Positions 1-64,000 of a stretch of 64,000 bases of DNA are shown one piece after another. Every line of letters begins with the position of its first letter. Within the stretch, counting starts at the first letter, position 1. A program made the position numbers and the translations under genes. The stretch is from Robiginitomaculum sp. (GTDB lineage: Bacteria; Pseudomonadota; Alphaproteobacteria; Caulobacterales; Maricaulaceae): assembly GCA_021776515.1 (NCBI GenBank), contig JAJFFS010000011.1:124001-188000 (forward strand). Direction: 5' to 3'. A model generated the notes under the pieces. That model saw only the letters and a program-made list of their open reading frames with translations. It did not search any database and was not told the origin of the DNA.

Positions 1-174
1 TACCACCGCATGGAGCACCGTGCTTTCAGATTTTTAGAAATTTAAACCCCGGTTTTCATACACGTATCTTTGCTTTATTTTACCTTTGGTGAAACACCTG
101 TCAGGAAATACAGTCGCGCATTGATTTTTGCGATGCGCAGAGGCACAAGACCGTACACCATACGGGAAATAAAA

Positions 175-1692
175 ATGTCAAAACCACGCAACGATATTGC
201 TGCCAATACTCTTGATTTTGAAGAACATGCCCTGATTGCCCCCACAGGGTTTCGTGAATATGATGCTCGCTGGTGGTTTGGCCGATTGGACAGCAGCACC
301 CCCCCACAAATCAACCTGTTAGGCATTCAAGCCCTGGGGTTTGGTCTGGGTACACTTATTCATGAACTGGGCAAAACACCTGCCATTGTGGTCGGCCATG
401 ATTACCGTTCTTATTCTCTGTCGATCAAACAGGCGCTAACACTGGGTTTGATACGCGCCGGTGTGCGAGTTCATGATATTGGTTTGGCACTATCACCAAC
501 CGCCTATTTCGCCCAGTTTGACCTGGATGTGCCTTGCGTGGCCATGGTCACTGCCAGCCACAATGAAAATGGCTGGACCGGGGTTAAAATGGGGGTAGAG
601 CGCCCTTTGACCTTTGGCCCTGAAGAAATGGAGCGCTTAAAAGACATTGTTCTTGGTGATGAGGGTATAGAGCGCTCCGGTGGGGCATTAATCCATGAAC
701 ATGGTGTGCGCGACCGTTATTTGGCTGATCTGGCATCCGGAGAAAAGCTGAAGCGTAAAATCAAGGTTATCGCCGCCTGCGGCAACGGTACAGCGGCAGC
801 ATTTGCCGTACAGGCGCTGGAAGCTATTGGTGCCGAAGTGGTGCCGGTGGATTGTACACTCGATTACACTTTCCCGCGCTACAACCCCAACCCGGAAGAC
901 ATGAAAATGCTGCATGCCATGGCTGATGCAGTACGTGAACATGGCGCAGATCTGGCGCTGGGTTTTGATGGCGATGGGGACCGTTGCGGCGTGGTGGATA
1001 ATACGGGCGAGGAAATATTTGCTGACAAGGTAGGTGTCATGCTGGCGCGTGACTTATCAGCACAGTTTGAAAATGCTGTTTTCGTTGCCGACGTTAAATC
1101 TACTGGCATTTACGCCATGGACCCGGTGCTAAAAGCCAATGGCGCCACCACAGATTATTATAAAACCGGACATTCCTATATTAAACGGCGTACCAATGAA
1201 CTTGGTGCCATAGCCGGGTTTGAAAAATCAGGTCATTATTTTTTCCGCCCTCCCATTGGGCGCGGCTATGATGATGGCCTGGTAACGGCTATTGCCATTT
1301 TACACATGCTGGACCGCAACCCTGAAAAGTCCATGGCGGATCTGAAGAACGCCCTGCCCAAAACCTGGGGTAGCCCCACCATGTCGCCAGCCTGTGCCGA
1401 CGAGGTTAAATACAATGTAGTGGCGAAGATTGTTGCCGAGTATGAAGCAGGCTTTGCCGCCGGGGAAACCATTATCGGCCAGCCCATTACCAATGTCGTC
1501 ACCGTCAATGGTGTGCGGGTAACGCTGGAAGACGGCACCTGGGGGCTAGTGCGAGCCTCTTCCAACACTCCTAATTTAGTGGTGGTGGTTGAAAGCCCGG
1601 CTTCAGAGGAAAACTTGCGTGCCATGTTTGCCGATATAGAACGGCGGCTGGCCAAACACCCGGAAGTTGGCGCATTTGACCAGAAGCTTTAG
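175..1692 (+). CDS. Phosphomannomutase/phosphoglucomutase
   Basis: This 505-residue alpha-D-phosphohexomutase should interconvert the 6- and 1-phosphates of glucose and/or mannose in the cytoplasm. The phosphoserine loop TASHNENGWTG, the metal loop GFDGDGDRCG, the sugar-binding GFEKSGHYFF segment and a C-terminal RASSNTPNLVV phosphate-binding loop are all visible in the usual order. The reading frame is open from 70, but family homology begins shortly after the ATG at 175, which follows a GGGAAAT stretch, so I chose 175. It is 24 bp upstream of ugd on the same strand. Its glucose-1-phosphate would feed GalU, encoded 3 kb away. Preference for glucose or mannose cannot be read from the sequence. 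Confidence 0.9.
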   Translation: MSKPRNDIAANTLDFEEHALIAPTGFREYDARWWFGRLDSSTPPQINLLGIQALGFGLGTLIHELGKTPAIVVGHDYRSYSLSIKQALTLGLIRAGVRVHDIGLALSPTAYFAQFDLDVPCVAMVTASHNENGWTGVKMGVERPLTFGPEEMERLKDIVLGDEGIERSGGALIHEHGVRDRYLADLASGEKLKRKIKVIAACGNGTAAAFAVQALEAIGAEVVPVDCTLDYTFPRYNPNPEDMKMLHAMADAVREHGADLALGFDGDGDRCGVVDNTGEEIFADKVGVMLARDLSAQFENAVFVADVKSTGIYAMDPVLKANGATTDYYKTGHSYIKRRTNELGAIAGFEKSGHYFFRPPIGRGYDDGLVTAIAILHMLDRNPEKSMADLKNALPKTWGSPTMSPACADEVKYNVVAKIVAEYEAGFAAGETIIGQPITNVVTVNGVRVTLEDGTWGLVRASSNTPNLVVVVESPASEENLRAMFADIERRLAKHPEVGAFDQKL

Positions 1693-1716
1693 CTTTATAA
1701 ACATAGGAAACCGCTT

Positions 1717-3030
1717 ATGCGCGTAGCAATGGTAGGAACCGGTTATGTCGGCCTGGTATCAGGTGTGTGTTTTGCTGATTTTGGCCATCAGGTTATTTGT
1801 GTTGATAAAGATGCCGACAAAATAGCGCTGCTGAAAGAGGGTGGCGTCCCTATTTATGAGCCGGGTCTTGAAGATCTGGTTGCCAATAATGTCCGTGAGG
1901 GCCGCCTTGCTTTTTCCACTGATTTGAAAGCAGCCGTCGCCAATGCTGATGCAGTGTTTATCGCTGTTGGTACACCATCGCGCCGGGGGGATGGGTTTGC
2001 AGACCTTTCTTATGTGTATGCTGCGGTTGAGGAAATTGCCGCTGCCATGGATGGGTTTACCATAGTTGTAACCAAATCAACCGTACCGGTAGGGACAGGT
2101 GATGCGGTCGAGAAAATCATCAAAAAAGCGCGGCCAGATGCCGAATTTGCAGTAGTTTCCAACCCGGAGTTTTTACGCGAAGGTGCGGCCATTAGTGACT
2201 TTAAACGCCCGGACAGGGTGGTTGTCGGCACCGAAGATGAGCGCGCACAGGAAATTATGCAGGCGCTTTACCGGCCTCTGTTTTTAAACGAAACACCTAT
2301 TGTCTTTACGTCTCGCCGATCATCAGAAATGATTAAATATGCGGCAAATGCCTTTCTGGCCACCAAGATCACTTTCATCAATGAAATGGCGGATTTATGC
2401 GAACGCACCGGCGCCGATGTTCAGGCGGTATCCCGAGGCATCGGGCTGGACAAACGCATCGGGTCCAAATTTTTACATGCCGGACCAGGTTATGGCGGCT
2501 CATGCTTTCCCAAAGACACGCTGGCGTTGGTGCGTACGGCAAAAGAGGCCGGCACCCCGTTGCAACTTGTCGAGGCCGTGATTGCGGTCAATGCTCAACG
2601 CAAAAAAGCCATGGCCGACAAAATTATATCTGCGTGCGGTGGTGATGTTGAGGGAAAAACCATTGGTGTTTTGGGTCTGGCTTTTAAACCCAATACCGAT
2701 GACATGCGCGATGCACCCAGCCTCGATATTATTCCGGCACTGATTAAAAGCGGGGCCAATGTACGTGCCTATGACCCCGAAAGCATGAACGAGGCCCAGG
2801 AGCTCATTGATGATGTAGTATTATGTGAAGGGCCATACGATGTGGCGGAAAGTGCCGATGCCCTGGTCATTATCACCGAGTGGGATCAATTTCGCGCCCT
2901 TGATCTGGAGCGCATAAAGGGCGTTATGAAAACACCCCTTATGGTGGATTTGCGTAATATTTATTCGCCCGCAGGCATGGCAGACCTTGGCTTTGCCTAT
3001 GAAGGCATCGGGCGTTCACAAGAAAGCTAA
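1717..3030 (+). CDS. ugd: UDP-glucose 6-dehydrogenase
   Basis: This 437-residue protein of the UDP-glucose/GDP-mannose dehydrogenase family oxidises UDP-glucose to UDP-glucuronate with two NAD+. It has the N-terminal Rossmann motif GTGYVGLVSG, the conserved VAVGTP-type stretch, NPEFLREG, and the catalytic cysteine in GPGYGGSCFPKD, followed by the C-terminal UDP-binding domain (GLAFKPNTDDMRDAPS). Length is standard. A TAGGAAA ribosome-binding site precedes the ATG. It probably forms an operon with the upstream mutase and converges with glmM, the two stop codons overlapping by 4 bp. Confidence 0.95.
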   Translation: MRVAMVGTGYVGLVSGVCFADFGHQVICVDKDADKIALLKEGGVPIYEPGLEDLVANNVREGRLAFSTDLKAAVANADAVFIAVGTPSRRGDGFADLSYVYAAVEEIAAAMDGFTIVVTKSTVPVGTGDAVEKIIKKARPDAEFAVVSNPEFLREGAAISDFKRPDRVVVGTEDERAQEIMQALYRPLFLNETPIVFTSRRSSEMIKYAANAFLATKITFINEMADLCERTGADVQAVSRGIGLDKRIGSKFLHAGPGYGGSCFPKDTLALVRTAKEAGTPLQLVEAVIAVNAQRKKAMADKIISACGGDVEGKTIGVLGLAFKPNTDDMRDAPSLDIIPALIKSGANVRAYDPESMNEAQELIDDVVLCEGPYDVAESADALVIITEWDQFRALDLERIKGVMKTPLMVDLRNIYSPAGMADLGFAYEGIGRSQES

Positions 3031-4358
3031 AGCGCGCCCAGAGCATCAGCAACAATTTTGATCGCCTGACGGGCAGTATGTGGGCTTTCACTTTCTGCCA
3101 TAACCCGAATAAGCGGTTCAGTGCCAGAGGGGCGAACCAGCAAGCGCCCGCTTGCCCCCAGTATGGCTTCAGCCTGATGGCAAGCATCCATAATGTCTTT
3201 ATTTTCCATAGGGTTTTCACCATCCGGGCGTACAACATTTTGCATGAATTGCGGCAAAGCCGTAAATGGTCGCAAGACCTGGCTTGCGGGCAACGGCGAT
3301 GCAGCCAGAACTTTAAGCACCGCCACTGCCGCGATCAGACCATCGCCAGAAGGGCATAGATCCGGCATCCGCAAATGTCCCGATTGCTCACCGCCAAGAT
3401 TGGCGCCCAGCTCAGCCAAACGCGCTGCCACATAACGATCACCCACCGCCGTGCGCTCTAAAGATAAACCAAGACCATCCAGATAATGCGCTAAGCCCAG
3501 ATTAGACATGTGCGTCGCCACCACAACGCCGCCGCGAAGTAACCCGTGTTCCGCCCAGTCACGGGCAATACTGGCCAACAATAAATCTCCATCGATCAAC
3601 CCGCCCTTTTCGTCGACCAGCAAAACCCGGTCTGCATCACCATCAAAGGCAATACCAGCATCTGCTCCTTGAGCAACAACTGCTTTTTGCAAGGCTTGTG
3701 GTGCCGTTGATCCGCATTCCAGGTTTATGTTTTCGCCATCAGGGTCAGCGTATAAAACGTCTGTTTTTGCTCCCAGGTCAGTCAGAATTTTTGGGGCCAG
3801 AACAGAGGCCGCACCATGTGCACAATCAACCACCAGACGCATGCCCTTTAGGGGGGTACCCGGTGCTGAAGCCTTTACGGCCTGCACATAAAGTTCACTA
3901 ACCGCCGAGGTCCGGTCAATACGGCCAATCACTGTGCTTTTGCCGCCCTGATCCGCCGCACCCGTATTAATTATGTCCTGTAAAATACCCTGCTCGGCCT
4001 CATCAAGCTTGTCGCCGGACCGACCGAAAAATTTAACCCCATTGTCTTCCGCTGGGTTATGCGAAGCCGTAAGCATAATGCCCAGTGCGGCACCACGTTC
4101 TCGTACTGCCAGACCGACCGCCGCCGTGGGGACCACACCGGCAAGCAACACATTGGCGCCGCCAGAAACAAGCCCCGCTGTGAGCGCCGCCTCCAGCATA
4201 GGGCCTGAGGCCCGCGTATCTCGGCCAATAAAAACCAGCGCACCAGAGCCCACAAAACTGGCGGCCGCCTGACCTATGCGGCACATACTCAAGGCATCTA
4301 TGGGGGCTTTATTGGCTTTACCGCGCACGCCATCTGTACCAAATTTGATCGTATGCAT
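3027..4358 (-). CDS. glmM: Phosphoglucosamine mutase
   Basis: This 443-residue enzyme converts glucosamine-6-phosphate to glucosamine-1-phosphate on the way to UDP-GlcNAc for peptidoglycan and LPS. The start KFGTDGVRGKAN, the phosphoserine loop TASHNPAEDNG, the metal loop AFDGDADR, GGEQSGH and the C-terminal RPSGTEPLIRVM phosphate loop are all GlmM signatures, which separate it from the phosphomannomutase 1.3 kb away. It is transcribed against its neighbours and divergently from galU, leaving a 91 bp shared promoter region (4359-4449). Confidence 0.95.
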   Translation of the reverse strand: MHTIKFGTDGVRGKANKAPIDALSMCRIGQAAASFVGSGALVFIGRDTRASGPMLEAALTAGLVSGGANVLLAGVVPTAAVGLAVRERGAALGIMLTASHNPAEDNGVKFFGRSGDKLDEAEQGILQDIINTGAADQGGKSTVIGRIDRTSAVSELYVQAVKASAPGTPLKGMRLVVDCAHGAASVLAPKILTDLGAKTDVLYADPDGENINLECGSTAPQALQKAVVAQGADAGIAFDGDADRVLLVDEKGGLIDGDLLLASIARDWAEHGLLRGGVVVATHMSNLGLAHYLDGLGLSLERTAVGDRYVAARLAELGANLGGEQSGHLRMPDLCPSGDGLIAAVAVLKVLAASPLPASQVLRPFTALPQFMQNVVRPDGENPMENKDIMDACHQAEAILGASGRLLVRPSGTEPLIRVMAESESPHTARQAIKIVADALGAL

Positions 4359-4449
4359 GGCTTCATTCCTGTCTAAATAGCGCCATGTTCAGTATTGCCT
4401 TGATCATGGCAATTGCCTAGAGAGGCACCAGTATTTTTTCTTTTGGGGA

Positions 4450-5334
4450 ATGTTTGTGAAACCACTTCGTAAAGCCGTTTTACCCGTTGCCGGCCTGGGT
4501 ACCCGTGTATTGCCCGCAACCAAATCTATTCCAAAGGAAATGCTGCCCGTGGTCGACCGCCCCGCCGTTCAATATGTGGTGGATGAGGCTATTGAAGCAG
4601 GTATTGAACATATTATTTTTGTAACGGGCCGGGCCAAAAGCGCCATTGAAGATTATTTTGACCGTGCTTTCGAGCTGGAAACTATACTGCGCGGCAAAGG
4701 CAAGAGCGATGTTCTTGAAGCCCTGAATACAATTTTGCCAGAACCGGGTACAATGAGTTTTGTACGCCAGCAAGCTCCGCTGGGCCTTGGCCATGCCATC
4801 TGGTGCGCCCGCGACATTATCGGTGATGAACCGTTTGCCGTGCTTCTGCCTGATGTACTGATTGAGGGGCAAACCGGATGTTTGGCACAAATGGCCAAAG
4901 TCTACGCCGAACATGGTGGCAATATTATTGCTGTGGACGAAGTACCAAATACCGACGTGCACAAATATGGCGTAATAGACCCCGGCACAAAAACTGGGCG
5001 GTTAAGCGAAATGCGCGGCATGGTCGAAAAACCTGCCGCCCAGGATGCGCCATCAAATTTGAAAATTACTGGCCGCTATATTTTACAACCTGAAATTCTT
5101 GAATTACTTGAAAATCAGGAAACCGGCGCTGGCGGCGAGATACAGCTTACCGATGCCATGGCCCGGCTAATGCAGAACCAACCATTTCATGCCTATGAAT
5201 ATGAAGGCATGGATTTTGACTGTGGTGACCGGCTTGGTTATTTGCGGGCAATCGCGCATTTTGCACTGGGTCACAAGGAATTGGCGGTTGGCGCTCGCGC
5301 CATTTTTGAAAATGCATTGGCCCATAAATCATAG
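4450..5334 (+). CDS. galU: UTP-glucose-1-phosphate uridylyltransferase
   Basis: This 294-residue nucleotidyltransferase makes UDP-glucose from UTP and glucose-1-phosphate. It shows the N-terminal nucleotide-binding motif PVAGLGTRVLPATKSIPKEMLP, the conserved VDRPAVQYVVDEA, QQAPLGLGHAIWCA, FAVLLPDVL and GGEIQLTDAMARL segments. The ATG at 4450 is used; a GTG two codons later is an alternative. It lies 9 bp before sqdB on the same strand, and its product is the substrate of both SqdB and Ugd, so the pair makes metabolic sense. Confidence 0.95.
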   Translation: MFVKPLRKAVLPVAGLGTRVLPATKSIPKEMLPVVDRPAVQYVVDEAIEAGIEHIIFVTGRAKSAIEDYFDRAFELETILRGKGKSDVLEALNTILPEPGTMSFVRQQAPLGLGHAIWCARDIIGDEPFAVLLPDVLIEGQTGCLAQMAKVYAEHGGNIIAVDEVPNTDVHKYGVIDPGTKTGRLSEMRGMVEKPAAQDAPSNLKITGRYILQPEILELLENQETGAGGEIQLTDAMARLMQNQPFHAYEYEGMDFDCGDRLGYLRAIAHFALGHKELAVGARAIFENALAHKS

Positions 5335-5343
5335 GAATTTTTC

Positions 5344-6513
5344 ATGCGAGTTCTCATATTGGGTGGTGACGGGTTTTGCGGCTGGCCAACAGCGTTACAT
5401 TTTTCTGCAAATGGCCACGACGTCACCATCATAGATAATTTATCCCGGCGCAATATCGACAATGAACTGGCGGTTGGCTCGCTTACCCCCATTCGTTTCA
5501 TGAACGAACGTCTGGATGCCTGGAAAGAAGTTTCAGGACGCGACATCACATTCAAACGTATTGATGTAGCAAAAGAGTATGATGCTTTGCTAGCGCTAAT
5601 AAAAGACTTTGCCCCTGATGCCATTGTTCATTTTGCCGAACAGCGTGCGGCACCGTATTCGATGAAATCTGCATGGCACAAACGCTATACGGTGGATAAC
5701 AATTTGAACGCTACCAATAATGTTCTGGCGGCCATTGTAGAATCCGGTGTGGATGCACATCTGGTCCATTTAGGCACCATGGGCGTATATGGTTATGGCA
5801 CGGCGGGTGCCAAAATACCCGAAGGCTACCTGACCGTTCGCATTGAAAACGGCGACGGTGACCTGGTTGAAACAGAGATACTCTACCCGGCCAATCCCGG
5901 GTCCATCTATCATATGACCAAAACCCAGGACCAGCTTTTTTTCGCTTTTTACAACAAAAATGACAATATTCGCATTACCGACCTGCATCAGGGCATAGTC
6001 TGGGGCACTCAAACCAAAGAAACGCGAAAGGACGAACGCCTGATTAACCGGTTCGACTATGATGGTGATTATGGCACGGTTTTGAACCGGTTTTTAATGC
6101 AATCTGCGATGGGATACCCCCTGAGCGTGCATGGCACGGGCGGCCAAACCCGCGCCTTTATCCACATTCAGGACACGGTGCGTTGCATCGAACTGGCGGT
6201 GGAAAACCCACCACAACACGGCGAACGAGTGTGTATTTTTAACCAAATGACCGAAACCCACCGTGTGCGTGACCTGGCTAAAATGGTTGCTGAGCGTACA
6301 AATGCTGAAATTGCTTTCGTCGACAACCCCAGAAATGAAGCGGCTGAAAACGAACTTATGGTAGAAAACCAGCACTTGCTGGGTCTGGGGCTAAACCCGA
6401 TCACATTAGAAGAAGGGCTTCTGGATGAAGTGGTTGGCATTGCCCGTAAATATGCGGACCGGTGCGATGTGAGCAAAATTCCCTGTGTTTCCTATTGGAC
6501 GGCACGAGATTAA
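5344..6513 (+). CDS. sqdB: UDP-sulfoquinovose synthase
   Basis: This 389-residue extended short-chain dehydrogenase/epimerase should convert UDP-glucose and sulfite to UDP-sulfoquinovose, the head-group donor of the sulfolipid SQDG. The N-terminal NAD motif GGDGFCGWP, NLSRRNIDNELAVGSLTPI, the HLGTMGVYGYG stretch and the catalytic SIYHMTK (Tyr-x3-Lys) are characteristic of SqdB rather than of GalE or RmlB. It directly follows galU (9 bp). No SqdX/SqdD-like lipid glycosyltransferase is seen nearby, so the acceptor is not settled by context. Archaeal homologues use the product in protein glycosylation, which is an alternative role. Confidence 0.9.
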   Translation: MRVLILGGDGFCGWPTALHFSANGHDVTIIDNLSRRNIDNELAVGSLTPIRFMNERLDAWKEVSGRDITFKRIDVAKEYDALLALIKDFAPDAIVHFAEQRAAPYSMKSAWHKRYTVDNNLNATNNVLAAIVESGVDAHLVHLGTMGVYGYGTAGAKIPEGYLTVRIENGDGDLVETEILYPANPGSIYHMTKTQDQLFFAFYNKNDNIRITDLHQGIVWGTQTKETRKDERLINRFDYDGDYGTVLNRFLMQSAMGYPLSVHGTGGQTRAFIHIQDTVRCIELAVENPPQHGERVCIFNQMTETHRVRDLAKMVAERTNAEIAFVDNPRNEAAENELMVENQHLLGLGLNPITLEEGLLDEVVGIARKYADRCDVSKIPCVSYWTARD

Positions 6514-6522
6514 TACCCGTCT

Positions 6523-7392
6523 CTATTCATCGTTAAACACGCCTGACTGAACCAGTTTTTCAAGACGCTTTAGTTGCGCCTTGGCTTTGCGCCATTCCCA
6601 CCAGACAAAGGCTATTTTCGGTCCATCCACCAGATAGCGGCGCCACATTCTTTTTGGCTCGCTCAAAAGCCGGTAAAGCCATTCCAGCCGCATCCTTTGC
6701 ATCCATTGCGGGGCCCGGCGAACCTTGCCCGCAAGAAAATCAAGTGATGCGCCAACACACAGAGCCGTGCCTTCACAGTCTCCACGGCGCAAACATGAAC
6801 GGGCAATCATTTCCTGTTGTGGTGAACCAACACAAATAAACGTAAACCTTGCCGGGTTTTTAAATATAAATTCTGCGCATTGCTCTATCGCCAGCAAGTT
6901 ATGTCGCAAACCCATGGGCGGTTCATACCAGCGCACATCCTTAAGGCCATATTCTTGCGTAACAGTCTCTATGGCTTTTGCATTGGCACCAATGATGGTT
7001 ACGGTTTCTGTCGGATCGATTGATGTTTCAAAAAGATAACGCGTCAGATCCGAACCCGGCGTAACGGCTACTTTTTCACCACTAATGAAGGCAATTAATT
7101 CCAGTATGCGCGAATCGCACACCGTCAACCATGCTTGCGCGTAAAGCTGGCGCACCCAATTAGATTCCGTCTGCAAACGCACCAAATGGTCGACATTAGG
7201 CGTCACCACAAATTTAAAGGCACTACCTGGCGGACGGTCGCTGATGCGCGCCGCTGTTTGCGCAAAATCGACACGATCAAAGGTTGCGTTCAAAAACCAC
7301 AAATGGCGACTTTGCTGTCGTCTGTCTTTATCACCACGGTGTTTTCGGCGGCGGTCCGGGCCCGCAACAGGGGTATGACCAATAGCGCTCAT
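6523..7392 (-). CDS. WecG/TagA/CpsF-family glycosyltransferase
   Basis: This 289-residue GT26-family transferase typically adds the second sugar to a lipid-linked precursor at the inner face of the membrane. Family segments are clear: VVTPNVDHLVRLQ, the CDSRILELIAF stretch, VTIIGAN, ICVGSPQQEMIA, CVGASLDFLAGKVRRAP and RLEWLYRLLSEPKRMWRRYLV. The frame is open further upstream, but the ATG at 7392 follows an AGAAGGTGA ribosome-binding site and removes overlap with the divergent ada-like gene. The N-terminus is Arg/Lys-rich. It converges on sqdB with 9 bp between stops. Donor sugar and acceptor are unknown. Confidence 0.85.
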   Translation of the reverse strand: MSAIGHTPVAGPDRRRKHRGDKDRRQQSRHLWFLNATFDRVDFAQTAARISDRPPGSAFKFVVTPNVDHLVRLQTESNWVRQLYAQAWLTVCDSRILELIAFISGEKVAVTPGSDLTRYLFETSIDPTETVTIIGANAKAIETVTQEYGLKDVRWYEPPMGLRHNLLAIEQCAEFIFKNPARFTFICVGSPQQEMIARSCLRRGDCEGTALCVGASLDFLAGKVRRAPQWMQRMRLEWLYRLLSEPKRMWRRYLVDGPKIAFVWWEWRKAKAQLKRLEKLVQSGVFNDE

Positions 7393-7515
7393 GGGTTTTT
7401 CACCTTCTTGTTTTCGACATCTATATCTCAAAGCTCTTAACGGAGCCCTTAAAAGGTTTTTTTTGAACAGCAATATCCGGGTGGCGCATAAATCTATAAT
7501 GGCTAAATTGACCCC

Positions 7516-8340
7516 ATGAGCACATATAGAAATGATTATGAACGCATCACCAAAGCCCTTGGCTTTTTGGACAATCATTGGCTGGACCGACCGGACCTGG
7601 AAGCCATTGCGGCCCATGTGGGACTTAGCGCGGCACATTTTCACCGCCTGTTTTCGCGGTGGACAGGTACCAGCCCCAAACGCCTTATGGATGCGCTTGC
7701 CCATGCCCATGCCCGCACCTCTTTGCTTGAGGGATTAAGCGTGCTGGATGCCAGTTATGAGGCCGGATTATCTTCACCGGGACGCCTGCACGATCTTTTT
7801 ATTGCCCATGAAGCCACCACACCGGGGGAAGCCAAGGCGAGGGGCAAAGGTCTGGAATTTATCTGGGGCGTTACGTCCTGCCCCTTTGGCCTGGCGGTTA
7901 TGCTCATTTCTCCGCGTGGCCTTTCAGCCCTGGGGTTTGCTGACCCGGGTGAGGAAATGGATGTTTTTGAAGACCTGCGCAGTCGTTATCCGGCGGCAAT
8001 TTTCACCCGCAATGACGAACAAGCGGTGTCATTATGCGCCGATATTTTCAAAGAGGGCAAACCCGTACCCCTGGCCCTTTATGGGACGCCCTGGCAGAGG
8101 CAAGTCTGGCGGGCCTTGCTGGCCATTCCGTCCGGGAAAAGTGCACGATATGCAGATATTGCCAAAACCGTTTGTTCGGCAAAAGCCGCACGGGCCGTCG
8201 GGGCCGCCGTCGGGCGCAACCCCATATCCTGGCTTATCCCCTGCCACCGGGTATTAGGGGCGGACGGGCGGTTGACCGGGTATCATTGGGGTGTAGAGCG
8301 CAAGCGATCCATGCTGGTCTATGAGGCAATTACGGAGTAA
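7516..8340 (+). CDS. Ada-like AraC/methylguanine methyltransferase
   Basis: A 274-residue fusion of an AraC-type helix-turn-helix domain (residues about 1-105) and an O6-alkylguanine-DNA alkyltransferase domain (about 115-270). The active-site motif PCHRV is present (SWLIPCHRVLGADG), with the Asn/Trp hairpin TPWQRQVWRAL and the helix-turn-helix residues ARAVGAAVGRNP. It repairs O6-methylguanine by transferring the methyl group to the motif's cysteine. Unlike E. coli Ada it lacks the N-terminal zinc/Cys38 domain that senses methylphosphotriesters, so how it would be switched into an activator is unclear. Many alphaproteobacteria have this short form. Confidence 0.9.
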   Translation: MSTYRNDYERITKALGFLDNHWLDRPDLEAIAAHVGLSAAHFHRLFSRWTGTSPKRLMDALAHAHARTSLLEGLSVLDASYEAGLSSPGRLHDLFIAHEATTPGEAKARGKGLEFIWGVTSCPFGLAVMLISPRGLSALGFADPGEEMDVFEDLRSRYPAAIFTRNDEQAVSLCADIFKEGKPVPLALYGTPWQRQVWRALLAIPSGKSARYADIAKTVCSAKAARAVGAAVGRNPISWLIPCHRVLGADGRLTGYHWGVERKRSMLVYEAITE

Positions 8341-8349
8341 AGCAGGTCT

Positions 8350-8964
8350 ATGAATACGGGACCATTGATCGCCATTGCGTTTATCGCACTTGTTTTTGCG
8401 CTGGCTGCTTTACGCACCGGGCTAGGGTATTTGAACGTGCACCGTGATGCTGCCGAAGAATGGCCCGCGTATAAAAAAGACCTCTCACAGCTTGTCAAAG
8501 GACTGGGTGCTGAACAATTTCAACGCGCTTATATTCGTGCCTATGGTCCACGAGGACCTCTATATGGCATCATCACACTCCTTGCCGCGGCAGTTCTTAC
8601 ACCGCCTATCATGCTGGTACTAACAGAGCTTTATGGAATTTTCATTGCCGAGCCAACCAACGGATCCGGTCTGGCCAGCGCCAATCTGACCAATGAAGTA
8701 CAACGCCAGTTTCGCCGGGATGGACCGCTGGTTTATTCATTTTTTCTGTTTTTTGGATTAATTGCCTCATGGGGGCTGATTGCCTTTATTGTTGCCCACA
8801 GATTTCATAAAACCCGCCCGGGATCTCTGGAAGACGAATTACGCGTGGCCCGCGGCGAAGCCGATCACCCCGATGCGCTCTTGTCTCGCTCCCGGCCCAA
8901 ATGGTCGCCTCTGATACAAACACAAGAAGGCCTGAAACTGCCTGATCAACCAAAAGAGGAATAA
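8350..8964 (+). CDS. Hypothetical inner-membrane protein
   Basis: This 204-residue protein is not recognised as a named family. It has three hydrophobic segments, at about residues 4-21, 74-98 and 130-152, and a charged C-terminal tail. A short AGGTC precedes the start. It sits 9 bp after the ada-like gene, and its TAA is followed immediately by the ATG of the glyoxalase gene, so the three are probably co-transcribed. Function unknown. Confidence 0.75.
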   Translation: MNTGPLIAIAFIALVFALAALRTGLGYLNVHRDAAEEWPAYKKDLSQLVKGLGAEQFQRAYIRAYGPRGPLYGIITLLAAAVLTPPIMLVLTELYGIFIAEPTNGSGLASANLTNEVQRQFRRDGPLVYSFFLFFGLIASWGLIAFIVAHRFHKTRPGSLEDELRVARGEADHPDALLSRSRPKWSPLIQTQEGLKLPDQPKEE

Positions 8965-9426
8965 ATGGAATACTTGCATACCATGGTGCGTGTTAGTGAC
9001 GTGGACGCTTCTTTGCGCTTTTTTGAACAAGGCCTTGGTCTAACAGAGCTTCATCGCGTCGAGAATGAAACCGGGCGTTTTACTCTTGTTTTTCTGGCAT
9101 CCTCCAAGGACGTTGCCCGCAATGCCCCCCATGACGGTAATGGCTTTACGGCTGGTCTGCCCTTGTTGGAACTGACATGGAACTGGGACGAAGCGGGATA
9201 TGAGGGTGGTCGTAACTTTGGCCATCTGGCCTTTCAAACCGATGACATTTATGCTCGCTGTGCACATTTACAAACAATGGGCGTAACCATAAACCGCCCG
9301 CCCCGGGATGGTCGCATGGCCTTTGTGCGCTCCCCGGATGGTATTTCGGTTGAGCTATTGCAAAAGGGCGAACCTTTAGCCCCACTTGAGCCGTGGAAAA
9401 GTATGGAAAATCAGGGTGAGTGGTAA
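8965..9426 (+). CDS. gloA: Lactoylglutathione lyase (glyoxalase I)
   Basis: A 153-residue vicinal-oxygen-chelate protein. The beginning, YLHTMVRVSDVDASLRFFEQGLGLTEL, with metal-ligand His near residue 5, the ETGRFTLVFL segment, LELTWNWD with its Glu ligand, GHLAFQTDDI and the C-terminal SPDGISVELLQ are typical of GloA. It would detoxify methylglyoxal as its glutathione hemithioacetal. The start codon abuts the stop of the upstream membrane protein. Confidence 0.88.
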   Translation: MEYLHTMVRVSDVDASLRFFEQGLGLTELHRVENETGRFTLVFLASSKDVARNAPHDGNGFTAGLPLLELTWNWDEAGYEGGRNFGHLAFQTDDIYARCAHLQTMGVTINRPPRDGRMAFVRSPDGISVELLQKGEPLAPLEPWKSMENQGEW

Positions 9427-9436
9427 ATTTGCGAGG

Positions 9437-11965
9437 TTAAAACCGTTCCAGCAATCGATCCAGATAATCCAGCTCATCAGCAGAACGACCCTGCTCGGCA
9501 GCACGGTCGCGCAATAATTGCAAGATTTCCCGGGCGCGCTCTGCATTGATGACATCTGGGACATCGGTGCCGTCAGCTGACTGCGAGCCGCCGCCCCGGG
9601 TTGGCCTCCCGAAGGGGTCACGGTCTTCGCCCGCATCCTGTCCATTTTGTTTTTGAATGTACTCAAAAAGATCCGATGCCAGCGCCTCGGAACCATCACG
9701 CAAGGCCGACAACGCCTCTTTACCCGCTTCCAGCGCGCCGCCCATCTCGCCCTTGCGCAAGGCCTCCGCAGCCTGTTCCATTTCATCGGCCCCTTCACCC
9801 AAAGCGCCGCCAGCCCCCTCGTGGCCCTCCTCGCTTTGCCCGTCTGCCAGGGCGCGAAGGCGACTGGCCAACCCACCTTGCTCGCCTGCCAGGGCTTCAC
9901 CAGAATTGTTGCCGGGTTTGCCGCCCTGCGGTGCTCCCTCTTGCGGTGCACCAGCGCCCTTTGCCCCTTGTTGTTCACGAAACATTTCATCAAGCAGTTC
10001 ACGTTGTTCGGCGGTAATGTCGCCCAGTTCTTCCAGTGCCTTGCGCATGGCTTCGCTAACCGCATCATTGCCAGCGCCATCACCGGCACCCGCGCTCAAT
10101 TGCATTTTCATATTTTCCAGAAGGTCAGACAAGGCTTGCAATAGTTTACGGGCATCGCCGCGTGCGCCTGTCTCGGAAAGCGACTTAAGCGCATCCAGCA
10201 TTTCCTGCAGGGCATCTTTATCCATGTTGGCACCCGCACCGCCGCCGCCAGCCATTTGCCCTCTACGCAAGGCCTCTTCGGCCAACGCCTCAAGATAGCG
10301 CTTCACGGCACGTTCGTAATTATACATCAGCCGTGTCAACTCATCCGCTGACACACCTCTGGCCAAGGCTCGGCGAAACGCGCGCTCTGCCGCTTTTAAG
10401 GCTGCGCGGGCATCAGCCAATGCCCCGCCTTCTGCCCATAATGCCAACGCCCACAGCTCATCATCCAGACCTTTATAATCAGATTTTCTGCGCGCCAGAC
10501 GCAAGTTTTCAGCCGCATAACGCAGCCCCACATAAACCAGCGGGTCTTCAAAAAACATTTCTGGCGCACGTAAGCTGGCGCGCATCAATGCTGCCGAGCG
10601 TTGCACTGGTGCAGGGGCACGTTCCAGCCGTTCTGCCGGATTATCCTCAGCAAATGGCGGGCGGGCGCGCACCGTATCTTCGTATTGCACAGGACGATCC
10701 GGCATCGGCGCATAAGGTTCATCGGTTCGGATCAGTAATGTGCGTTGCTCTGCAACGGCCTTGGCCATCGGGTTCACAAACAACTTGTCCGGCAAAGTCA
10801 GCAAAGCATCATTGCTCACGCTTTGTTGGCCAGCACCATCGCGGGCAATCAATCTGGCAGACACCGGCAAACCTGCCCAGCGATGACGGGTAAAATCAAG
10901 TATGATTTTTTCATCCAGAGTTTTTGCATTTTTGGAGGGCAGGTCCAGCGCCGTAAGTTGCGGCTCAGATAGGCCATCAGCAAGGATGAGCTCCAAATCC
11001 ATTGCCGTAATGCCAACATCATCGGTTGCCGCGTATGAAAAAGTTAAATTATCCGCAGTATCCCCTTTGGGGTTTTTCGTAAAAACAACTTCGGGCGGAA
11101 GGTCACCACGAGTTTTGATTTGCCAAAACCTGGAAACAGGCCGCTTAAGCGTTAGCGTGCTGTTTTCATCTAGAGAAATATCAAGGTCAAAATTTTGCTG
11201 GCCAGTTTTTTGCATTTTCAGCCGTCGCTTTTTGCCATCAGCCCGTATTTGCAAAGCTGGCCCTGTGCGAACGCCACTGATTTTTAAGTGAAACCGGGAG
11301 CCGGCAAGTATTTCAACAGACGTATCATCACCGTCATTTAAAAATTTTGGTGCCAGCAGCGCATAGTCCGGCCCGGTGATCCAGGCTTCAATGCGGGCCG
11401 TTGTTATGGCATGACTTAATATACGAGGTGCAAAAGCGTCTTCAAGGCGACCCGCCGCACGCGGTCCGGCCAGAATAATACCAGCAAAAACAATCAGCAT
11501 TGCCGCCGCCCGCAAACCATAAATATCAAGCCGGGCCAGAGCGGCACGAGGTTTTCGTGGACGCAAGTCCTTCAATGCTTCACGCGCCCTAGCCTGATGC
11601 TCCTGCCAGAGACGCTGGCCCTGCGAATTATCACCTTCAGCAGGTTTATCGGTTAAAACCTCCAGCGGCCTGCCTTGCAGGTTTGCATCCTCCTCCAGTC
11701 GCCTGTCTCGCTCATGGCGAGCGGGCCAACGAAAGGAGCGAACGCCGGAATAGAAAAAATAAAACCCGAGCGCAGTGCTTGATATCAAGGTTAAAAGTCG
11801 CCACGGGTCACCAAAACGCTCCCACAGGCCAAAAAGGGCCAACGCTATATAAAGCGCAGGAAATAAAAGTGCCGGAAACAGGATGGGCACGGCATGTTCC
11901 CACAACAGTGCCAGCATCACGAAAAGTCGCGTCAAAAACATACGAAAACTGGTAACAAAAAGCAT
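9437..11965 (-). CDS. TIGR02302/DUF4175 membrane protein
   Basis: An 842-residue protein matching the alphaproteobacterial TIGR02302 (DUF4175) family. It has hydrophobic segments near residues 10-70 and about 150-170, a large domain to about residue 480, a helical zone with many Arg/Ala, and a low-complexity Gly/Ala/Glu/Gln-rich region at about residues 570-800. It ends with a conserved helical tail (ILQLLRDRAAEQGRSADELDYLDRLLERF-like, seen at 9440-9530). The family is often found near lysA; here it follows the hybrid kinase gene with a 105 bp gap. Function is unknown, though topology suggests an envelope role. Confidence 0.85.
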   Translation of the reverse strand: MLFVTSFRMFLTRLFVMLALLWEHAVPILFPALLFPALYIALALFGLWERFGDPWRLLTLISSTALGFYFFYSGVRSFRWPARHERDRRLEEDANLQGRPLEVLTDKPAEGDNSQGQRLWQEHQARAREALKDLRPRKPRAALARLDIYGLRAAAMLIVFAGIILAGPRAAGRLEDAFAPRILSHAITTARIEAWITGPDYALLAPKFLNDGDDTSVEILAGSRFHLKISGVRTGPALQIRADGKKRRLKMQKTGQQNFDLDISLDENSTLTLKRPVSRFWQIKTRGDLPPEVVFTKNPKGDTADNLTFSYAATDDVGITAMDLELILADGLSEPQLTALDLPSKNAKTLDEKIILDFTRHRWAGLPVSARLIARDGAGQQSVSNDALLTLPDKLFVNPMAKAVAEQRTLLIRTDEPYAPMPDRPVQYEDTVRARPPFAEDNPAERLERAPAPVQRSAALMRASLRAPEMFFEDPLVYVGLRYAAENLRLARRKSDYKGLDDELWALALWAEGGALADARAALKAAERAFRRALARGVSADELTRLMYNYERAVKRYLEALAEEALRRGQMAGGGGAGANMDKDALQEMLDALKSLSETGARGDARKLLQALSDLLENMKMQLSAGAGDGAGNDAVSEAMRKALEELGDITAEQRELLDEMFREQQGAKGAGAPQEGAPQGGKPGNNSGEALAGEQGGLASRLRALADGQSEEGHEGAGGALGEGADEMEQAAEALRKGEMGGALEAGKEALSALRDGSEALASDLFEYIQKQNGQDAGEDRDPFGRPTRGGGSQSADGTDVPDVINAERAREILQLLRDRAAEQGRSADELDYLDRLLERF

Positions 11966-12070
11966 GGCAGCGTAATCCTTGATCCACGCATTATAAATAT
12001 AAAACAGCCAGGCCGAAGCGCAAAAGGCATTACAAATTTATTAGAGTTTTAGCATTTCAGGCTTATCAAC

Positions 12071-14152
12071 TCACGCACTTTTTTGTTTGGCAAAAACCTG
12101 TTTTTTTTGCTTTGCTGCTTTTTTGATGGCTTTAAATAATAAATTTGCATTAATCGGTTTGGCAACAAAGTCGTCCATGCCTGCCAGTTTGTAGCGATCC
12201 TGATCTTCGCGCATGGCATTGGCCGTTGTGGCAATAATAGCGGTGGCAGCATTGGGCCCACCAGAATCGCGTATGGCCCGGGTGGCATCCACCCCGTCCA
12301 TATTCGGCATTTGAATATCCATAAGGATAACATCAAATCGTTGTGCACTGGCTATTTTGACGGCTTCAACACCATCGTGAGCAAAGCTCAGATCAAAGGG
12401 CATTTTTTCAAGAATAGCACACAACACCTTACGGTTGAGAGCGTTATCTTCAACCATGAGCAATTTTAAACGGCGCTTTGAGCGGGCCGGGCTATTTTGC
12501 GACATTGAAACTGGCTCGGACTTAACCTTATCCAGCGCAAGCTTAAGGACAAAACAGGCGCCATCCTCGTAAGCGCCATCATATTTAAGAGTGCCGCCCA
12601 TTAATTTTGCCAGCTTGGCGCAGATGGCGAGCCCAATCCCGGTGCCGCCATGATTACGGACCATGGTTTGGTCACCCTGGGTAAATAATTTGAAAATTTC
12701 TCCGACCATAGAACGGTCTATACCGGGGCCGGTATCTTCAACACGCAATTCCAGCGCCGCATGGTCACCTGCATGGCAGGTCAAAACATTCAAACGCACA
12801 TGCCCTGCATCGGTAAACTTAATCGCATTAGAAATAAGGTTGCTCAGTATCTGGGCCAAACGAGCCTTATCGCCCGACAAGGTAACATCCGTATCGCCCT
12901 CATAGTCGATATTAAACTCAAGTCCCTTTTCACATGCCGGTTTCTTCCACAGTTTTACCGTCTGGCGGATCAGATCATCCAGTTTAAACGGCTGGTTACT
13001 GACTTCCATTTCTCCAGCTTCGATTTTGGTAAAATCCAGAACGTCATTCAGTACAACCATCAACGATTCCGCCGAAAAGCGGATCATGTCTATTTTTTCC
13101 TGCTGGTCGGGCTCCAGATCGCCTTGCAGCACCACCTCTGTCATGCCGATCACGCCGTTCATGGGCGTGCGCATTTCATGGCTCATCGTGGCCAGAAATT
13201 CCGATTTGGCCTGATTGGCCTGCTCGGCATCCCGCAAAGCCTTGTCCAGTTGCTCTGTTCGCTCGTTAACGCGTTCTTCCAACTCATTATTGGCATGAGC
13301 AAGCTCCTGCGTGCGGGCTCTTTCAACTTCAAACTTGTGTCTGGTTGCCATGGCTTTTTGGAAACCTTGCAAAGCGTGAGACAGTTTTCCAATAACATCC
13401 TGGCGATTATAGGTCGCTATACGGGTTTGCTTATCACCCCGGGCCACAGCTTCGGTCGTTTCAGTTATTTTTGTGATCGGCTTGATCAGGGTCTTGAATA
13501 ACAGTAACTGGATTAATGCCAGCGTGAACAAAACGATTATAGCGTTAAATGCGGTCCGCTTTATAATATTGCTTTGCCATATTAGAATATCTTTCGAAAT
13601 GTCTACAGCGGTACTATAAGCACCAAAAACCTGACCCTTTTCTGCCCCCATCAACGCTATATGACATTCTGCGCAGCGCTCATTCGCAGCGCTGCCCTGC
13701 CCCATAATAACAGGTCTTGTCAGTCGCACAGAATTATCTTTGCCTATGCGAAAAACAGGTTGGCCGCTTTGCAATACTTCCTCGTCCACCTCGTCAAGCG
13801 GACCTTCAAGTTCAGCATGATTGTGGGCCTTCTGATAGGCGATGGTCTTTTCGTCCATAACCACCCAGACCTTAACCTCGTCACTGACTTTAGAAAATTG
13901 CTCTAATGTGCCGTGCAAAGTACTGATTACCGGATCATTATCCGCAATTTGTTGGCGGTTCAGCATGGCATTAACATGCACCGCCTCAAGCATATCAAGG
14001 GTCGTATTCGCCTGGGATTCTGCGCGAAATAATATTTCTTTCTTTTCTGTATAAACGGCCCACGTGGAAAGCGAAACCAGCATGACAAATAATGCCACAC
14101 CAATGCCCAACAGAATTTTTATTGAAAGCGATAAATTATTCCAATATTGCAT
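12071..14152 (-). CDS. Hybrid sensor histidine kinase with CxxCH motif
   Basis: A 693-residue hybrid kinase (ATG at 14152, with GGGG 6 nt before; the ATG at 14164 is also possible). Order of parts: transmembrane helix at about 10-32, an extracytoplasmic sensor of about 160 residues like the DUF3365/Tll0287 group, a second helix at about 203-222, HAMP, coiled coil, HisKA (MSHEMRTPMNGVIGM, phospho-acceptor His325), HATPase (LSNLISNAIKFTD, DTGPGI, GGTGIGLAI) and a receiver domain (phospho-acceptor Asp612 in LMDIQMPNMDG). The sensor contains CAECH at residues 160-164, a covalent haem c motif, so redox or gas sensing is likely. No separate response regulator is adjacent. Confidence 0.92.
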   Translation of the reverse strand: MQYWNNLSLSIKILLGIGVALFVMLVSLSTWAVYTEKKEILFRAESQANTTLDMLEAVHVNAMLNRQQIADNDPVISTLHGTLEQFSKVSDEVKVWVVMDEKTIAYQKAHNHAELEGPLDEVDEEVLQSGQPVFRIGKDNSVRLTRPVIMGQGSAANERCAECHIALMGAEKGQVFGAYSTAVDISKDILIWQSNIIKRTAFNAIIVLFTLALIQLLLFKTLIKPITKITETTEAVARGDKQTRIATYNRQDVIGKLSHALQGFQKAMATRHKFEVERARTQELAHANNELEERVNERTEQLDKALRDAEQANQAKSEFLATMSHEMRTPMNGVIGMTEVVLQGDLEPDQQEKIDMIRFSAESLMVVLNDVLDFTKIEAGEMEVSNQPFKLDDLIRQTVKLWKKPACEKGLEFNIDYEGDTDVTLSGDKARLAQILSNLISNAIKFTDAGHVRLNVLTCHAGDHAALELRVEDTGPGIDRSMVGEIFKLFTQGDQTMVRNHGGTGIGLAICAKLAKLMGGTLKYDGAYEDGACFVLKLALDKVKSEPVSMSQNSPARSKRRLKLLMVEDNALNRKVLCAILEKMPFDLSFAHDGVEAVKIASAQRFDVILMDIQMPNMDGVDATRAIRDSGGPNAATAIIATTANAMREDQDRYKLAGMDDFVAKPINANLLFKAIKKAAKQKKQVFAKQKSA

Positions 14153-14208
14153 TGGTAACCCCATCGAACCAACGCGAATTATCTACACAAGTATATAAAA
14201 TATGGTTA

Positions 14209-16134
14209 CTAAACACATTTACTTGCAGAACTATCCTGGCAACATCGTTCCAGCACCCGGGCGGGGTGCAGAGCTTCGGCAACGCCTCGTTCCAGCGGGG
14301 AAGGCTCACCCAGTATTTCCGCCGCCAGCGCCTCACCCAATATGGGTGCCAACGTAAAGCCGCGTGAGCCTAACCCCATAAGTACAAAAAGGTTTTCCTG
14401 CAAAACAGCAGGCCCGGCCTTTGGGTCAATAAACCCGTGCTTTAGCGCGTGAAACCGGGAACAAAAATCTACCGCGTCCACCATTGGGCCAACATAAGGC
14501 ATTTGATCGGGCGTGGCCGCACGAATAGAAACCCGTCCTTTAACTGAAGACTTGTCAATTTTTGCCGCCAGGGCTGGAGCAAACTGGTTCAGAGCCTGCA
14601 AATTAAGCTCATGATCTTTTGCTTTGGGTTGTAAATCTGTGCCTTCAATTCCCTCAACGGGTTCATACGTTGCCCCGGTCAATAAATACTTAGGTTCAAG
14701 ACCCAGTGCATAACCATCGGCCATCAGGGCCGGGCCGCTATAGGGCGGGGCAATGCCAGCAATAGTCACTTGCCCTTTCAGATAACGAAAATTCAGTTCT
14801 GTGGTTTGCGCTAATGCCCCAGCCCCCAGCGCCATAACAGCTATCGGTGCGCTGGCTATTGGTTTGTTATCCGCATCCATGGCCACCCATAAATTGCCTT
14901 GACGCTCCAGTGAAGAAACCGTTGCCATAATTTGTGTTGCACCCTTCGTCATGGCGGCAATGGCTTTTTCGGGAAAAACCATACCGGCACCCGGTAAATG
15001 CAAGGTGGAGCCATCCCCATCCAGGGATAGCTCGCTCTTTGGCAAGGCACGAGCGTCAACAAGGCGGGTAAATTTTTGGTTGTCTGCGTCATAAGCAGGC
15101 AGGCGTATGAGGCCGCAAGGGTTCCAAGCATCAGGACCAAGCGCGGCATAGGTTTTGGTGGCATGATGAAAAGCTGTGCGAAAAAACCGGGCCGGGGCTG
15201 CGTCTTCCCTATCCAGCCTTGGTGAAACCAGCCCCGCCGGATTGCCACTGGCTTCATCACCCAGGCCAGCCTTGCTCACTTGCGTAACCTCAATACCGCG
15301 TCGCAAAAAAGCATGCGCAACACTGGCCCCGGCAATACCGCCACCTAGCACCAAAACAGATTGCAAGGCTGGCTCAGCGGGTGCGCAGGGGCGGGTTTGC
15401 CGCCTGAGGCTCACAGGTGGCGAGCCTTTGTATACAGCCTCCAGGCGCTCACGTTTTCGTCCAAAGCCAGGCTCTTTGCTGACCACAAAACCGGCGCCCT
15501 GCAAACCACGCCGAACCGCACCAGCCACACTAAATGTGGCGGCACGGGCACCATAATGACTAAGCCGGGCAAGGTGAGAAAACACAGCCCCGGACCACAT
15601 GGCATTATTACGTGATGGTGCAAAACCATCCAGAAACCAGGCATGTGCCTGCATTTCCATTTGTGGCAATGCCTCATCAACATCCATAAAATACAGCGTT
15701 AGCGTTACGCCATCCTCATCAAAGAATAGCCGATGAAGGCCCTTGATTGCCGCTGGCCACCCGGCACGAAGTTTTTGCGCCAGCCCCTTAAGAGAGGGAA
15801 AAGCATTATGGGCACGTTTCAGGTCATCACGAAGAAATGGCGCCCCCTCGACAGAGATAAAATGTAGCCGTGCACCAGCGGGACGCGTGCGTCGCCATAA
15901 ATCCCAGGTGCTTAAAAAGTTTAGCCCCGTGCCAAATCCCAGTTCCCCAACAGTAAAAAGGCGGCTGGCTTCCCATGCTTTAGGTAAATGACAGCCGCCC
16001 AGAAATACCGCACGGGATTCTGCCAACCCGTCAACATCAGAAAAATAACCATCTTCATAGTCAAGATCGCGCGGCGCACCCGCATCAGACCAATGCAGGC
16101 GGGGAGACGGCAAGCCTAGGTGAATGTCGCGCAT
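14209..16134 (-). CDS. mnmC: Bifunctional tRNA wobble-uridine enzyme MnmC
   Basis: A 641-residue fusion of an N-terminal SAM-dependent methyltransferase (GELGFGTGLNFLSTW, MDVDEALPQMEMQAHAWFLDGFAPSRNNAMW) and a C-terminal FAD oxidoreductase (VLGGGIAGASVAHAFLRRGIEV at about residue 262). It completes mnm5s2U at position 34 of several tRNAs by removing the carboxymethyl group and then methylating. Length and domain order match MnmC. Its start lies 90 bp from the motA stop, with a terminator hairpin between them. Confidence 0.93.
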   Translation of the reverse strand: MRDIHLGLPSPRLHWSDAGAPRDLDYEDGYFSDVDGLAESRAVFLGGCHLPKAWEASRLFTVGELGFGTGLNFLSTWDLWRRTRPAGARLHFISVEGAPFLRDDLKRAHNAFPSLKGLAQKLRAGWPAAIKGLHRLFFDEDGVTLTLYFMDVDEALPQMEMQAHAWFLDGFAPSRNNAMWSGAVFSHLARLSHYGARAATFSVAGAVRRGLQGAGFVVSKEPGFGRKRERLEAVYKGSPPVSLRRQTRPCAPAEPALQSVLVLGGGIAGASVAHAFLRRGIEVTQVSKAGLGDEASGNPAGLVSPRLDREDAAPARFFRTAFHHATKTYAALGPDAWNPCGLIRLPAYDADNQKFTRLVDARALPKSELSLDGDGSTLHLPGAGMVFPEKAIAAMTKGATQIMATVSSLERQGNLWVAMDADNKPIASAPIAVMALGAGALAQTTELNFRYLKGQVTIAGIAPPYSGPALMADGYALGLEPKYLLTGATYEPVEGIEGTDLQPKAKDHELNLQALNQFAPALAAKIDKSSVKGRVSIRAATPDQMPYVGPMVDAVDFCSRFHALKHGFIDPKAGPAVLQENLFVLMGLGSRGFTLAPILGEALAAEILGEPSPLERGVAEALHPARVLERCCQDSSASKCV

Positions 16135-16152
16135 AACACTGCCAGAAAAGAT

Positions 16153-16181
16153 AAAAGCCGCCCCCCAATGGAGCGGCTTTT
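16153..16181 (-). terminator. Rho-independent terminator after motA
   Basis: A 9 bp perfect stem, AAAAGCCGC paired with GCGGCTTTT, around an 11-nt loop. It lies 43 bp past the motA stop and 19 bp before the mnmC start. The T-tract follows the stem on either strand, but only the minus strand has an upstream gene to terminate (motA). Confidence 0.8.
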
Positions 16182-16223
16182 AGCCTGGGTCAAGTTGTCA
16201 GAAAATTATGTGGCGCGATACCT

Positions 16224-17090
16224 TTATGCTGCCTCAACATTTTCCAGCGCATCTTCCAGTTCTGAAAAGCTGGGTTGAGAGGCACTAGGTACAATACCGC
16301 GACCCATTTCAATGGAAATTTGCGCTGCATTACCGTGCAAATGGGCCACGAGAACCGCCTGAATAATTTTGTAAAACGCGCCCTCTTCATCGACAACCTG
16401 TTGCAGGCGTGCCGCCATTGGTCCGATAAAACCATAGGCGAGAAACACCCCCAGAAACGTACCCACCAGCGCCGAGCCAATCATTTTACCCAAATATTCC
16501 GGCGGCTCGGTAATCGCGCCCATAGTTTTGATAATGCCCAGAACCGCCGCTACAATACCCAAAGCTGGCAAACCATCAGCCATGTTTTGCAAGGCGTGGG
16601 CCGGATCAGAGGCATCATGATGATGTTTTTCAAGTTGTGCCTCCATATTATCTTCAACCTGATGCGGATCTTCCAAATTCATCGTCATCATACGCAAGGT
16701 GTCACAGATAAAATCTGTGGCAAAATGATCCTTGAGAATTTTGGGATACAAGGTGAAAATGGTGCTTTCACCCGGGTTTTCTATGTGAGTTTCCAGAGCG
16801 ATCACGCCCTTGGTTTTCATGGTCTTGGTCAAGGTGAAAAGCAGAGCCAGAAGGTCTGCATAATCTTTCTTTTTCCACTTCGGCCCAGCCATCAATTTGC
16901 CAAAACCCGAGACAACACCCTTGACCGTCTTGCCATTATTACCAATGAGAAGCGCACCAAGTGCCGCCCCACAAATGATCATCATTTCATATGGCGCGGA
17001 ATGCAATATAGGCTCCAAATGCCCACCAGCCAGCAGAAATCCGCCGAAAACCATAACAAAAACAACGATTATACCAATGATCTGAAACAT
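16224..17090 (-). CDS. motA: Flagellar motor stator protein MotA
   Basis: A 288-residue protein with the MotA pattern: N-terminal hydrophobic helices (IIGIIVVFVMVFGGFLLAGG), PYEMMIICGAALGALLIGN, the cytoplasmic charged loop, and the pair of C-terminal helices LPALGIVAAVLGIIKTMG and IGSALVGTFLGVFLAYGFIGP. With MotB it forms the proton-driven stator. No motB is adjacent; separated motA and motB genes are common in alphaproteobacteria. The 227 bp upstream (17091-17317) is shared with a divergent small gene. Confidence 0.93.
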   Translation of the reverse strand: MFQIIGIIVVFVMVFGGFLLAGGHLEPILHSAPYEMMIICGAALGALLIGNNGKTVKGVVSGFGKLMAGPKWKKKDYADLLALLFTLTKTMKTKGVIALETHIENPGESTIFTLYPKILKDHFATDFICDTLRMMTMNLEDPHQVEDNMEAQLEKHHHDASDPAHALQNMADGLPALGIVAAVLGIIKTMGAITEPPEYLGKMIGSALVGTFLGVFLAYGFIGPMAARLQQVVDEEGAFYKIIQAVLVAHLHGNAAQISIEMGRGIVPSASQPSFSELEDALENVEAA

Positions 17091-17317
17091 CAGCTCACCC
17101 CACCTGTTCTATATTTTCAACCCACAAGGGCCATTTCGGTTGTCCCGATTTGAGACCATTATGACTTGGAATGCTTAATGCACTGTTGCCAATGAAGTTT
17201 GTTTTTGCGTTTCATTGCGGGACGGGGCGTTCAATGATAAAGAAAGAAGCAGGGCCACTACTGATAAAGGCGAGGGACAATATACGCTTTTCAAGGTTAC
17301 GGACCAGGAGTTTGAGT

Positions 17318-17683
17318 ATGTTAAAATGGACAGTCGGCCTAATGGCCGCTTTGTGTCTTCCTGTCATGGCATTGGCCGCACCCGATTGTACGGCACCGGT
17401 AAAACCGGCATTGCCACAAAACGGCGCTATATTAAGCGCCGATGAACTTGGTGTCGCAGCAGACAAGGTTTCTGATTATTCCAAAGCCTCACGAGTGTAT
17501 CAAGGCTGTCTGGACACCGTTATTTCCGCACCGGATAAGTATTCACGGGATGAATGGCGTGCGGCACTAAAAGCCTATAATTCTGCCGCACCCAGTGTTG
17601 AAGATGTGTGGGGTTTGTACCAGAAACTTTCAGATGACTGGGTTGCTGCCCATCTGGTTACCACGCAAACAACCGAAAACTGA
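17318..17683 (+). CDS. Small secreted Cys-containing protein
   Basis: A 121-residue protein of unknown function. The ATG at 17318 has an AGGAG 7 nt upstream and opens a good signal peptide (hydrophobic core GLMAALCLPVMALAA, cleaved before APDC). The frame is open further upstream (17171), but that extension would bury the signal peptide. The mature part has two cysteines (DCTAPVKP and YQGCLD). It resembles the next gene in layout: signal peptide, Pro-rich start, then a helical stretch with Y-x-x-C. Possibly distant paralogues. Confidence 0.7.
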   Translation: MLKWTVGLMAALCLPVMALAAPDCTAPVKPALPQNGAILSADELGVAADKVSDYSKASRVYQGCLDTVISAPDKYSRDEWRAALKAYNSAAPSVEDVWGLYQKLSDDWVAAHLVTTQTTEN

Positions 17684-17730
17684 TTTTACAAATACTCTCA
17701 ACGGCACGGACCATGACGGGGACAAGTATC

Positions 17731-18225
17731 ATGAAACCATATCATATTGTATTCGCAAGTATCGCTCTTGCTGTCATCGCATCACCAGGTATTACCGAGA
17801 CGGTCAATGACGGTTATCGCCCACAAAATGATGCGCAGCGCAATTACAAGGCTTGTAAAATAGAGGCTATTACCAAAGGCACGCAAACAGTACTGCCTTT
17901 TTGCGGCGCACTGCCTGAACGACCCAAATTCCCCTCTTATGATGAGGCCTGGAACCGTACATCCAGGGCAGAGCTGGATGTTTATGCACAATCTCTGGCA
18001 CGTTTTGAGGCCGATGTCGCACGTTATCAAACCTGCATTACCAACCGGGTGATGGCTGATGGCTCCTTGTCCACCAGCACCCTGGATTATGCCGCTTGTG
18101 CTGATCAAGGGGCCGTTGACCAACTGGCTCAATCAACCGAAGAATGGGGCATGTCCTGCATGGCCTTTAATGATTCCCAGATTGATGGCAAAACCTATAC
18201 CAAATCCTGTTTTCCGGCGCAGTGA
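17731..18225 (+). CDS. Secreted hypothetical protein, multiple Cys
   Basis: A 164-residue protein of unknown function. The ATG at 17731 follows GGGG and starts the signal peptide (YHIVFASIALAVIASPGIT); an in-frame ATG at 17713 is the alternative. The mature region has six cysteines (YKACK, PFCGAL, YQTCITN, YAACAD, MSCMAF, KSCFPA), which suggests disulfide bonds in the periplasm. It follows the smaller secreted protein by 47 bp and shares a Y-x-x-C helix with it. Confidence 0.7.
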   Translation: MKPYHIVFASIALAVIASPGITETVNDGYRPQNDAQRNYKACKIEAITKGTQTVLPFCGALPERPKFPSYDEAWNRTSRAELDVYAQSLARFEADVARYQTCITNRVMADGSLSTSTLDYAACADQGAVDQLAQSTEEWGMSCMAFNDSQIDGKTYTKSCFPAQ

Positions 18226-18294
18226 TCCTTTGACATGCCGGTGTCGTGCTGCCATCAGGTAAACATTGTTTACTGGATATGAGCCGGACTTACC

Positions 18295-19506
18295 GTGAAT
18301 CACCCTGACCGCAGTCATGCGTTTCGTCTGTTGTTTTTGGCGCTGTTTGTCATGGGTGCCAGCAATTCCATGCTGTTTGTTATCTTGCCAATGGTAACGC
18401 GAGCTATGGGAACGGGCGAGATATATGTTGGCCTTATTTTTGCCGGATCGTCTGTTTTCTATATGGGGTTTAGCCCTTTTTGGGGCAGTCTAAGTGACCA
18501 TAGAGGCCGCAGACCAATATTGCTAATCGGCCTGGCCGGGAACACCCTTTCCCTTGCCGCCATTGGTATGGTTGCCGGACTGGCTCTCTCGGGCGCGCTA
18601 GCCCCCTTAATAGCCATGGTGTTTTTTGCCGCAGGGCGGCTTATTTATGGAGCGGTTGGTTCTGCTATTCAGCCAGCGGCACAAGCCTATATTGCTGATC
18701 GCACCGCATTGAGTGAACGCACGCGGTTAATGTCTGCCCTGACCGCGGGGGCCGGACTTGGCACCGCTTTTGGGCCGCCATTAGCCGCCTGGATCGGCAG
18801 TTTTTTTGGTATTGAAAGCTTTGTTTTTGCTTTTGCCGGGTTTTCGTTTGTGGTTTTCGTCTTGATTGCCATTGGGTTGCCGGAATACCGTGTGCCTGTT
18901 CCGCACACAAAACGACCCCGCCACCTGTTACGACTGGCCCGGAACCCGCGCCTGTGGCCGTTTTTACTGGTCGGCGTCGGGGGGTGGACGGTACAAGGCG
19001 TACTTTTGCAAACCCTGCTATTTTATTTGCTTGATAAGGCGCATATGACCATAGAGCAGGCGGCGCTGGTCTCTGGCGCTATTTTTGCCAGTGGTGCCAT
19101 ACTGGTTTTCGGTGCACAATTTGTGTTGATCCCGGTGTTCAACTTACGCCCGCGCGCCTTAATGCTGGCGGGCGTGATCATAAGCGGCCTGGGTGCCATA
19201 GCCATGGCGCTGAGCATGAACGCCATCGCCATTGCGATTTCTTTTTTGCTGACCTCTTTGGGCTTTGGCCTTGCGCGTCCGGGTATGATCAGCGGGGTAT
19301 CGCTAACTGTAGAACCGGAAGAACAGGGCTCAGCCGCCGGTCTGGCGACAGCAACTGCAGGCGCCGGGTTTTTTCTGGCACCTTTTACCGGCCTTGCACT
19401 TTACCAATTCGTCAGCCCCATGGCTGCTTATGGCGTACTGGCCGTTTTAATGACTTTGCTCACCATTCTTGTTTTCAGCAATCGGCGCATTCGCGAGATC
19501 GGTTAA
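18295..19506 (+). CDS. MFS transporter, TetA-like
   Basis: A 403-residue major facilitator protein with 12 hydrophobic segments and a GTG start. The loop 2-3 signature GSLSDHRGRRPILLIGLAGN and the motif C-like stretch TAGAGLGTAFGPPLAAWIGSFFG place it among drug/proton antiporters related to TetA. Substrate cannot be inferred. Its last 60 bp overlap the 3' end of the convergent lytic transglycosylase gene, an unusually long overlap for this region. Confidence 0.85.
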   Translation: MNHPDRSHAFRLLFLALFVMGASNSMLFVILPMVTRAMGTGEIYVGLIFAGSSVFYMGFSPFWGSLSDHRGRRPILLIGLAGNTLSLAAIGMVAGLALSGALAPLIAMVFFAAGRLIYGAVGSAIQPAAQAYIADRTALSERTRLMSALTAGAGLGTAFGPPLAAWIGSFFGIESFVFAFAGFSFVVFVLIAIGLPEYRVPVPHTKRPRHLLRLARNPRLWPFLLVGVGGWTVQGVLLQTLLFYLLDKAHMTIEQAALVSGAIFASGAILVFGAQFVLIPVFNLRPRALMLAGVIISGLGAIAMALSMNAIAIAISFLLTSLGFGLARPGMISGVSLTVEPEEQGSAAGLATATAGAGFFLAPFTGLALYQFVSPMAAYGVLAVLMTLLTILVFSNRRIREIG

Positions 19507-20691
19507 CGCCTGCACCTGATCAAATATGGCCTGATCAAGAAAACCATCCGGTACCAGATTATGGGCCGCCTGAAAGCCACGCAAGGCACGGCGCGTATTG
19601 GGGCCGGAAATGCCGTCTGGCACACCAGCATCAAAACCTGCACGCCCCAGAGTACTTTGCAGGGCTTTGATCTCGGTACGTGACAGCGTACCCGTGCTTG
19701 GCGGCCAGGGTGTACGCACAGAGGTGCCACCACCTAAAACATCAGACAACAAACCAACCCCCAACGCATAAGCAGTGGAATTGTTATACCGTTTGAACAC
19801 ACGGAAGTTTTTTGACACCAGAAAGGCTGGGCCCTTATACCCGGCAGGCAATATAAGCCAGGATGGGCGGCTTTGCTCTGCCATACTCCAGAGCGCATGA
19901 TCGGCACGCACAGCACCGCGCACACTCCACGACCCAATGCTCAGAACCGTATCCTCGGCCAGATGAAAGGGAAACCCATCCGCCAATTCGACCTCAACAC
20001 CCCAGTCCTCGCCCGCACGCCACCCGTGTCTGGCAAGATAATAAGCCGTAGAAGCCAGTGCATCAGCGCGAGAACTCCAGATGTCCTTGCGCCCGTCCCG
20101 ATCCCAATCCACCGCGTAATCAAGATAAGAGGTCGGCATAAACTGTGTTTGCCCCATGGCACCGGCCCAGGCCCCCTTCATCTCTTCGCGGCTGGCATGG
20201 CCGTCTGTTAAAATTTGTAAAATTGCAAACAACTCTTCCTCGGCCCAAACCCGCCGCCGCCCATCATGAGCCAAAGTGGCCAGGGACCGCACCACATCAA
20301 AATTACCCTGTATGTGGCCATAAGCGCTTTCCAGCCCCCATACCGCGCTGAGCACCTGCGCCGGAACATGGTAATAGGCGACAATGTCATCAAATAATGC
20401 GTCGTTGGCGCTCATGGCTTCCCGCCCGTTATTAATGCGCGCTTCGGACAGCACACCTTTGAGATAGTCGGCAATAGTACGGGTAAACTCAGGCTGGCTA
20501 CCATCACGTTCCAGCACGGCGGGGTCAGAGGTTAAGCCATTAAAAGTACGCGCCACCAAATCGGCATCAAACCCTCGCGCTATCGCCCGGGTTTTAAAAT
20601 CGACACGCCAGTTTTCAAAACTGGCTTCACCATCTTGGGCAAAAACCGGCGTGCTTAATACCAAAAACAAAAACCCAATAAAAACTCTCAT
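19447..20691 (-). CDS. Lytic murein transglycosylase, MltB type
   Basis: A 414-residue exported protein with a signal peptide (FIGFLFLVLSTPVFAQ). The MltB-like catalytic domain covers about residues 25-320, with catalytic Glu in WGLESAYGHIQGNFDV and the GAWAGAMGQTQFMPTSYLDYAVDWDRDGRKDIW signature. A C-terminal peptidoglycan-binding domain (IKALQSTLGRAGFDAGVPDGISGPNTRRALRGFQ) follows at about 345-400. It cleaves glycan strands with 1,6-anhydro formation. Its ATG overlaps the stop of the upstream DUF1194 gene (ATGA), so translation is probably coupled. Confidence 0.92.
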   Translation of the reverse strand: MRVFIGFLFLVLSTPVFAQDGEASFENWRVDFKTRAIARGFDADLVARTFNGLTSDPAVLERDGSQPEFTRTIADYLKGVLSEARINNGREAMSANDALFDDIVAYYHVPAQVLSAVWGLESAYGHIQGNFDVVRSLATLAHDGRRRVWAEEELFAILQILTDGHASREEMKGAWAGAMGQTQFMPTSYLDYAVDWDRDGRKDIWSSRADALASTAYYLARHGWRAGEDWGVEVELADGFPFHLAEDTVLSIGSWSVRGAVRADHALWSMAEQSRPSWLILPAGYKGPAFLVSKNFRVFKRYNNSTAYALGVGLLSDVLGGGTSVRTPWPPSTGTLSRTEIKALQSTLGRAGFDAGVPDGISGPNTRRALRGFQAAHNLVPDGFLDQAIFDQVQALTDLANAPIAENKNGEQSH

Positions 20692-21425
20692 GGACGCATT
20701 CCATTACCGACAACACCAAAGCCGGTATTATCAGCGATTTCCAGTATCATTTTCCTTAAGACCGCTTTTTTAAAATCATCAAAATCACGGGCAGGCACAA
20801 CAAAGGCACCCGGGCCAGCGATCACCTGATTACGGTAATAATTATCGATTTGCACCTCAACACGAGGCCGCCAGGGGTCCTGTTTTTCAGAAATAATGGG
20901 AAGGCCATTGATCACAATATCCCTGTCCGCAGCCCGAAGACGTGCTGTTTCCAGTGGCGCACCCTGGTTTTGCGGGCCATCGCCCGATATATCTATGACC
21001 CGGCGCAAGCCATCCGCATTGTTCTGTTCAAACAAAACCATCGCCTTCTCGACCATGCTGCCAATGGCTGTATAATGGCCCTGCACAAACGGCGCATCAC
21101 GAACTTTAGCAGCAAAAGCATCTGCATCCTCGGAACCGCTGATAATTGTCCAGGGGGCGACAATGCGCTGGACCGAACTATCGGCCCATTCCACATAAAT
21201 GACAGCGATACGCCCGTGCGGCCCTGAACTTATGGCATCCACCACTTCTTCACTTTGCAGGGCGGCAACATAGCCGTCGCGCTGTTTGCGCGCTTCGCTC
21301 TCATCCACGGAAAAAGAAATATCCACGGCCAGAATAAGCTCCAGATCAACGGCCACGCGGGCATAAGAATGACCGGCAAACCCGATAAAGATACTGACGA
21401 TTATACTAATGATATATATTCTCAT
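20688..21425 (-). CDS. DUF1194 von Willebrand A-like protein
   Basis: A 245-residue exported protein of the DUF1194 family, with a VWA-like fold. The signal peptide is IYIISIIVSIFIGFAGHSYA, and the mature part begins VDLELILAVDISFSVDESE, a MIDAS-like D-x-S-x-S metal site; later VIDISGDGPQNQG fits the third MIDAS loop. The ATG at 21425 is chosen because it begins the signal peptide. Cotranscribed with the downstream lytic transglycosylase (4 bp overlap). Precise role unknown. Confidence 0.85.
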   Translation of the reverse strand: MRIYIISIIVSIFIGFAGHSYARVAVDLELILAVDISFSVDESEARKQRDGYVAALQSEEVVDAISSGPHGRIAVIYVEWADSSVQRIVAPWTIISGSEDADAFAAKVRDAPFVQGHYTAIGSMVEKAMVLFEQNNADGLRRVIDISGDGPQNQGAPLETARLRAADRDIVINGLPIISEKQDPWRPRVEVQIDNYYRNQVIAGPGAFVVPARDFDDFKKAVLRKMILEIADNTGFGVVGNGMRP

Positions 21426-21476
21426 GTCCCAAGAATGCCGGGCTTTTACAGGCAAAGCAATTTACTGATAATTTTG

Positions 21477-21505
21477 TTGACACAAAAGCGTAGGAGAAAT
21501 AGGTT
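21477..21505 (+). promoter_or_regulatory. Candidate sigma-70 promoter for rpmJ
   Basis: TTGACA at 21477-21482, then a 17-nt spacer and TAGGTT at 21500-21505, a perfect -35 with a weak -10. It is correctly placed about 60 bp before rpmJ. Confidence 0.45.
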
Positions 21506-21518
21506 CCGCGCCTTGGTG

Positions 21519-21547
21519 AAACCCGCCCGCATTGGTGCGGGGTTTTT
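21519..21547 (+). promoter_or_regulatory. Terminator-like hairpin in rpmJ leader
   Basis: AAACCCGC pairs with GCGGGGTTT (one bulged G) around a 10-nt loop and is followed by T residues. It lies downstream of the candidate promoter and ends 17 bp before the rpmJ ATG. No plus-strand gene lies upstream for it to terminate, so it may act as an attenuator in the rpmJ leader. Confidence 0.4.
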
Positions 21548-21564
21548 ATGTAAAGTATGGTCCG

Positions 21565-21690
21565 ATGAAAGTCAGAAGCTCCCTTAAATCTCTGAAAAAC
21601 CGCCATCGCGACTGTAAAGTTGTGCGCCGCAAGGGCCGTGTCTATGTCATCAACAAGACCGACCCTCGCTTCAAGGCCCGCCAGGGTTAA
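21565..21690 (+). CDS. rpmJ: 50S ribosomal protein L36
   Basis: A 41-residue protein beginning [18 protein letters not shown] and ending DPRFKARQG, clearly L36. It is the zinc-free form: only one of the usual Cys/Cys/Cys/His ligands remains (Cys17), as in most alphaproteobacteria. It stands alone, outside any ribosomal operon, between divergently arranged genes. Confidence 0.93.
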
Positions 21691-21709
21691 GGCGTATGGG
21701 CATTAAGCT

Positions 21710-22354
21710 CTAGCTTTCCCGCCCGTATTTATAGCTTTTCATTTTTTCCAGCACCCGGTCCACTTCCGCATCTGGCAAAATAATTGGTGTGCCTATTTGC
21801 AAAGCGCCCCAATATTGCTGCGCTAAAGTTTCCACTTCGGTGGCCAGCCACAAGGCCTTACCTAAATCGGCACCACACGCAATCATGCCATGATGGGCCA
21901 TCAGGCAGGCAAAACGCCCCTCCAGTGCCTCAAGCACATGCTCACTAAGCGCTTGCGTGCCAAAGGTCGCATAAGGGCAACAGCGAATATCCTTCCCCCC
22001 CGCGACCGCCACCATATAATGCACTGCCGGTATGGGCTTTTCCAAAAGCGCAAGCATCGTGGCGTGCATGGCATGGGTATGAACCACGGCGTTTATTTCT
22101 GGCCGGGCCGCCAGAATATCACGGTGGAAGCGCCATTCGCTGGATGGGTTATGCAAACCCTTCGCACAGCCATCCATAGCCATATAGACTATATCTTCGG
22201 GCTGCATCTCACCGTATGGCATGGCAGATGGTGTTATCAGCAAGCCGTCACCAAAGCGCACGCTGATATTACCTGCCGTGCCTTGATTGAGCCCTGAGGC
22301 ATTCATGGCAAGGCAGGTTTTGATGATGTGAGATCGCAGATTGTGTTCGTTCAT
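21710..22354 (-). CDS. Class II aldolase, FucA/Ald2-like
   Basis: A 214-residue class II aldolase/adducin-family protein very like L-fuculose-1-phosphate aldolase: SGLNQGTAGNISVRF, LLITPSAMPYGEMQPEDIV, PSSEWRFH, AVVHTH and MAHHGMIA. The catalytic Glu73 and zinc ligands His92, His94 and His155 fall at the same residue numbers as in E. coli FucA. With mtnA 1.2 kb away, the likeliest role is the DHAP-shunt aldolase that splits 5-methylthioribulose- or 5-deoxyribulose-1-phosphate into DHAP and an aldehyde. An MtnB dehydratase is less likely, as no MtnC or MtnD genes are seen. It is 6 bp downstream of the SDR gene. Confidence 0.85.
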   Translation of the reverse strand: MNEHNLRSHIIKTCLAMNASGLNQGTAGNISVRFGDGLLITPSAMPYGEMQPEDIVYMAMDGCAKGLHNPSSEWRFHRDILAARPEINAVVHTHAMHATMLALLEKPIPAVHYMVAVAGGKDIRCCPYATFGTQALSEHVLEALEGRFACLMAHHGMIACGADLGKALWLATEVETLAQQYWGALQIGTPIILPDAEVDRVLEKMKSYKYGRES

Positions 22355-22360
22355 AATGCT

Positions 22361-23143
22361 CTACCAGTTTGGACCGCTTAACATGCCGCCATCAACAACA
22401 AGATTGCTGCCGCTTACCCAATTGCTCATGGGCGAAGCAAGATAAAGCACCGCTTTGGCCACGTCGTCTGGCTGGCCCAACCGGCCAAGAGGCGCAGAGG
22501 CTTTCCAGCGCGCCACCCCTTCGGGCCAGTCTTCACCAAGGCCCGTACGGTCTATCAGGCCCGGTGAAACAGCATTTACACGAATACCAGAGGGGCCATA
22601 TTCCAGCGCTGCGGCGCGGGTAAACTGCAAAAGCGCCGCCTTGGCGCTGGCATAATGGGCATGACCCGTCGCAGGCGCGAGGCCTTCAATGGAGGCGATA
22701 TTGACGATTGTGCCGGATTTTTCATCGGCAATAAGCGAGGCGCAGACCGCCTGTGTCAGTGCAAAAGCACTATCCAGCGTTGCTGCAAACATGGCGCGCC
22801 AGTCGGTTAGAGAAAGGTCATTTAACGCCAGAACGTCCTGCCGGGCTGCATTGTTGACCAGAATGTCCGGGGCAAAGTCTGCGGCACGGGCCTTATCAAC
22901 CAGTTCTTGCGCCGCCTTTGGTGCGCTGAGGTCACACGACAAAACCAGGGCCTTGCCCCCTCTGTCGCTAATTTCTTCGGCAAGTGCCTGTGCTGCGCCC
23001 GTGTTTTTATGGGCGTGCAGAACTGTCCTTGCCCCCGTCTTTGCCAACATGAGGGCAATGCTTTTGCCAATGCCGCCACTGGCACCGGAGATGAGAGCTG
23101 TATGACCACAAAGGTCCAAAAATGAAATTGATTTTGTATTCAT
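22361..23143 (-). CDS. Short-chain dehydrogenase/reductase
   Basis: A 260-residue classical SDR with the cofactor motif GASGGIG, NNAAR, the catalytic Tyr-x3-Lys in HYASAKAAL, and the C-terminal NLVVDGGMLSG. The ATG at 23143 is chosen because AGGGA lies 7 nt upstream; ATGs at 23149 and 23164 are in frame. It lies directly upstream of the aldolase gene and divergent from the cupin-mtnA genes. By context it could act on the aldehyde from the aldolase, or on a sugar-phosphate intermediate, but this is inference; the family is too broad to predict substrate. Confidence 0.85.
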   Translation of the reverse strand: MNTKSISFLDLCGHTALISGASGGIGKSIALMLAKTGARTVLHAHKNTGAAQALAEEISDRGGKALVLSCDLSAPKAAQELVDKARAADFAPDILVNNAARQDVLALNDLSLTDWRAMFAATLDSAFALTQAVCASLIADEKSGTIVNIASIEGLAPATGHAHYASAKAALLQFTRAAALEYGPSGIRVNAVSPGLIDRTGLGEDWPEGVARWKASAPLGRLGQPDDVAKAVLYLASPMSNWVSGSNLVVDGGMLSGPNW

Positions 23144-23202
23144 AACCATATCCCTAACTGTCACATTTGACCTTTGTGGGCAAATCCCTCTAAGCCTGTG
23201 TC

Positions 23203-23574
23203 ATGAGTAAAATAGAAACCGCAAAAACATTTCATACTAATGATCAGGAATTCTGGACAGATGAACGCTGTTACATTTCCGAGGTTGTTAATAATAATGC
23301 CTGCCCCGATGTCTCACTGGCGCTGGGGCGTGTTGAACCGGGCGTCACCACACAATTGCATGCCATTGGTGTAGAGGAAATTTACACCGTAAAGCACGGC
23401 GCCGGCCAGATCGAAATTGATGGTTCGTGCATGGATCTTGGCCCTGGCGATAGCGTATGTATTGCCCCTGATCAGGCCCAGCGCATTACCAATACGGGCG
23501 AGGCGGATCTTTTGTTCTATCTTTTATGCCGCCCGCGCTTTGAGCCGCAAACCTATAAAAATCTGGAACATTAA
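23203..23574 (+). CDS. Cupin-domain protein
   Basis: A 123-residue single-domain cupin: RVEPGVTTQLHAIGVEEIYTVKHGAG (motif 1) and LGPGDSVCIAPDQAQRITNTG (motif 2). It is only 3 bp ahead of mtnA, so the two are cotranscribed. It lacks the length and HxH pattern of acireductone dioxygenase (MtnD), so it is not the classical salvage cupin. Motif 1 keeps a His and Glu that could hold a metal. Its job in the cluster is unknown; a sugar-phosphate isomerase or binding function is possible. Confidence 0.8.
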   Translation: MSKIETAKTFHTNDQEFWTDERCYISEVVNNNACPDVSLALGRVEPGVTTQLHAIGVEEIYTVKHGAGQIEIDGSCMDLGPGDSVCIAPDQAQRITNTGEADLLFYLLCRPRFEPQTYKNLEH

Positions 23575-23577
23575 GTC

Positions 23578-24684
23578 ATGAACGTAAATGGCGTGCCTAT
23601 GCGCACCATCTGGCTGAATGATGATGGCTGGTCGGTGGAAATTATTGACCAGACCATATTTCCGTTTTCTTTTGAAACCCTGACCCTGCGTAATGTTGAA
23701 GACTGCGCACGGGCCATTGCCGATATGTATGTGCGCGGCGCACCGCTTATTGGTGCCACAGCGGCTTATGGCATGGCATTGGCTATGCGCGATGATAGCT
23801 CTGATGCTGCTCTTGCCCACGCCTATGAAACCCTGCACGCCACTCGTCCAACCGCAATTAACCTGAAATGGGCTCTGGATCGTTTTAAAGCTGTTTTGAC
23901 CCCGCTACCCGCCGATGAGCGCATGATAAACGCTTATAAACACGCCGCGCTTTTATGCGATGAAGACGTGGCCGTTAACAGCACTATTGGCGATTATGGC
24001 CTGGCACTCATTAACGATATTGCCAAAGACAAAGCACCCGGCACGCCGGTCAATATCCTCACCCATTGTAATGCCGGTTGGCTGGCCACTGTGGATTGGG
24101 GCACAGCGACCTCTCCTATTTATAAAGCCCATGATATGGGCATAAACGTGCATGTGTGGGTGGATGAAACCCGCCCGCGCAATCAGGGTAATTCGCTTAC
24201 CGCGTGGGAGCTGGGCCAGCATGGCGTTGCCCACCACGTTATTGTTGATAATGCTGGCGGGCACCTTATGCAGCACGGGCAGGTGGATATGGTGCTGACC
24301 GGTACGGACAGAACCTCTGCCAATGGCGATGTGTGCAATAAAATCGGCACATACTTAAAGGCACTGGCGGCGCGGGATAACAACATACCGTTTTATGTGG
24401 CGCTGCCCTCATCAACCATTGATTTCTCACTGCATGATGGTGTCGCCAATATCCCCATTGAAGAACGCAGCGGCACCGAGGTTTCTCATGTGCTGGGCCG
24501 CACAGCGGATGGCAAAGTGCAAACCATGCAAATTACCCCCGATGGCTCGCCTTTGGCGAACCCGGCCTTTGATGTGACACCAGCAAGACTGGTTAGCGGC
24601 CTCATCACCGAGCGAGGTATTGCCGCCGCCACCACAGAAGCGCTGGCTGCGCTTTTTCCCGAACGGGCTGGAAAAACTTCCTGA
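23578..24684 (+). CDS. mtnA: S-methyl-5-thioribose-1-phosphate isomerase
   Basis: A 368-residue member of the eIF2B/MtnA family that isomerises 5-methylthioribose-1-phosphate to the ribulose form. MtnA signatures are [66 protein letters not shown] and [10 protein letters not shown]; the CNAG cysteine and the GTD aspartate are the expected catalytic residues. Start at 23578, 3 bp after the cupin stop; an ATG at 23599 is also possible. With the nearby class II aldolase it implies a DHAP shunt. The kinase/phosphorylase step is not in this window. Confidence 0.93.
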
Positions 24685-24703
24685 TAAACCGTAAACTGGA
24701 GCC

Positions 24704-25252
24704 ATGACACGATGGCTTGCCCTTATATTACTGGTTTTTTTGGCCAGCCCTGCCTCTGCCGATGAAGCGGGTACATCCTCTTTGGATGCGCTATTATCGC
24801 AACTAACCCAATCACCCAGCGAGACCGAAGCTGAACAAATCAGCGAGGAAATCTGGGCGCTTTTTTATGATTCAGGCAGTCCCACAGTAGATTTGTTGCT
24901 ACAACGGGGCATCACCGCAGAAAAAGCGGGCATGACAGACCTTGCCAGTGATTTTTTTGGTGATGTGATTGAGTTTGCCCCTGATTTTGCCGAAGGTTAT
25001 AATCGCCGGGCCGGGCTGGAGTTCAAACGTGAAAAATATGATGCCGCGCTGGAAGACCTGAACAAAACCCTGTCATTACAACCGCGTCATTTTGGTGCTT
25101 TAGCGGGGCTTGGCCTGGTATTGGAGCGTTTGGGCGCCAAAGCAGCAGCCCATCAGGCGTATTCAGATGCCCTTGCCATCAACCCGTTTGAAAAAACCGC
25201 CAAAGCGGGCGCGGCACGCCTTGCTGATGCGGTCAAAGGCCGCTCTCTTTAG
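24704..25252 (+). CDS. Exported TPR-repeat protein
   Basis: A 182-residue protein with a signal peptide (WLALILLVFLASPASA) and two or three tetratricopeptide repeats, best seen in EFAPDFAEGYNRRAGLEFKREKYDAALEDLNKTLSLQPRHFGALAGLGLV (residues about 85-140). It follows mtnA by 19 bp and may be the last gene of that transcript. Likely a periplasmic scaffold; partner unknown. Confidence 0.8.
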   Translation: MTRWLALILLVFLASPASADEAGTSSLDALLSQLTQSPSETEAEQISEEIWALFYDSGSPTVDLLLQRGITAEKAGMTDLASDFFGDVIEFAPDFAEGYNRRAGLEFKREKYDAALEDLNKTLSLQPRHFGALAGLGLVLERLGAKAAAHQAYSDALAINPFEKTAKAGAARLADAVKGRSL

Positions 25253-25265
25253 GGTGGCTTTCTGG

Positions 25266-25682
25266 CTAACCCAGATGGGACCGTAAATTACTGACATTAA
25301 AGCCGGCATTAGCAGCGGTACGGATAATCACCTCTGCCTCCATTTTACCGGCCTGTGACAATGACCATACCATGGCGGCACGCAAACCGGCCTGACAATA
25401 CGCGAGAATTGGTCCATCAATTTCAGCCTGAATCCGCGCCAGTTCTTCGATCTGGCCCGGAAGAAGACCGCGATGGTGAATGGGAACATGATAATAGGCC
25501 ATACCATGAGCATGGGTTTCAGCTTCTATATCTACGCTTTTTGGCTGCCCCCACCCCTCGCCATCAGGGCGATTATTGATGATGGTTTTATAACCTCGCG
25601 CCGCTGCCTCTGCGACATCAACAACGCGTAATTGCGCCGAGACGGCGTAAATTTCTGTCAATGGTTTAATTTTCATGCCCAT
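25266..25682 (-). CDS. TIGR01244/DUF442 sulfurtransferase-like protein
   Basis: A 138-residue protein of the DUF442/TIGR01244 family, with a phosphatase-like fold and rhodanese-like role. KTIINNRPDGEG is the family opening and the active-site loop is YCQAGLRA (Cys96, Arg101, C-x4-R). In Agrobacterium and Xylella this domain is fused to the sulfur dioxygenase domain of Blh; here it is a separate gene 10 bp after that enzyme's gene. It would carry persulfide sulfur for the dioxygenase. Start could also be residue 3 (25676). Confidence 0.85.
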   Translation of the reverse strand: MGMKIKPLTEIYAVSAQLRVVDVAEAAARGYKTIINNRPDGEGWGQPKSVDIEAETHAHGMAYYHVPIHHRGLLPGQIEELARIQAEIDGPILAYCQAGLRAAMVWSLSQAGKMEAEVIIRTAANAGFNVSNLRSHLG

Positions 25683-25692
25683 GTTCTGAACC

Positions 25693-26562
25693 CTATAGCC
25701 TATTGAGGGGAAGTTTCAGATAAGAAACACCGTTGTCCTCGACCTCTGGAAACACACCGGCGCGAATATTGACCTGAATGGCGGGTAAAACCAGACGCGG
25801 CTTGCCAAGGGTTTTGTCCTTGGTTTCACGCATGGTGACAAATTCACTCTCGCTCACGCCGTCATGAATATGCACATTCTTTGCGCACTGTTCTGCAACG
25901 CTGGTTTCCCAGATAAATTCATCCCGCCCCGGCGCCTTGTAATCATGACACAGAAAAAGCGTGGTATGTTTCGGCAAAGTCAGAATGCGCTTGATTGAAC
26001 GATAAAGCGTTTTTGCATCACCGCCTGGAAAATCTGTGCGCGCCGTACCAAAATCCGGCATAAAAAGCGTATCGCCAACAAAAGCGTTATCGCCCACGCA
26101 ATACGTCACGCAGCCAGGGGTATGCCCAGGTGTTGCCAAAACGCGCACCTCCAAATTACCGACTGCAAAGCACTCGCCATCTTCAAAGAGGTGGTCAAAC
26201 TGCCCCCCGGTGCAATCAAACCCGCCCCCAAGGTTGAAGACACCGGCAAAGACCTTCTGCACAGCTGTTATGTTCCGACCGACACTGACCTTTCCGCCAA
26301 CATGCCCTTTAAGATATTGTGCGGCGCTGAGGTGATCCGCATGGGCATGGGTTTCCAATATCCATTCAACAACAAGGCCATGATCGCTAATGTGGGTGAT
26401 GAGCTTGTCAGCGTTTGGTGTGCTGGTTCGCCCCGAAGCAGCATCAAAATCAAGAACCGGGTCCAGTATTGCCGCCTTGCCTGTGTCCGGGTCGGCGATG
26501 ATATAACTGATCGTAAAAGTGGCCTCATCAAAAAATGCAGTAATTTCAGGTTCTTTATTCAT
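25693..26562 (-). CDS. blh: Persulfide dioxygenase, Blh/ETHE1-like
   Basis: A 289-residue metallo-beta-lactamase-fold enzyme. The iron-binding motif THAHADHLSA (His72, His74, Asp76, His77), LATPGHTPGCVTY, VGDTLFMPDFGTAR and LFLCHDYK match the ETHE1/Blh sulfur dioxygenases, which oxidise glutathione persulfide to sulfite. It is divergent from an ArsR-type regulator with two redox cysteines, the layout of the bigR-blh operon. The downstream DUF442 gene completes the pathway pair. Confidence 0.88.
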   Translation of the reverse strand: MNKEPEITAFFDEATFTISYIIADPDTGKAAILDPVLDFDAASGRTSTPNADKLITHISDHGLVVEWILETHAHADHLSAAQYLKGHVGGKVSVGRNITAVQKVFAGVFNLGGGFDCTGGQFDHLFEDGECFAVGNLEVRVLATPGHTPGCVTYCVGDNAFVGDTLFMPDFGTARTDFPGGDAKTLYRSIKRILTLPKHTTLFLCHDYKAPGRDEFIWETSVAEQCAKNVHIHDGVSESEFVTMRETKDKTLGKPRLVLPAIQVNIRAGVFPEVEDNGVSYLKLPLNRL

Positions 26563-26564
26563 GA

Positions 26565-26650
26565 TATTCTCATATTTTTCTTCGCTTTATGATGGACACA
26601 CGCTAGACAGTAAATGGAAGGCTTGTAATTATATATGAGTAAATGCTAAT
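26565..26650. promoter_or_regulatory. Divergent blh/bigR promoter-operator region
   Basis: The 88 bp gap between the two divergent starts is AT-rich. It contains CTCATAT at 26569-26575 and its inverted copy ATATGAG at 26633-26639, with a further ATATGA overlapping the bigR start. These are candidate half-sites for the ArsR repressor; the exact operator is not certain. Confidence 0.35.
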
Positions 26651-26959
26651 ATGACCAGTGTGTCTCTGGTAGAAATGCAAAATAATGTTGGCAGGGCTTC
26701 GGCCTTGTTGCAAGCCATGAGCAATCCTAAACGCTTGATGGTGTTATGTATATTGGCAGAAGGCGAATGCTCTGTCGGGGCGTTGGCTGAACGCGTTGAA
26801 CTTAGCCAGTCAGCATTATCACAACATTTGGCACGCCTTCGTGAAGATGGGTTTGTCAAAACCCGCCGAGAAGCGCAGACCGTATATTATGGTGTAGAAA
26901 GCGGTGAAGTAAACGCAGTGCTTGAGGCCTTGCACGGACTTTATTGTTCTACAAATTAA
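26651..26959 (+). CDS. bigR: ArsR-family persulfide-sensing repressor
   Basis: A 102-residue winged-helix ArsR protein (LVEMQNNVGRASALLQAMSNPKRLMVLCIL, then the recognition helix SQSALSQHLARLREDGFVKTRREAQTVYY). Besides Cys33 it has Cys40 in GECSVG and Cys99 in LYCSTN, equivalent in position to the cysteine pair that forms a tetrasulfide link in BigR and SqrR. Placement opposite the blh gene supports persulfide control of that operon and of itself. Its stop overlaps the convergent FkbM gene by 4 bp. Confidence 0.88.
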   Translation: MTSVSLVEMQNNVGRASALLQAMSNPKRLMVLCILAEGECSVGALAERVELSQSALSQHLARLREDGFVKTRREAQTVYYGVESGEVNAVLEALHGLYCSTN

Positions 26960-27795
26960 GCTGAGGACCTGAGCACCAGTATTGCATTTTTACGACCCTT
27001 AGTCATCTCCCGGTATCCCATCTTGTAGGCCAGCGCCAGACAATCCGTTTTCCACTGATCATTGCGCTCAATGATCAGCATTGTGGGCAGGCGCGTGGGT
27101 GGACAGGTTTCAAAAAAACGCGGCAACACCTGATCTTCCGCCCCCTCAATATCTATTTTAATAGCATCCGCACGCTGGATTTTGTGTTTATCCATGAGCG
27201 CCAACAGCGCCATTGTGGGAACGATTATGGTTTCATCGCCATAATTATGTCCACGCGGGGCAAAGCCGCTAGCCCCACGGTTTTCATGAACAATATTCAG
27301 TGTGGCTTCACCGGGGCCATCTGATAGCGCATTGGCTTCATGGATAATTTGCGAAAACCCGCCCGCCTTACAATTAAACAATAACCGCCGGGTCATTTCA
27401 GGCTGTGGCTCAACCGCGATGATTCTGGCCGCCTTACCCGCAAGCCCTGCCACAAAAAGAGAATAAAACCCGGCATTGGCCCCTATATCTATAAAGGTAA
27501 ACTCCGCATTGATAATCCGGGCAAGCGCGGCCCGTTCCTCCGGGTCAAAAAATTGCGGCATAAAGGCCACGCGCTTTTCAGTAAGGTTATCTTGCGGGTA
27601 AAAACGCACCGGCGCACCAAAAGTACGTATATCCAGCGGCGTGTCCAGCCAGAGCATCACCAGACGACGCAACAAGCCCGCGCAAAGCCGACCTGGCCCA
27701 TTTGTCGGCATGGCCCTTGCCCAGGCAATCAGGCTGACATTTAGGCCAGTGGGCGAATAGGTGCCCCAGGGAAGATCGTTACTCTCATCGCTCAT
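26956..27795 (-). CDS. FkbM-family methyltransferase
   Basis: A 279-residue SAM-dependent methyltransferase: FTFIDIGANAGFYSLFVAGLAG (motif I), IIAVEPQPEM, the downstream IKIDIEGAEDQVLPRFFE and MLIIERND are FkbM-type. The family usually O-methylates sugars or polysaccharides. The start is uncertain; the ATG at 27795 overlaps the upstream ABC ATPase gene by 11 bp, and an open frame extends to 27837. It is the last gene on the strand after the btu genes, yet has no obvious link to cobalamin. Confidence 0.8.
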   Translation of the reverse strand: MSDESNDLPWGTYSPTGLNVSLIAWARAMPTNGPGRLCAGLLRRLVMLWLDTPLDIRTFGAPVRFYPQDNLTEKRVAFMPQFFDPEERAALARIINAEFTFIDIGANAGFYSLFVAGLAGKAARIIAVEPQPEMTRRLLFNCKAGGFSQIIHEANALSDGPGEATLNIVHENRGASGFAPRGHNYGDETIIVPTMALLALMDKHKIQRADAIKIDIEGAEDQVLPRFFETCPPTRLPTMLIIERNDQWKTDCLALAYKMGYREMTKGRKNAILVLRSSA

Positions 27796-28522
27796 CCACC
27801 AAGTATCCGCGTTTATCAAAGGCAAGACCATAGGCATTGGTGAAGGTTTTGGCTGTCAGCACACGTTCTGGCACATCATCTTCAATAATTTTACCATCAT
27901 GTAAAAACACCAGCCGGTCACAATAACGCGCTGCCAAAGGCAAATCGTGCAAGACACACAGTACACTGGTTCCAGCCTGCGCCCGGCCTTGCAAAATAGC
28001 CATAATGCGGTGTTGCTGAGCCGGATCCAGTGCATTGCAGGGCTCATCAACCAGCAATAGGGGTGTTTGCGAACATAGAGCGCGGGCCAGAAGAACCCGA
28101 CTGCGCTCACCGCCCGATAATGTGTTGATTGTCCGTCTAGCAAATTTTTCAACCGAGCACGCTTCCATAGCGTGCTGGATGACTTCTTCATCCTCTATAT
28201 CACTTGAAGCACTGGCAAAACGGCCCAGCCGGACAAGATCATGTACTTGCATGGCCCAATGCACCGGACCGTTTTGCGCCAAATAGGCAATCCGTTGTGC
28301 CCGTTCACGCAAACTGAGATCTAGAAGCGGGGTGCCTTTGATCCTCACTTGACCAGATTGCATCGGAATCAAGCCCATTATCATGCGCAATAACGTGGTT
28401 TTTCCTGCACCATTAGGGCCAACAAGGCCAGTAAGACCTGAACCAAACCGGGCATTAATACCGCTTAGAACCGATATTTTCCCCGGCCCGCCATAAAGGT
28501 TTTCCAAATGCAAAAGGGTCAT
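27785..28522 (-). CDS. btuD: Cobalamin ABC transporter ATPase
   Basis: A 245-residue ABC ATPase: Walker A GPNGAGKTT, signature LSGGERSRVLLARAL, Walker B PLLLVDEPCNALDP and the H-loop VLHDLPLAARYCD. It belongs to the FecE/BtuD type. The ATG at 28522 overlaps the permease stop (ATGA), so translation is coupled; longer frames upstream would lie inside the permease gene. With BtuC and BtuF it imports cobalamin across the inner membrane. Gene symbol is by context with the B12 riboswitch. Confidence 0.85.
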   Translation of the reverse strand: MTLLHLENLYGGPGKISVLSGINARFGSGLTGLVGPNGAGKTTLLRMIMGLIPMQSGQVRIKGTPLLDLSLRERAQRIAYLAQNGPVHWAMQVHDLVRLGRFASASSDIEDEEVIQHAMEACSVEKFARRTINTLSGGERSRVLLARALCSQTPLLLVDEPCNALDPAQQHRIMAILQGRAQAGTSVLCVLHDLPLAARYCDRLVFLHDGKIIEDDVPERVLTAKTFTNAYGLAFDKRGYLVDER

Positions 28523-29505
28523 GGAAATGCCCCCCTGTGTCGGATAACCAGAAACAGAAAAAATGGTGCGCCCAGCAAAGCCGTGGTTACGCCCAGATAA
28601 AGCGGCGTTCCCGGTCCGCTTAGCGCCCGCGCCATTACATCTGCACCAAGTAGTAATATGGCGCCCATAAAGGCCGACGGTACAATTAACCTGCCAGGTT
28701 TTGCCCCTAAAAACGGGCGCAACAAATGTGGTGCGGCAAGGCCAATAAACCCAATGGCACCCGAGACAGCAACACCGGCACCAACGCACAAAAGTGTTCC
28801 CAGCACCACCAGCCGCCCGGTTCGTGCGGGCGACACCCCAAGACTGCGCGCCGTATCCTCACCAAGGCTTAGGGCATTTAGTGCCGGGGCGCTCAGCGAT
28901 AAAACCAAAATGCCCGATACAACAAGTGGGCCGGCAAAGCTTAAGTCTGCAAAGCTGCGATTTTCCACAGAGCCCATAAGCCAATAGGCTATTTCGGATA
29001 GCGCCCATGGGTTGGGCGAGAGGTTCATCAACAACGCCGTTAATGCCACCGAGAGAGATGACAGCGCCACTCCGCCAAGAATGACACTGGTGATCGAGGC
29101 CTCATCACGGGCCAGCAACATCAGTACAGCGGCAGCCAGCCCTGCGCCCGCCATTGCAGCAACAGGCAAGGCCCAGAAGGAAACCGCCGCAAAGCCAAAA
29201 TATAATGCCAATACCGCACCCAGACCCGCCGTTGCCGATATGCCAACAATACCGGGGTCGGCCAGCGGATTACGTAAATACCCTTGCAGAGCAGCGCCCG
29301 AAGCCCCAAGTCCCGCCCCGACAATCAGTGCCAATAAGGTGCGGGGTAGGCGAATTTGCCAAAGTACCAGGCTCCGCGCCGGATCGCCCTGATGACGCAA
29401 AGCATCAAAAAACTGTACAGGGTTGTAAGATAAATCCCCCAGCATCAAGGATGCCGCGCCCAAAACCACTAAGCCAGAAAAAAGGCCATAAACTACGGGT
29501 TTCAT
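28519..29505 (-). CDS. btuC: Cobalamin ABC transporter permease
   Basis: A 328-residue FecCD/BtuC-type permease with about ten hydrophobic helices. Typical segments are LRLPRTLLALIVGAGLGASGAALQGYLRNPLADPGIVGISATAGLGAV-like near residues 50-95 (LPRTLLALIVGAGLG, NPLADPGIVG) and GAIGFIGLAAPHLLRPFLG near 240. Overlaps of 4 bp join it to btuF upstream and btuD downstream. Confidence 0.88.
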   Translation of the reverse strand: MKPVVYGLFSGLVVLGAASLMLGDLSYNPVQFFDALRHQGDPARSLVLWQIRLPRTLLALIVGAGLGASGAALQGYLRNPLADPGIVGISATAGLGAVLALYFGFAAVSFWALPVAAMAGAGLAAAVLMLLARDEASITSVILGGVALSSLSVALTALLMNLSPNPWALSEIAYWLMGSVENRSFADLSFAGPLVVSGILVLSLSAPALNALSLGEDTARSLGVSPARTGRLVVLGTLLCVGAGVAVSGAIGFIGLAAPHLLRPFLGAKPGRLIVPSAFMGAILLLGADVMARALSGPGTPLYLGVTTALLGAPFFLFLVIRHRGAFP

Positions 29506-30323
29506 GAGCCCCCCTCATGTGCTTTCCCCAGAGCATTGGCGATCGCCTCTGCGGCATCAATCAGATGCGGGCCGGCACAAACCCAGTGGCGCGCCGGGAT
29601 ATGCGCCGTCGGTATGCTTTTGAGCGCCTTAACCAGCAATGGGTGGCGGCTGCGCATATCTACCACACTGGGATAACCCGTGTTAAAAAAGCTGGTGAGG
29701 ATCAGATCCGGTGGGTCAAGGGCCAGTTTTTCCAACGGTACTTTGCCCCATCCCTTTATGCCTAATGTTGCACCATGATTAATCCCGCCCGCAGCGCGAA
29801 TGGCGTGATCAACAAACACCCCCTCCCCGGCGCCGGCCCCGCCCGGCATAAGGTACAGCACCCGGGGGCGCACCTGGTTCTGGCTGTGGCGGTTCTCCAA
29901 TATTGCCAGCCGTGCCTTGATCCGGGCAATGCTTTTTTGTGCCGTTGTTTGACGGTCCAGCGCAACCCCAAGGGCTTCAATGTTGTTAAAAACGCCCTTG
30001 AAGTCTTCCACCCAGTTCAGGGCAATGACATTTGCCCCTGCTTTTTGAACGGCGGTGGTGCTACGCAGCAAATCACCTGGCCCCAAGACAACAAGGTCAG
30101 GGCCAAGCGCGACCAGGCGTTCTGCATCGGCGCGGCCACGTTTTTTTTTGCGCAACGTCTCTGGTGCAGATGACAGTTTTGTGTCGGCCTGCCAGGAAAG
30201 CGCCGCTATATTTTGCGGTTCCGCCAACGCCAGAACATAACCATCCCCGCACAGACTGGTCGAGACGATCCGCGTCGGCGCAGCCAGAGCGGCGCTGGCA
30301 AAACCCAGCGCCAACAGAGTCAT
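29502..30323 (-). CDS. btuF: Periplasmic cobalamin-binding protein
   Basis: A 273-residue solute-binding protein of the BtuF/FhuD class III type. The ATG at 30323 has AGGGCG 8 nt before it, opens a signal peptide (LLALGFASAALA) and lies just after the btuB stop; longer frames run into btuB. Mature features: RIVSTSLCGDGYVLAL, DLVVLGPGDLL, ALNWVEDFKG and VYLMPGGAGAGEG-like (29830-29870). It would capture cobalamin passed by BtuB and deliver it to BtuCD. Confidence 0.85.
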   Translation of the reverse strand: MTLLALGFASAALAAPTRIVSTSLCGDGYVLALAEPQNIAALSWQADTKLSSAPETLRKKKRGRADAERLVALGPDLVVLGPGDLLRSTTAVQKAGANVIALNWVEDFKGVFNNIEALGVALDRQTTAQKSIARIKARLAILENRHSQNQVRPRVLYLMPGGAGAGEGVFVDHAIRAAGGINHGATLGIKGWGKVPLEKLALDPPDLILTSFFNTGYPSVVDMRSRHPLLVKALKSIPTAHIPARHWVCAGPHLIDAAEAIANALGKAHEGGS

Positions 30324-30333
30324 TGTTATCGCC

Positions 30334-32205
30334 CTAAAACTTTGCACGAATACCCCCGTAAATGCCCCGGCCCTGCCCGGCAAAACCAAAAACCTCGCTA
30401 TAGTTTTCGTCCAGCAAATTATCGCCGCGTACATAAACCTGGATATTTTCGCCAATATCATAATGCGCCGTGCCATGGACCAGCGTATAGGATTTCAGGT
30501 TTATGGTAGCAAAACTGCCAAAATCAGTATCGGTCATTTTGCCATTATGTTCGGCGGCCAGCGAAAGCCCGAAAGGTTCACTTGCGGGCTGCCAGTGAAC
30601 GCTGGCTGAGGCCAGAAATTTTGGCCGCCGGATTTCGCGGACATTTCCCTGGCTAGTGTGCAGAATGGTTGCAGAGCCGTTAAGTGTTACGGCGCTGGAT
30701 ACAGGCCAGCTTCCCTCTATCTCCAAACCCCGGCGGCGGCTCTTGCCAGGCCTGTTGTTCGCCGTAAAAGGAAAAACACCAAAGTCGGTGAAAATTTCAT
30801 CTTTCAGCCGCGAAGAAAATCCACTGAGAGACAATTGCGCCGGGCCCAGGTCTTGTTCCCACCCCAGTTCAAACCCGGTGGATTTTTCCGTTTTCAGGTC
30901 CGCATTGCCTACAAAAAAATCCGGGAAAAACCCGAACAGTTCAAAAAACCCGGGGTTCTTTATGCCCTGCCCGGCAGAGGCGCGAAGGCGACCTTTTAGC
31001 GGCGCAAAGGCATAGGCTGCACCAACGCGCCAGGTGTTCGTGTTGGCAAATAGCGAATATGTATCGCGCCGCGCCGAAGCGTTAAGCACCAGATTATTAT
31101 TCACCAGACGGTAATCCGCCGCCAGCGCATAACCGGTATTGCGGCGCTTCTGGTTTTGCAACGCCCCGGGGCCAGCATTGTTTTTATATATTTCTCGTGT
31201 CACTTCACCCAAAAGGGTGAAATGGTGCTCCGTTGCGCCCGTTTGCCAGTCCCCGTTTACCTGATAGGAAACCTGTGTGCGAAACCCGTTCGAGCGGGTA
31301 CCGCCATTTACATCCTGCGTATTGGTATATGTTGATTTCAGTATATGCTGCAGATGTCCGCCCATGTTCTGTGCGGTAATTTCCGCCAGCGCATCAAACT
31401 GGTTTTGACGTAATTGCAGCGCGGCATCGTTTAAACGCCCATCAAGATCTGTATCGGCATCAAATTCGCTTTTATTACGGGTAAAACGCGCCCGGGTTTT
31501 TAAGGCTGCAAACGTCCCAAGGGGAGCGTCAAAGCCCGTTAGTGCGGTAAAGTTGTCATAACTATCCTTTTCACCACTTGTATTTGAAACGTCATAACCA
31601 TCACTTGAGCCATAGCTGGCATTACCAAACATTCGCGCTTTGCCAAAAAGTCCTTGCGCGTTGGCACCGGCGCGAAAGCTTTCAAATGATCCATATTCAG
31701 CAAAAGCGCCGGCAGCGTTTTTGGTTTTTGTTGGTGTTGTCACAATATTGATAACGCCGCCGATGGCATCACTGCCCCATAATGCCGATTGCTCGCCGCG
31801 CAATACCTCCACCCGGGAAACACCGCTTGTCGGCATGGCATTAAATGAAAACGCGCCAGAAAAGGGGTTGGATGCTTCAACACCATCAATAAGCACCAGC
31901 ACATGGTTGGCCTCGGACCCGCGAAGGCGCACCTGGGTAAGCGCGCCCGCTGGGCCGGAACGGTTCACTGCGACCCCGGGGATGGCACGTAAGGCATCTA
32001 CGACAAAAACGCTGCCCAATGCCTCCAGCTCGCTTTCATCAAGAACACTGACGGCGGCGGTTATTTCTTCACGGGGAATTGGCGCACGCGCACCAATAAT
32101 AATGATCTCGCTTTCGGTTGGTGTAGTTTCCAATGCGCTTACACCTGTTGCCAGCACGCAAAGAGGTGCCGTAACGGCAAGCAAGGTTTTGGTGGGTGTA
32201 TGCAT
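30334..32205 (-). CDS. btuB: TonB-dependent cobalamin receptor
   Basis: A 623-residue outer-membrane receptor. After a signal peptide (LLAVTAPLCVLATGVSA) comes the plug domain (EIIIIGARAPIPREE TonB box region; DALRAIPGVAVNRSGPAGALTQVRLRGSEANHVLVLIDGVE; GSDAIGGVINIVT) and a 22-strand barrel ending in a C-terminal Phe (GGIRAKF). Size and motifs match BtuB, and the gene lies directly downstream of a cobalamin riboswitch. First gene of btuB-F-C-D. Confidence 0.9.
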   Translation of the reverse strand: MHTPTKTLLAVTAPLCVLATGVSALETTPTESEIIIIGARAPIPREEITAAVSVLDESELEALGSVFVVDALRAIPGVAVNRSGPAGALTQVRLRGSEANHVLVLIDGVEASNPFSGAFSFNAMPTSGVSRVEVLRGEQSALWGSDAIGGVINIVTTPTKTKNAAGAFAEYGSFESFRAGANAQGLFGKARMFGNASYGSSDGYDVSNTSGEKDSYDNFTALTGFDAPLGTFAALKTRARFTRNKSEFDADTDLDGRLNDAALQLRQNQFDALAEITAQNMGGHLQHILKSTYTNTQDVNGGTRSNGFRTQVSYQVNGDWQTGATEHHFTLLGEVTREIYKNNAGPGALQNQKRRNTGYALAADYRLVNNNLVLNASARRDTYSLFANTNTWRVGAAYAFAPLKGRLRASAGQGIKNPGFFELFGFFPDFFVGNADLKTEKSTGFELGWEQDLGPAQLSLSGFSSRLKDEIFTDFGVFPFTANNRPGKSRRRGLEIEGSWPVSSAVTLNGSATILHTSQGNVREIRRPKFLASASVHWQPASEPFGLSLAAEHNGKMTDTDFGSFATINLKSYTLVHGTAHYDIGENIQVYVRGDNLLDENYSEVFGFAGQGRGIYGGIRAKF

Positions 32206-32692
32206 AATCGTTCTCCGTTGTTCAGACCCGCAAATACGGGGGGACGACAGACCCGCACAGCGCAGGTCCGTAAAAGTGTCGTCACAACGAAAACGTTTCG
32301 CGCCAAAGCCCTGCTCCCGGGGCCAAAGCGGACGAGCATTATCGGCAGGTCTTCCGACTCACGGCTCGATCGCATCTGAGCTGCCTTCCCGGGTTTTCAC
32401 CCAGTGGCATTAGCGCCGATGCTCGCCGTTTACGGCTGCGGGTACAGTTGCGGCTTTGAGGCCAGGTTCTTAGTCCTGAGCCCCGCACCGCATTCCCTAT
32501 TACCCTGTGCATAAGCACAAGGACCGATGCGCGCTTGATAAGCGAATGAGAAACCGGCGGCAAGTGGCCATGCGCCTGAAATATTAATTTTCTGACATCC
32601 GGGTCACACAAATGTTATCCGCATTACCATAAGCTAACTGGTGCACGCAGAGCCCATCTTGCAGTTTGTTTTAGACAAAGAGGAAGTTCATC
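32206..32692. promoter_or_regulatory. Intergenic region btuB / yceI
   Basis: A 487 bp gap between divergent genes. On the minus strand it holds the btuB leader with the cobalamin riboswitch and its expression platform. The remaining ~160 bp (32529-32692) must contain promoters for both btuB and the YceI gene; I see no clear boxes. Confidence 0.6.
32341..32528 (-). ncRNA. Cobalamin riboswitch
   Basis: Read on the minus strand, this leader has the hallmarks of the AdoCbl riboswitch: GCCACTG followed by GGAAGGC, and the 3' conserved GTCGGAAGACCTGCC. Terminal bases ATCGG at 32524-32528 and CCGAT at 32341-32345 can form P1. It is 136 nt before btuB. It should turn off the btu operon when cobalamin is abundant. 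The remaining 32206-32340 is the expression platform; I did not resolve whether it acts on transcription or translation. Confidence 0.88.
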
Positions 32693-33289
32693 ATGAAAAC
32701 CAGTATTATGCATTCCAGCCTGCTTACCAGTGCCGCATTTTTTGCCAGCGCCGTTTTTACCGCGCCCGTTCTTGCCGCAGATACCTATGCGATTGATGCC
32801 AGCCACACCCAGGTGTTTTTTAGCGTAGAGCGCTTTGGTTTTAACAACACCATTGGCGCGTTTACCGACGTAAAAGGCACGCTGATACTGGACGAGGAAA
32901 GCCCGGCCAACAGCACCGTCAGTGTCGAAATTGCCACAGACAGTTTGTGGTCTGGCCATGCCGAACGTGAAAAACACGTCAAAGGTCCGTTCTGGCTGAA
33001 CGTCGAAGAATTTCCCACCATCATTTTTACCTCAACCAGCGTAACCCTTGATGACGAGAAGAACGCCAAGGTTACCGGTGATCTGACCATGTGGGGGAAA
33101 ACCCAACCTGCCACGTTAAATGTTACACTGAACAAGATCGGTGTAGATCGGGCAACGAAGAAAAAAGCGGCCGGGTTTTCTGCCAAAACCAGCATAAACC
33201 GCTCGGAATTTGGCCATACCATTGCCGCGCCTATGGTTGGCGATGAGGTTTCGATCAAAATCGAAGCCCTTGCGCATTTACAAGACTAA
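32693..33289 (+). CDS. YceI-family periplasmic protein
   Basis: A 198-residue YceI lipocalin-like protein with a signal peptide (LLTSAAFFASAVFTAPVLAA). Typical segments: YAIDASHTQVFFSVERFGFNNTIGAF, WSGHAEREKHVKGPFWLNVEEFPTIIFTS, GDLTMWGKTQPATLNVTL and INRSEFG. Family members bind polyprenoids such as ubiquinone precursors in the periplasm. The ATG follows GAGGAAG. Divergent from btuB; no operon partner. Confidence 0.9.
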   Translation: MKTSIMHSSLLTSAAFFASAVFTAPVLAADTYAIDASHTQVFFSVERFGFNNTIGAFTDVKGTLILDEESPANSTVSVEIATDSLWSGHAEREKHVKGPFWLNVEEFPTIIFTSTSVTLDDEKNAKVTGDLTMWGKTQPATLNVTLNKIGVDRATKKKAAGFSAKTSINRSEFGHTIAAPMVGDEVSIKIEALAHLQD

Positions 33290-33350
33290 AGCATTTTTCA
33301 TTCCTGGAAATGATCTGGCCGTAAGCATTTGTCTTTGCTAGGCTGCGGCC

Positions 33351-35066
33351 ATGGCCAGATCACCCTCAAAAGCCAAACCAGCCCTTAACACCGCCGAACG
33401 CGCGGTCATTGCCGCTGCTATAATTGGTGATGTGGCTGACTTTACCGACAATGCTAAACCACCAAAGTTGCGCGCACAAATTCTGCATCGGCTGATAACC
33501 GGGCTTGCCCAGACGGGAAACAAGGTTGCGGATCAGGTGACCCCGCGTGGTGTGCGGATCAAGGGTGCTTGTATTGAAGGCGAACTAGATCTTTCCGGGT
33601 GGCCAGGACGGGCCGATGACCCTTCCCGCCCGCTACCAACACTTGAGTTGGAAAATTGCTCCTTTGGCAAACCGATATATCTGGATGATAGCCATATCGA
33701 CAGCCTGTCATTCATAGGGTGCCAACTTCTTTTGTTATCTGCGGGAAGCGCCCGCATTGAAGGCTCGGTACGCTTAAATGGAACGCAGGTAAAAGGAGCG
33801 GGCGACAAACGATCCAAAGAGCACTATGCGCTTGATTTTGCCGGTGCAAAAATCGGCGGCAATGTTATGCTGCGCCCCCATAAGGGTACGCGCTTTAGTG
33901 CGCAAAGCGAGTGTACATTTTTAGGGGCGCAAATACACGGTGCCTTCAATGCCAATGGTGCATTATTACGCAATGCAAACGGCATCGCATTAAATTTCAC
34001 CCGTATTGATATCCGCAATAGCGTGTTTCTCACTCGAGAGGCCGACAGCTGTTTTGAGACCAATGGTGAAGTGCGGTGCTGGATTGCACAAATAGGCGGG
34101 CAGCTTGCGCTCAATGGCGTGCTTTTGCAAAACATAAACGGGGTCGCCCTTAGCCTTAATGGGGCCACCATCCGGGGCAATGTTTTTTTCTTACCTTCAG
34201 ATAACGGTACCCCTTTCACAGTAAAAGGCGATGTACATTTAACCGGAACACGGATCGAGTCTAATCTGGTTTCCAAAGGCATAAAGATGGACGGTGTTTT
34301 TGACGCACGAAGCGCTCATATTGGCACCTTGTTTGATGACCCCATTAGTGGCTGGCCGGATCAAAACGGGTGTCTGCGCCTTTCTGGCCTGACTTATGAC
34401 CGTTTACATGGAAACGCAGAAGACAATCGTGATCAAACGTTTACCCACCGCCTTGACTGGATTAAGCGCCAATACCGCAACCCGGACCAGCCCACATGCG
34501 CCGAATTTGACCCCCAGCCCTATATTCAATACTCGAAAATTTTACGTGACAGAGGACAGGTTGATTATGCCGACCAGGTTCTTATCGAAATGCGAGAACA
34601 GCGTTTGCGCTCTCACGTAGACCGTTGGCCCATGCGTGTTTTTCAAAAGTTTTTAGGCCTGACCTGCCGCTATGGGTATTCCGGTACCCGCGCGGTTATG
34701 GCGCTTGTCATCTGGGTTTTAATTGGCACCAGCATGTATGGGGCCCATGCTTTTTCAGGCAATTTTGGGCCCGCCGAAGATGTATTGGAAGGCCAACATC
34801 AGACAATTCCGGAAACACTCGTCAGCATTCCAGGCGTGTTTCACAAAAAGGCTCGCGGCTGCCCCGGTATGATCGCGCCGCTATACGCCATGGACACAAT
34901 TTTGCCCGTGGTTGAGTTTGGTCAGCGTCGTGCCTGTGCTTTTGATCCGCAAACCCGGTTGGGCGCACCACTTTGGCGCACGCTGGATCTGTTTTATGCC
35001 CTGATGGGGGCCATTCTTTTTGCCATAACCGTCATAACCTTGACCGGGCTTTTGCGCGAGGATTGA
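33351..35066 (+). CDS. Beta-helix-like membrane protein, unknown function
   Basis: A 571-residue protein I cannot name. Residues about 60-345 show a loose repeating pattern of short strands with polar turns (for example GVRIKGACIEGELDLSG, SARIEGSVRLNGTQV, IGGQLALNGVLLQNINGVALSLNGATIRGNVFF), like pentapeptide or right-handed beta-helix proteins. A charged linker follows, then hydrophobic segments at about 445-465 and 545-565, separated by a loop with three cysteines (ARGCPGM, QRRACAF and others). The large N-terminal part is probably cytoplasmic and anchored by the C-terminal helices. Similar pentapeptide-plus-membrane proteins have been loosely labelled membrane-associated oxidoreductases without evidence. 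Confidence 0.75.
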   Translation: MARSPSKAKPALNTAERAVIAAAIIGDVADFTDNAKPPKLRAQILHRLITGLAQTGNKVADQVTPRGVRIKGACIEGELDLSGWPGRADDPSRPLPTLELENCSFGKPIYLDDSHIDSLSFIGCQLLLLSAGSARIEGSVRLNGTQVKGAGDKRSKEHYALDFAGAKIGGNVMLRPHKGTRFSAQSECTFLGAQIHGAFNANGALLRNANGIALNFTRIDIRNSVFLTREADSCFETNGEVRCWIAQIGGQLALNGVLLQNINGVALSLNGATIRGNVFFLPSDNGTPFTVKGDVHLTGTRIESNLVSKGIKMDGVFDARSAHIGTLFDDPISGWPDQNGCLRLSGLTYDRLHGNAEDNRDQTFTHRLDWIKRQYRNPDQPTCAEFDPQPYIQYSKILRDRGQVDYADQVLIEMREQRLRSHVDRWPMRVFQKFLGLTCRYGYSGTRAVMALVIWVLIGTSMYGAHAFSGNFGPAEDVLEGQHQTIPETLVSIPGVFHKKARGCPGMIAPLYAMDTILPVVEFGQRRACAFDPQTRLGAPLWRTLDLFYALMGAILFAITVITLTGLLRED

Positions 35067-35082
35067 GCCTTTGAAAGACCAT

Positions 35083-35126
35083 GTGCTCAAATAGCGAGGT
35101 TTACCGTCGCGATAGCACACTAAAAA
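35083..35126 (-). repeat. tRNA-Gly trailer sharing a motif with tRNA-His
   Basis: Immediately 3' of the tRNA-Gly CCA the minus strand has a T-run, then TATCGC and TCGCTATTTGAGCAC (35083-35097). The tRNA-His trailer has the same arrangement with TCGCTATATGAGCAC (46711-46725). It can fold as GTGCT/AGCAC with inner GCGA/TCGC and may be a processing or termination signal. Confidence 0.5.
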
Positions 35127-35201
35127 TGGAGCGGGCGATCAGATTCGAACTGACGACCTAAACCTTGGCAAGGTTTCGCTCTACCCCTGAGCTACGCCCG
35201 C
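35127..35201 (-). tRNA. tRNA-Gly (GCC)
   Basis: Folds as a standard cloverleaf on the minus strand: acceptor GCGGGCG/CGCCCGC, D arm AGCTC..GAGC, anticodon arm ACCTTGCCAAGGT with GCC anticodon, T arm with GTTCGAATC, discriminator U and an encoded CCA. It reads GGC and GGU glycine codons. Confidence 0.95.
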
Positions 35202-35307
35202 ATCCAATTGGGTAGATAGTTCAACAGTGCTGAACAGGCGGGCGTTATTGCGTAAAGCGGCCAGCAATGCAAGAGAGTGCCAGCGGTTATTATCAGTGGG
35301 GGTATCC

Positions 35308-35814
35308 ATGACGGCAACACGGGCAGAGCTTTTCGCCTTTCTGGATGGTTTGAGTATAAAGCACACAACCATGGACCACCGACCTGTCTTTACCGTTGAA
35401 GAAGGGGAAGACATCAAGGCACAATTGCCCGGTGGCCATTCAAAAAACCTGTTTTTGAAAGATAAAAAAGGTGCTTTTATCCTTATCAGTGCCCTGGGTA
35501 GTACGGAAATTCGCCTCAACCAGTTGCATAAAACATTAGGCTGTGCCCGGCTTTCTTTTGGCCGCGCCGAGCTGATGGAAGAAATTTTGGGCGTAACCCC
35601 TGGTTCTGTTACCGCGTTTGCGCTGATAAATGACCAGCCAGCGCAGATCCGTTTCATTCTGGATACGGCATTAATGGCGCACGACATTGTTAATTTCCAC
35701 CCGCTAAAAAATGATGCGACAACCGCAATTGCCAGCGACGACCTTGTTCGCTTTGCCTGTGCCACGGGCCATGAGCCTGAAATGGTGGACTTTACCGCGC
35801 ATCAAGCGCCTTAA
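35308..35814 (+). CDS. Prolyl-tRNA trans-editing protein, YbaK/ProX family
   Basis: A 168-residue YbaK/EbsC-domain protein that hydrolyses mischarged tRNA-Pro. Family segments: [73 protein letters not shown] and the C-terminal [12 protein letters not shown]. This pattern fits the ProXp-ala (PrdX) branch, which clears Ala-tRNA-Pro. The ATG at 35308 follows GTGGGGG; the longer frame starts next to the tRNA gene and is unlikely. Confidence 0.85.
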
Positions 35815-35874
35815 TACCCTTGCGCCCATGCGCCATGCGGCCCATGTTTGATGAGAGAATTGACGGAGACATCA

Positions 35875-36789
35875 ATGAGCATGTTTGGACAAAACGACAA
35901 GGCACACAGCGCGACAAATAGCGCCGCCATTATTGATGGCAGTGATGCAACATTTGTTGCTGATGTAGTTGAAGCCTCAAAAACCATGCCGGTCATTGTT
36001 GATTTCTGGGCGCCCTGGTGCGGGCCTTGCCGCCAACTTGGGCCCGCCATCGAGCGTGTGGTTACTGCCGCCAAAGGTGCGGTAAAGCTGGTTAAAATTA
36101 ACATTGATGAAAACCCGGCCATTGCCGGACAGTTACAGGTAAAGTCTATCCCGGCTGTTTATGCTTTCAAGGATGGCCAACCCGTGGATGCCTTTATGGG
36201 CGCACAACCGGAAAGCCAGATCAAGGCTTTTGTTGACCGCCTTTCCGGTGAAACTGATGCAGGCGCGGAGGCTGATGCACTGGTGGAACGGGCCAAGCAG
36301 TCGCTGGAACTTGGCGATGTTGGCGGCGCGGCGCAAGATTTTGCCGGTGCCTTGCAAATTGACCCACAAAATGCCGGTGCTTTGGCCGGTATGGCTCGTT
36401 GCTATCTGCAAAATGGCGATGTTGATGGCGCAAAAGGCCTGCTTGCCGATCTTGATGATACCGCTAAGAAACATGCTGATGTTATTGGCGTTTTGGCTGC
36501 TCTTGATCTGCTTGGTTCAGCTGAAGATACGGACACAACCGCCTTGGCCGCAAAGGTCAAAGGCAATGCTGATGATCTTGATGCCCGCTTTAACCTGGCG
36601 GAAGCCCTAAGTGCCTCTGGCGATATGGAAGGGGCGGCAGAACAATTATTACAAAGCATTGCACGGGACAAGGACTGGGATGAGGGCAAGGCACGACAAT
36701 TGCTGCTGAAGCTTTTTGAAGCTGCCGGCCCCACATCAAAGCTGGCCGTTAGTGGTCGCAAACAGCTTTCTTCAATTTTATTCAGCTAA
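35875..36789 (+). CDS. ybbN: Thioredoxin/TPR co-chaperone YbbN (CnoX)
   Basis: A 304-residue protein: thioredoxin domain (VIVDFWAPWCGPCRQLGP, with active-site Cys49 and Cys52) followed by TPR-like helices from about residue 125 (LELGDVGGAAQDFAGALQIDPQNAGALAGMARCYLQNGDVDGAKGLL). In E. coli the protein is a redox-active holdase that hands clients to GroEL; here the full WCGPC suggests oxidoreductase activity too. The ATG at 35875 follows ACGGAGA. It is followed after 9 bp by the Trm112 gene. Confidence 0.9.
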   Translation: MSMFGQNDKAHSATNSAAIIDGSDATFVADVVEASKTMPVIVDFWAPWCGPCRQLGPAIERVVTAAKGAVKLVKINIDENPAIAGQLQVKSIPAVYAFKDGQPVDAFMGAQPESQIKAFVDRLSGETDAGAEADALVERAKQSLELGDVGGAAQDFAGALQIDPQNAGALAGMARCYLQNGDVDGAKGLLADLDDTAKKHADVIGVLAALDLLGSAEDTDTTALAAKVKGNADDLDARFNLAEALSASGDMEGAAEQLLQSIARDKDWDEGKARQLLLKLFEAAGPTSKLAVSGRKQLSSILFS

Positions 36790-36798
36790 GGTTTTCCC

Positions 36799-36993
36799 AT
36801 GAATACGGAAACAACGAAACGCGAACCCGATCCCAAAATGCTGGAACTTCTGGTCTGCCCTTTAACCCACGGACCTCTGGTTTATGACCGGACCGCCGAT
36901 GAGCTGGTTTCCCAAAAAGCCAAGCTGGCTTTTCCTATCCGCGAAGGCGTACCCATTATGCTGGTCGAAGAAGCCCGCACACTGGAAGAGTAG
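36799..36993 (+). CDS. Trm112-family protein
   Basis: A 64-residue Trm112/UPF0434-type protein: [42 protein letters not shown]. In this form only one cysteine remains of the zinc site. Family members stabilise methyltransferase partners or support peptidoglycan-related enzymes in bacteria; the role here is unknown. It is 9 bp after ybbN. Confidence 0.9.
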
Positions 36994-37054
36994 GGTCCAA
37001 ACGCATTCAAATATTTTTCCAGCCCGCCACTGAAGCCTTGCAGGCGCGATAAAC

Positions 37055-38200
37055 TTAAGCGGCTTGTGATTGTGAATCCGCCGCCGCCTCTCTGGCATCC
37101 AGTTTATCCAGTAAATAGTCCAGCTCTTCACGCGGCAAAGCATGAAATTGGGTTAATACGCGCTGTATCATGCGGCTTTTGAAACGCTCACGGTCTTTGC
37201 TACCACCATCATATTCCATTTCATGATAAATATCGATGCTGGCGCGAAACGCAGGAAATAGCCTTTGTGGCAGTCCCGCACGTTCATAAACAGCACGCAG
37301 GCCCAAAGCCCCGGCATCATGCACCATCAACCAGGCGCGCTGGTGCGGGACGGCGGCCAACTCGGCCAAAGCCCATTCGACAAAGCGGATATGCCCTGTG
37401 CAAAGCCCGCGTAAAATTATTGACGGGCTCAGTCGTCCATTCAAATGCAGTTGCTGTACAAAGCGCTGCATGTCTTTAGTTTGAGCGGCCTGATCAACAA
37501 GGTCGATGGTTGCCCGTTCCCGCGTGCCTTCGGCAAGCTCCACCGCCAATTGGGGGGGGAGTTCATGGCGTTTCACCAAGCGGCTCATGGCTTCGTCAGT
37601 GATAAGAGAGACAAGTTTTTCAGTCACATGAACCGGTAATGCCTTACGCTCTATCAAGGCATCGGTTACTTTCGTGCGGTCACCAAACCGGGCCAAAGTC
37701 GTATCAAAGGCTTGTTTATCAAATACGGCACCGTCATTACGCGCCACTGTAGCAACCGCAACTTCACGGCCTTCGCTGGTTAAAGTGCCAACCACTTTGG
37801 CCGCTAGCGTCTTACGTTTAGCCACAGCAACCTGACGCAAGGCAGCACCAGAATGCACAATTTCGATCAGATCATCATCCGTTAGCGAGGGCGAGGATGA
37901 AATAACAGGGTAAGCAATGGAATCAATATCTTCAGCTAGCTTTTGGGCAATATGCCGGGGTAAATGAGGTGAGTTTTTCAAGGTCACAGCCAAAGAGCGG
38001 CGCACAAGTTCGGCCGCATCATTGACCATAATTTCCATTATTGCCTCAGCGCTCTGGCGTTCTTTTCGAGACAAGGGGGCCTGGTCTATTGAGCGACATA
38101 TTTTATGGGCAGCGATTGCCCGTTCTTCATCATGCTTGCCTTTGACAAGACGGCGGACATCATCTTCGGTAAGCTTTGCGCGCATGGCTGTGACAGACAT
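37055..38200 (-). CDS. DUF2336 domain protein
   Basis: A 381-residue alpha-helical protein of the alphaproteobacterial DUF2336 family. It begins with KLTEDDVRRLVKGKHDEERAIAAHKICRSID and contains HEAT-like helices (LVRRSLAVTLKNSPHLPRHIAQKLAEDIDSIAYPVISSSPSLTDDDL, at 37860-37960). The start at 38200 has AAGGTG 5 nt upstream; an open frame reaches 38218. It is downstream of the transglycosylase gene on the same strand. Function unknown; some members lie near flagellar or signalling genes. Confidence 0.85.
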   Translation of the reverse strand: MSVTAMRAKLTEDDVRRLVKGKHDEERAIAAHKICRSIDQAPLSRKERQSAEAIMEIMVNDAAELVRRSLAVTLKNSPHLPRHIAQKLAEDIDSIAYPVISSSPSLTDDDLIEIVHSGAALRQVAVAKRKTLAAKVVGTLTSEGREVAVATVARNDGAVFDKQAFDTTLARFGDRTKVTDALIERKALPVHVTEKLVSLITDEAMSRLVKRHELPPQLAVELAEGTRERATIDLVDQAAQTKDMQRFVQQLHLNGRLSPSIILRGLCTGHIRFVEWALAELAAVPHQRAWLMVHDAGALGLRAVYERAGLPQRLFPAFRASIDIYHEMEYDGGSKDRERFKSRMIQRVLTQFHALPREELDYLLDKLDAREAAADSQSQAA

Positions 38201-38274
38201 AAGGCACCTTTTTGGCAATTTTGATCAAAACACAGTGTCGCCCGTTATGCTTAATGAAGTCTTGCTAAATGGCT

Positions 38275-39114
38275 TCAAAATTCATGTGACTGTATTTGTT
38301 TTTCTTCACGTTCCGCCTTCTGCTCAACCGTTTCACCTCTTTGCGGCGCGGAAAGCTCTGACAATATCTGTATAATTGCCGGTGTCAGGTGTAACATTGG
38401 CGCGCCAAAGGCTTTTAAAAATGGGGTGTGCGGCAATAAAGCTCTGGTGAGTGGCGCTGTATTTTTCACGCTTTGCGTCACAACCTCTCCCAACGCCCTG
38501 TCTTGTGGTTCATGGGCGCTTTTAAGGGCAACAAGAACATCATGAACCGAGCGGGCATTGCCATTTTTGGCAAAAAAGATGGGCTGGTTGGCCTTGGCTT
38601 CCCTTGGAAACAGTGTAGCAGCCCGTGCGCCTGGCGTAACATCGGCAGCGTTTATCAAGGCAGCCGCCTGTCCTGCACCCATAAAGTGGGCAATATACAG
38701 CTCGGCTTCTGCCGGTTTGCGCCCGATATGCCGTTCCAGAACGTGTGCATTTTCCCGGGTTAGTTCACCGGCCATTTGCGCTGAAACCTCAGGATCAAAA
38801 CGCAAGTTCAATATGCGTTGACGTTCGGCCTTATCCTCAACGGTCAGACGCCCATTTACATTTTCAACAACAGCATTGGCTTCTTTGGTAAGTCCGTGAC
38901 CTGCCCCATGGCGCGACACCATGTTTAGCCAGGTTTGTTCGACAAACTGGAAAAGACCGGCAGCCGAAGATGTTGTTGCTTTGGCAGAGCTGTCCATACC
39001 GCTTTCGCGTGCCGCCGTGCGCACCATGAAGTCAAATGATACCCCGGCGCGGGCAGACGCGCTTTGCAGTGCATTCGATAGCGCAACAGGAAGTGTGGAT
39101 ACAGGAGTTGTCAT
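38275..39114 (-). CDS. SLT-type transglycosylase, no signal peptide
   Basis: A 279-residue protein with a lysozyme-like fold: RTAARESGMDSSAKATTSSAAGLFQFVEQTWLNMV carries the catalytic Glu (residue 37 in RESGMD) and the GLFQF motif, and YIAHFMGAGQAAALINA matches the C-terminal SLT helix. No signal peptide is seen, so it may be exported by another route, for example through the flagellar apparatus as for some alphaproteobacterial transglycosylases, or be virion-like in origin. The C-terminal 80 residues are variable and charged. Confidence 0.8.
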   Translation of the reverse strand: MTTPVSTLPVALSNALQSASARAGVSFDFMVRTAARESGMDSSAKATTSSAAGLFQFVEQTWLNMVSRHGAGHGLTKEANAVVENVNGRLTVEDKAERQRILNLRFDPEVSAQMAGELTRENAHVLERHIGRKPAEAELYIAHFMGAGQAAALINAADVTPGARAATLFPREAKANQPIFFAKNGNARSVHDVLVALKSAHEPQDRALGEVVTQSVKNTAPLTRALLPHTPFLKAFGAPMLHLTPAIIQILSELSAPQRGETVEQKAEREEKQIQSHEF

Positions 39115-39171
39115 ATTGGATCCAGATCAGTGAACATGACAAAACTTGCGCTAGCAGGCCCTAACTTGTGG

Positions 39172-40314
39172 TTAACATAAAGAAAACCGGGAAGGCCGAA
39201 ACGCATCGGCAAAAAGCCCCGGGTCATCACCCAGTATCATGGCGCACAGCATGGCAGCACTGGCCGGGGCTTGCACAATACCATTGCGATAATGGCCGCA
39301 ATTGGCAAACACGCCGCACAGCGCCAACGGTCCGATAATGGGTAAACCGTCAATGCTTTGCGGGCGCACACCAGCCCAACTGACCAGGCGGCGGGCATCA
39401 GCCAAAGCCGGTATAACCGCTGCAGCGCCCTGATGAAGGCGCACAATATCGGCAGCATGAACCTTGTCATCATCCTGCCCCGGTTCTGATGTTGCACCAA
39501 TAATGGTCTGCCCATTACCACGAGGTACGATGTACGCGCGCTCATCCCGGATCACGGAACGCACCGGATCATCAGGGGTTTCAAGCGCCAGCATTTGCCC
39601 TTTGACCGGGTGCAGGTATTTATCCAATTCACCCACACCATCAATTTGGCCAGCCTGAAACCCGGCAGCAAGAATAATACGGTCGGCCTCAAACACCTGC
39701 CCCTCGGCGCAAATAATGCGCAACGCATCATTATGAGGTTCAATCCTGAGCGCCCGACACTGGTAATGCACCGCGCCGCCAGCGCTTTGTAAAAATGCCT
39801 CCAGCGCCTTCAAAACAAGACGCGGATCAACACTTGCCTCGTTGGCAATTTGAAGCCCGGCAAGAATATTATGTGATAGTGATGGCTCTAACCCAAGGGC
39901 TTCGTCGGGCGTTAGGTTTATAGGATTCAGATCAAGCGCCAGGGCGGCTCTTTTTGTCCGCTCCAGCCTTTCCAGGCCCGCATCATCAAAGGCACATAGA
40001 AGGCCGCCAAAGGGTCGCCAACACACACCCTGTCCGGCATTGCCAAAACGGGCAGCCCAGTCTTGCCATAAGGCTAAACTATGGGCACCAAAGGTGTCCG
40101 GCACACTGGCGGCACTTTGCCCCTCACCAGCCTCACTTGCCGGTGACAGCATCCCCGCCGCGGCCCAGCTTGCGCCCGTGCAGCTCTTGTCAGCTTCCAG
40201 TACGGTGACCGCGCATCCACGCTGTGCCAATAGAGCCGCTGGCCACAGACCCATAAACCCACCACCTATGACAAGCACCCGGGGGTGAGCAAATTTGCGG
40301 TTTTTTGTGTTCAT
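39172..40314 (-). CDS. thiO: FAD-dependent oxidase, ThiO-like
   Basis: A 380-residue D-amino-acid/glycine-oxidase-type protein: VLVIGGGFMGLWPAALLAQRGCAVTVLE, ASWAAAGMLSPASE, LHPVKGQMLAL, YIVPRGNGQTIIGAT and the C-terminal GVRPQSIDGLPIIGP. Glycine oxidase supplies dehydroglycine for thiazole synthesis, but no thiS, thiG or thiE gene is nearby, so the exact substrate is open. The ATG at 40314 is chosen because the FAD motif follows soon; the frame is open to 40488. No TPP riboswitch is seen in the 200 bp upstream. Confidence 0.78.
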   Translation of the reverse strand: MNTKNRKFAHPRVLVIGGGFMGLWPAALLAQRGCAVTVLEADKSCTGASWAAAGMLSPASEAGEGQSAASVPDTFGAHSLALWQDWAARFGNAGQGVCWRPFGGLLCAFDDAGLERLERTKRAALALDLNPINLTPDEALGLEPSLSHNILAGLQIANEASVDPRLVLKALEAFLQSAGGAVHYQCRALRIEPHNDALRIICAEGQVFEADRIILAAGFQAGQIDGVGELDKYLHPVKGQMLALETPDDPVRSVIRDERAYIVPRGNGQTIIGATSEPGQDDDKVHAADIVRLHQGAAAVIPALADARRLVSWAGVRPQSIDGLPIIGPLALCGVFANCGHYRNGIVQAPASAAMLCAMILGDDPGLFADAFRPSRFSLC

Positions 40315-40514
40315 AAGGCTTCGGTTACATTGCTCTGCGCTGAATCGCCTTTTGGTGATATTATCGCTGTGAACCGACAGCAAGCGTAGATCGGCCCATG
40401 CGTCTATTACGCGCAGTCCCAAAGGACGCCACCTCCGACCAAAAGGCGCATCGACCTGTAAATATATAAGGCGTAAGCTGCCGATCAAATGTATTTATTC
40501 TCAGGAGGTTTGTC

Positions 40515-41441
40515 ATGCGCCTTTTTTTTGTTTTTTCTATTGTCACGGCCCTGTTCTTGTCCGGCTGCACCGGTAAAGCACCGGCAAACACCCGTACAGC
40601 TACAGACAAACACAATGCCGAGGCGGTTCTGGATCAGTATTATGAGGCCGTCGGTAAGGCAGATTTTGATGGCTTTATCGCCCAGTTTTCAAAAAATGCC
40701 GTATTTTATGGCACCGATGCAACCGAGATTTGGGCCTTTGAAGAGTTTGCGCCCAGCATAAAGGAAAGCTTCAGCACAGGTGTCGGTTGGGATTTTGACC
40801 TTATTGACCGCCGCCTTACCCTGTCCCAAAGCGGTGATGTTGTCTGGTTTTCCGAGCTGGCCCATTTTAACAATACTGACTATCTGTTGCGCCCGACCGG
40901 CGTGATGGAAAAACAAGATGGGGCATGGAAAATTATCCAGATCGTCATGGGCATTCCCATTCCCAACCTGCTCTACCCCCCGGTTCTGCAAGGCATGCAA
41001 GCCACCACGCTGGGCAAGGATGTTGAGACCGGAAAAATAAACGCGGTTCTGGATAACGTGCACAAACATGCCGCCAATGCCGATGGTGTCGCATACTTTG
41101 CTCTTTATGATGAAGATGCCATATTTATAGGTACAGACGTGTCTGAGCGTTGGACAAAGGCGCAATTTCAAATCTATGCTGAGCCGAGTTTCAGTCAGGG
41201 AAAGGGTTGGCGCTATACCCCGCGGGAGCGCCATGTTGTCTTATCGCCGATGAGTAATATGGCCTGGTTTGACGAAATACTGGACAGCGAAAGCTATGGC
41301 ACCAGCCGAGGCACAGGCGTACTTGTACGCACCAAAGACGGCTGGAAAATTAGTCAATACCATTTGACCTTCCCTATCCCCAATGATCTGGCGGACGCTA
41401 TGACCACACAAATCAAAGCCTATGAGAAAGGGGCTCAATAA
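40515..41441 (+). CDS. Lipoprotein with two SnoaL/NTF2-like domains
   Basis: A 308-residue protein with a lipobox (LFLSGC, Cys18). It carries two copies of an NTF2-like (SnoaL_3) domain at about residues 32-155 and 172-295. The repeats are evident: AVLDQYYEAVGKADFDGFIAQFSKNAVFYGTDATEIW against AVLDNVHKHAANADGVAYFALYDEDAIFIGTDVSERW, each ending DG-WKI-Q or DGWKISQYHLTFPIPN. An internal duplication is certain. A small-ligand role is possible. The start has AGGAGG 6 nt upstream. Confidence 0.85.
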   Translation: MRLFFVFSIVTALFLSGCTGKAPANTRTATDKHNAEAVLDQYYEAVGKADFDGFIAQFSKNAVFYGTDATEIWAFEEFAPSIKESFSTGVGWDFDLIDRRLTLSQSGDVVWFSELAHFNNTDYLLRPTGVMEKQDGAWKIIQIVMGIPIPNLLYPPVLQGMQATTLGKDVETGKINAVLDNVHKHAANADGVAYFALYDEDAIFIGTDVSERWTKAQFQIYAEPSFSQGKGWRYTPRERHVVLSPMSNMAWFDEILDSESYGTSRGTGVLVRTKDGWKISQYHLTFPIPNDLADAMTTQIKAYEKGAQ

Positions 41442-41447
41442 ACCCGC

Positions 41448-42122
41448 CTAAAAGCCGCGAAGCACCGCAAAGTCAGCCACTTCGGCCCGCTCCGTCACAA
41501 GGGTGTTGATCGGGGCATCTGGATCAGCATAGCCAAGCGCCATGCCGCAATACAGCATTTGTTCCTCTGGTAAATTCAAGTGTGCGCTGGTAGTTTTATA
41601 CATGCCTGACCACGCCTCTTGTGCACATGTAGCCAGCCCGTTTTCATGCGCCAGCAACATAACCGTCTGGATAAACATGCCCAGATGCGCCCATTGGGCT
41701 TTGTCAAATGACCGGTCAATGCAGAAGAACAAGCCGACAGGCGCACCAAATAATTCAAAATTATGGGCAAACTGCATGAGGCGGCCCATTTTGTTTTCGC
41801 GCTCTATGCCAATGGTCGCATACATATCCTCACCGCATTTGTACCGTCGGCTCCGGTATGGCTCCACCATGACTTTGGGATAAACCGGGTATTCACTTCC
41901 TTCTCCCATGGGGTTGGCAGCAATCGACTGTTGTATCTTCTGGCGCAAATTAGCCAGATCATCACCTGTGAGCGCATAAACAAACCAGGGCTGGACATTA
42001 CTGCCAGAGGGTGACCGGCGCGCCACTTCAAGAATATTGAGGATTGTTTTTTTAGAGACCGGTTTATCAAGAAAGGCACGAGTTGATCGGCGTGACTGAA
42101 TGCAATTTGAAACACTGCCCAT
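41448..42122 (-). CDS. Nitroreductase-family flavoprotein
   Basis: A 224-residue FMN-dependent nitroreductase: CIQSRRSTRAFLDKPVSKKTILNILEVARRSPSGSNVQPWFVYAL and the C-terminal LPEEQMLYCGMALGYADPDAPINT. It would reduce nitroaromatics or quinones with NAD(P)H. Divergent from the LysR gene (86 bp gap), the classic layout of a regulator and its target. Confidence 0.88.
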   Translation of the reverse strand: MGSVSNCIQSRRSTRAFLDKPVSKKTILNILEVARRSPSGSNVQPWFVYALTGDDLANLRQKIQQSIAANPMGEGSEYPVYPKVMVEPYRSRRYKCGEDMYATIGIERENKMGRLMQFAHNFELFGAPVGLFFCIDRSFDKAQWAHLGMFIQTVMLLAHENGLATCAQEAWSGMYKTTSAHLNLPEEQMLYCGMALGYADPDAPINTLVTERAEVADFAVLRGF

Positions 42123-42209
42123 GGTTCTGTACTCCAGAAAAATTGTACTTTCACATTCATGAAACGAATTGATTGATATTACCAGGGATATTCTTTATGC
42201 ACTACACGC

Positions 42210-43100
42210 ATGTATGCAGATCGTCTTTTGTTGGCTGAAACGCTGATTATGGTTCTGGAAACCGGGAGTTTCACCCTGGCTGCCGAGAAATTGGGCATTA
42301 GCCAGTCAACAGTAAGTCGCCGGATTGCTGCACTGGAAGTAAAATTGGGCGGCAAGCCTCTGTTCCATCGCGGAACACGGACAATAAACCCTTCTGAAAA
42401 TGTTAGATCTTACATAAAAGACATACAGGATGTATTGGCGCGCCTTGATGCCGCCGATGCTAAAATTCATCAACAGGACAGAGAACCCACCGGGATATTA
42501 CGGGTATCAATCCCACCATCATTGGGCCGGGCAAAGCTATTACACCCACTGGCAAATCTAAACCGTGCCTACCCAAAACTCCGCATACGAATTGATCTTT
42601 CAGAACACTATATAGACCTGAGGGAGCGGGCATTTGATCTGGTTGTACGCATCAAACCAACAGCGCAAACCGGGGTCGATCAAATCAAATTAGGCGAAAG
42701 TAATATGCGCTTTGTCGGCACGCCGTCTTATTTCAAAACCAGAACACGACCTGGCAAACTATCAGAGCTGAAAAATCACGCGATTATCGGACGAAACGCA
42801 CAAGATGAAGACGGCACGCTGAGCATAGGCGGGAAGCGACTGAACATTGCACACAATCTGCGTCCCGCCATATCCGCCAGCGATATAACGGCCATATATG
42901 AACTGGTCCGTGCCGATCATGGCATCAGTCTTTTGCCTGATTACCTCATCATTGACGATCTGGCGGCAGGGCTTCTGGTTCGCTGCGTTTCAGATTTCGC
43001 CGTACCGCCACTGGAAATTTTTGCCCTGCATCTGCGCGATCAAAGAAATACACCGAATATAAAAGCGGCGCTTGAGACCCTAAGCCAAGCTATGGCTTAA
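42210..43100 (+). CDS. LysR-type transcriptional regulator
   Basis: A 296-residue LysR protein: N-terminal winged helix-turn-helix (LIMVLETGSFTLAAEKLGISQSTVSRRIAALEVKLGGKPLFHR) and a substrate-binding domain ending HLRDQRNTPNIKAALETLSQAM. Probably regulates the divergent nitroreductase gene. Its stop overlaps the stop of the convergent M16 peptidase gene by 4 bp. Confidence 0.9.
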   Translation: MYADRLLLAETLIMVLETGSFTLAAEKLGISQSTVSRRIAALEVKLGGKPLFHRGTRTINPSENVRSYIKDIQDVLARLDAADAKIHQQDREPTGILRVSIPPSLGRAKLLHPLANLNRAYPKLRIRIDLSEHYIDLRERAFDLVVRIKPTAQTGVDQIKLGESNMRFVGTPSYFKTRTRPGKLSELKNHAIIGRNAQDEDGTLSIGGKRLNIAHNLRPAISASDITAIYELVRADHGISLLPDYLIIDDLAAGLLVRCVSDFAVPPLEIFALHLRDQRNTPNIKAALETLSQAMA

Positions 43101-45973
43101 AGCGGATTACCATCCGCATCCAGCTCAATAATGGGATGACCAAGAGCTTGCAAACCTGGCAGAATAGAGGCCTTGTCACCAACCACCACCAGGATCATGT
43201 CATCCAGTGTAAGGTGTTTGGCCGCCAGTGCATTAAGCTCGTCCCGGCCAATATCAGCCAGAATTGCATTTTGCTGATCAACAAAATCATCGGGCAAGTC
43301 ATAGGTCAATATTCGACCCAGAAAACCAGATTTTTGGCGCGGTGTTTCATAGGCCCGCGCATCGCGCTGACCCAAAGCGCTTTTCAGGAAGGTCAGTTCC
43401 GCATCGGTCATACCGTCATCTGCAAAACTGGCAATTTCCGTTTCAAACTCAATAATAGACTTATCGGTCACATTGGCCCGTACACCGGCCTGCGCCGTAT
43501 AGCGGCCCGCATCCTTGTCCGCCCCAAAGCCTGATCGGGCACCATAGGTATAGCCCTTGTCCTCACGCAGATTTATGTTGATGCGGCTGTTAAACGCACC
43601 GCCCAGATTATAATTCATCAAGCCAGCGCGATAATATTCACCCGTAGCATCATAGGTAAGCGAACGCTTGCCAATGCGAATTTCCGATTGGGCAGCACCT
43701 GGCTTGTCAATCAGATAGAGCGTCCCCTTTGCAAGTTCAGGAAAGGACTGAATGACCGGCACAGCCGCCGCTTCACCAGACCAACTGGCAAAGACACCCA
43801 GTTTTTGCACCAGATCCGCTTTGGGCAAATCACCCACAGCAATAAAAGCGGCACCTTGCGGTGAGTAGTGTGCCGCATAAAACGCCTTAACATCATCCAG
43901 TGTAATGGCCACCACAGAATCTGTTACACCAGACCCGGGCCAGGCAAAGGCATTATCACCGCCATAAAGCAATTTGCGGAAAATACTGGTTGCCGTTTGG
44001 GAAGCGTTCTTTTTACCCGCCTCAATACCCTGAATGGTTTGCGCCTTGACCCGATCAAAATCGGCCTGGTCAAATTTTGGTTCAAGCAACTTCTCTGCGG
44101 CAATTTGCAAGGTAGCATCCAGATTATCAGTTAACGTGCGAATGCTTACACTGGTGAAGTTATCACCGGCTGAGAAACTCACCGAAGAGCCCAGTTTCTG
44201 CAATCGATTGCTCAGTTCCTCATTGGTGGATTTTTGTGTTGCCTCGCCCATCATGGCGGCGGTCATGCTGGCCAGCCCCACCTTGGCAACAGGGTCCAGC
44301 TTGTGCCCTGCAGGAATGCGTAAACTGATGGTCGTGGTTGGTATTTCATCATTTACCGCACCCAGAATGGTGACATTATTGGCCAGCTTATCGCGCCATA
44401 TAGGGGGTAGTGTCAGCGCCGGATTGGCCCCGGCAGCTGGTTGTACACTACGGTCAAAATCGTCACTGGCGATGCGAACGGCCAAACTGGCCGCATCCGT
44501 TTTTTCAGTTTCGGCAAAAACACGGTCTTTGCGTTGCCATGTATCAGCACGAGCAATCGTATCGCCTTTGCCTCTTGGCACAATGCTCATAATGACGGCT
44601 GACTTACCTTTGATATACTGATTATACACACGCATCACGTCGTCTTTGGTGACGCCCTCATAACGCGCTATATCAGCACCAATATAATTAGGGTTGGCGG
44701 TATAAGTCTGGTAGGCCGCAAGCTGACTAACCTTGCCGCGCACACTTTCCAGCCCATAAATCATGCCCGATACAATACCGGCCTTGACCCGGGTCAGGTC
44801 ATCATCTTCCACGCCTCTTGCCTCAAATTCATTTAAGGAATCGCGGGCAATGGTTTCCAGATCAGCCAATGACTTGCCACGGGCCGGGTTAGGCAAAGCC
44901 AAAATGGTGAACTGACATGATAGCTCCGCGCAACCATGACCAGCACTGGCTTGCACGGCAAAACCATTTTTGACCATGTTTTTGTACAAAAGCGAGGTTT
45001 TCCCGCCGCCCAGAATGGACATCAACACATCCAGTGGTGCCTCGTCAGCATGGCGAGCAGAAACCGTTGGCCAGGACATATAAAGCAGCGATAGCGCCAC
45101 ATTATCTTCCATGGAAATATAACGGTCTGCGTCTAACGTAAACTGTGGTTTTTCCGGCATGGCAACGTCCGGGCCACGGGGAATGGAACCATAATATTTG
45201 ACTACCCATTCCAGCGCTTGCGCCTGATCAAGATCACCACCAATGGTCAGCGTTGCATTATTGGGCCCATACCAACGCAGGAAAAACTTCTTCAGATCAT
45301 TAACATCAACCCGATCCAGATCTTCCAGATAGCCAATAGTTAACCAGGAATATGGGTGTCCTTCGGGAAACAAGGCCTCATTCACGCGCTCTCGCAACAG
45401 ACCATAGGGCCGGTTGTCATAATTCTGGCCGCGCTCGTTTTTCACTGTCTCGCGTTGCACTTCAAATTTTTCCTGAGTGACCGCACCCAGCAGAAAACCC
45501 ATCCGGTCTGCCTCCAGCCAGAGAATTTTCTCAAGTTGATTATTGGGGACAGTTTCAAAATAATTGGTACGGTCGGTATTGGTGGTGCCGTTCAGCGTGC
45601 CACCGGATTCGGAAATGATTTTGAAATGTTGCTCATCACCAACATTTTCAGAACCCTGAAACATCATGTGCTCAAAGAAATGCGCAAACCCGGATTTACC
45701 AACCTCTTCACGGCCAGAACCAACATGATAGGTTACATCAACATGAACCAGCGGATCAGAATGGTCTTCGTGCAAAACCACACTCAAACCATTATCCAGC
45801 CTGTATTTGGAATAGGGGATAGATATTTCACCATCGCGCCTGGCCACCGTTTCCAAGAGGGTAACGCCCGCAGGCAGGGCAATGGCTGTATCTGGAGCTG
45901 AGCTTGACTTGTCGTCTTTGCAGGCCGCCAGTGAAAGGGCCGCAATAACACCGATGAGCGCACGTATTTTCAT
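43097..45973 (-). CDS. M16-family zinc metallopeptidase, lipoprotein
   Basis: A 958-residue pitrilysin-type protein with two M16 halves. A lipobox (LSLAAC, Cys18) follows the signal peptide. The first half has the zinc motif H98-F-F-E101-H102 (FAHFFEHMMFQG) and NERGQNYDNRPYG; the second half (about 520-940) lacks the motif, as in many two-domain M16 proteins, and carries LNLGGAFNSRININLREDKGYTYGA-like sequence at 43530-43620. Probably degrades peptides in the periplasm. No neighbours explain its substrate. Confidence 0.92.
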   Translation of the reverse strand: MKIRALIGVIAALSLAACKDDKSSSAPDTAIALPAGVTLLETVARRDGEISIPYSKYRLDNGLSVVLHEDHSDPLVHVDVTYHVGSGREEVGKSGFAHFFEHMMFQGSENVGDEQHFKIISESGGTLNGTTNTDRTNYFETVPNNQLEKILWLEADRMGFLLGAVTQEKFEVQRETVKNERGQNYDNRPYGLLRERVNEALFPEGHPYSWLTIGYLEDLDRVDVNDLKKFFLRWYGPNNATLTIGGDLDQAQALEWVVKYYGSIPRGPDVAMPEKPQFTLDADRYISMEDNVALSLLYMSWPTVSARHADEAPLDVLMSILGGGKTSLLYKNMVKNGFAVQASAGHGCAELSCQFTILALPNPARGKSLADLETIARDSLNEFEARGVEDDDLTRVKAGIVSGMIYGLESVRGKVSQLAAYQTYTANPNYIGADIARYEGVTKDDVMRVYNQYIKGKSAVIMSIVPRGKGDTIARADTWQRKDRVFAETEKTDAASLAVRIASDDFDRSVQPAAGANPALTLPPIWRDKLANNVTILGAVNDEIPTTTISLRIPAGHKLDPVAKVGLASMTAAMMGEATQKSTNEELSNRLQKLGSSVSFSAGDNFTSVSIRTLTDNLDATLQIAAEKLLEPKFDQADFDRVKAQTIQGIEAGKKNASQTATSIFRKLLYGGDNAFAWPGSGVTDSVVAITLDDVKAFYAAHYSPQGAAFIAVGDLPKADLVQKLGVFASWSGEAAAVPVIQSFPELAKGTLYLIDKPGAAQSEIRIGKRSLTYDATGEYYRAGLMNYNLGGAFNSRININLREDKGYTYGARSGFGADKDAGRYTAQAGVRANVTDKSIIEFETEIASFADDGMTDAELTFLKSALGQRDARAYETPRQKSGFLGRILTYDLPDDFVDQQNAILADIGRDELNALAAKHLTLDDMILVVVGDKASILPGLQALGHPIIELDADGNPL

Positions 45974-46154
45974 GTTATTTTCCTAAGGTCAGTATTCTTT
46001 GATGGTACATGTATCAATCATCATAGACTGACAGCGCTGCTGGTAAAGTGAAAAGAAAGACAGGTTTCCCTTTATACCATCGCGCTTTTGGAAATGGCCT
46101 TGTTTGCTGGCAATGATGATGCGTATAATTTGCACTTGCAAACCGGGGAACATC

Positions 46155-46706
46155 ATGAAAATTCAAAATATCATTATGGCATTGAGCGTACTTGGCTTAG
46201 CCAACACCGCACATGCTGATCAAACCATTTCCTTGCCAGGGTCAATACCCAGCGGGGATGCCTGCGAAACAGCCTGGGCAGGTGCACAATCACCAGAATC
46301 CGCCGCCGTGGTTTTTGTTGCCGCCCTCATTACTTACCAGTTTGACGAAGCCGTTGCCCGGAACTGTATGTCCCGCATCGTTGATGAGCGGTATCTCAGT
46401 AACGGTAAACTCAGCCATGATTTTGAATATCTGATAGACGTTGGCATCGCCCGCCATACTGAAATTGCAAGGTCCTATGTGCAAGGTGCCGTTCCAGAAA
46501 ACGGCTATACCCTGCCCGCAGCACCCTGGTCCATACGCTTCACCCGCGATAGCAGGTTTGATCTGGGCAATAATGAATACCGGGTCAAGGTTTACACCTC
46601 GGGTCAACCATCATCCCGGCCCATTACCTTGCGACGTGATGAAAGCGGACACTACAGAATTAACGAGGCCTCAACCCTGTTTGTTGGTGTCGCTGCACCG
46701 CGCTAA
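46155..46706 (+). CDS. Secreted hypothetical protein
   Basis: A 183-residue protein with a signal peptide (NIIMALSVLGLANTAHA) after an ATG at 46155 preceded by GGGGAA; a longer frame from 46104 is unlikely. The mature part has two cysteines (GDACETAW and ARNCMSR) and a C-terminal beta-rich region (SGQPSSRPITLRRDESGHYRIN) resembling the DUF6935-type or NTF2-like tails; I do not recognise the family with confidence. It stands alone before the tRNA-His gene. Confidence 0.65.
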   Translation: MKIQNIIMALSVLGLANTAHADQTISLPGSIPSGDACETAWAGAQSPESAAVVFVAALITYQFDEAVARNCMSRIVDERYLSNGKLSHDFEYLIDVGIARHTEIARSYVQGAVPENGYTLPAAPWSIRFTRDSRFDLGNNEYRVKVYTSGQPSSRPITLRRDESGHYRINEASTLFVGVAAPR

Positions 46707-46710
46707 ACCG

Positions 46711-46743
46711 TGCTCATATAGCGAAGCGATAGTACAAGAAAAA
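46711..46743 (-). repeat. tRNA-His trailer motif
   Basis: Just 3' of the tRNA-His CCA the minus strand has a T-run, CTATCGC and then TCGCTATATGAGCAC (46711-46725). This matches the tRNA-Gly trailer at 35083-35097 in 14 of 15 positions. Confidence 0.5.
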
Positions 46744-46820
46744 TGGTACCGCCTCTTGGTCTCGAACCAAGGACCTCCGGTTCCACAAACCGGCGCTCTA
46801 ACCTACTGAGCTAAGGCGGC
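46744..46820 (-). tRNA. tRNA-His (GTG), atypical acceptor
   Basis: A cloverleaf on the minus strand: acceptor GCCGCCT/AGGCGGU, anticodon arm CCGGTTTGTGGAACCGG with GTG anticodon, T arm GTTCGAGAC, encoded CCA. The first pair is G1:U72 and the discriminator is A73. The base before G1 in the genome is T, so the universal G-1 that defines tRNA-His elsewhere is not encoded. A subset of alphaproteobacteria is known to have this form with a matching histidyl-tRNA synthetase. Confidence 0.93.
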
Positions 46821-46836
46821 ACATATTCATCTTCGT

Positions 46837-46862
46837 GCGGGCGCGGAACCTAATGCGCCCGC
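46837..46862 (-). terminator. GC hairpin after the M48 peptidase gene
   Basis: GCGGGCGC and GCGCCCGC form a perfect 8 bp stem with a 10-nt loop, 28 bp past the peptidase stop and 16 bp before tRNA-His. No T-tract follows, so it is a weak terminator candidate or an RNA-stabilising stem. Confidence 0.35.
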
Positions 46863-46889
46863 CGCGCAAGAGCAAGATGGTCTGTGCAG

Positions 46890-47678
46890 TTATGCGTAAC
46901 CGCGCTGGCGAATATAGGCATCCAGTTCACGCACCCGGGTTTCCGGCGACGGGTGTGTGGAGAGAAGCTCTGGTTGTCTACGGCCACCGCCACCACTTTC
47001 AGCACCCATGCGTTCCCACAACCGTACCGATTGGTGCACATCATAACCGGCCCGGTGCATATAATCGACGCCCAGTTTGTCAGCCTCCAACTCATGCTTG
47101 CGTGAAAACGGCAAAATAATGCCAAACTGAACACCAACACCCAATATGGCGGCAATTTCACCTTTATAACGGCTGTCCTTTTGCGAAAGGGCCACATTAG
47201 CCACTTGCAACCCAACGCCAGCAGCTATTTGCTGGCTATAGCGCTCAGCGGCATGGCGCGCCGTAACATGGCCGGTTTCATGGCCCATAATGGCGGCAAT
47301 CTGGTCGTCGTTTTCGCTAAACTCCATTATGCCGCGATAAAATCCAACCTTGCCGCCGGGCATAACAAAGGCATTTTTCTCGTCCGTATCAAAAACGGCA
47401 TATTCCCAGTTTTCATTACTGCGATTGGCCCCTTTCGAAATTCGACCACCCACGCGGCGCAGCTGACTGTTCAGTGCCGGGTCGATAGATACCGGGGTTT
47501 CTTCCTTTACATCAGACCAGGCGCTGGCAGAAAGCTTGGCCAATTGCCCCTGGGAAACCAGCATAAATTGCGAGCGCCCGGTTTCAGGGTTTGTGGCGCA
47601 ACCACTGGCCGCCATAGGCACCACAGTACCAGCGGCAAGTCCTCGAATAAGCGCGCGGCGCGACATTGTAACGTCCAT
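46890..47678 (-). CDS. M48-family metallopeptidase lipoprotein
   Basis: A 262-residue Oma1/LoiP-type peptidase. A twin-arginine-like start (SRRALIRGL) runs into a lipobox (MAASGC, Cys27). The zinc site is H133-E-T-G-H137 (MGHETGH) with the third ligand in HELEADKLGVDYM. NAFVMPGGKVGFYRGI is the family's substrate groove. It should act in protein quality control in the periplasm. AAGGAG lies 8 nt before the ATG at 47678. Divergent from the AsmA gene. Confidence 0.9.
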   Translation of the reverse strand: MDVTMSRRALIRGLAAGTVVPMAASGCATNPETGRSQFMLVSQGQLAKLSASAWSDVKEETPVSIDPALNSQLRRVGGRISKGANRSNENWEYAVFDTDEKNAFVMPGGKVGFYRGIMEFSENDDQIAAIMGHETGHVTARHAAERYSQQIAAGVGLQVANVALSQKDSRYKGEIAAILGVGVQFGIILPFSRKHELEADKLGVDYMHRAGYDVHQSVRLWERMGAESGGGGRRQPELLSTHPSPETRVRELDAYIRQRGYA

Positions 47679-47794
47679 TGCTCAACTCCTTTTCCTCGCT
47701 GCCTTAAAACAGCCATTGATTTAAACATAGCCTATACCCGAAAAGTCAAATATAGAAGTGTCGGGACAAAGATTCGGACGCTGCGGAGATCGTC

Positions 47795-49861
47795 ATGCGC
47801 AAACTCAGTCTGTTTTTCACCCTTATGGTGCTTCTGCTTGGCGGGGCCATGGCGGCGGCAGCCTTTTTAATTCCACCAGACTTTTACAAACAAAAAATCG
47901 AAGAACAGGCCAGCGCCATGCTGGGGCGACAATTGCGTATTGAAGGGCCGGTATCTCTACGGCTCTGGCCCACATTACAGGCACAAGCAGAAACGGTGAC
48001 ATTGGCTAACCCGCCAGGTTTTTCCAAATCCGATTTCGCCAGCATGAAGGCCATGCGCACCAGCATTGCCATAATACCGCTTTTCTCTCGTCAGGTGGAA
48101 ATCAAGGAGTTTGTTCTGGTTGAGCCCAGAATTGTGCTGGAAAGACGACGCGATGGTGCTGTTAACTGGGCTATCGGCAGCTCGTCCCAGGCCAAGGCCC
48201 GCGCCGGAGCCAATACGGGTTTTGCCCGGGAACCCGGGGCTTTGCCGCTGGAGGCTTCATTAGGCGAAATTCGTCTGATCGATGGTGATATTCAAATCAT
48301 CGACCATACCAAAGGCAACAAGCACCATCTGGCAAACGTCAATATAGATCTGAACATGCCAGCGCTGGACGCGCCAATGAAAGCCGGTGGTACGCTGAAA
48401 CTGAACGGTACGGATTATAAAATCAAGGCGACACTTGGTGGATTAAAGCAGTTTCTGGAAGGCAGAAAAACGGCCTTAGTACTAAGTCTGGAAAACACAT
48501 TGTTTAGCATCACGTTTGATGGTGCCTTTGACAAAAGTGCAAAAATCGCGGCTACCGGGGATTTGCAACTGCGTGTTCCTTCTGTGCGGGCTTTGGCCAT
48601 TTCTGCAGGAACAGTATTGGCGGAAGCTCCAGGCACATTTGGTGCCTTTAACGTATCAGGAACAGCAAGGGCTGATGCAAAACGGCTGTCATTCAAAAAT
48701 GCAGAATTAAGTCTGGATGACCTCACGGGAAAAGGCAGTTTCGAGGCCGCCCTTACCAGTACACGACCAAAACTGACCGGCGATCTCACCATTGACCGTC
48801 TGGACCTGACGCCCTACCTGCCGCCACCTGCCCCGCGTGGACAGGGTATTGCGCCCTGGAGTACAGCCACTTTCAATCTTGACATGCTCAAAGCCGTAGA
48901 TTCGCACTTCACCCTTGCTCTGGGTGCCTTGCAAGCCCGTGAAATTAAAATTGGCAAAAGCGTATTAAAAACCGCATTGGTTAACGGTCGTTTGCAAGCA
49001 GACTTAACTGAAATGGCGCTCTATGGCGGGTCCGGTACGGGCAAAGTGGTGGTTAATGCCAGTGGTGCCACACCATCTTTTTCACTGGCATCCAATATTA
49101 CCGGGGTCGAGTTTCTGCCATTGCTGACCGATGGCATCAAATTCAAGCGCCTGGCGGGCAAAGGGGCGACACAATTTGCATTGTTAGGTGCTGGCCATTC
49201 TGCGGACGAGGTTATGCACTCCCTTTCCGGCACGGGCAATTTGCACCTCAAAGACGGTCAGATTATTGGTATTAACCTCGCTTCGGTATTGCGCAGCGCA
49301 CAGAGCTTTATCCTCAGTGGTGCCCTGCCCGCCAATGCTAATGAACCCGAGGTCACTGATTTTTCTGACCTGATGGCAAGCTTTACCGTTGCGGATGGTA
49401 TAGCCCAGACCGATGACTTTCTCATGTTGGCTCCGGTACTGCGCGTTCCGGGCGAAGGTACGCTTGATATAGGCGAACAGATGGTCGACTTTCGCCTCAC
49501 CCCGCGCGCCGTTGCCTCTCTGGAAGGTCAGGGCGGCGTGGCTGACCTTGTTGGCATCAAGGCACCTTTTCGTATTCATGGGCCATGGAGCGCTATAAAG
49601 GCAGGCCTTGATACCAAACTTCTGAAGAAAAAAGCCAAAAAGAAAATCAAGAAAGGTGTCGGCAAACTCATTGATAAAAACCTTGGTGGCGATAGCGGCT
49701 CTGCGCTCAAATCCCTCTTTGGCGTACCCGATACCCCCCCCGAAGACACTGACTCCGCCGGTGAGGAAACACCCCGGGAAAAAACCGATGAGGAACTGGC
49801 GGTGGATGCCTTTAAAGGTCTGTTCAAAAAGAAGAAAAAGAAAAGACCTGCGGATGAATGA
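47795..49861 (+). CDS. AsmA-family envelope protein
   Basis: A 688-residue AsmA-type protein with one N-terminal membrane helix (LFFTLMVLLLGGAMAAAAFLI) and long beta-rich repeats. Typical parts: RQLRIEGPVSLRLWPTLQAQAETVTLANPPGFS near the start, and the C-terminal AsmA-2 segment LSGTGNLHLKDGQIIGINLASVLRSA followed by a Lys-rich tail (FKKKKKKRPADE). These proteins are thought to bridge inner and outer membranes for lipid transport. No adjacent partners. Confidence 0.9.
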   Translation: MRKLSLFFTLMVLLLGGAMAAAAFLIPPDFYKQKIEEQASAMLGRQLRIEGPVSLRLWPTLQAQAETVTLANPPGFSKSDFASMKAMRTSIAIIPLFSRQVEIKEFVLVEPRIVLERRRDGAVNWAIGSSSQAKARAGANTGFAREPGALPLEASLGEIRLIDGDIQIIDHTKGNKHHLANVNIDLNMPALDAPMKAGGTLKLNGTDYKIKATLGGLKQFLEGRKTALVLSLENTLFSITFDGAFDKSAKIAATGDLQLRVPSVRALAISAGTVLAEAPGTFGAFNVSGTARADAKRLSFKNAELSLDDLTGKGSFEAALTSTRPKLTGDLTIDRLDLTPYLPPPAPRGQGIAPWSTATFNLDMLKAVDSHFTLALGALQAREIKIGKSVLKTALVNGRLQADLTEMALYGGSGTGKVVVNASGATPSFSLASNITGVEFLPLLTDGIKFKRLAGKGATQFALLGAGHSADEVMHSLSGTGNLHLKDGQIIGINLASVLRSAQSFILSGALPANANEPEVTDFSDLMASFTVADGIAQTDDFLMLAPVLRVPGEGTLDIGEQMVDFRLTPRAVASLEGQGGVADLVGIKAPFRIHGPWSAIKAGLDTKLLKKKAKKKIKKGVGKLIDKNLGGDSGSALKSLFGVPDTPPEDTDSAGEETPREKTDEELAVDAFKGLFKKKKKKRPADE

Positions 49862-49873
49862 GTGCTTAAAATT

Positions 49874-50194
49874 CTAATCCAATGACGGTATAGGCATATC
49901 GGGTTCTGCAATATCGGTGTTCAGTTGCAATCGTCCATCAAGGATATAGACGATGTAAAGGGCGTCATTTTGCCCCATATAATAAATATTGTAGCGACCC
50001 TCATAGACCAACCGGTACAGACCTTTTTCTTCGTTAAAGAGAGTTCCAATTTCTGGGTATTGGGCAAGACTGTCAAAAATAAAGACTGCTATCTTATGCT
50101 GGAACTCGTCAGCATAATCATGGCTGTAATCGGCATGATATCTATATATCTGCCAAAGATTTTCTTCAGCATTTTCAGTGATATGGATTTTCAT
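49874..50194 (-). CDS. RelE/ParE-family toxin
   Basis: A 106-residue toxin of the RelE/ParE superfamily: KIHITENAEENLWQIYRYHADYS, FDSLAQYPEIGTLFNEEKGLYRLVYEGRYNIYYMGQNDALYIVYILDGR. The YxxxY and Arg residues match the ParE branch. The ATG overlaps the antitoxin stop by one base, so the two form one operon with the antitoxin first. Confidence 0.88.
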   Translation of the reverse strand: MKIHITENAEENLWQIYRYHADYSHDYADEFQHKIAVFIFDSLAQYPEIGTLFNEEKGLYRLVYEGRYNIYYMGQNDALYIVYILDGRLQLNTDIAEPDMPIPSLD

Positions 50195-50469
50195 CAGCTA
50201 TTTTGTAATTGCCTCTTGAAACGGGCCGCCAATTGATCCGCATATTTTGGTGTAAATTCACTGAACCGGCCCGCGCCAATATCGGCTAACCCCTTACTGA
50301 CCCCGACCTCGGTTTGCATTTGCAGCAAGGCTTCTGCATCTTGAATTGACATAGTCACCGCTACGGGGCGATTTTTCTTGGTGACAAGCACCGGCTCTCT
50401 TTGAACCGTATCAAGAAAACGTCCAAATTCCTTGCTGGCTTTCGCGGCGGGTATGGTTTTCATCATCAT
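50194..50469 (-). CDS. Phd/YefM-family antitoxin
   Basis: A 91-residue antitoxin: IPAAKASKEFGRFLDTVQREPVLVTKKNRPVAVTMSIQDAEALL is the Phd/YefM DNA-binding N-terminus, and the C-terminal tail (ADQLAARFKRQLQNS) would wrap the toxin. It precedes the toxin and should repress the operon. Start may be residue 3 (50463). Confidence 0.88.
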   Translation of the reverse strand: MMMKTIPAAKASKEFGRFLDTVQREPVLVTKKNRPVAVTMSIQDAEALLQMQTEVGVSKGLADIGAGRFSEFTPKYADQLAARFKRQLQNS

Positions 50470-50524
50470 ATTTCCATATTATCTAATCGTTCTATTATAC
50501 GGATAATGGGGAAAATAGCAAATT

Positions 50525-51316
50525 CTATGTTATGGGAGAAACTCCCAATGCGATCTTATATTTTTTATTACATGTATCGCAAATAAATTCGTTTCCGGGT
50601 GTTATTAAGTGATTGCCGACGTACTCCACAGTTTTACAATCTTCATTTGGACAGGTTATTTTCTGCGTATGTGGCTCCCATTCACATTTACCATCACCAA
50701 TGTCTGTTAGACGATACGATTGATGGCAATGTGGACATTGCGTATCTCTAGGTTTTCCATCTTTTTTCAATCGCCGGGTTAAAGATTCCCCACACTCACA
50801 TTTCATTGTAGAAGTATTTCCCATGTTGATATTCCATGCCGTGGACGAAAGAATTTTTTCAATACCGCCAATCAATTCATTACATCTCCGGCGAATTTTT
50901 TCCTCGTCTTGCTGCCTGTCTGATTTTATTTGCCTGAGCGTCGGCAAATGGAGAAACGAGCCGAGTGCGTGATAGTGCTTTTTTATGACTTCAAGGGATA
51001 TTGGCGTTTCAGTTCCAATTTCACGGAACACTTCCGGGGTTTTCCCTAATGCTGGCTCTCTTCCATATGATAGCGTTGATGGTCTCCCAGCATAAGGATC
51101 AATCTCAAGAATTTCGGCCATAATCTTACGAGGCTGCCAAGTGTCAATTATTGATAAAGGCATGTCATCTTGATATTTGTCTGCGAGATCATACGTTAGC
51201 GCTTCAACACTCATTCTTAAAGAAAGAGCACCGTATTTTGCATTCACTAAACCAGGGTTTGAAAGAGACGCCTTTGCATTTTCCAAATTTTGTTTGGCTT
51301 CATGTCTGTATTTCAT
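50525..51316 (-). CDS. Hypothetical protein with several zinc ribbons
   Basis: A 263-residue protein. The N-terminal helices (KQNLENAKASLSNPGLVNAKYGALSLRMSVEALTYDLADKY) resemble DUF4145-like domains that often stand next to nucleases in defence genes. From about residue 165 there are four Cys pairs: CECGESL, CPHCHQS, CPNEDC and CDTCNKK, so two zinc ribbons. AT-richer than the neighbours; lies between the toxin-antitoxin pair and the broken copA. Function unknown; defence-related is speculation. Confidence 0.7.
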   Translation of the reverse strand: MKYRHEAKQNLENAKASLSNPGLVNAKYGALSLRMSVEALTYDLADKYQDDMPLSIIDTWQPRKIMAEILEIDPYAGRPSTLSYGREPALGKTPEVFREIGTETPISLEVIKKHYHALGSFLHLPTLRQIKSDRQQDEEKIRRRCNELIGGIEKILSSTAWNINMGNTSTMKCECGESLTRRLKKDGKPRDTQCPHCHQSYRLTDIGDGKCEWEPHTQKITCPNEDCKTVEYVGNHLITPGNEFICDTCNKKYKIALGVSPIT

Positions 51317-51331
51317 TCCAGATACCCCTAC

Positions 51332-52423
51332 TCACTCAACCACCAACCTTACCCGGCGCAAGCGCAAGGCATTTGTGATGACCGAAACCGAGCTGAGACT
51401 CATGGCGGCGGCGGCGATCATGGGCGATAGCAATAACCCAAACACCGGATATAGAACGCCAGCGGCAATGGGTACACCCAGGGCATTATAAACGAAGGCG
51501 AAAAACAGGTTTTGCCTGATATTTTTCATGGTAGCCTCGGCAAGACGGCGTGCGCGATGAATGCCGCGCAAATCACCGCTAAGAAGGGTTATGCCAGCGC
51601 TTTGCACCGCGACATCAGCCCCCGTTCCCATGGCAATACCAACATCGGCCTGAGCCAATGCGGGGGAATCATTCACCCCGTCCCCGGCCATCGCCACCCT
51701 GTGCCCTTGTGCTTGCAAGCGTTTAACCAGATCGGCCTTGTCCTCGGGCATGACGCCGGCGCGAACCTCATCAATGCCCAGTTTATCGGCAACGGCTTGT
51801 GCGGTACGCGCATGATCGCCGGTAGCCATAATAATTCTCAAACCCTCTTTGTGCAGCGCACGGATAGCTCCTTGCGTGCTTTCTTTAATAGGGTCGGCCA
51901 CTACCAAAAGGCCCGCCAGTTCGCCGTCCACCGCCACGTACATAACTGTTGAACCCTGCGCCCGTAAGGTGTCTGCTTCTTGCAGGGATGCAGCTTCGTT
52001 TGCGCCAGCCTCTTCCATCATTTTTATATTACCCAGCGCCAACAGACGACCATCAACTACGCCGCTCACCCCCTTGCCTGTATGCGAGCGGAAATTTTCT
52101 GCCTTTGACAATTTTAAACCGCGATGGGCCGCTGCCCCCACAATGGCCTCGGCCAGCGGATGCGCACTGCCGTGTTCCAGTGCAGCGGCAAGAGATAAAA
52201 TGTCATCTTCAGCGATGGCACCCACCGTGATGATGCCGGTCAGTTTCGGTTTGCCTTCGGTTAGCGTACCGGTTTTATCCACCACCAGCGTGTCAACTTT
52301 GGCAAAAAGCTCCAGTGCCTCGGCATTTTTAATCAGAACGCCCGCCTGGGCACCACGCCCGGTGGCCACCATGATGGAAATTGGCGTGGCCAAACCAAGG
52401 GCGCAGGGACAGGCAATAATCAG
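51332..52423 (-). pseudogene. copA: copA 3' fragment (copper P-type ATPase)
   Basis: The C-terminal part of a copper-exporting P1B-ATPase, cut by the transposon at 52424. It starts at [17 protein letters not shown], holding the Cys-Pro-Cys ion site of helix 6, and contains the phosphorylation loop [31 protein letters not shown] and the hinge [22 protein letters not shown]. It ends with the last two helices. Removing the transposon and one duplicate target site joins it in frame with the 5' fragment. In its present state it has no start of its own except a spurious frame through the transposon end (52459). Non-functional. Confidence 0.92.
52416..52423. repeat. 8 bp target-site duplication, left copy
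   Basis: ATAATCAG, repeated exactly at 57064-57071 on the other side of the transposon. 8 bp duplications are normal for the IS1595 family. Confidence 0.95.
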
Positions 52424-52448
52424 CGGACTTATGTAGCATCCGCACCAA
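52424..52448. repeat. Left terminal inverted repeat
   Basis: Reads CGGACTTATGTAGCA, then TCC and GCACCAA. It matches the complement of the right end at 22 of 25 positions. Confidence 0.95.
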
Positions 52449-52480
52449 CACAATAACACCGGGGTGTGCTACAACAAGAT

Positions 52481-52864
52481 ATGGGAAATATTTACGTTAT
52501 ATCGGGGCTTGTGAGAAAGCGGGGTGAGTTAGCCTATGCGGTTATGGGCCGGGAAATGGCATTACAAGCGGCCAAGCGCGACCTTGAGAGTGTGGACAGG
52601 GCGCTGGTGCTGTTTGGGTATCAGGATGATCCCAATGCCATAGGGCCAATCAGGACACCCAAGCGTATCTTTGCCCATAAGGAACTGTCCCGCCTCATTA
52701 TCCAAATACGGCGCGATAAACCAGAATTAGCCGATAACCCCGCACTGGCGCGTGAAATCATCGCCCGCAAAGGCTGGGATACCCAAGACCGCGACCTCTA
52801 TAACCAAATCCGCAACAAGGTGAAGGACGTGACAAAGAGACGATGTTCAATCAAAGGAAATTGA
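52481..52864 (+). CDS. Transposon passenger, small helical protein
   Basis: A 127-residue basic helical protein (GLVRKRGELAYAVMGREMALQAAKRDLESVDRALVLF). The pattern resembles short helical-hairpin proteins often annotated as hypothetical near IS elements and in plasmids. The ATG at 52481 begins 57 bp inside the transposon. Function unknown. Confidence 0.7.
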   Translation: MGNIYVISGLVRKRGELAYAVMGREMALQAAKRDLESVDRALVLFGYQDDPNAIGPIRTPKRIFAHKELSRLIIQIRRDKPELADNPALAREIIARKGWDTQDRDLYNQIRNKVKDVTKRRCSIKGN

Positions 52865-52875
52865 AAGTGCCAAAC

Positions 52876-53163
52876 TCAAAATTCCACCTCAAGATCGATA
52901 TAAAAACCGCTCTTTCCTATCCTGACAGACTGAGTGCTGGATATAGGCCTTTTTTTGCCAATGAGATCGAATTTAACAAATTCATCCATTTCGTTCGTAA
53001 ATACTTTCGAGACGCACTCTTGGAGAACAGAGTCAAAATCTTTGATTGTGTATTCATTCCCACAGAGCGTGCAGATGATTGTGACCTTACCGTCACCATT
53101 AACGAAGGCTTTGCTGCGAGTGTTGCACAGGCTGCAAAAGATTTTATCGGTATCAGAACTCAT
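52876..53163 (-). CDS. Transposon passenger, small zinc-ribbon protein A
   Basis: A 95-residue protein with CSLC and CTLC knuckles 17 residues apart (KIFCSLCNTRSKAF, TIICTLCGNEY), a zinc ribbon. It is related to the 86-residue protein at 54865 (KLFCSFCDTQ and TIICPSCGGE), which indicates a duplicated family inside the element. AAGG lies about 8 nt before the ATG. An antisense frame (52843-53166) is less likely. Role unknown; nucleic-acid binding is plausible. Confidence 0.65.
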   Translation of the reverse strand: MSSDTDKIFCSLCNTRSKAFVNGDGKVTIICTLCGNEYTIKDFDSVLQECVSKVFTNEMDEFVKFDLIGKKRPISSTQSVRIGKSGFYIDLEVEF

Positions 53164-53268
53164 TAGACGAGCCTTTCAAAAAGGCTGGAATGAGTTGCGT
53201 TGTCTAAATTCCTATGCCATAGGATTCAGACGGACATACGCTGCTCTATTCCAGCAGTTACGTTTTGG

Positions 53269-53297
53269 GCCGGGTCGCTATAACGACCCGGCTCTTT
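53269..53297 (+). terminator. Strong hairpin, possible terminator
   Basis: GCCGGGTCG and CGACCCGGC form a perfect 9 bp stem with a 6-nt loop, followed by TCTTTT on the plus strand. It lies between the zinc-ribbon gene and the transposase stop and would end plus-strand transcripts. Confidence 0.55.
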
Positions 53298-53348
53298 TCA
53301 TGTGGAATAGAAGTTCTCAAGAGTCCAGCCCGTTTTAGCGATTCAATT

Positions 53349-54314
53349 TCAAGCCGCCGCCCTCTGCCAATACCCGCCAAACTTGTTGCTTTTAGGCGCT
53401 GCAAGCGCAGCCCTGACAATCCGCTTGGCAAGTCCGCCCGTGCCTTCTTTGCGGTGATCTTCCAGCCATGCGGCATGTTCGGCATACTGGTGCAGGTATT
53501 TAGGACTAACCCAATGGTGCTGACCCGCAACCATCTTACGAAGGCGTGAGAAATAACTTTCAACCCAATTTGTGTGAACGCCGTTGCCAAGGGAGTATTC
53601 GGTGCTGTGATTAACCCGCTTGGTATCGTAACCCCAAGCCAGAGCGTCCCAGTGAGAGGCTTCGTCGGCAAAGATTGTGGTGCCGTCCTGCACAATGCCG
53701 TGCGCCAAGGCAACGCCCTCTGCTTCGCTCTTGCGCACAAAAGGTAATGTGCGGCCCATACGTTCACGCATCGCGATCACAACGCGGCGTGTGCCGGTCT
53801 GGTGATGCTTCAAGCGGCGGTCAATGCGGTCTGACTTATAGTTTGAAGGCCGGATATGTCCGCCAAAGTAAGCACCGTCTATTTCCACTTCACCGTCAAG
53901 TTTGTGCGTATCTGTTTCATCGGCCAGACATTCACGCATCTTGTGACAAAGCACCCATGCGGTCTTGTACTGCACATCAAGGGTGCGGCTAAACTGAACC
54001 GCGCTCATACCCTTGGAGCCGGTCACAAAGATGCAGATGGCGGCCAGCAAGTCCGTGAAGTCCAGCTTACGGCTATGCAGGATTGTGCCACTGGTGACGC
54101 TGTACTGGTGCAAGCAAGCCCGGCATTTGAATTTCTGACGTGTGCTTATGTCATAGCTTTCATAGCAACCGCATTTCGGACACACGGCTTCGCCATCCGT
54201 ATCGCTCCACCTGATTTTGCGAAACATGTCATAGGCCGCTTCCTCACCCATCTTGTAAATTGCTTTCAGGGAAAGCGTCCGGGCCTTTGCGCTTAATAGA
54301 AAATGTTGTGCCAT
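53349..54314 (-). CDS. IS1595-family transposase (ISXO2-like)
   Basis: A 321-residue transposase. An N-terminal zinc ribbon (CPKCGCYESY and CRACLHQYS) is followed by SVTSGTILHSRKL and a DDE domain: VEIDGAYFGG (first Asp), FADEASHWDALAWG (second Asp region) and THTNWVESYFSRLRKMVAGQHHWVS-like text with the conserved Asn and Glu (53530-53570). This is the ISXO2-like/IS1595 pattern. The ATG at 54314 follows GGAGG 7 nt upstream. A frame reaching 54347 also exists. It faces away from the DUF6471 gene. Confidence 0.92.
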   Translation of the reverse strand: MAQHFLLSAKARTLSLKAIYKMGEEAAYDMFRKIRWSDTDGEAVCPKCGCYESYDISTRQKFKCRACLHQYSVTSGTILHSRKLDFTDLLAAICIFVTGSKGMSAVQFSRTLDVQYKTAWVLCHKMRECLADETDTHKLDGEVEIDGAYFGGHIRPSNYKSDRIDRRLKHHQTGTRRVVIAMRERMGRTLPFVRKSEAEGVALAHGIVQDGTTIFADEASHWDALAWGYDTKRVNHSTEYSLGNGVHTNWVESYFSRLRKMVAGQHHWVSPKYLHQYAEHAAWLEDHRKEGTGGLAKRIVRAALAAPKSNKFGGYWQRAAA

Positions 54315-54353
54315 TGCACTACCTCCGTTGCATTGTGCAACAAACATAGTGCA
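54315..54353. promoter_or_regulatory. Nested inverted repeat at transposase start
   Basis: TGCACTA at 54315-54321 and TAGTGCA at 54347-54353 enclose GTTGC/GCAAC (54327-54341). It overlaps the transposase ribosome-binding site and lies in the divergent gap to the DUF6471 gene. A candidate operator. Confidence 0.35.
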
Positions 54354-54419
54354 TTATTTCATTCTTTACAAGGGTAATTGCAACGACTATGATAGAAAAA
54401 ACACTATAAAGGTTGCAAA

Positions 54420-54641
54420 ATGTCAAACGAACAAAGCTACGAAACCCGCATCGCCCAGATACTAAAGGGCGAGATTAAACGCGCAGGGCTGACCTATGCG
54501 TCCCTTACGGAGAAATTAAACCAAATGGGGATAGACGAAAAAGAGGTGAATGTACGCAACAAAATAGGACGCGGAAAGTTCAGCGCCGCCTTCATGATGC
54601 AATGCCTTGAGGCCATCGGGTTAAGGGATTTAAGGCTTTAG
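54420..54641 (+). CDS. DUF6471 protein
   Basis: A 73-residue protein matching the DUF6471 pattern: YETRIAQILKGEIKRAGLTYASLTEKLNQMGIDEKEVNVRNKIGRGKFSAAFMMQCLEAIG. The helical arrangement looks like a small helix-turn-helix DNA-binding protein. AAGG precedes the ATG. Divergent from the transposase, so it may regulate transposition; this is inference. Confidence 0.75.
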   Translation: MSNEQSYETRIAQILKGEIKRAGLTYASLTEKLNQMGIDEKEVNVRNKIGRGKFSAAFMMQCLEAIGLRDLRL

Positions 54642-54719
54642 AGAATTAAGGCCATTTACCCGGATTCAGGACTCGACTCAGCGCCCATTCTATATCACAT
54701 GCAATGTATTGATAAAATT

Positions 54720-54749
54720 GGCCCCCAGGAATTCTAGTTCCTGGGGGCC
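54720..54749 (-). terminator. 12 bp perfect hairpin, likely minus-strand terminator
   Basis: GGCCCCCAGGAA pairs with TTCCTGGGGGCC around a 6-nt loop; on the minus strand it is followed by AATTTTATC. It would end a transcript from the lipoprotein gene (55144-55791). Confidence 0.6.
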
Positions 54750-54864
54750 GGTATCCACACCATAGTTCAACCTATGTGGATAAGCGATATACGCAGGCTC
54801 TAAGTGCCACTATACCGCCTCACAATCAAGTTGGTTGGACGTTTCATTACGAAAGGCCAGTTCA

Positions 54865-55125
54865 ATGGGTAACCGTCAACAAACGCACAAGCTCTTTTGT
54901 AGTTTCTGTGATACGCAAGCGGAAGGAGTCCTTGATCCTCACACCGATAGTACAATTATCTGCCCGTCCTGTGGGGGTGAAGGAAAATTCAAGACTGTTA
55001 TGGAAGCCATCCACACTCAAGCGGGCAATCATCATATTGACAAAGAGCTTAATGACCTCGACTTCCTCAAGGGAAAGCGTCGCCGCCGCATTCGTCAAAA
55101 GGGCACCTTTTATCTCAAGTTCTGA
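54865..55125 (+). CDS. Transposon passenger, small zinc-ribbon protein B
   Basis: An 86-residue protein with CSFC and CPSC knuckles (KLFCSFCDTQAEG, TIICPSCGGEGKF) and a basic segment (LKGKRRRRIRQKG) near the C-terminus. Related to the protein at 52876. GAAAGG lies 8 nt before the ATG at 54865. An antisense frame overlaps (54862-55137), but the conserved Cys pattern favours this strand. Confidence 0.6.
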   Translation: MGNRQQTHKLFCSFCDTQAEGVLDPHTDSTIICPSCGGEGKFKTVMEAIHTQAGNHHIDKELNDLDFLKGKRRRRIRQKGTFYLKF

Positions 55126-55143
55126 TTGATCTGCCATAGGCAG

Positions 55144-55791
55144 CTAGTAGCCCGTGGTTTCTTTTTCATCAATAGCAGCGAGGAACCCCTTGATGTATGA
55201 TTGCGGTATTTCAACAATCATACTGTTTCCCTTACCGACTACCTTGACTGCAAAAATCTGCCTTTCTGATATTTCTCTAAGTTGGTCCATTGTCATATCA
55301 ATGCCGACGATTTCTTTTTTGTAGCATCCGCCACCATAACCAAGGCAACTCACGTCACTGTCAATTTTCTTAAACCTCAACCTTTCACCGGCACTATACG
55401 CGGCGTTGTAGAACGGCCAATCTCCCATTGAAGTTTGCTCAATCCGCAATTGAACATCAGAAAAATTGACTATGTTGGCACCAGAACGCCCTGCATCAAC
55501 TCCAATGAGATTGTATATATTATACCCATCCAACCATTTGTTTCTTTCTGGATCACGGTATTTGATTTGCGGCCCTTTGGCTGATCTGCCTCCAATGTGG
55601 GGATGATGCAGAAATTCAACGTTGCTTTTTACAACATCAAAATCTGTGCCTTTTGATTTTCTGGTTTTATTGGCTTTTGTTGGTGTGATTTTTTCGACTT
55701 GCCGAACGGTTTCCGGTGTCGAAACATCTGTTGCGCACCCTGTAATTACCAGCATTGCGGTTACGGCTAAAGTTGTGGCAATAATTCTCAT
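55144..55791 (-). CDS. Transposon passenger lipoprotein
   Basis: A 215-residue protein with a lipobox (AMLVITGC, Cys19) and no recognised domain. After a Lys/Thr-rich spacer come beta-strand-like stretches (GANIVNFSDVQLRIEQTSMGDWPFYNAAYSAGERLRFKKIDSDV) and CLGYGGGCYKK with two cysteines. A stable hairpin at 54720 probably ends its transcript. Function unknown. Confidence 0.75.
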   Translation of the reverse strand: MRIIATTLAVTAMLVITGCATDVSTPETVRQVEKITPTKANKTRKSKGTDFDVVKSNVEFLHHPHIGGRSAKGPQIKYRDPERNKWLDGYNIYNLIGVDAGRSGANIVNFSDVQLRIEQTSMGDWPFYNAAYSAGERLRFKKIDSDVSCLGYGGGCYKKEIVGIDMTMDQLREISERQIFAVKVVGKGNSMIVEIPQSYIKGFLAAIDEKETTGY

Positions 55792-55845
55792 TGCGCTTCC
55801 CCTATATTTCGATCACATTTTGCCCGACGTTGGCATCGGGCCATT

Positions 55846-55970
55846 GCAATCTCACATAGGGTGCGAAACCCTGCCTATTCACCGGGTCGGGGTAATTAGT
55901 CCCTACCTTAATCGGCTATCATATTTAGCAGGTAACCCGACATAACGGGACACCCTATGTTTGAGATTGC
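55846..55970. repeat. 125 bp inverted-repeat module
   Basis: GCAATCTCACATAGGGTG at 55846-55863 is repeated in inverted form at 55951-55970 with only a two-base insertion; 87 bp lie between. The interior has its own partial dyads (CGGGTCGGGG and GTAACCCG). It sits in the 257 bp gap between the lipoprotein and membrane-protein genes. No flanking duplication is evident. Confidence 0.7.
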
Positions 55971-56048
55971 CTTGCTGGACTAATGGAGATGTGGCGGGGA
56001 GTCAACGGAAACGCTGGACTCTGACGCGCTGGCTTGCGAAGGTTTTGG

Positions 56049-57032
56049 ATGGAATGGATGAAACTAAACTACCCGCCTGTTGTTATAATAATAATTATGG
56101 TCGCAATTTTATTTGGCCACATTCAATATTTGTATGGGTATGGCGAAGGCGAGGCCGATTGCGCCGCCAATCAAAATGCAGATCAAGCCAACAGTGCAAT
56201 CCAACAGCTTTCTGATATTGGCGCTCCTAGAGTTGTCAAAATTATAGAAGGCAGACCCCAAAAGAACACCGCCACCGGCGATAAGAGCAGCGCCTATAAA
56301 CATGGCAAAATAACTTTGCAAGAACGGGACCACCTCGCTCAACTTGATATGGCGAGTGCCGCCAAATTCGGAATTGTTCTCACCATTTTTGGCGTCCTGC
56401 TGCTTGGGTTTACTCTCAAATATACCCGTGATGCTGCCATTGCCACCAACAAAACTCTGAACGAAGCCAAGAACGCTACTAAGGCGGCTTGGGCGGCTGT
56501 TGATGTCACTAGAGAAATTGGTCAAAAACAGGTGAAGTCCTATCTCGCCCCCGAAAATGGGGAGTGGGTATGCACAATGAGAAACGTGTTTGCTCAAATT
56601 CATTTGAAAAACAATGGGCAATCTCCATGCATTCACGGGCAAGCTAAAATGCAAATGGTATGTTTCATACCGGTCAGAAATTCCCCGAAAAACAAGGCCA
56701 CTTATGAAAGCCCTTGGGCTACCGCCGGATTTGGCACCATTGAGCCTAAAGGGACAACGCCTCTCCTGTTTGATTGGAGTGATGAGGTCTTTGACAAAAC
56801 TTGGTTGCATAAAATTGCGGCCAAAGAGGCTGAAATTCTTGTTTATATCTGGATCAAATCCGAAGATGTTTTTGGGAATATCGACACGCAGGTATTTGGC
56901 AGCACTCGCGTCAAACTTAACGGTGCTCTGGGAGGTGCTTTCAAAGACACCGTCTATGGCGAAAAGCTGCATATAACAAACAATTATCAAGGGAAAGCTA
57001 TTGAACACGCTCAAAACCCCTTTGATGAATAA
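56049..57032 (+). CDS. Transposon passenger membrane protein
   Basis: A 327-residue protein with two hydrophobic helices (PVVIIIIMVAILFGHIQYLYG near residues 9-28 and FGIVLTIFGVLLLGFTLKYT near 106-125), a helical coil with many Ala/Asn/Lys, then a beta-rich C-terminal domain (WVCTMRNVFAQIHLKNNGQSPCIHGQAKMQMVCFIPV) typical of phage and island hypothetical proteins. AAGG precedes the ATG at 56049; 56058 is also possible. Function unknown. Confidence 0.75.
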   Translation: MEWMKLNYPPVVIIIIMVAILFGHIQYLYGYGEGEADCAANQNADQANSAIQQLSDIGAPRVVKIIEGRPQKNTATGDKSSAYKHGKITLQERDHLAQLDMASAAKFGIVLTIFGVLLLGFTLKYTRDAAIATNKTLNEAKNATKAAWAAVDVTREIGQKQVKSYLAPENGEWVCTMRNVFAQIHLKNNGQSPCIHGQAKMQMVCFIPVRNSPKNKATYESPWATAGFGTIEPKGTTPLLFDWSDEVFDKTWLHKIAAKEAEILVYIWIKSEDVFGNIDTQVFGSTRVKLNGALGGAFKDTVYGEKLHITNNYQGKAIEHAQNPFDE

Positions 57033-57038
57033 GGGGGC

Positions 57039-57063
57039 TTGGTGCTTCTGCTACATAAGTCCG
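57039..57063. repeat. Right terminal inverted repeat
   Basis: Complement of the left end, ending TGCTACATAAGTCCG at 57063. Confidence 0.95.
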
Positions 57064-57071
57064 ATAATCAG
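57064..57071. repeat. 8 bp target-site duplication, right copy
   Basis: ATAATCAG, identical to 52416-52423. Confidence 0.95.
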
Positions 57072-58238
57072 CACTGAAACCGCCGCGATCAGACCATAGG
57101 CCATAGGCGGGTTTGGCCCCCAGACCGACCAGATTATAAAAGCAACCGCTGCACTGGCCACCACGGCAGGTACAAAAACACCCGACACAGCATCAGCAAG
57201 TTTTTGAATGGGCGCACGAGAGCGCTGGGCATCGGCCACCATAGCAACGATCTGCGCCAACATAGTCTTGGCCCCTACCCGGGTAGCGCGAAAAACAAAA
57301 CTGCCCGTGCCGTTGATGGTACCGCCGGTAACGGGATCACCCGGTTTCTTTTCTGCTGGCAACGGCTCGCCGGTCAACAGGGATTCGTCAACTTGCGAAG
57401 CTCCCTCAACAACCTCCCCATCGACGGGGATTTTATCCCCGGGGCGTATGCGTAAAAGGTCGCCGCCGTGAACTTGCGACAGCGGAACATCCTCCTCCGT
57501 ACCATCCTCATGAACAATGCGCGCCATTTTTGGTGCCAGATCCAGAAGCGCCCGGATAGCGCCGCCCGTGCGCTCGCGGGCGCGCAACTCAAGAACCTGG
57601 CCCAATAACACCAGCACAATAATGGTCGCCGCAGCCTCGAAATAAACCGCAACACTTCCGTCCTCGGTACGAAAAGCCTCCGGGAAAGTACCCGGCGTAA
57701 TCGTCGCCATGGCGCTATAGACATAGGCGGCACCGGTACCCATGGCGATGAGTGTGAACATGTTGGGATTTCTGCTGAGTATTGACTGCCAGCCCCGAAC
57801 AAAAAATGGCCAGCCGCACCACAGCACCACTGGCGTTGCCATGATCAGTTCAACAAATTTGGATAAACGCGGCGGCAACCAGTTCTCCACCGGCAAGCCC
57901 ACCATTGGCCCCATGGAAAGCACCATCAGGGGAGTGGCAAGAACAAGTCCCAGCCAAAACCGGTGGGTAAAGTCAATCAGCTCAGGATTGGGGCCGCTTT
58001 CGGCGAGGTGAACGTCTTTGGGTTCCAGCGCCATGCCGCAAATAGGGCAATTGCCCGGGCCAACCTGCTCAATCTGCGGATGCATGGGGCAAGTGTAAAT
58101 GGCATTTTCATCTATAGGGTGGGTAGGTGTTTTGGCGGCGTCATGATTATGGTGACAGGCATGAGATGGTGTTTCACCATGGCCAGAGCCATTTTCCACC
58201 TGTTCAGAAGAAGAATGATCGTGGCTTTTATGTGCCAT
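57064..58238 (-). pseudogene. copA: copA 5' fragment (copper P-type ATPase)
   Basis: The N-terminal part of the copper ATPase, starting at ATG 58238. A His-rich leader ([19 protein letters not shown]) precedes a heavy-metal-binding [26 protein letters not shown] domain, six helices and the actuator domain with SLLTGEPLP. It stops three codons into the transposon end (GLM then stop at 57051), just before the CPC ion site. Joined to the 3' fragment without the transposon and one target copy, the gene has 2,259 bases, in frame. In this state it cannot transport metal. Confidence 0.92.
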
Positions 58239-58327
58239 GGCTGTTTCTAATAGAAATAGCTGCAAACAGGCGCGGGAAGGGATCAAGGCCGTTCACCATT
58301 AAAAAAGGTAGCCTATGAACAGTTTTA

Positions 58328-58693
58328 CTATTGATGTTCGGCTTCTCCCTGGGCTTTGTCTGGCCCGCCGTGCTTCATTTTTGTATGCATCATGTCATGG
58401 CATTTTTTATGCCTTTCACTCATGCCTTCGCCAGATTTCATTTTTTCTTTCATGGCAGCCATATCCATCCCGCCATTTTCCATTTTTTTGTGCATCTTGG
58501 CCATCATGCCCTTGCACTTTTGCGGCATGCTTTTCATTTTCTCAGACATAGCCTTATGTTTTTCCTGCTCCATCATCATGGATGGTTTCTCTTCTGAAGT
58601 GGCTGCAGGAGCTTCTGTTTGCGTTGTGACGCAAGCGCTCAAGGCAACGGCCCCTGCTGTCACGACGGCTATACGAGCAAAATTAATGGCCAT
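58328..58693 (-). CDS. Met/His/Lys-rich lipoprotein, probably copper-binding
   Basis: A 121-residue protein with a lipobox (AVALSAC, Cys21) and then a stretch with many Met, Lys, His and Cys (MMMEQEKHKAMSEKMK, KCKGMMAKMHKKM, KKCHDMMHTKM). Such composition binds Cu(I) in the periplasm in other proteins. It lies 90 bp upstream of copA on the same strand, so it is probably part of a copper-handling operon. An AGGAAC site precedes the ATG. The opposite-strand frames are shadows of its composition. Confidence 0.75.
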   Translation of the reverse strand: MAINFARIAVVTAGAVALSACVTTQTEAPAATSEEKPSMMMEQEKHKAMSEKMKSMPQKCKGMMAKMHKKMENGGMDMAAMKEKMKSGEGMSERHKKCHDMMHTKMKHGGPDKAQGEAEHQ

Positions 58694-58778
58694 TTTATGT
58701 TCCTAGAATTTTCACCATTATGCATGAGCACATTGCGAACGGCAATTGATTTAGGCGGGCAAGGCAAAATGGGGGGCG

Positions 58779-60008
58779 CTAATGGGTCAGACGAACAGAG
58801 CCAGGCGTGCGCGGCAACACTTCGGGAAAGCCTGCCGCTTCGTGGTCTACGCTTAACTTCATTTCACCATTGCCACTAAAAATAATACTATCCGCAATCA
58901 ATGCCATAACCGGCGAAACAGCCCCAAATCCACCACCGCCGGTAATGTCCAGAATTTGTGTAGGAAAATACAAGGTGCCGGTGATTTGCACATCGCCACC
59001 ACCAATAATTGTATTGCTGTGCTGTGGATTAGAGTCCGGGTGCTGAACGAAAACAAGCCCGGAATAAACCCCTTCACCAGGTGCGCTGAAATTAACACCA
59101 GATTGTGCCTGAATATTCAATCCCGTATCAGCACCATAAAAATAGAACGTCACATCATTGCCAATGGCCGTTGACTGGGCAAGCAGGGAAAGCTCACCGC
59201 CCTTAATAACATATAATCCAGGGTTAAAGCTCACATCGGCATCGGCCTGCAGGCTTAACCCCCCACAATAAATACCCGGGTCAGCGGTGAATATGCCATT
59301 TTTAAACTGGATATTGGTATAATCACATCCCGCCACATCCGGCACTGGCAAGTTGGCATAAGGGTCTTCAACTGGCGCACAATTGCCCGATGGTTCAGGC
59401 GAGAACCCATTGCCTGAATAACCGCCAACCGCGCAAAAATCAGAGGCTTCGGCATCAGCTGTCCCCTTTGTGGTCAGGGCCTGTGCATGGCTGGAATTGG
59501 AATGCACAGCACATCCCTCAGCCAGTAGCGAAGATGAGCCAGAGAGTAAAATCGCATCCTTTTTTGTTGAATTAAGGGCTAACATGCAAAAAATTTGTCC
59601 CGGCAGGTTTTCCGCGCTCGCTGTGGTTGTCACCGGGATGCTGTGAAAATTTTCCATCAGGGCAAAAGTAGCGGGAACGGCGGCGGTCATGGAAACACTA
59701 ACCGTATCGCCAGAAAAAACGGTGTTGGCCTGCCCAACCAAATCGGCACCATAACTGCCGGCACGCCAGTTTGCCGTTAGCATATCACTGACCAGTTGCT
59801 CCCGTTCAATCGACGGTGAATCAATATTTATCGCACCGGCCAATGCCGCTGAGTCTACTGCGCTTTGCAAGTTTGAGCGCACATTGGAAGCCCGGTGGAG
59901 GTCAAACCCAACACCAAGAGTCAAGGTAAAGGGGACCAGCACCAAAGTGAAAAAGATGGCGGCATTACCACGGTCATTTTTACAGAACCGGTCTAGTATT
60001 TTTCGCAT
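58779..60008 (-). CDS. TadG-like pilus/Flp assembly protein
   Basis: A 409-residue protein with the TadE/TadG-type start: FCKNDRGNAAIFFTLVLVPFTLTLGVGFDLHRASNVRSNLQSAVDSAALAGA (membrane helix near residues 15-35). The rest is a large extracytoplasmic domain with Ser/Gly-rich beta repeats. The ATG at 60008 follows AGGAG, so the longer open frame (60053) is not used. No other tad genes are in the window, so it may be a stand-alone pseudopilin-like adhesin. Confidence 0.85.
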   Translation of the reverse strand: MRKILDRFCKNDRGNAAIFFTLVLVPFTLTLGVGFDLHRASNVRSNLQSAVDSAALAGAINIDSPSIEREQLVSDMLTANWRAGSYGADLVGQANTVFSGDTVSVSMTAAVPATFALMENFHSIPVTTTASAENLPGQIFCMLALNSTKKDAILLSGSSSLLAEGCAVHSNSSHAQALTTKGTADAEASDFCAVGGYSGNGFSPEPSGNCAPVEDPYANLPVPDVAGCDYTNIQFKNGIFTADPGIYCGGLSLQADADVSFNPGLYVIKGGELSLLAQSTAIGNDVTFYFYGADTGLNIQAQSGVNFSAPGEGVYSGLVFVQHPDSNPQHSNTIIGGGDVQITGTLYFPTQILDITGGGGFGAVSPVMALIADSIIFSGNGEMKLSVDHEAAGFPEVLPRTPGSVRLTH

Positions 60009-60202
60009 CGGCAACTCCTGAAACCTTCTCTTACCCCCGACTTTCATAATCATTGTGCTGCAAATGTGCTAAAGCGCATTAAAAATGAGAGATCAAACTT
60101 GCCTATATGGCTTAATGGTTTGCTATCCTTAACAACCGACACCCTTGCGCCAAACCGGCGCAAAAGGCACAGTGCACCGTCACATCAAAAAGGAGAGGCG
60201 TC

Positions 60203-61963
60203 ATGCGCATTTTTGCCGTTGTCACGCTAATTTCTGCTATGTCATTCGCTCTGGAAACTGCCGCTGAACCACCCGCCGACCCCATAGCCGGAGATCGCAT
60301 AAGCGGACAATTTTTTGAGACCCGCAGCCCGGTAGTAGCCCAGCATGGGATGGCCGCCACAGCACACCCCTTGGCTTCCCAAATCGCTATTGAGATACTT
60401 AAAAATGGTGGCAACGCCGTTGATGCAGCCATTGCCGCCAATGCGGCATTAGGGCTGATGGAACCGGTAGCCAACGGACTTGGCGGTGATCTCTTTGCCT
60501 TGATCTGGGATCCGAAAACCCAAAAACTTCATGGCCTGAATGCGTCCGGGCGCTCGCCCAAAGGCATGGATTTGGCTGATCTGAAGAAACGCCTGAACGG
60601 TGCCGATGAAATACCGCCCGCCGGAGTGTTGCCGGTCTCTGTACCCGGTGCTGCCGATGGCTGGTTTGAAATGCACAAACGCTTTGGTCAATTGCCCATG
60701 AGCGCTATTTTAGCACCGGCAATCAGCTATGCCGAAGACGGGTTTCCCGTCACCGAGGTTATCGGGTATTACTGGGACATAAACATGCAGCGTTTTGATG
60801 AAGCGCTCAGCGTCGGCATGATTGAAGAGTTTGATAATGCCCGCGCTACGTATTTGGTGAATGGCCGTGCACCGCGTGAAGGTGAAGTTTTCAAAAACCC
60901 GGATCTGGCCAACACGTATTCTCTGTTAGCGGAAAAGGGTCGTGACGGTTTTTATAAAGGCAAAATCGCCAAAACCATTGATGCCTATATGAAACGCATT
61001 GGCGGGCCGTTACGCCATGATGATTTTGCCAGCCACACCAGCGAGTGGGTTGAGCCACAATCGGTCAATTATCGCGGCTATGATGTTTGGGAGTTACCGC
61101 CCAATGGCCAGGGTATTGCCGCCCTGCAAATGCTGAACCTTTTAGAAGGCTTCGATATGAAGGGCGCAGGGTTTATGAGTGCCAAAAGCCTGCATTTACA
61201 GATTGAAGCCAAACGTCTGGCTTTTGAGGACCGGGCCAAATTTTATGCCGATCCTGACTTTGCCGCCGCGCCGGTAAAGGCGCTTCTTTCTGATGACTAT
61301 GCGGATCAACGCCGGGCGCTAATAAATCCGAACAAAGCCATGGTGGACGTTGGCCCGGGCGACCCTGCTGCCATTGAAGATGGCGACACCACATACCTTA
61401 CTGTCGCCGATAAGGATGGTATGATGGTATCGCTCATCCAGTCCAATTATCGCGGTATGGGTTCCGGCCTGGTGCCAGACGGGCTTGGGTTTATGCTGCA
61501 AGACAGAGGGCAGCTTTTTTCACTTGAGGAAGGCCACGCCAATATATACGCCCCCGGCAAACGTCCGTTTCATACCATCATTCCGGCCTTTATTACCAAA
61601 GACGGCAAGCCGTGGCTTTCCTTTGGTTTGATGGGCGGCGCCATGCAACCGCAGGGCCACGTGCAGATCGTGCTGAACATGATTGATTACGGTCTGAATG
61701 TTCAGGCCGCGGGCGATGCTGCACGCTGGCGTCATGCTGGCTCTACCCAACCCACAGGCACAGCACGCCAGGGGATGGGCATGGTCCATCTGGAAAATGG
61801 TGTTCCACAAGACGTGCGTGGTGCCCTGAAGGCCATGGGCCACGTATTAGGACCGTCGGACGGTGGTTTTGGTGGTTATCAGGCGATTTTGCGTGACCCT
61901 GAAACGGGTGTATATTCTGCGGCCAGTGAAATGCGCAAAGATGGCGCAGCGATCGGGTATTAG
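60203..61963 (+). CDS. ggt: Gamma-glutamyltransferase
   Basis: A 586-residue Ntn-hydrolase with a signal peptide (AVVTLISAMSFALETAA). NGGNAVDAAIAANAALGLMEPVANGLGGDLFALIW is the large-subunit opening. Autocleavage is expected before Thr396 in EDGDTTYLTVADKDG, which becomes the catalytic nucleophile of the small subunit. It would cleave glutathione and gamma-glutamyl compounds in the periplasm. GGAG lies about 9 nt before the ATG. Confidence 0.92.
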   Translation: MRIFAVVTLISAMSFALETAAEPPADPIAGDRISGQFFETRSPVVAQHGMAATAHPLASQIAIEILKNGGNAVDAAIAANAALGLMEPVANGLGGDLFALIWDPKTQKLHGLNASGRSPKGMDLADLKKRLNGADEIPPAGVLPVSVPGAADGWFEMHKRFGQLPMSAILAPAISYAEDGFPVTEVIGYYWDINMQRFDEALSVGMIEEFDNARATYLVNGRAPREGEVFKNPDLANTYSLLAEKGRDGFYKGKIAKTIDAYMKRIGGPLRHDDFASHTSEWVEPQSVNYRGYDVWELPPNGQGIAALQMLNLLEGFDMKGAGFMSAKSLHLQIEAKRLAFEDRAKFYADPDFAAAPVKALLSDDYADQRRALINPNKAMVDVGPGDPAAIEDGDTTYLTVADKDGMMVSLIQSNYRGMGSGLVPDGLGFMLQDRGQLFSLEEGHANIYAPGKRPFHTIIPAFITKDGKPWLSFGLMGGAMQPQGHVQIVLNMIDYGLNVQAAGDAARWRHAGSTQPTGTARQGMGMVHLENGVPQDVRGALKAMGHVLGPSDGGFGGYQAILRDPETGVYSAASEMRKDGAAIGY

Positions 61964-62038
61964 GAAAAGGTTGACCGTTCAGGTACGGTTCAACTACGCA
62001 GGAGCATAATAAATTCGATAAAACCACAGGGGACCAAA

Positions 62039-63295
62039 ATGAAACTCAAATCCTTACTGCTTGGCGGCGTTATAGCCCTCACTTTTGGTGCCCTTTCCAC
62101 AAGCGCCGATGATGTTGAATATTCTGGCACACCAGGGGTGACGCTGTATTCTTTTCCCAATCAAAGTGGCCGTAGCGTTATTGTTACCCGCGACACCCCA
62201 AAGCTTAAAAAGGTGGGATTTGCCGCCAATGCCATGAGCATGAAGGTGTCGGGGGGGCAATGGGAAGTCTGCGAAAACAATCAATATAACGGCACATGCG
62301 AAGTTTTTGGTCCCGGCAATCATAACTTTGGTGTTTTTAACTGGGGCAACAAAATTAAATCCGTGCGCCGTGTTCGTTCCGGAACACCAACAATTACACT
62401 GTTTGCGCGCCCCAACATGGATGGTGACAAGCATACCTATGCGGGCAATGTTCCTTTTATTAAAAACTTTGCCATCAACGATTTTGCCCATTCGGCAAAA
62501 GTTTCCGGCGGCAATTGGGTTGTTTGCGAACACAGTGATGGCAAAGGCAAATGCGAAACCATCCGCCGCAACATCTCCGATTTAAGCGCAATAAACCTGG
62601 CTGGTTCTATTTCTTCCCTCTACCGCGCCACCGACTGGCGTAACAACCATTTGGATGGTGGCGATAGCTATGCTGGCGGTGGATATGGGGCTGGCGGCGG
62701 CTATGGCAGAGGCGGTTATGATGGCGGTGGGCGCCGGTATGAAGATCGCAATCCTCAGATCACCCTTTTCGAGGGCTATAATTTTACCGGGTCTAAGATG
62801 ACTATTGATGTGGAATCATCAAGTTTACTATTTGATGGTTTTTCCAACCGAGCCAGCTCGGTACGCGTAACTGCTGGCGCGTGGGAACTGTGCGATGGTT
62901 CTAACTTTACCAAAACCTGCCGCGTGATCGAGCGCAACGAAAACAATCTGGAAACCATCGGCCTGGACAACCTGATCACCTCTTTGCGACCCGTCCGTGG
63001 TGACGATGGCGGTAGCCGTAGAGGCGGCGGCAGGGATGCACGCGGGTTTGAGGGCCAACGGACCGTATTCTTCGCCGAGCCTGTTTTACGCGGTGAACCT
63101 GTGGCCAGTTGCCTCTACCGCAACAGCCAATGCGGCATCGCTGCTGCCAATGCCTTTTGCCGTCAGTCCGGCCTTGGAAATGCGGCGTATTTCGATGAAG
63201 CCCGCAGTTACCGCGCACCTTATATTATAGGGGAGCGCCGGACAGCCAACAAATCGGGTCAACAGCGCCTTATTGACGTCCTTTGCAGACGTTAA
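62039..63295 (+). CDS. Secreted beta/gamma-crystallin-domain protein
   Basis: A 418-residue protein with a signal peptide (SLLLGGVIALTFGALSTSA). Three beta/gamma-crystallin-type domains are recognised by the repeated pattern VTLYSFPNQSG / ITLFARPNMDG / ITLFEGYNFTG, each followed by a W-x-V/L-C-x-x motif (WEVCENNQYNGTCEVF, WVVCEHSDGKGKCETI, WELCDGSNFTKTC). A Gly/Tyr-rich linker lies near 62640-62760, and a Cys-rich C-terminal domain (about 335-418) ends VLCRR. Such domains bind Ca2+ and resist stress; possibly an envelope or matrix protein. Confidence 0.85.
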   Translation: MKLKSLLLGGVIALTFGALSTSADDVEYSGTPGVTLYSFPNQSGRSVIVTRDTPKLKKVGFAANAMSMKVSGGQWEVCENNQYNGTCEVFGPGNHNFGVFNWGNKIKSVRRVRSGTPTITLFARPNMDGDKHTYAGNVPFIKNFAINDFAHSAKVSGGNWVVCEHSDGKGKCETIRRNISDLSAINLAGSISSLYRATDWRNNHLDGGDSYAGGGYGAGGGYGRGGYDGGGRRYEDRNPQITLFEGYNFTGSKMTIDVESSSLLFDGFSNRASSVRVTAGAWELCDGSNFTKTCRVIERNENNLETIGLDNLITSLRPVRGDDGGSRRGGGRDARGFEGQRTVFFAEPVLRGEPVASCLYRNSQCGIAAANAFCRQSGLGNAAYFDEARSYRAPYIIGERRTANKSGQQRLIDVLCRR

Positions 63296-63355
63296 AGACA
63301 GGGCACTACAAAAACCTACTTGACGACGCGCCAAATTACCATCATTGAGACACCA

Positions 63356-63470
63356 CTCATCAAGACCAGCTGAGGGAAAGGCCCTGTGATGCTGGAGCAA
63401 CCTCTGGATAGCCCCGTGCTGCCCGGAAAGGTGCTAATTCCTCGCCCGCCCCTTGCGGACGACAGATGAG
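63356..63470 (+). ncRNA. SAM-I-type riboswitch
   Basis: Hallmarks of the S-box: P1 strands CTCATC (63356-63361) and GATGAG (63465-63470), TCAAGA, TGAGGGA followed by GGCCC, GCAACC and GGTGCTAATTCC, all in the correct order. It lies before the metX-type gene, which makes homoserine acyl ester for methionine synthesis, and would repress it when SAM is high. The aptamer class is SAM-I or the related SAM-IV; SAM-II, common in alphaproteobacteria, does not match. Confidence 0.88.
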
Positions 63471-63474
63471 AGGA

Positions 63475-63500
63475 GAAGGCAACGCCTTCACTTCTTTTTT
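63475..63500 (+). terminator. Riboswitch terminator stem
   Basis: GAAGGC and GCCTTC (loop AAC) are followed by ACTTCTTTTTT. It starts 4 nt after the aptamer P1 and 40 bp before the ATG, so it is the likely transcription-termination platform. Confidence 0.7.
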
Positions 63501-63539
63501 GTCGTATCGATGGAATTAGTCCCGCAAAGGACGAAGGCC

Positions 63540-64000
63540 ATGGCGCAAGACACAGAAATGTCACTTAAAAACTTTACGCTGCAATCCGGCGATTGTCTGA
63601 TTGACGATACCGTACGTGGACGCCTTTATGGTGCGCCTGACACACCTCTTATTATTGTTCTGGGCGGTATTTCTGCTTCACGTTTTGTGGCTGACGGGCC
63701 TCAGGGGCAAGCTGGCTGGTGGTCACCATTGGTGCACAAAAACGGCCCAATTGACCTAAACAAATTTCAGGTTCTTGGGCTTGATTATGCGCCGTGTGAG
63801 CACCGGGCAGAACAGTCTGTCTGTATTTCCACTGATGATCAGGCCAAACGGCTCCGTGCCCTGCTTGAACATATGTGTGTCGGCAAGGTGGCCGCCATTA
63901 TCGGTGCCAGTTATGGTGGTATGGTGGCGCTATCTTTTGCTCGCCTGTATCCGCAAAAGGTGGATGAGCTTTGCATCATTAGCGCCGCACACCGGCCTTA
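63540..64000 (+). CDS. Homoserine O-acyltransferase, MetX-like (partial)
   Basis: At least 153 residues; the gene continues beyond the window. The alpha/beta hydrolase features are LIIVLGGISASRFV (oxyanion region) and IGASYGGMVALSF with the nucleophile Ser of G-x-S-x-G-G, plus LDYAPC and the cap start GWWSPLVHKNGPIDLNKFQVLGLDY. This is MetX-like (acetyl or succinyl donor; the short nucleophile elbow loop resembles the succinyltransferase MetXS branch of alpha- and gammaproteobacteria). Control by the SAM riboswitch fits methionine synthesis. Confidence 0.85.
   Translation, partial: MAQDTEMSLKNFTLQSGDCLIDDTVRGRLYGAPDTPLIIVLGGISASRFVADGPQGQAGWWSPLVHKNGPIDLNKFQVLGLDYAPCEHRAEQSVCISTDDQAKRLRALLEHMCVGKVAAIIGASYGGMVALSFARLYPQKVDELCIISAAHRP

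Follow-up and report, generated by a model that had tools for sequence, protein, structure and literature searches.

The DNA analysed here, a window of 64,000 nucleotides from the marine bacterium Robiginitomaculum sp. (contig JAJFFS010000011.1), carries an IS1595-family transposon with passenger genes (tIS) inserted in an otherwise intact copA, and we propose that the DUF6471 protein encoded by this element represses its transposase, a reading to which we assign a probability of about 0.7. There is nothing unusual about the copA insertion as such, in which an IS1595 element with passenger genes disrupts a gene. The element is, nonetheless, more than a plain insertion sequence (IS), as it bears a DUF6471 gene, an end-proximal ORF, further passengers and a conserved regulatory core common to its family. 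Elements of this family seem to bring along a switch for turning themselves off, the gene for which belongs to a family without an assigned function.

Gene content of the element and its relatives

The element occupies 4,640 bp (52424-57063) and is bounded by a left (52424-52448, plus strand) and a right (57039-57063, minus strand) terminal inverted repeat, with similar ends found in 21 other bounded elements. Its transposase gene (53349-54314, minus strand, with the start placed at the conserved MAQHF; the mechanical ORF extends to 54347) codes for a zinc ribbon and a DDE domain (PF12762, E=1.2e-37; PF12760, E=1.1e-13; NF033547, 156.6 bits for a cut-off of 75). In the extracts of the source consulted, the IS1595 family is divided into the ISPna2, ISH4, IS1016, IS1595, ISSod11, ISNwi and ISNha5 groups, and its members usually carry one transposase gene (PMC8101967). 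The window element resembles them by its zinc ribbon and DDE_Tnp_IS1595 transposase, 8-bp duplications and terminal inverted repeats, but differs by about six further ORFs, and these additional ORFs inside its ends led us to file it as a tIS within the family. Passenger genes inside one IS1595-type end pair are also known from the mobilizable tISCpe8 and tISSag10/MTnSag1, described in Clostridium perfringens and Streptococcus agalactiae; the extracts consulted mention no linked DUF6471 gene (PMC5704250).

Divergently from the transposase gene lies the gene coding for the DUF6471 protein (PF20075; 73 aa; 54420-54641, plus strand). The end-proximal tail ORF (132 aa; 52466-52864, plus strand) belongs to no known family, and homologues of it occur in related elements, at the corresponding end; it is predicted to be all-helical, with confident helices yet no meaningful PDB match. 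Two passenger ORFs, one of 95 aa with a CxxC zinc-ribbon-like motif (52876-53163, minus strand) and one of 96 aa, also zinc-ribbon-like (54835-55125, plus strand), gave sub-threshold matches only. The remaining passengers, characterized by eye, are a 215-aa ORF with a lipoprotein-like N-terminus (55144-55791, minus strand) and a 332-aa membrane-anchored ORF (56034-57032, plus strand) with divergent homologues in 8 other elements. In a congener (G016:C40), a weak homologue of the 215-aa ORF adjoins a further DUF6471 gene. A defence role of the passengers was considered and rejected, as PADLOC returned nothing below E=0.01 among the element proteins scanned and the PHROG family matched by the 215-aa ORF (E=2.9e-9) is of unknown function.

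Twenty-two elements with matching ends were delimited, 19 of them with identical 8-bp duplications, the criterion by which most had been chosen. A DUF6471 gene is present in 9 of the 12 that comprise the window element and 11 elements found by their transposase alone; the 10 others come from 15 regions fetched for having both transposase and DUF6471 genes. Excluded from this count were L095 (same locus as L024), L105-L108 (ends not accepted), L025, L027 and L034 (contig stops before one end) and L038 (transposase fragment). The set of 17 regions used for the intergenic comparisons leaves out L030, L031 and L037, which are devoid of DUF6471, as well as L102 and L103, unparsed at first and used later. 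The two genes are divergent, and the gap between them measures 83-126 bp (about 105 bp) in 16 of these 17 regions. In L030, the slot of DUF6471 encodes a protein that matches HTH_3 barely above the cut-off (23.2 bits versus 23). A further test set provided 16 usable loci out of 29, the others having no transposase within reach (11 loci) or not being parsable (L147 and L149).

Nine loci have a DUF6471 gene but no IS1595 transposase and were evaluated as transposase-free mobile cassettes, an interpretation that was abandoned. Each retains at most one end repeat (2 of the 9 have one) and tblastn found no match to the transposase or the tail ORF at any of them, and on these grounds most are read as deletion remnants. 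At one DUF6471 locus, L111, a nearby protein has a weak match to an IS1 transposase (E=0.002, below the cut-off).

Intergenic palindromes and the DUF6471 protein

The proposed transposase promoter (TTGTAA, 17 bp, TATGTT; 54343-54371, minus strand) was, like the other promoter calls, picked by best score alone, without a shuffled control. Downstream of its -10 box lies the palindrome GTTGC-ACAAT-GCAAC (54327-54341, minus strand), the proposed operator O2. A palindrome follows the promoter across the 17 DUF6471-transposase stretches, and its arms vary while their pairing is kept: 88 of 102 positions pair, against 58.5 +/- 4.1 when arms are re-dealt (0/10,000), and 8 to 24 when arms are slid. The pairing holds after culling to less than 70% transposase identity (50/60; 0/10,000) and is lower in the further 16 elements (71/92). 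Taken singly, elements gave a palindrome test below 0.05 in 4 of 17 cases (0.08 for the window palindrome), with the best palindrome of several regions lying elsewhere than at the operator position, and a repeated-hexamer test was significant in none of the 17 regions.

An operator-like copy, O1, lies upstream (54380-54396, minus strand). O1 and O2 resemble each other more within an element (0.716) than between elements (0.574; 0/10,000), although, of three controls with a shifted O1, one also rose weakly above chance (117/3000). O1 is absent from L104 (0.29), and that of the window element is weak, with 59% identity to O2 (0.59). The covarying palindrome and the O1/O2 resemblance thus place operator-like sequences at the promoter proposed to be controlled.

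The DUF6471 model (pLDDT 89) has a predicted XRE-type four-helix fold, and its top PDB matches are HipB and proteins of the type of the restriction controller C.Esp1396I (TM mostly 0.63-0.71, Foldseek E >0.1, about 12-24% sequence identity); a match to HTH_37 was sub-threshold (E=0.094). XRE/HipB and C.Esp1396I-type proteins use palindromic operators at a promoter. Their partner is a toxin or a restriction enzyme, whereas that of DUF6471 is a transposase. IS1 and IS1595 are said to be called related in the title of the 2009 article by Siguier et al. According to the extracts of the source consulted, IS1 encodes a DNA-binding protein of its own, InsA, which represses the transposase promoter, binds the terminal repeats and has its DNA-binding part in common with the transposase (PMC12428005). 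DUF6471, by contrast, has an XRE-like gene to itself, and the operators proposed for it are internal.

Residue 46 of the predicted recognition helix varies with the innermost operator pair, which is C:G in 11 of 11 stretches with R or K and in 0 of 6 with A or T, an association found post hoc among 17 related sequences. In the further 16 elements, C:G was found with 8 of 9 R/K46 and 0 of 4 A/T46 proteins, and with 1 of 3 N46 proteins, against a prediction of none. Residue 23 reached a higher z than residue 46.

These data bear on a rival explanation, namely that a plain IS1595 insertion carries DUF6471 as a mere passenger and that the palindrome is incidental or forms a hairpin in the transposase mRNA that tunes translation. 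Passenger genes on IS1595 elements are already known, at least from the extracts describing tISCpe8 and MTnSag1 (PMC5704250), and the palindrome falls within the predicted transposase leader, near the ribosome-binding site. However, the divergent position and spacing of DUF6471 are constant across widely different elements while other passengers change, the promoter-side site resembles an upstream copy that would be superfluous for a leader hairpin, and the arms are tracked by recognition-helix residues. We therefore regard this explanation as unlikely. Less likely still is that the element is stabilised by DUF6471 acting together with the membrane protein as a toxin-antitoxin-like or defence pair, with promoter control being secondary. 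HipB antitoxins are indeed among the closest folds, and the 332-aa family adjoins DUF6471 in 4 of the 9 loci without IS1595 transposase by tblastn (in more by eye), but DUF6471 alignments at those four loci do not start before residue 15-32, and one end repeat is retained at two of the four, as in deletion remnants. Moreover, the membrane protein is present in only 9 of the 22 bounded elements, and the PADLOC scan of the element proteins gave no match below E=0.01.

The insertion in copA

The first-pass annotation had described an IS1595-family transposon interrupting copA, and the transposase domains, inverted ends, 8-bp duplication and read-through copA frame all agree with that description. 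Its count of 22 matching bases out of 25 at the ends is reproduced (15 identical positions, 3 different, 7 identical), a repeat search giving 30-nt arms at 83%, and the duplication it called perfect is an 8-bp target-site duplication, ATAATCAG, at 52416-52423 and 57064-57071. Among 726 candidates in a scan of positions 48001-60000 for 8-bp duplications with inverted ends, the element pair scored 14/14 and 21/24, versus 10/14 and 12/24 for the runner-up. Joining the 120-nt flanks minus one duplication copy restores an open copA frame, and arithmetic from the ORF coordinates yields the announced 752 uninterrupted codons, with an ATG at 58238; both halves, reported as still open, are free of internal stops. 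An assembly artefact wrongly joining the element into copA is highly improbable given the perfect duplication, the full inverted ends, and the single copy of the element in its genome (sole other DNA match, 37 bp at 87%) in the interior of a 257-kb contig, the last two of which argue against a repeat-driven mis-join. No DNA match to the element was found in the plasmid collection at blastn sensitivity.

The insertion splits copA into a 5′ part (57072-58238, minus strand; heavy-metal-binding and actuator domains) and a 3′ part (51332-52414, minus strand; CPC motif to C-terminus). Searched apart, the two pieces together provide HMBD, E1-E2 ATPase, CPC motif and HAD domain, without reaching the full-length score cut-offs of copper-specific models. 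The suggested comparison with empty sites proved positive: of 17 further genomes from the genus, 10 have an uninterrupted copA at this site, and the rejoined window frame is identical to all 10 congeneric CopA proteins examined over 18 residues at the junction. Since the insertion cuts CopA just before its CPC metal-binding motif, the copper pump has almost certainly lost its activity. The second exporter that had been envisaged did not materialize, as the other P1B-ATPase of the genome looks FixI/CcoI-like and its gene follows ccoN/O/P-like and fixG/fixH-like genes (a cbb3-oxidase cluster, named by eye); once copA is interrupted, no CopA-type exporter is detected in this organism.

For an insertion that the first-pass annotation judged recent and perhaps polymorphic, a test of decay in the copA pieces came out neutral, and relaxed selection was not retained: 18 changes fall in the window copy at columns that are otherwise invariant, versus 0-14 in ten intact copies, but this copy also ranks with the most divergent of the sequences compared (its closest relative stands at 77.1% for the N part, the lowest value of the 11, and at 80.4% for the C part, for which two others stand at 79.9%). 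Near the element's left end, the minus strand shows no outward promoter that could drive the 3′ half of copA, and promoter counts around the element are at chance (7 vs 6.2 in shuffles). Among the flanking window genes, only a Met/His-rich gene had a match in the copA regions retrieved from the 10 congeners; six others had none there. A literature search on copA disruption by insertion sequences found no paper.

Proposed self-limitation in a family of transposons

The tIS entered an intact copA by ordinary DDE transposition, duplicating 8 bp. Its transposase and DUF6471 genes point away from each other and share the regulatory sequence of about 105 bp that lies between them. In the mechanism that we favor, DUF6471, acting as an XRE-like dimeric repressor, would bind palindromic operators there that overlap the transposase promoter and, via O1, its own promoter. 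DUF6471 would thereby keep transposition low and may silence incoming copies with the same operator, while operators and recognition helix would have diverged jointly among elements. Broader, and in our estimation an even bet, is the idea that PF20075 is a transposase repressor family making immunity groups among IS1595 transposons, through an arms race of helix and operator between elements with about 90% identical transposases, in which residue 46 reads the innermost pair (R/K with C:G, A/T with others).

Beyond the copA insertion, the value of these observations is that a domain so far without a known role receives a function that can be tested. The protein-DNA code would be small and open to promoter fusion and a few point changes. 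If DUF6471 represses transposition with element-specific operators, mutual silencing would be expected between copies sharing an operator and not between copies whose operators differ, and such silencing, if true, would account for the way in which these elements keep their copy number down.

The insertion into copA and its probable consequences

The element at 52424-57063 is bordered on both sides by the 8-bp duplication ATAATCAG, and its inverted ends, CGGACTTATGTAGCA(TCC/GAA)GCACCAA, match at 22 of 25 positions. A scan of a 12-kb stretch for 8-bp duplications combined with inverted ends placed this pair far ahead of the next-ranked of 726 candidates. Joining the 120-nt flanks with one copy of the duplication yields a single open copA frame, whose 5′ part codes for the heavy-metal-binding domain and most of the E1-E2 ATPase domain and whose 3′ part codes for the remainder of the latter and the HAD domain; neither part contains an internal stop. 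The clean interruption of copA and the open state of both halves, as described in the first-pass annotation, are thereby borne out. The insertion is a real, ordinary event, and the element is a tIS (an insertion sequence with passenger genes) of the IS1595 family.

The host genome (2.57 Mb, 21 contigs, 99.85% complete) carries the element on a 257-kb contig, C3, and the congeneric genome G017 also has this element, flanked by the identical duplication. Relatives with an empty site, to which the annotation had looked for support, are indeed available: of 17 further congeneric genomes, 10 have copA as a single uninterrupted frame (matching the N-terminal query at 69-80% identity), and the protein sequence at the insertion point is identical in all ten intact CopA. 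The remaining seven comprise one copA split by contig ends, one 58% alike, and five genomes with only distant ATPases or none. A Met/His-rich small protein with a lipoprotein-like start (58328-58693, minus strand), possibly a periplasmic copper binder, directly precedes copA in the window and precedes it in 9 of the 10 congeners; six other flanking genes have no match in the ten congeneric copA regions, so synteny beyond the Met/His-rich gene is not conserved. Downstream of the copA end, two overlapping small ORFs (49874-50194 and 50194-50469, minus strand) resemble by eye a ParE/RelE toxin and a Phd-type antitoxin; PADLOC returned no match for them at E 1.

Because the insertion point immediately precedes the CPC motif, a functional pump is unlikely to be assembled from the two pieces. 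Read in frame from a GTG within the left end of the element, the 3′ half of copA forms part of a 375-aa ORF (52459 to 51332, minus strand); promoter prediction gave no candidate at that end. A recent insertion is plausible. Where every other sequence shares one residue, the window copA departs from it 18 times (11 times in the N part and 7 in the C part), against 0 to 14 such changes in the ten intact relatives; since it is also among the most divergent (nearest relative 77.1% for the N part, the lowest of 11, and 80.4% for the C part, with L126 and L127, two other copA loci, at 79.9%), these changes neither show nor exclude decay. The second copper exporter that the annotation had allowed for loses ground: the searches made found one other P1B-ATPase in the genome, which comes after ccoN/O/P-like and fixG/fixH-like genes (named by eye) and looks like FixI. 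Given this FixI-like ATPase and a Cu-oxidase_3 search that came up empty in the host genome (8 of 14 controls were positive), and with four RND pumps encoded, copper sensitivity of the host is possible.

Anatomy and distribution of the element family

Transposase relatives were found at 15 loci in a public genome set, and 22 elements with ends were compared: that of the window, 11 from the transposase search and 10 from 15 regions chosen for the presence of both DUF6471 and a transposase. Identical 8-bp duplications flank 19 of them (all except L033, L101 and L102). The transposase is present in all 22 (a fragment in L037), and DUF6471 in 19; in 21, the end that lies past the transposase holds an ORF linked by BLASTP to its counterparts, that of L031 being on the other strand and doubtful. 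Among the window element and the 11 found by transposase alone, 9 of 12 carry DUF6471; it is missing from L031, L037 and L030, where an HTH_3-matching protein, just above the cut-off, occupies its slot.

Other passengers differ between elements. A domain scan of 20 ORFs (19 passengers plus the ORF in the L030 slot) gave matches including a SocA/Panacea domain (L035), a resolvase-type HTH (L030), and N6-methylase-like and IS66 transposase domains (L037); 12 had no match at E 0.01. The 332-aa ORF of the window belongs to a divergent family of membrane proteins with members in nine elements; a tenth sequence in the alignment, from L026, has no BLAST similarity. The SocA/Panacea passenger (L035:5050-5586, E=6e-11), an antitoxin-type domain, adjoins a 95-aa ORF without a Pfam match. 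L037 (L037:2441-8605) has matching ends and duplication, and encloses a truncated transposase, the N6-methylase-like gene and the IS66 transposase.

DUF6471 was detected in 27 of the 149 relatives searched and in 25 of 385 genomes across the class, both counts including the window's own genome; none of 14 controls has it. The 149 relatives were also searched for IS1595 transposases, which 62 of them contain. A transposase lies within 1.5 kb of DUF6471 at 16 of the 25 loci listed among 32 matches. At four loci (L112, L114, L115 and L116), DUF6471 has a homologue of the 332-aa membrane protein as its neighbour; each shows no more than one end repeat, and nothing there matches the transposase. 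These are probably deletion remnants, the other reading being a self-standing DUF6471/membrane-protein pair. At L111 (L053:143-1324), a nearby gene in divergent orientation to DUF6471 encodes a protein whose match to an IS1 transposase is weak (E=0.002, short of the cut-off), and such a regulator may serve IS1-like elements too.

DUF6471 as a candidate transposase repressor

The gap between DUF6471 and the transposase is 83-126 bp in 16 of 17 elements (241 bp in L100). A candidate -35/-10 pair with 16-18 bp spacing precedes the transposase in 16 of 17 (best-scoring pairs, with no shuffled control), L094 having no TTG anchor. Directly after the -10 lies a palindrome, the proposed operator O2, whose arms vary (GTTGC, GATAC, GATGT, GTTAC, AGTGC and others) and yet pair: 88 of 102 positions are Watson-Crick (six aligned pairs, 17 elements), against 58.5 +/- 4.1 when arms were re-dealt (0/10,000 reaching 88) and 8 to 24 of 89-102 when the partner arm was slid. 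Culling to <70% transposase identity left 50 of 60 paired (0/10,000), and to <65% (six elements) 29 of 36 (55/10,000); 16 further elements gave 71 of 92. Taken singly, palindromes were below 0.05 in 4 of 17, and several elements have their best palindrome elsewhere. Upstream lies a 17-bp copy, O1, which is closer to the O2 of its own element than to that of others (0.716 vs 0.574, 0/10,000; 10/10,000 after culling to ten elements); two of three shifted controls were null, and +10 was weakly above chance (0.260 vs 0.237, 117/3000).

The predicted DUF6471 model has four helices (pLDDT 89), and the PDB structures it resembles best are those of HipB and restriction-controller proteins (probability up to 1.00, TM mostly 0.63-0.71, E >0.1). 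Distances between operators show no relation to those between transposases (r = 0.05), nor to helices 1 and 4 of DUF6471 (700 and 415 of 2000 permutations). The apparent weak tie of operator distance to helix 2, the turn and helix 3 (partial r 0.20-0.34; 45, 30 and 28 of 2000) is suggestive, five tests having been made. In the congeneric window, L024 and L094 elements, transposases are 87-92% and DUF6471 66-74% identical, and operator arms differ at 4-6 of 12 bases. In L165, a further broken copy in the congeneric genome G016, the recognition helix (NVRNKIGRG) and the arms (GTTGC/GCAAC) equal those of the window by eye.

A pattern noticed post hoc concerns residue 46 in helix 3: the 11 elements with R/K there all have an innermost C:G pair, and the six with A/T all lack it. 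This rule was fixed as a prediction ahead of retrieving further genomes. The test set of 29 loci, made up of 27 new ones and two compared for the first time, L102 and L103, had 16 usable members. C:G accompanied R/K46 in 8 of 9 and A46 in 0 of 4 (one, L103, not truly alignable); N46 proteins had it in 1 of 3, so the prediction for other residues failed for one. In an unplanned scan, residue 23 outscored residue 46 on z (7.1 vs 6.1) and fell just below it on mutual information (0.61 vs 0.63). Shared ancestry is only partly removed throughout these comparisons.

The literature searched does not mention DUF6471, and yielded no XRE-family transposase repressors of insertion sequences. Siguier et al., in 2009, are said to have defined the IS1595 family, in a paper that could hold an earlier description of a linked repressor gene. 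The available portions of PMC8101967, PMC12561309, PMC12428005, PMC7371123, PMC12888890, PMC5704250 and PMC7986276 link no separate repressor gene to an IS1595 element; for IS1595 with a divergent helix-turn-helix repressor, the match was to IS1 and InsA, in the portion of PMC12428005 available. Element-linked DUF6471 is best read, from comparative sequence and modelling, as a putative transposase repressor whose operators would co-diverge with it, a specific hypothesis that is cheap to test.
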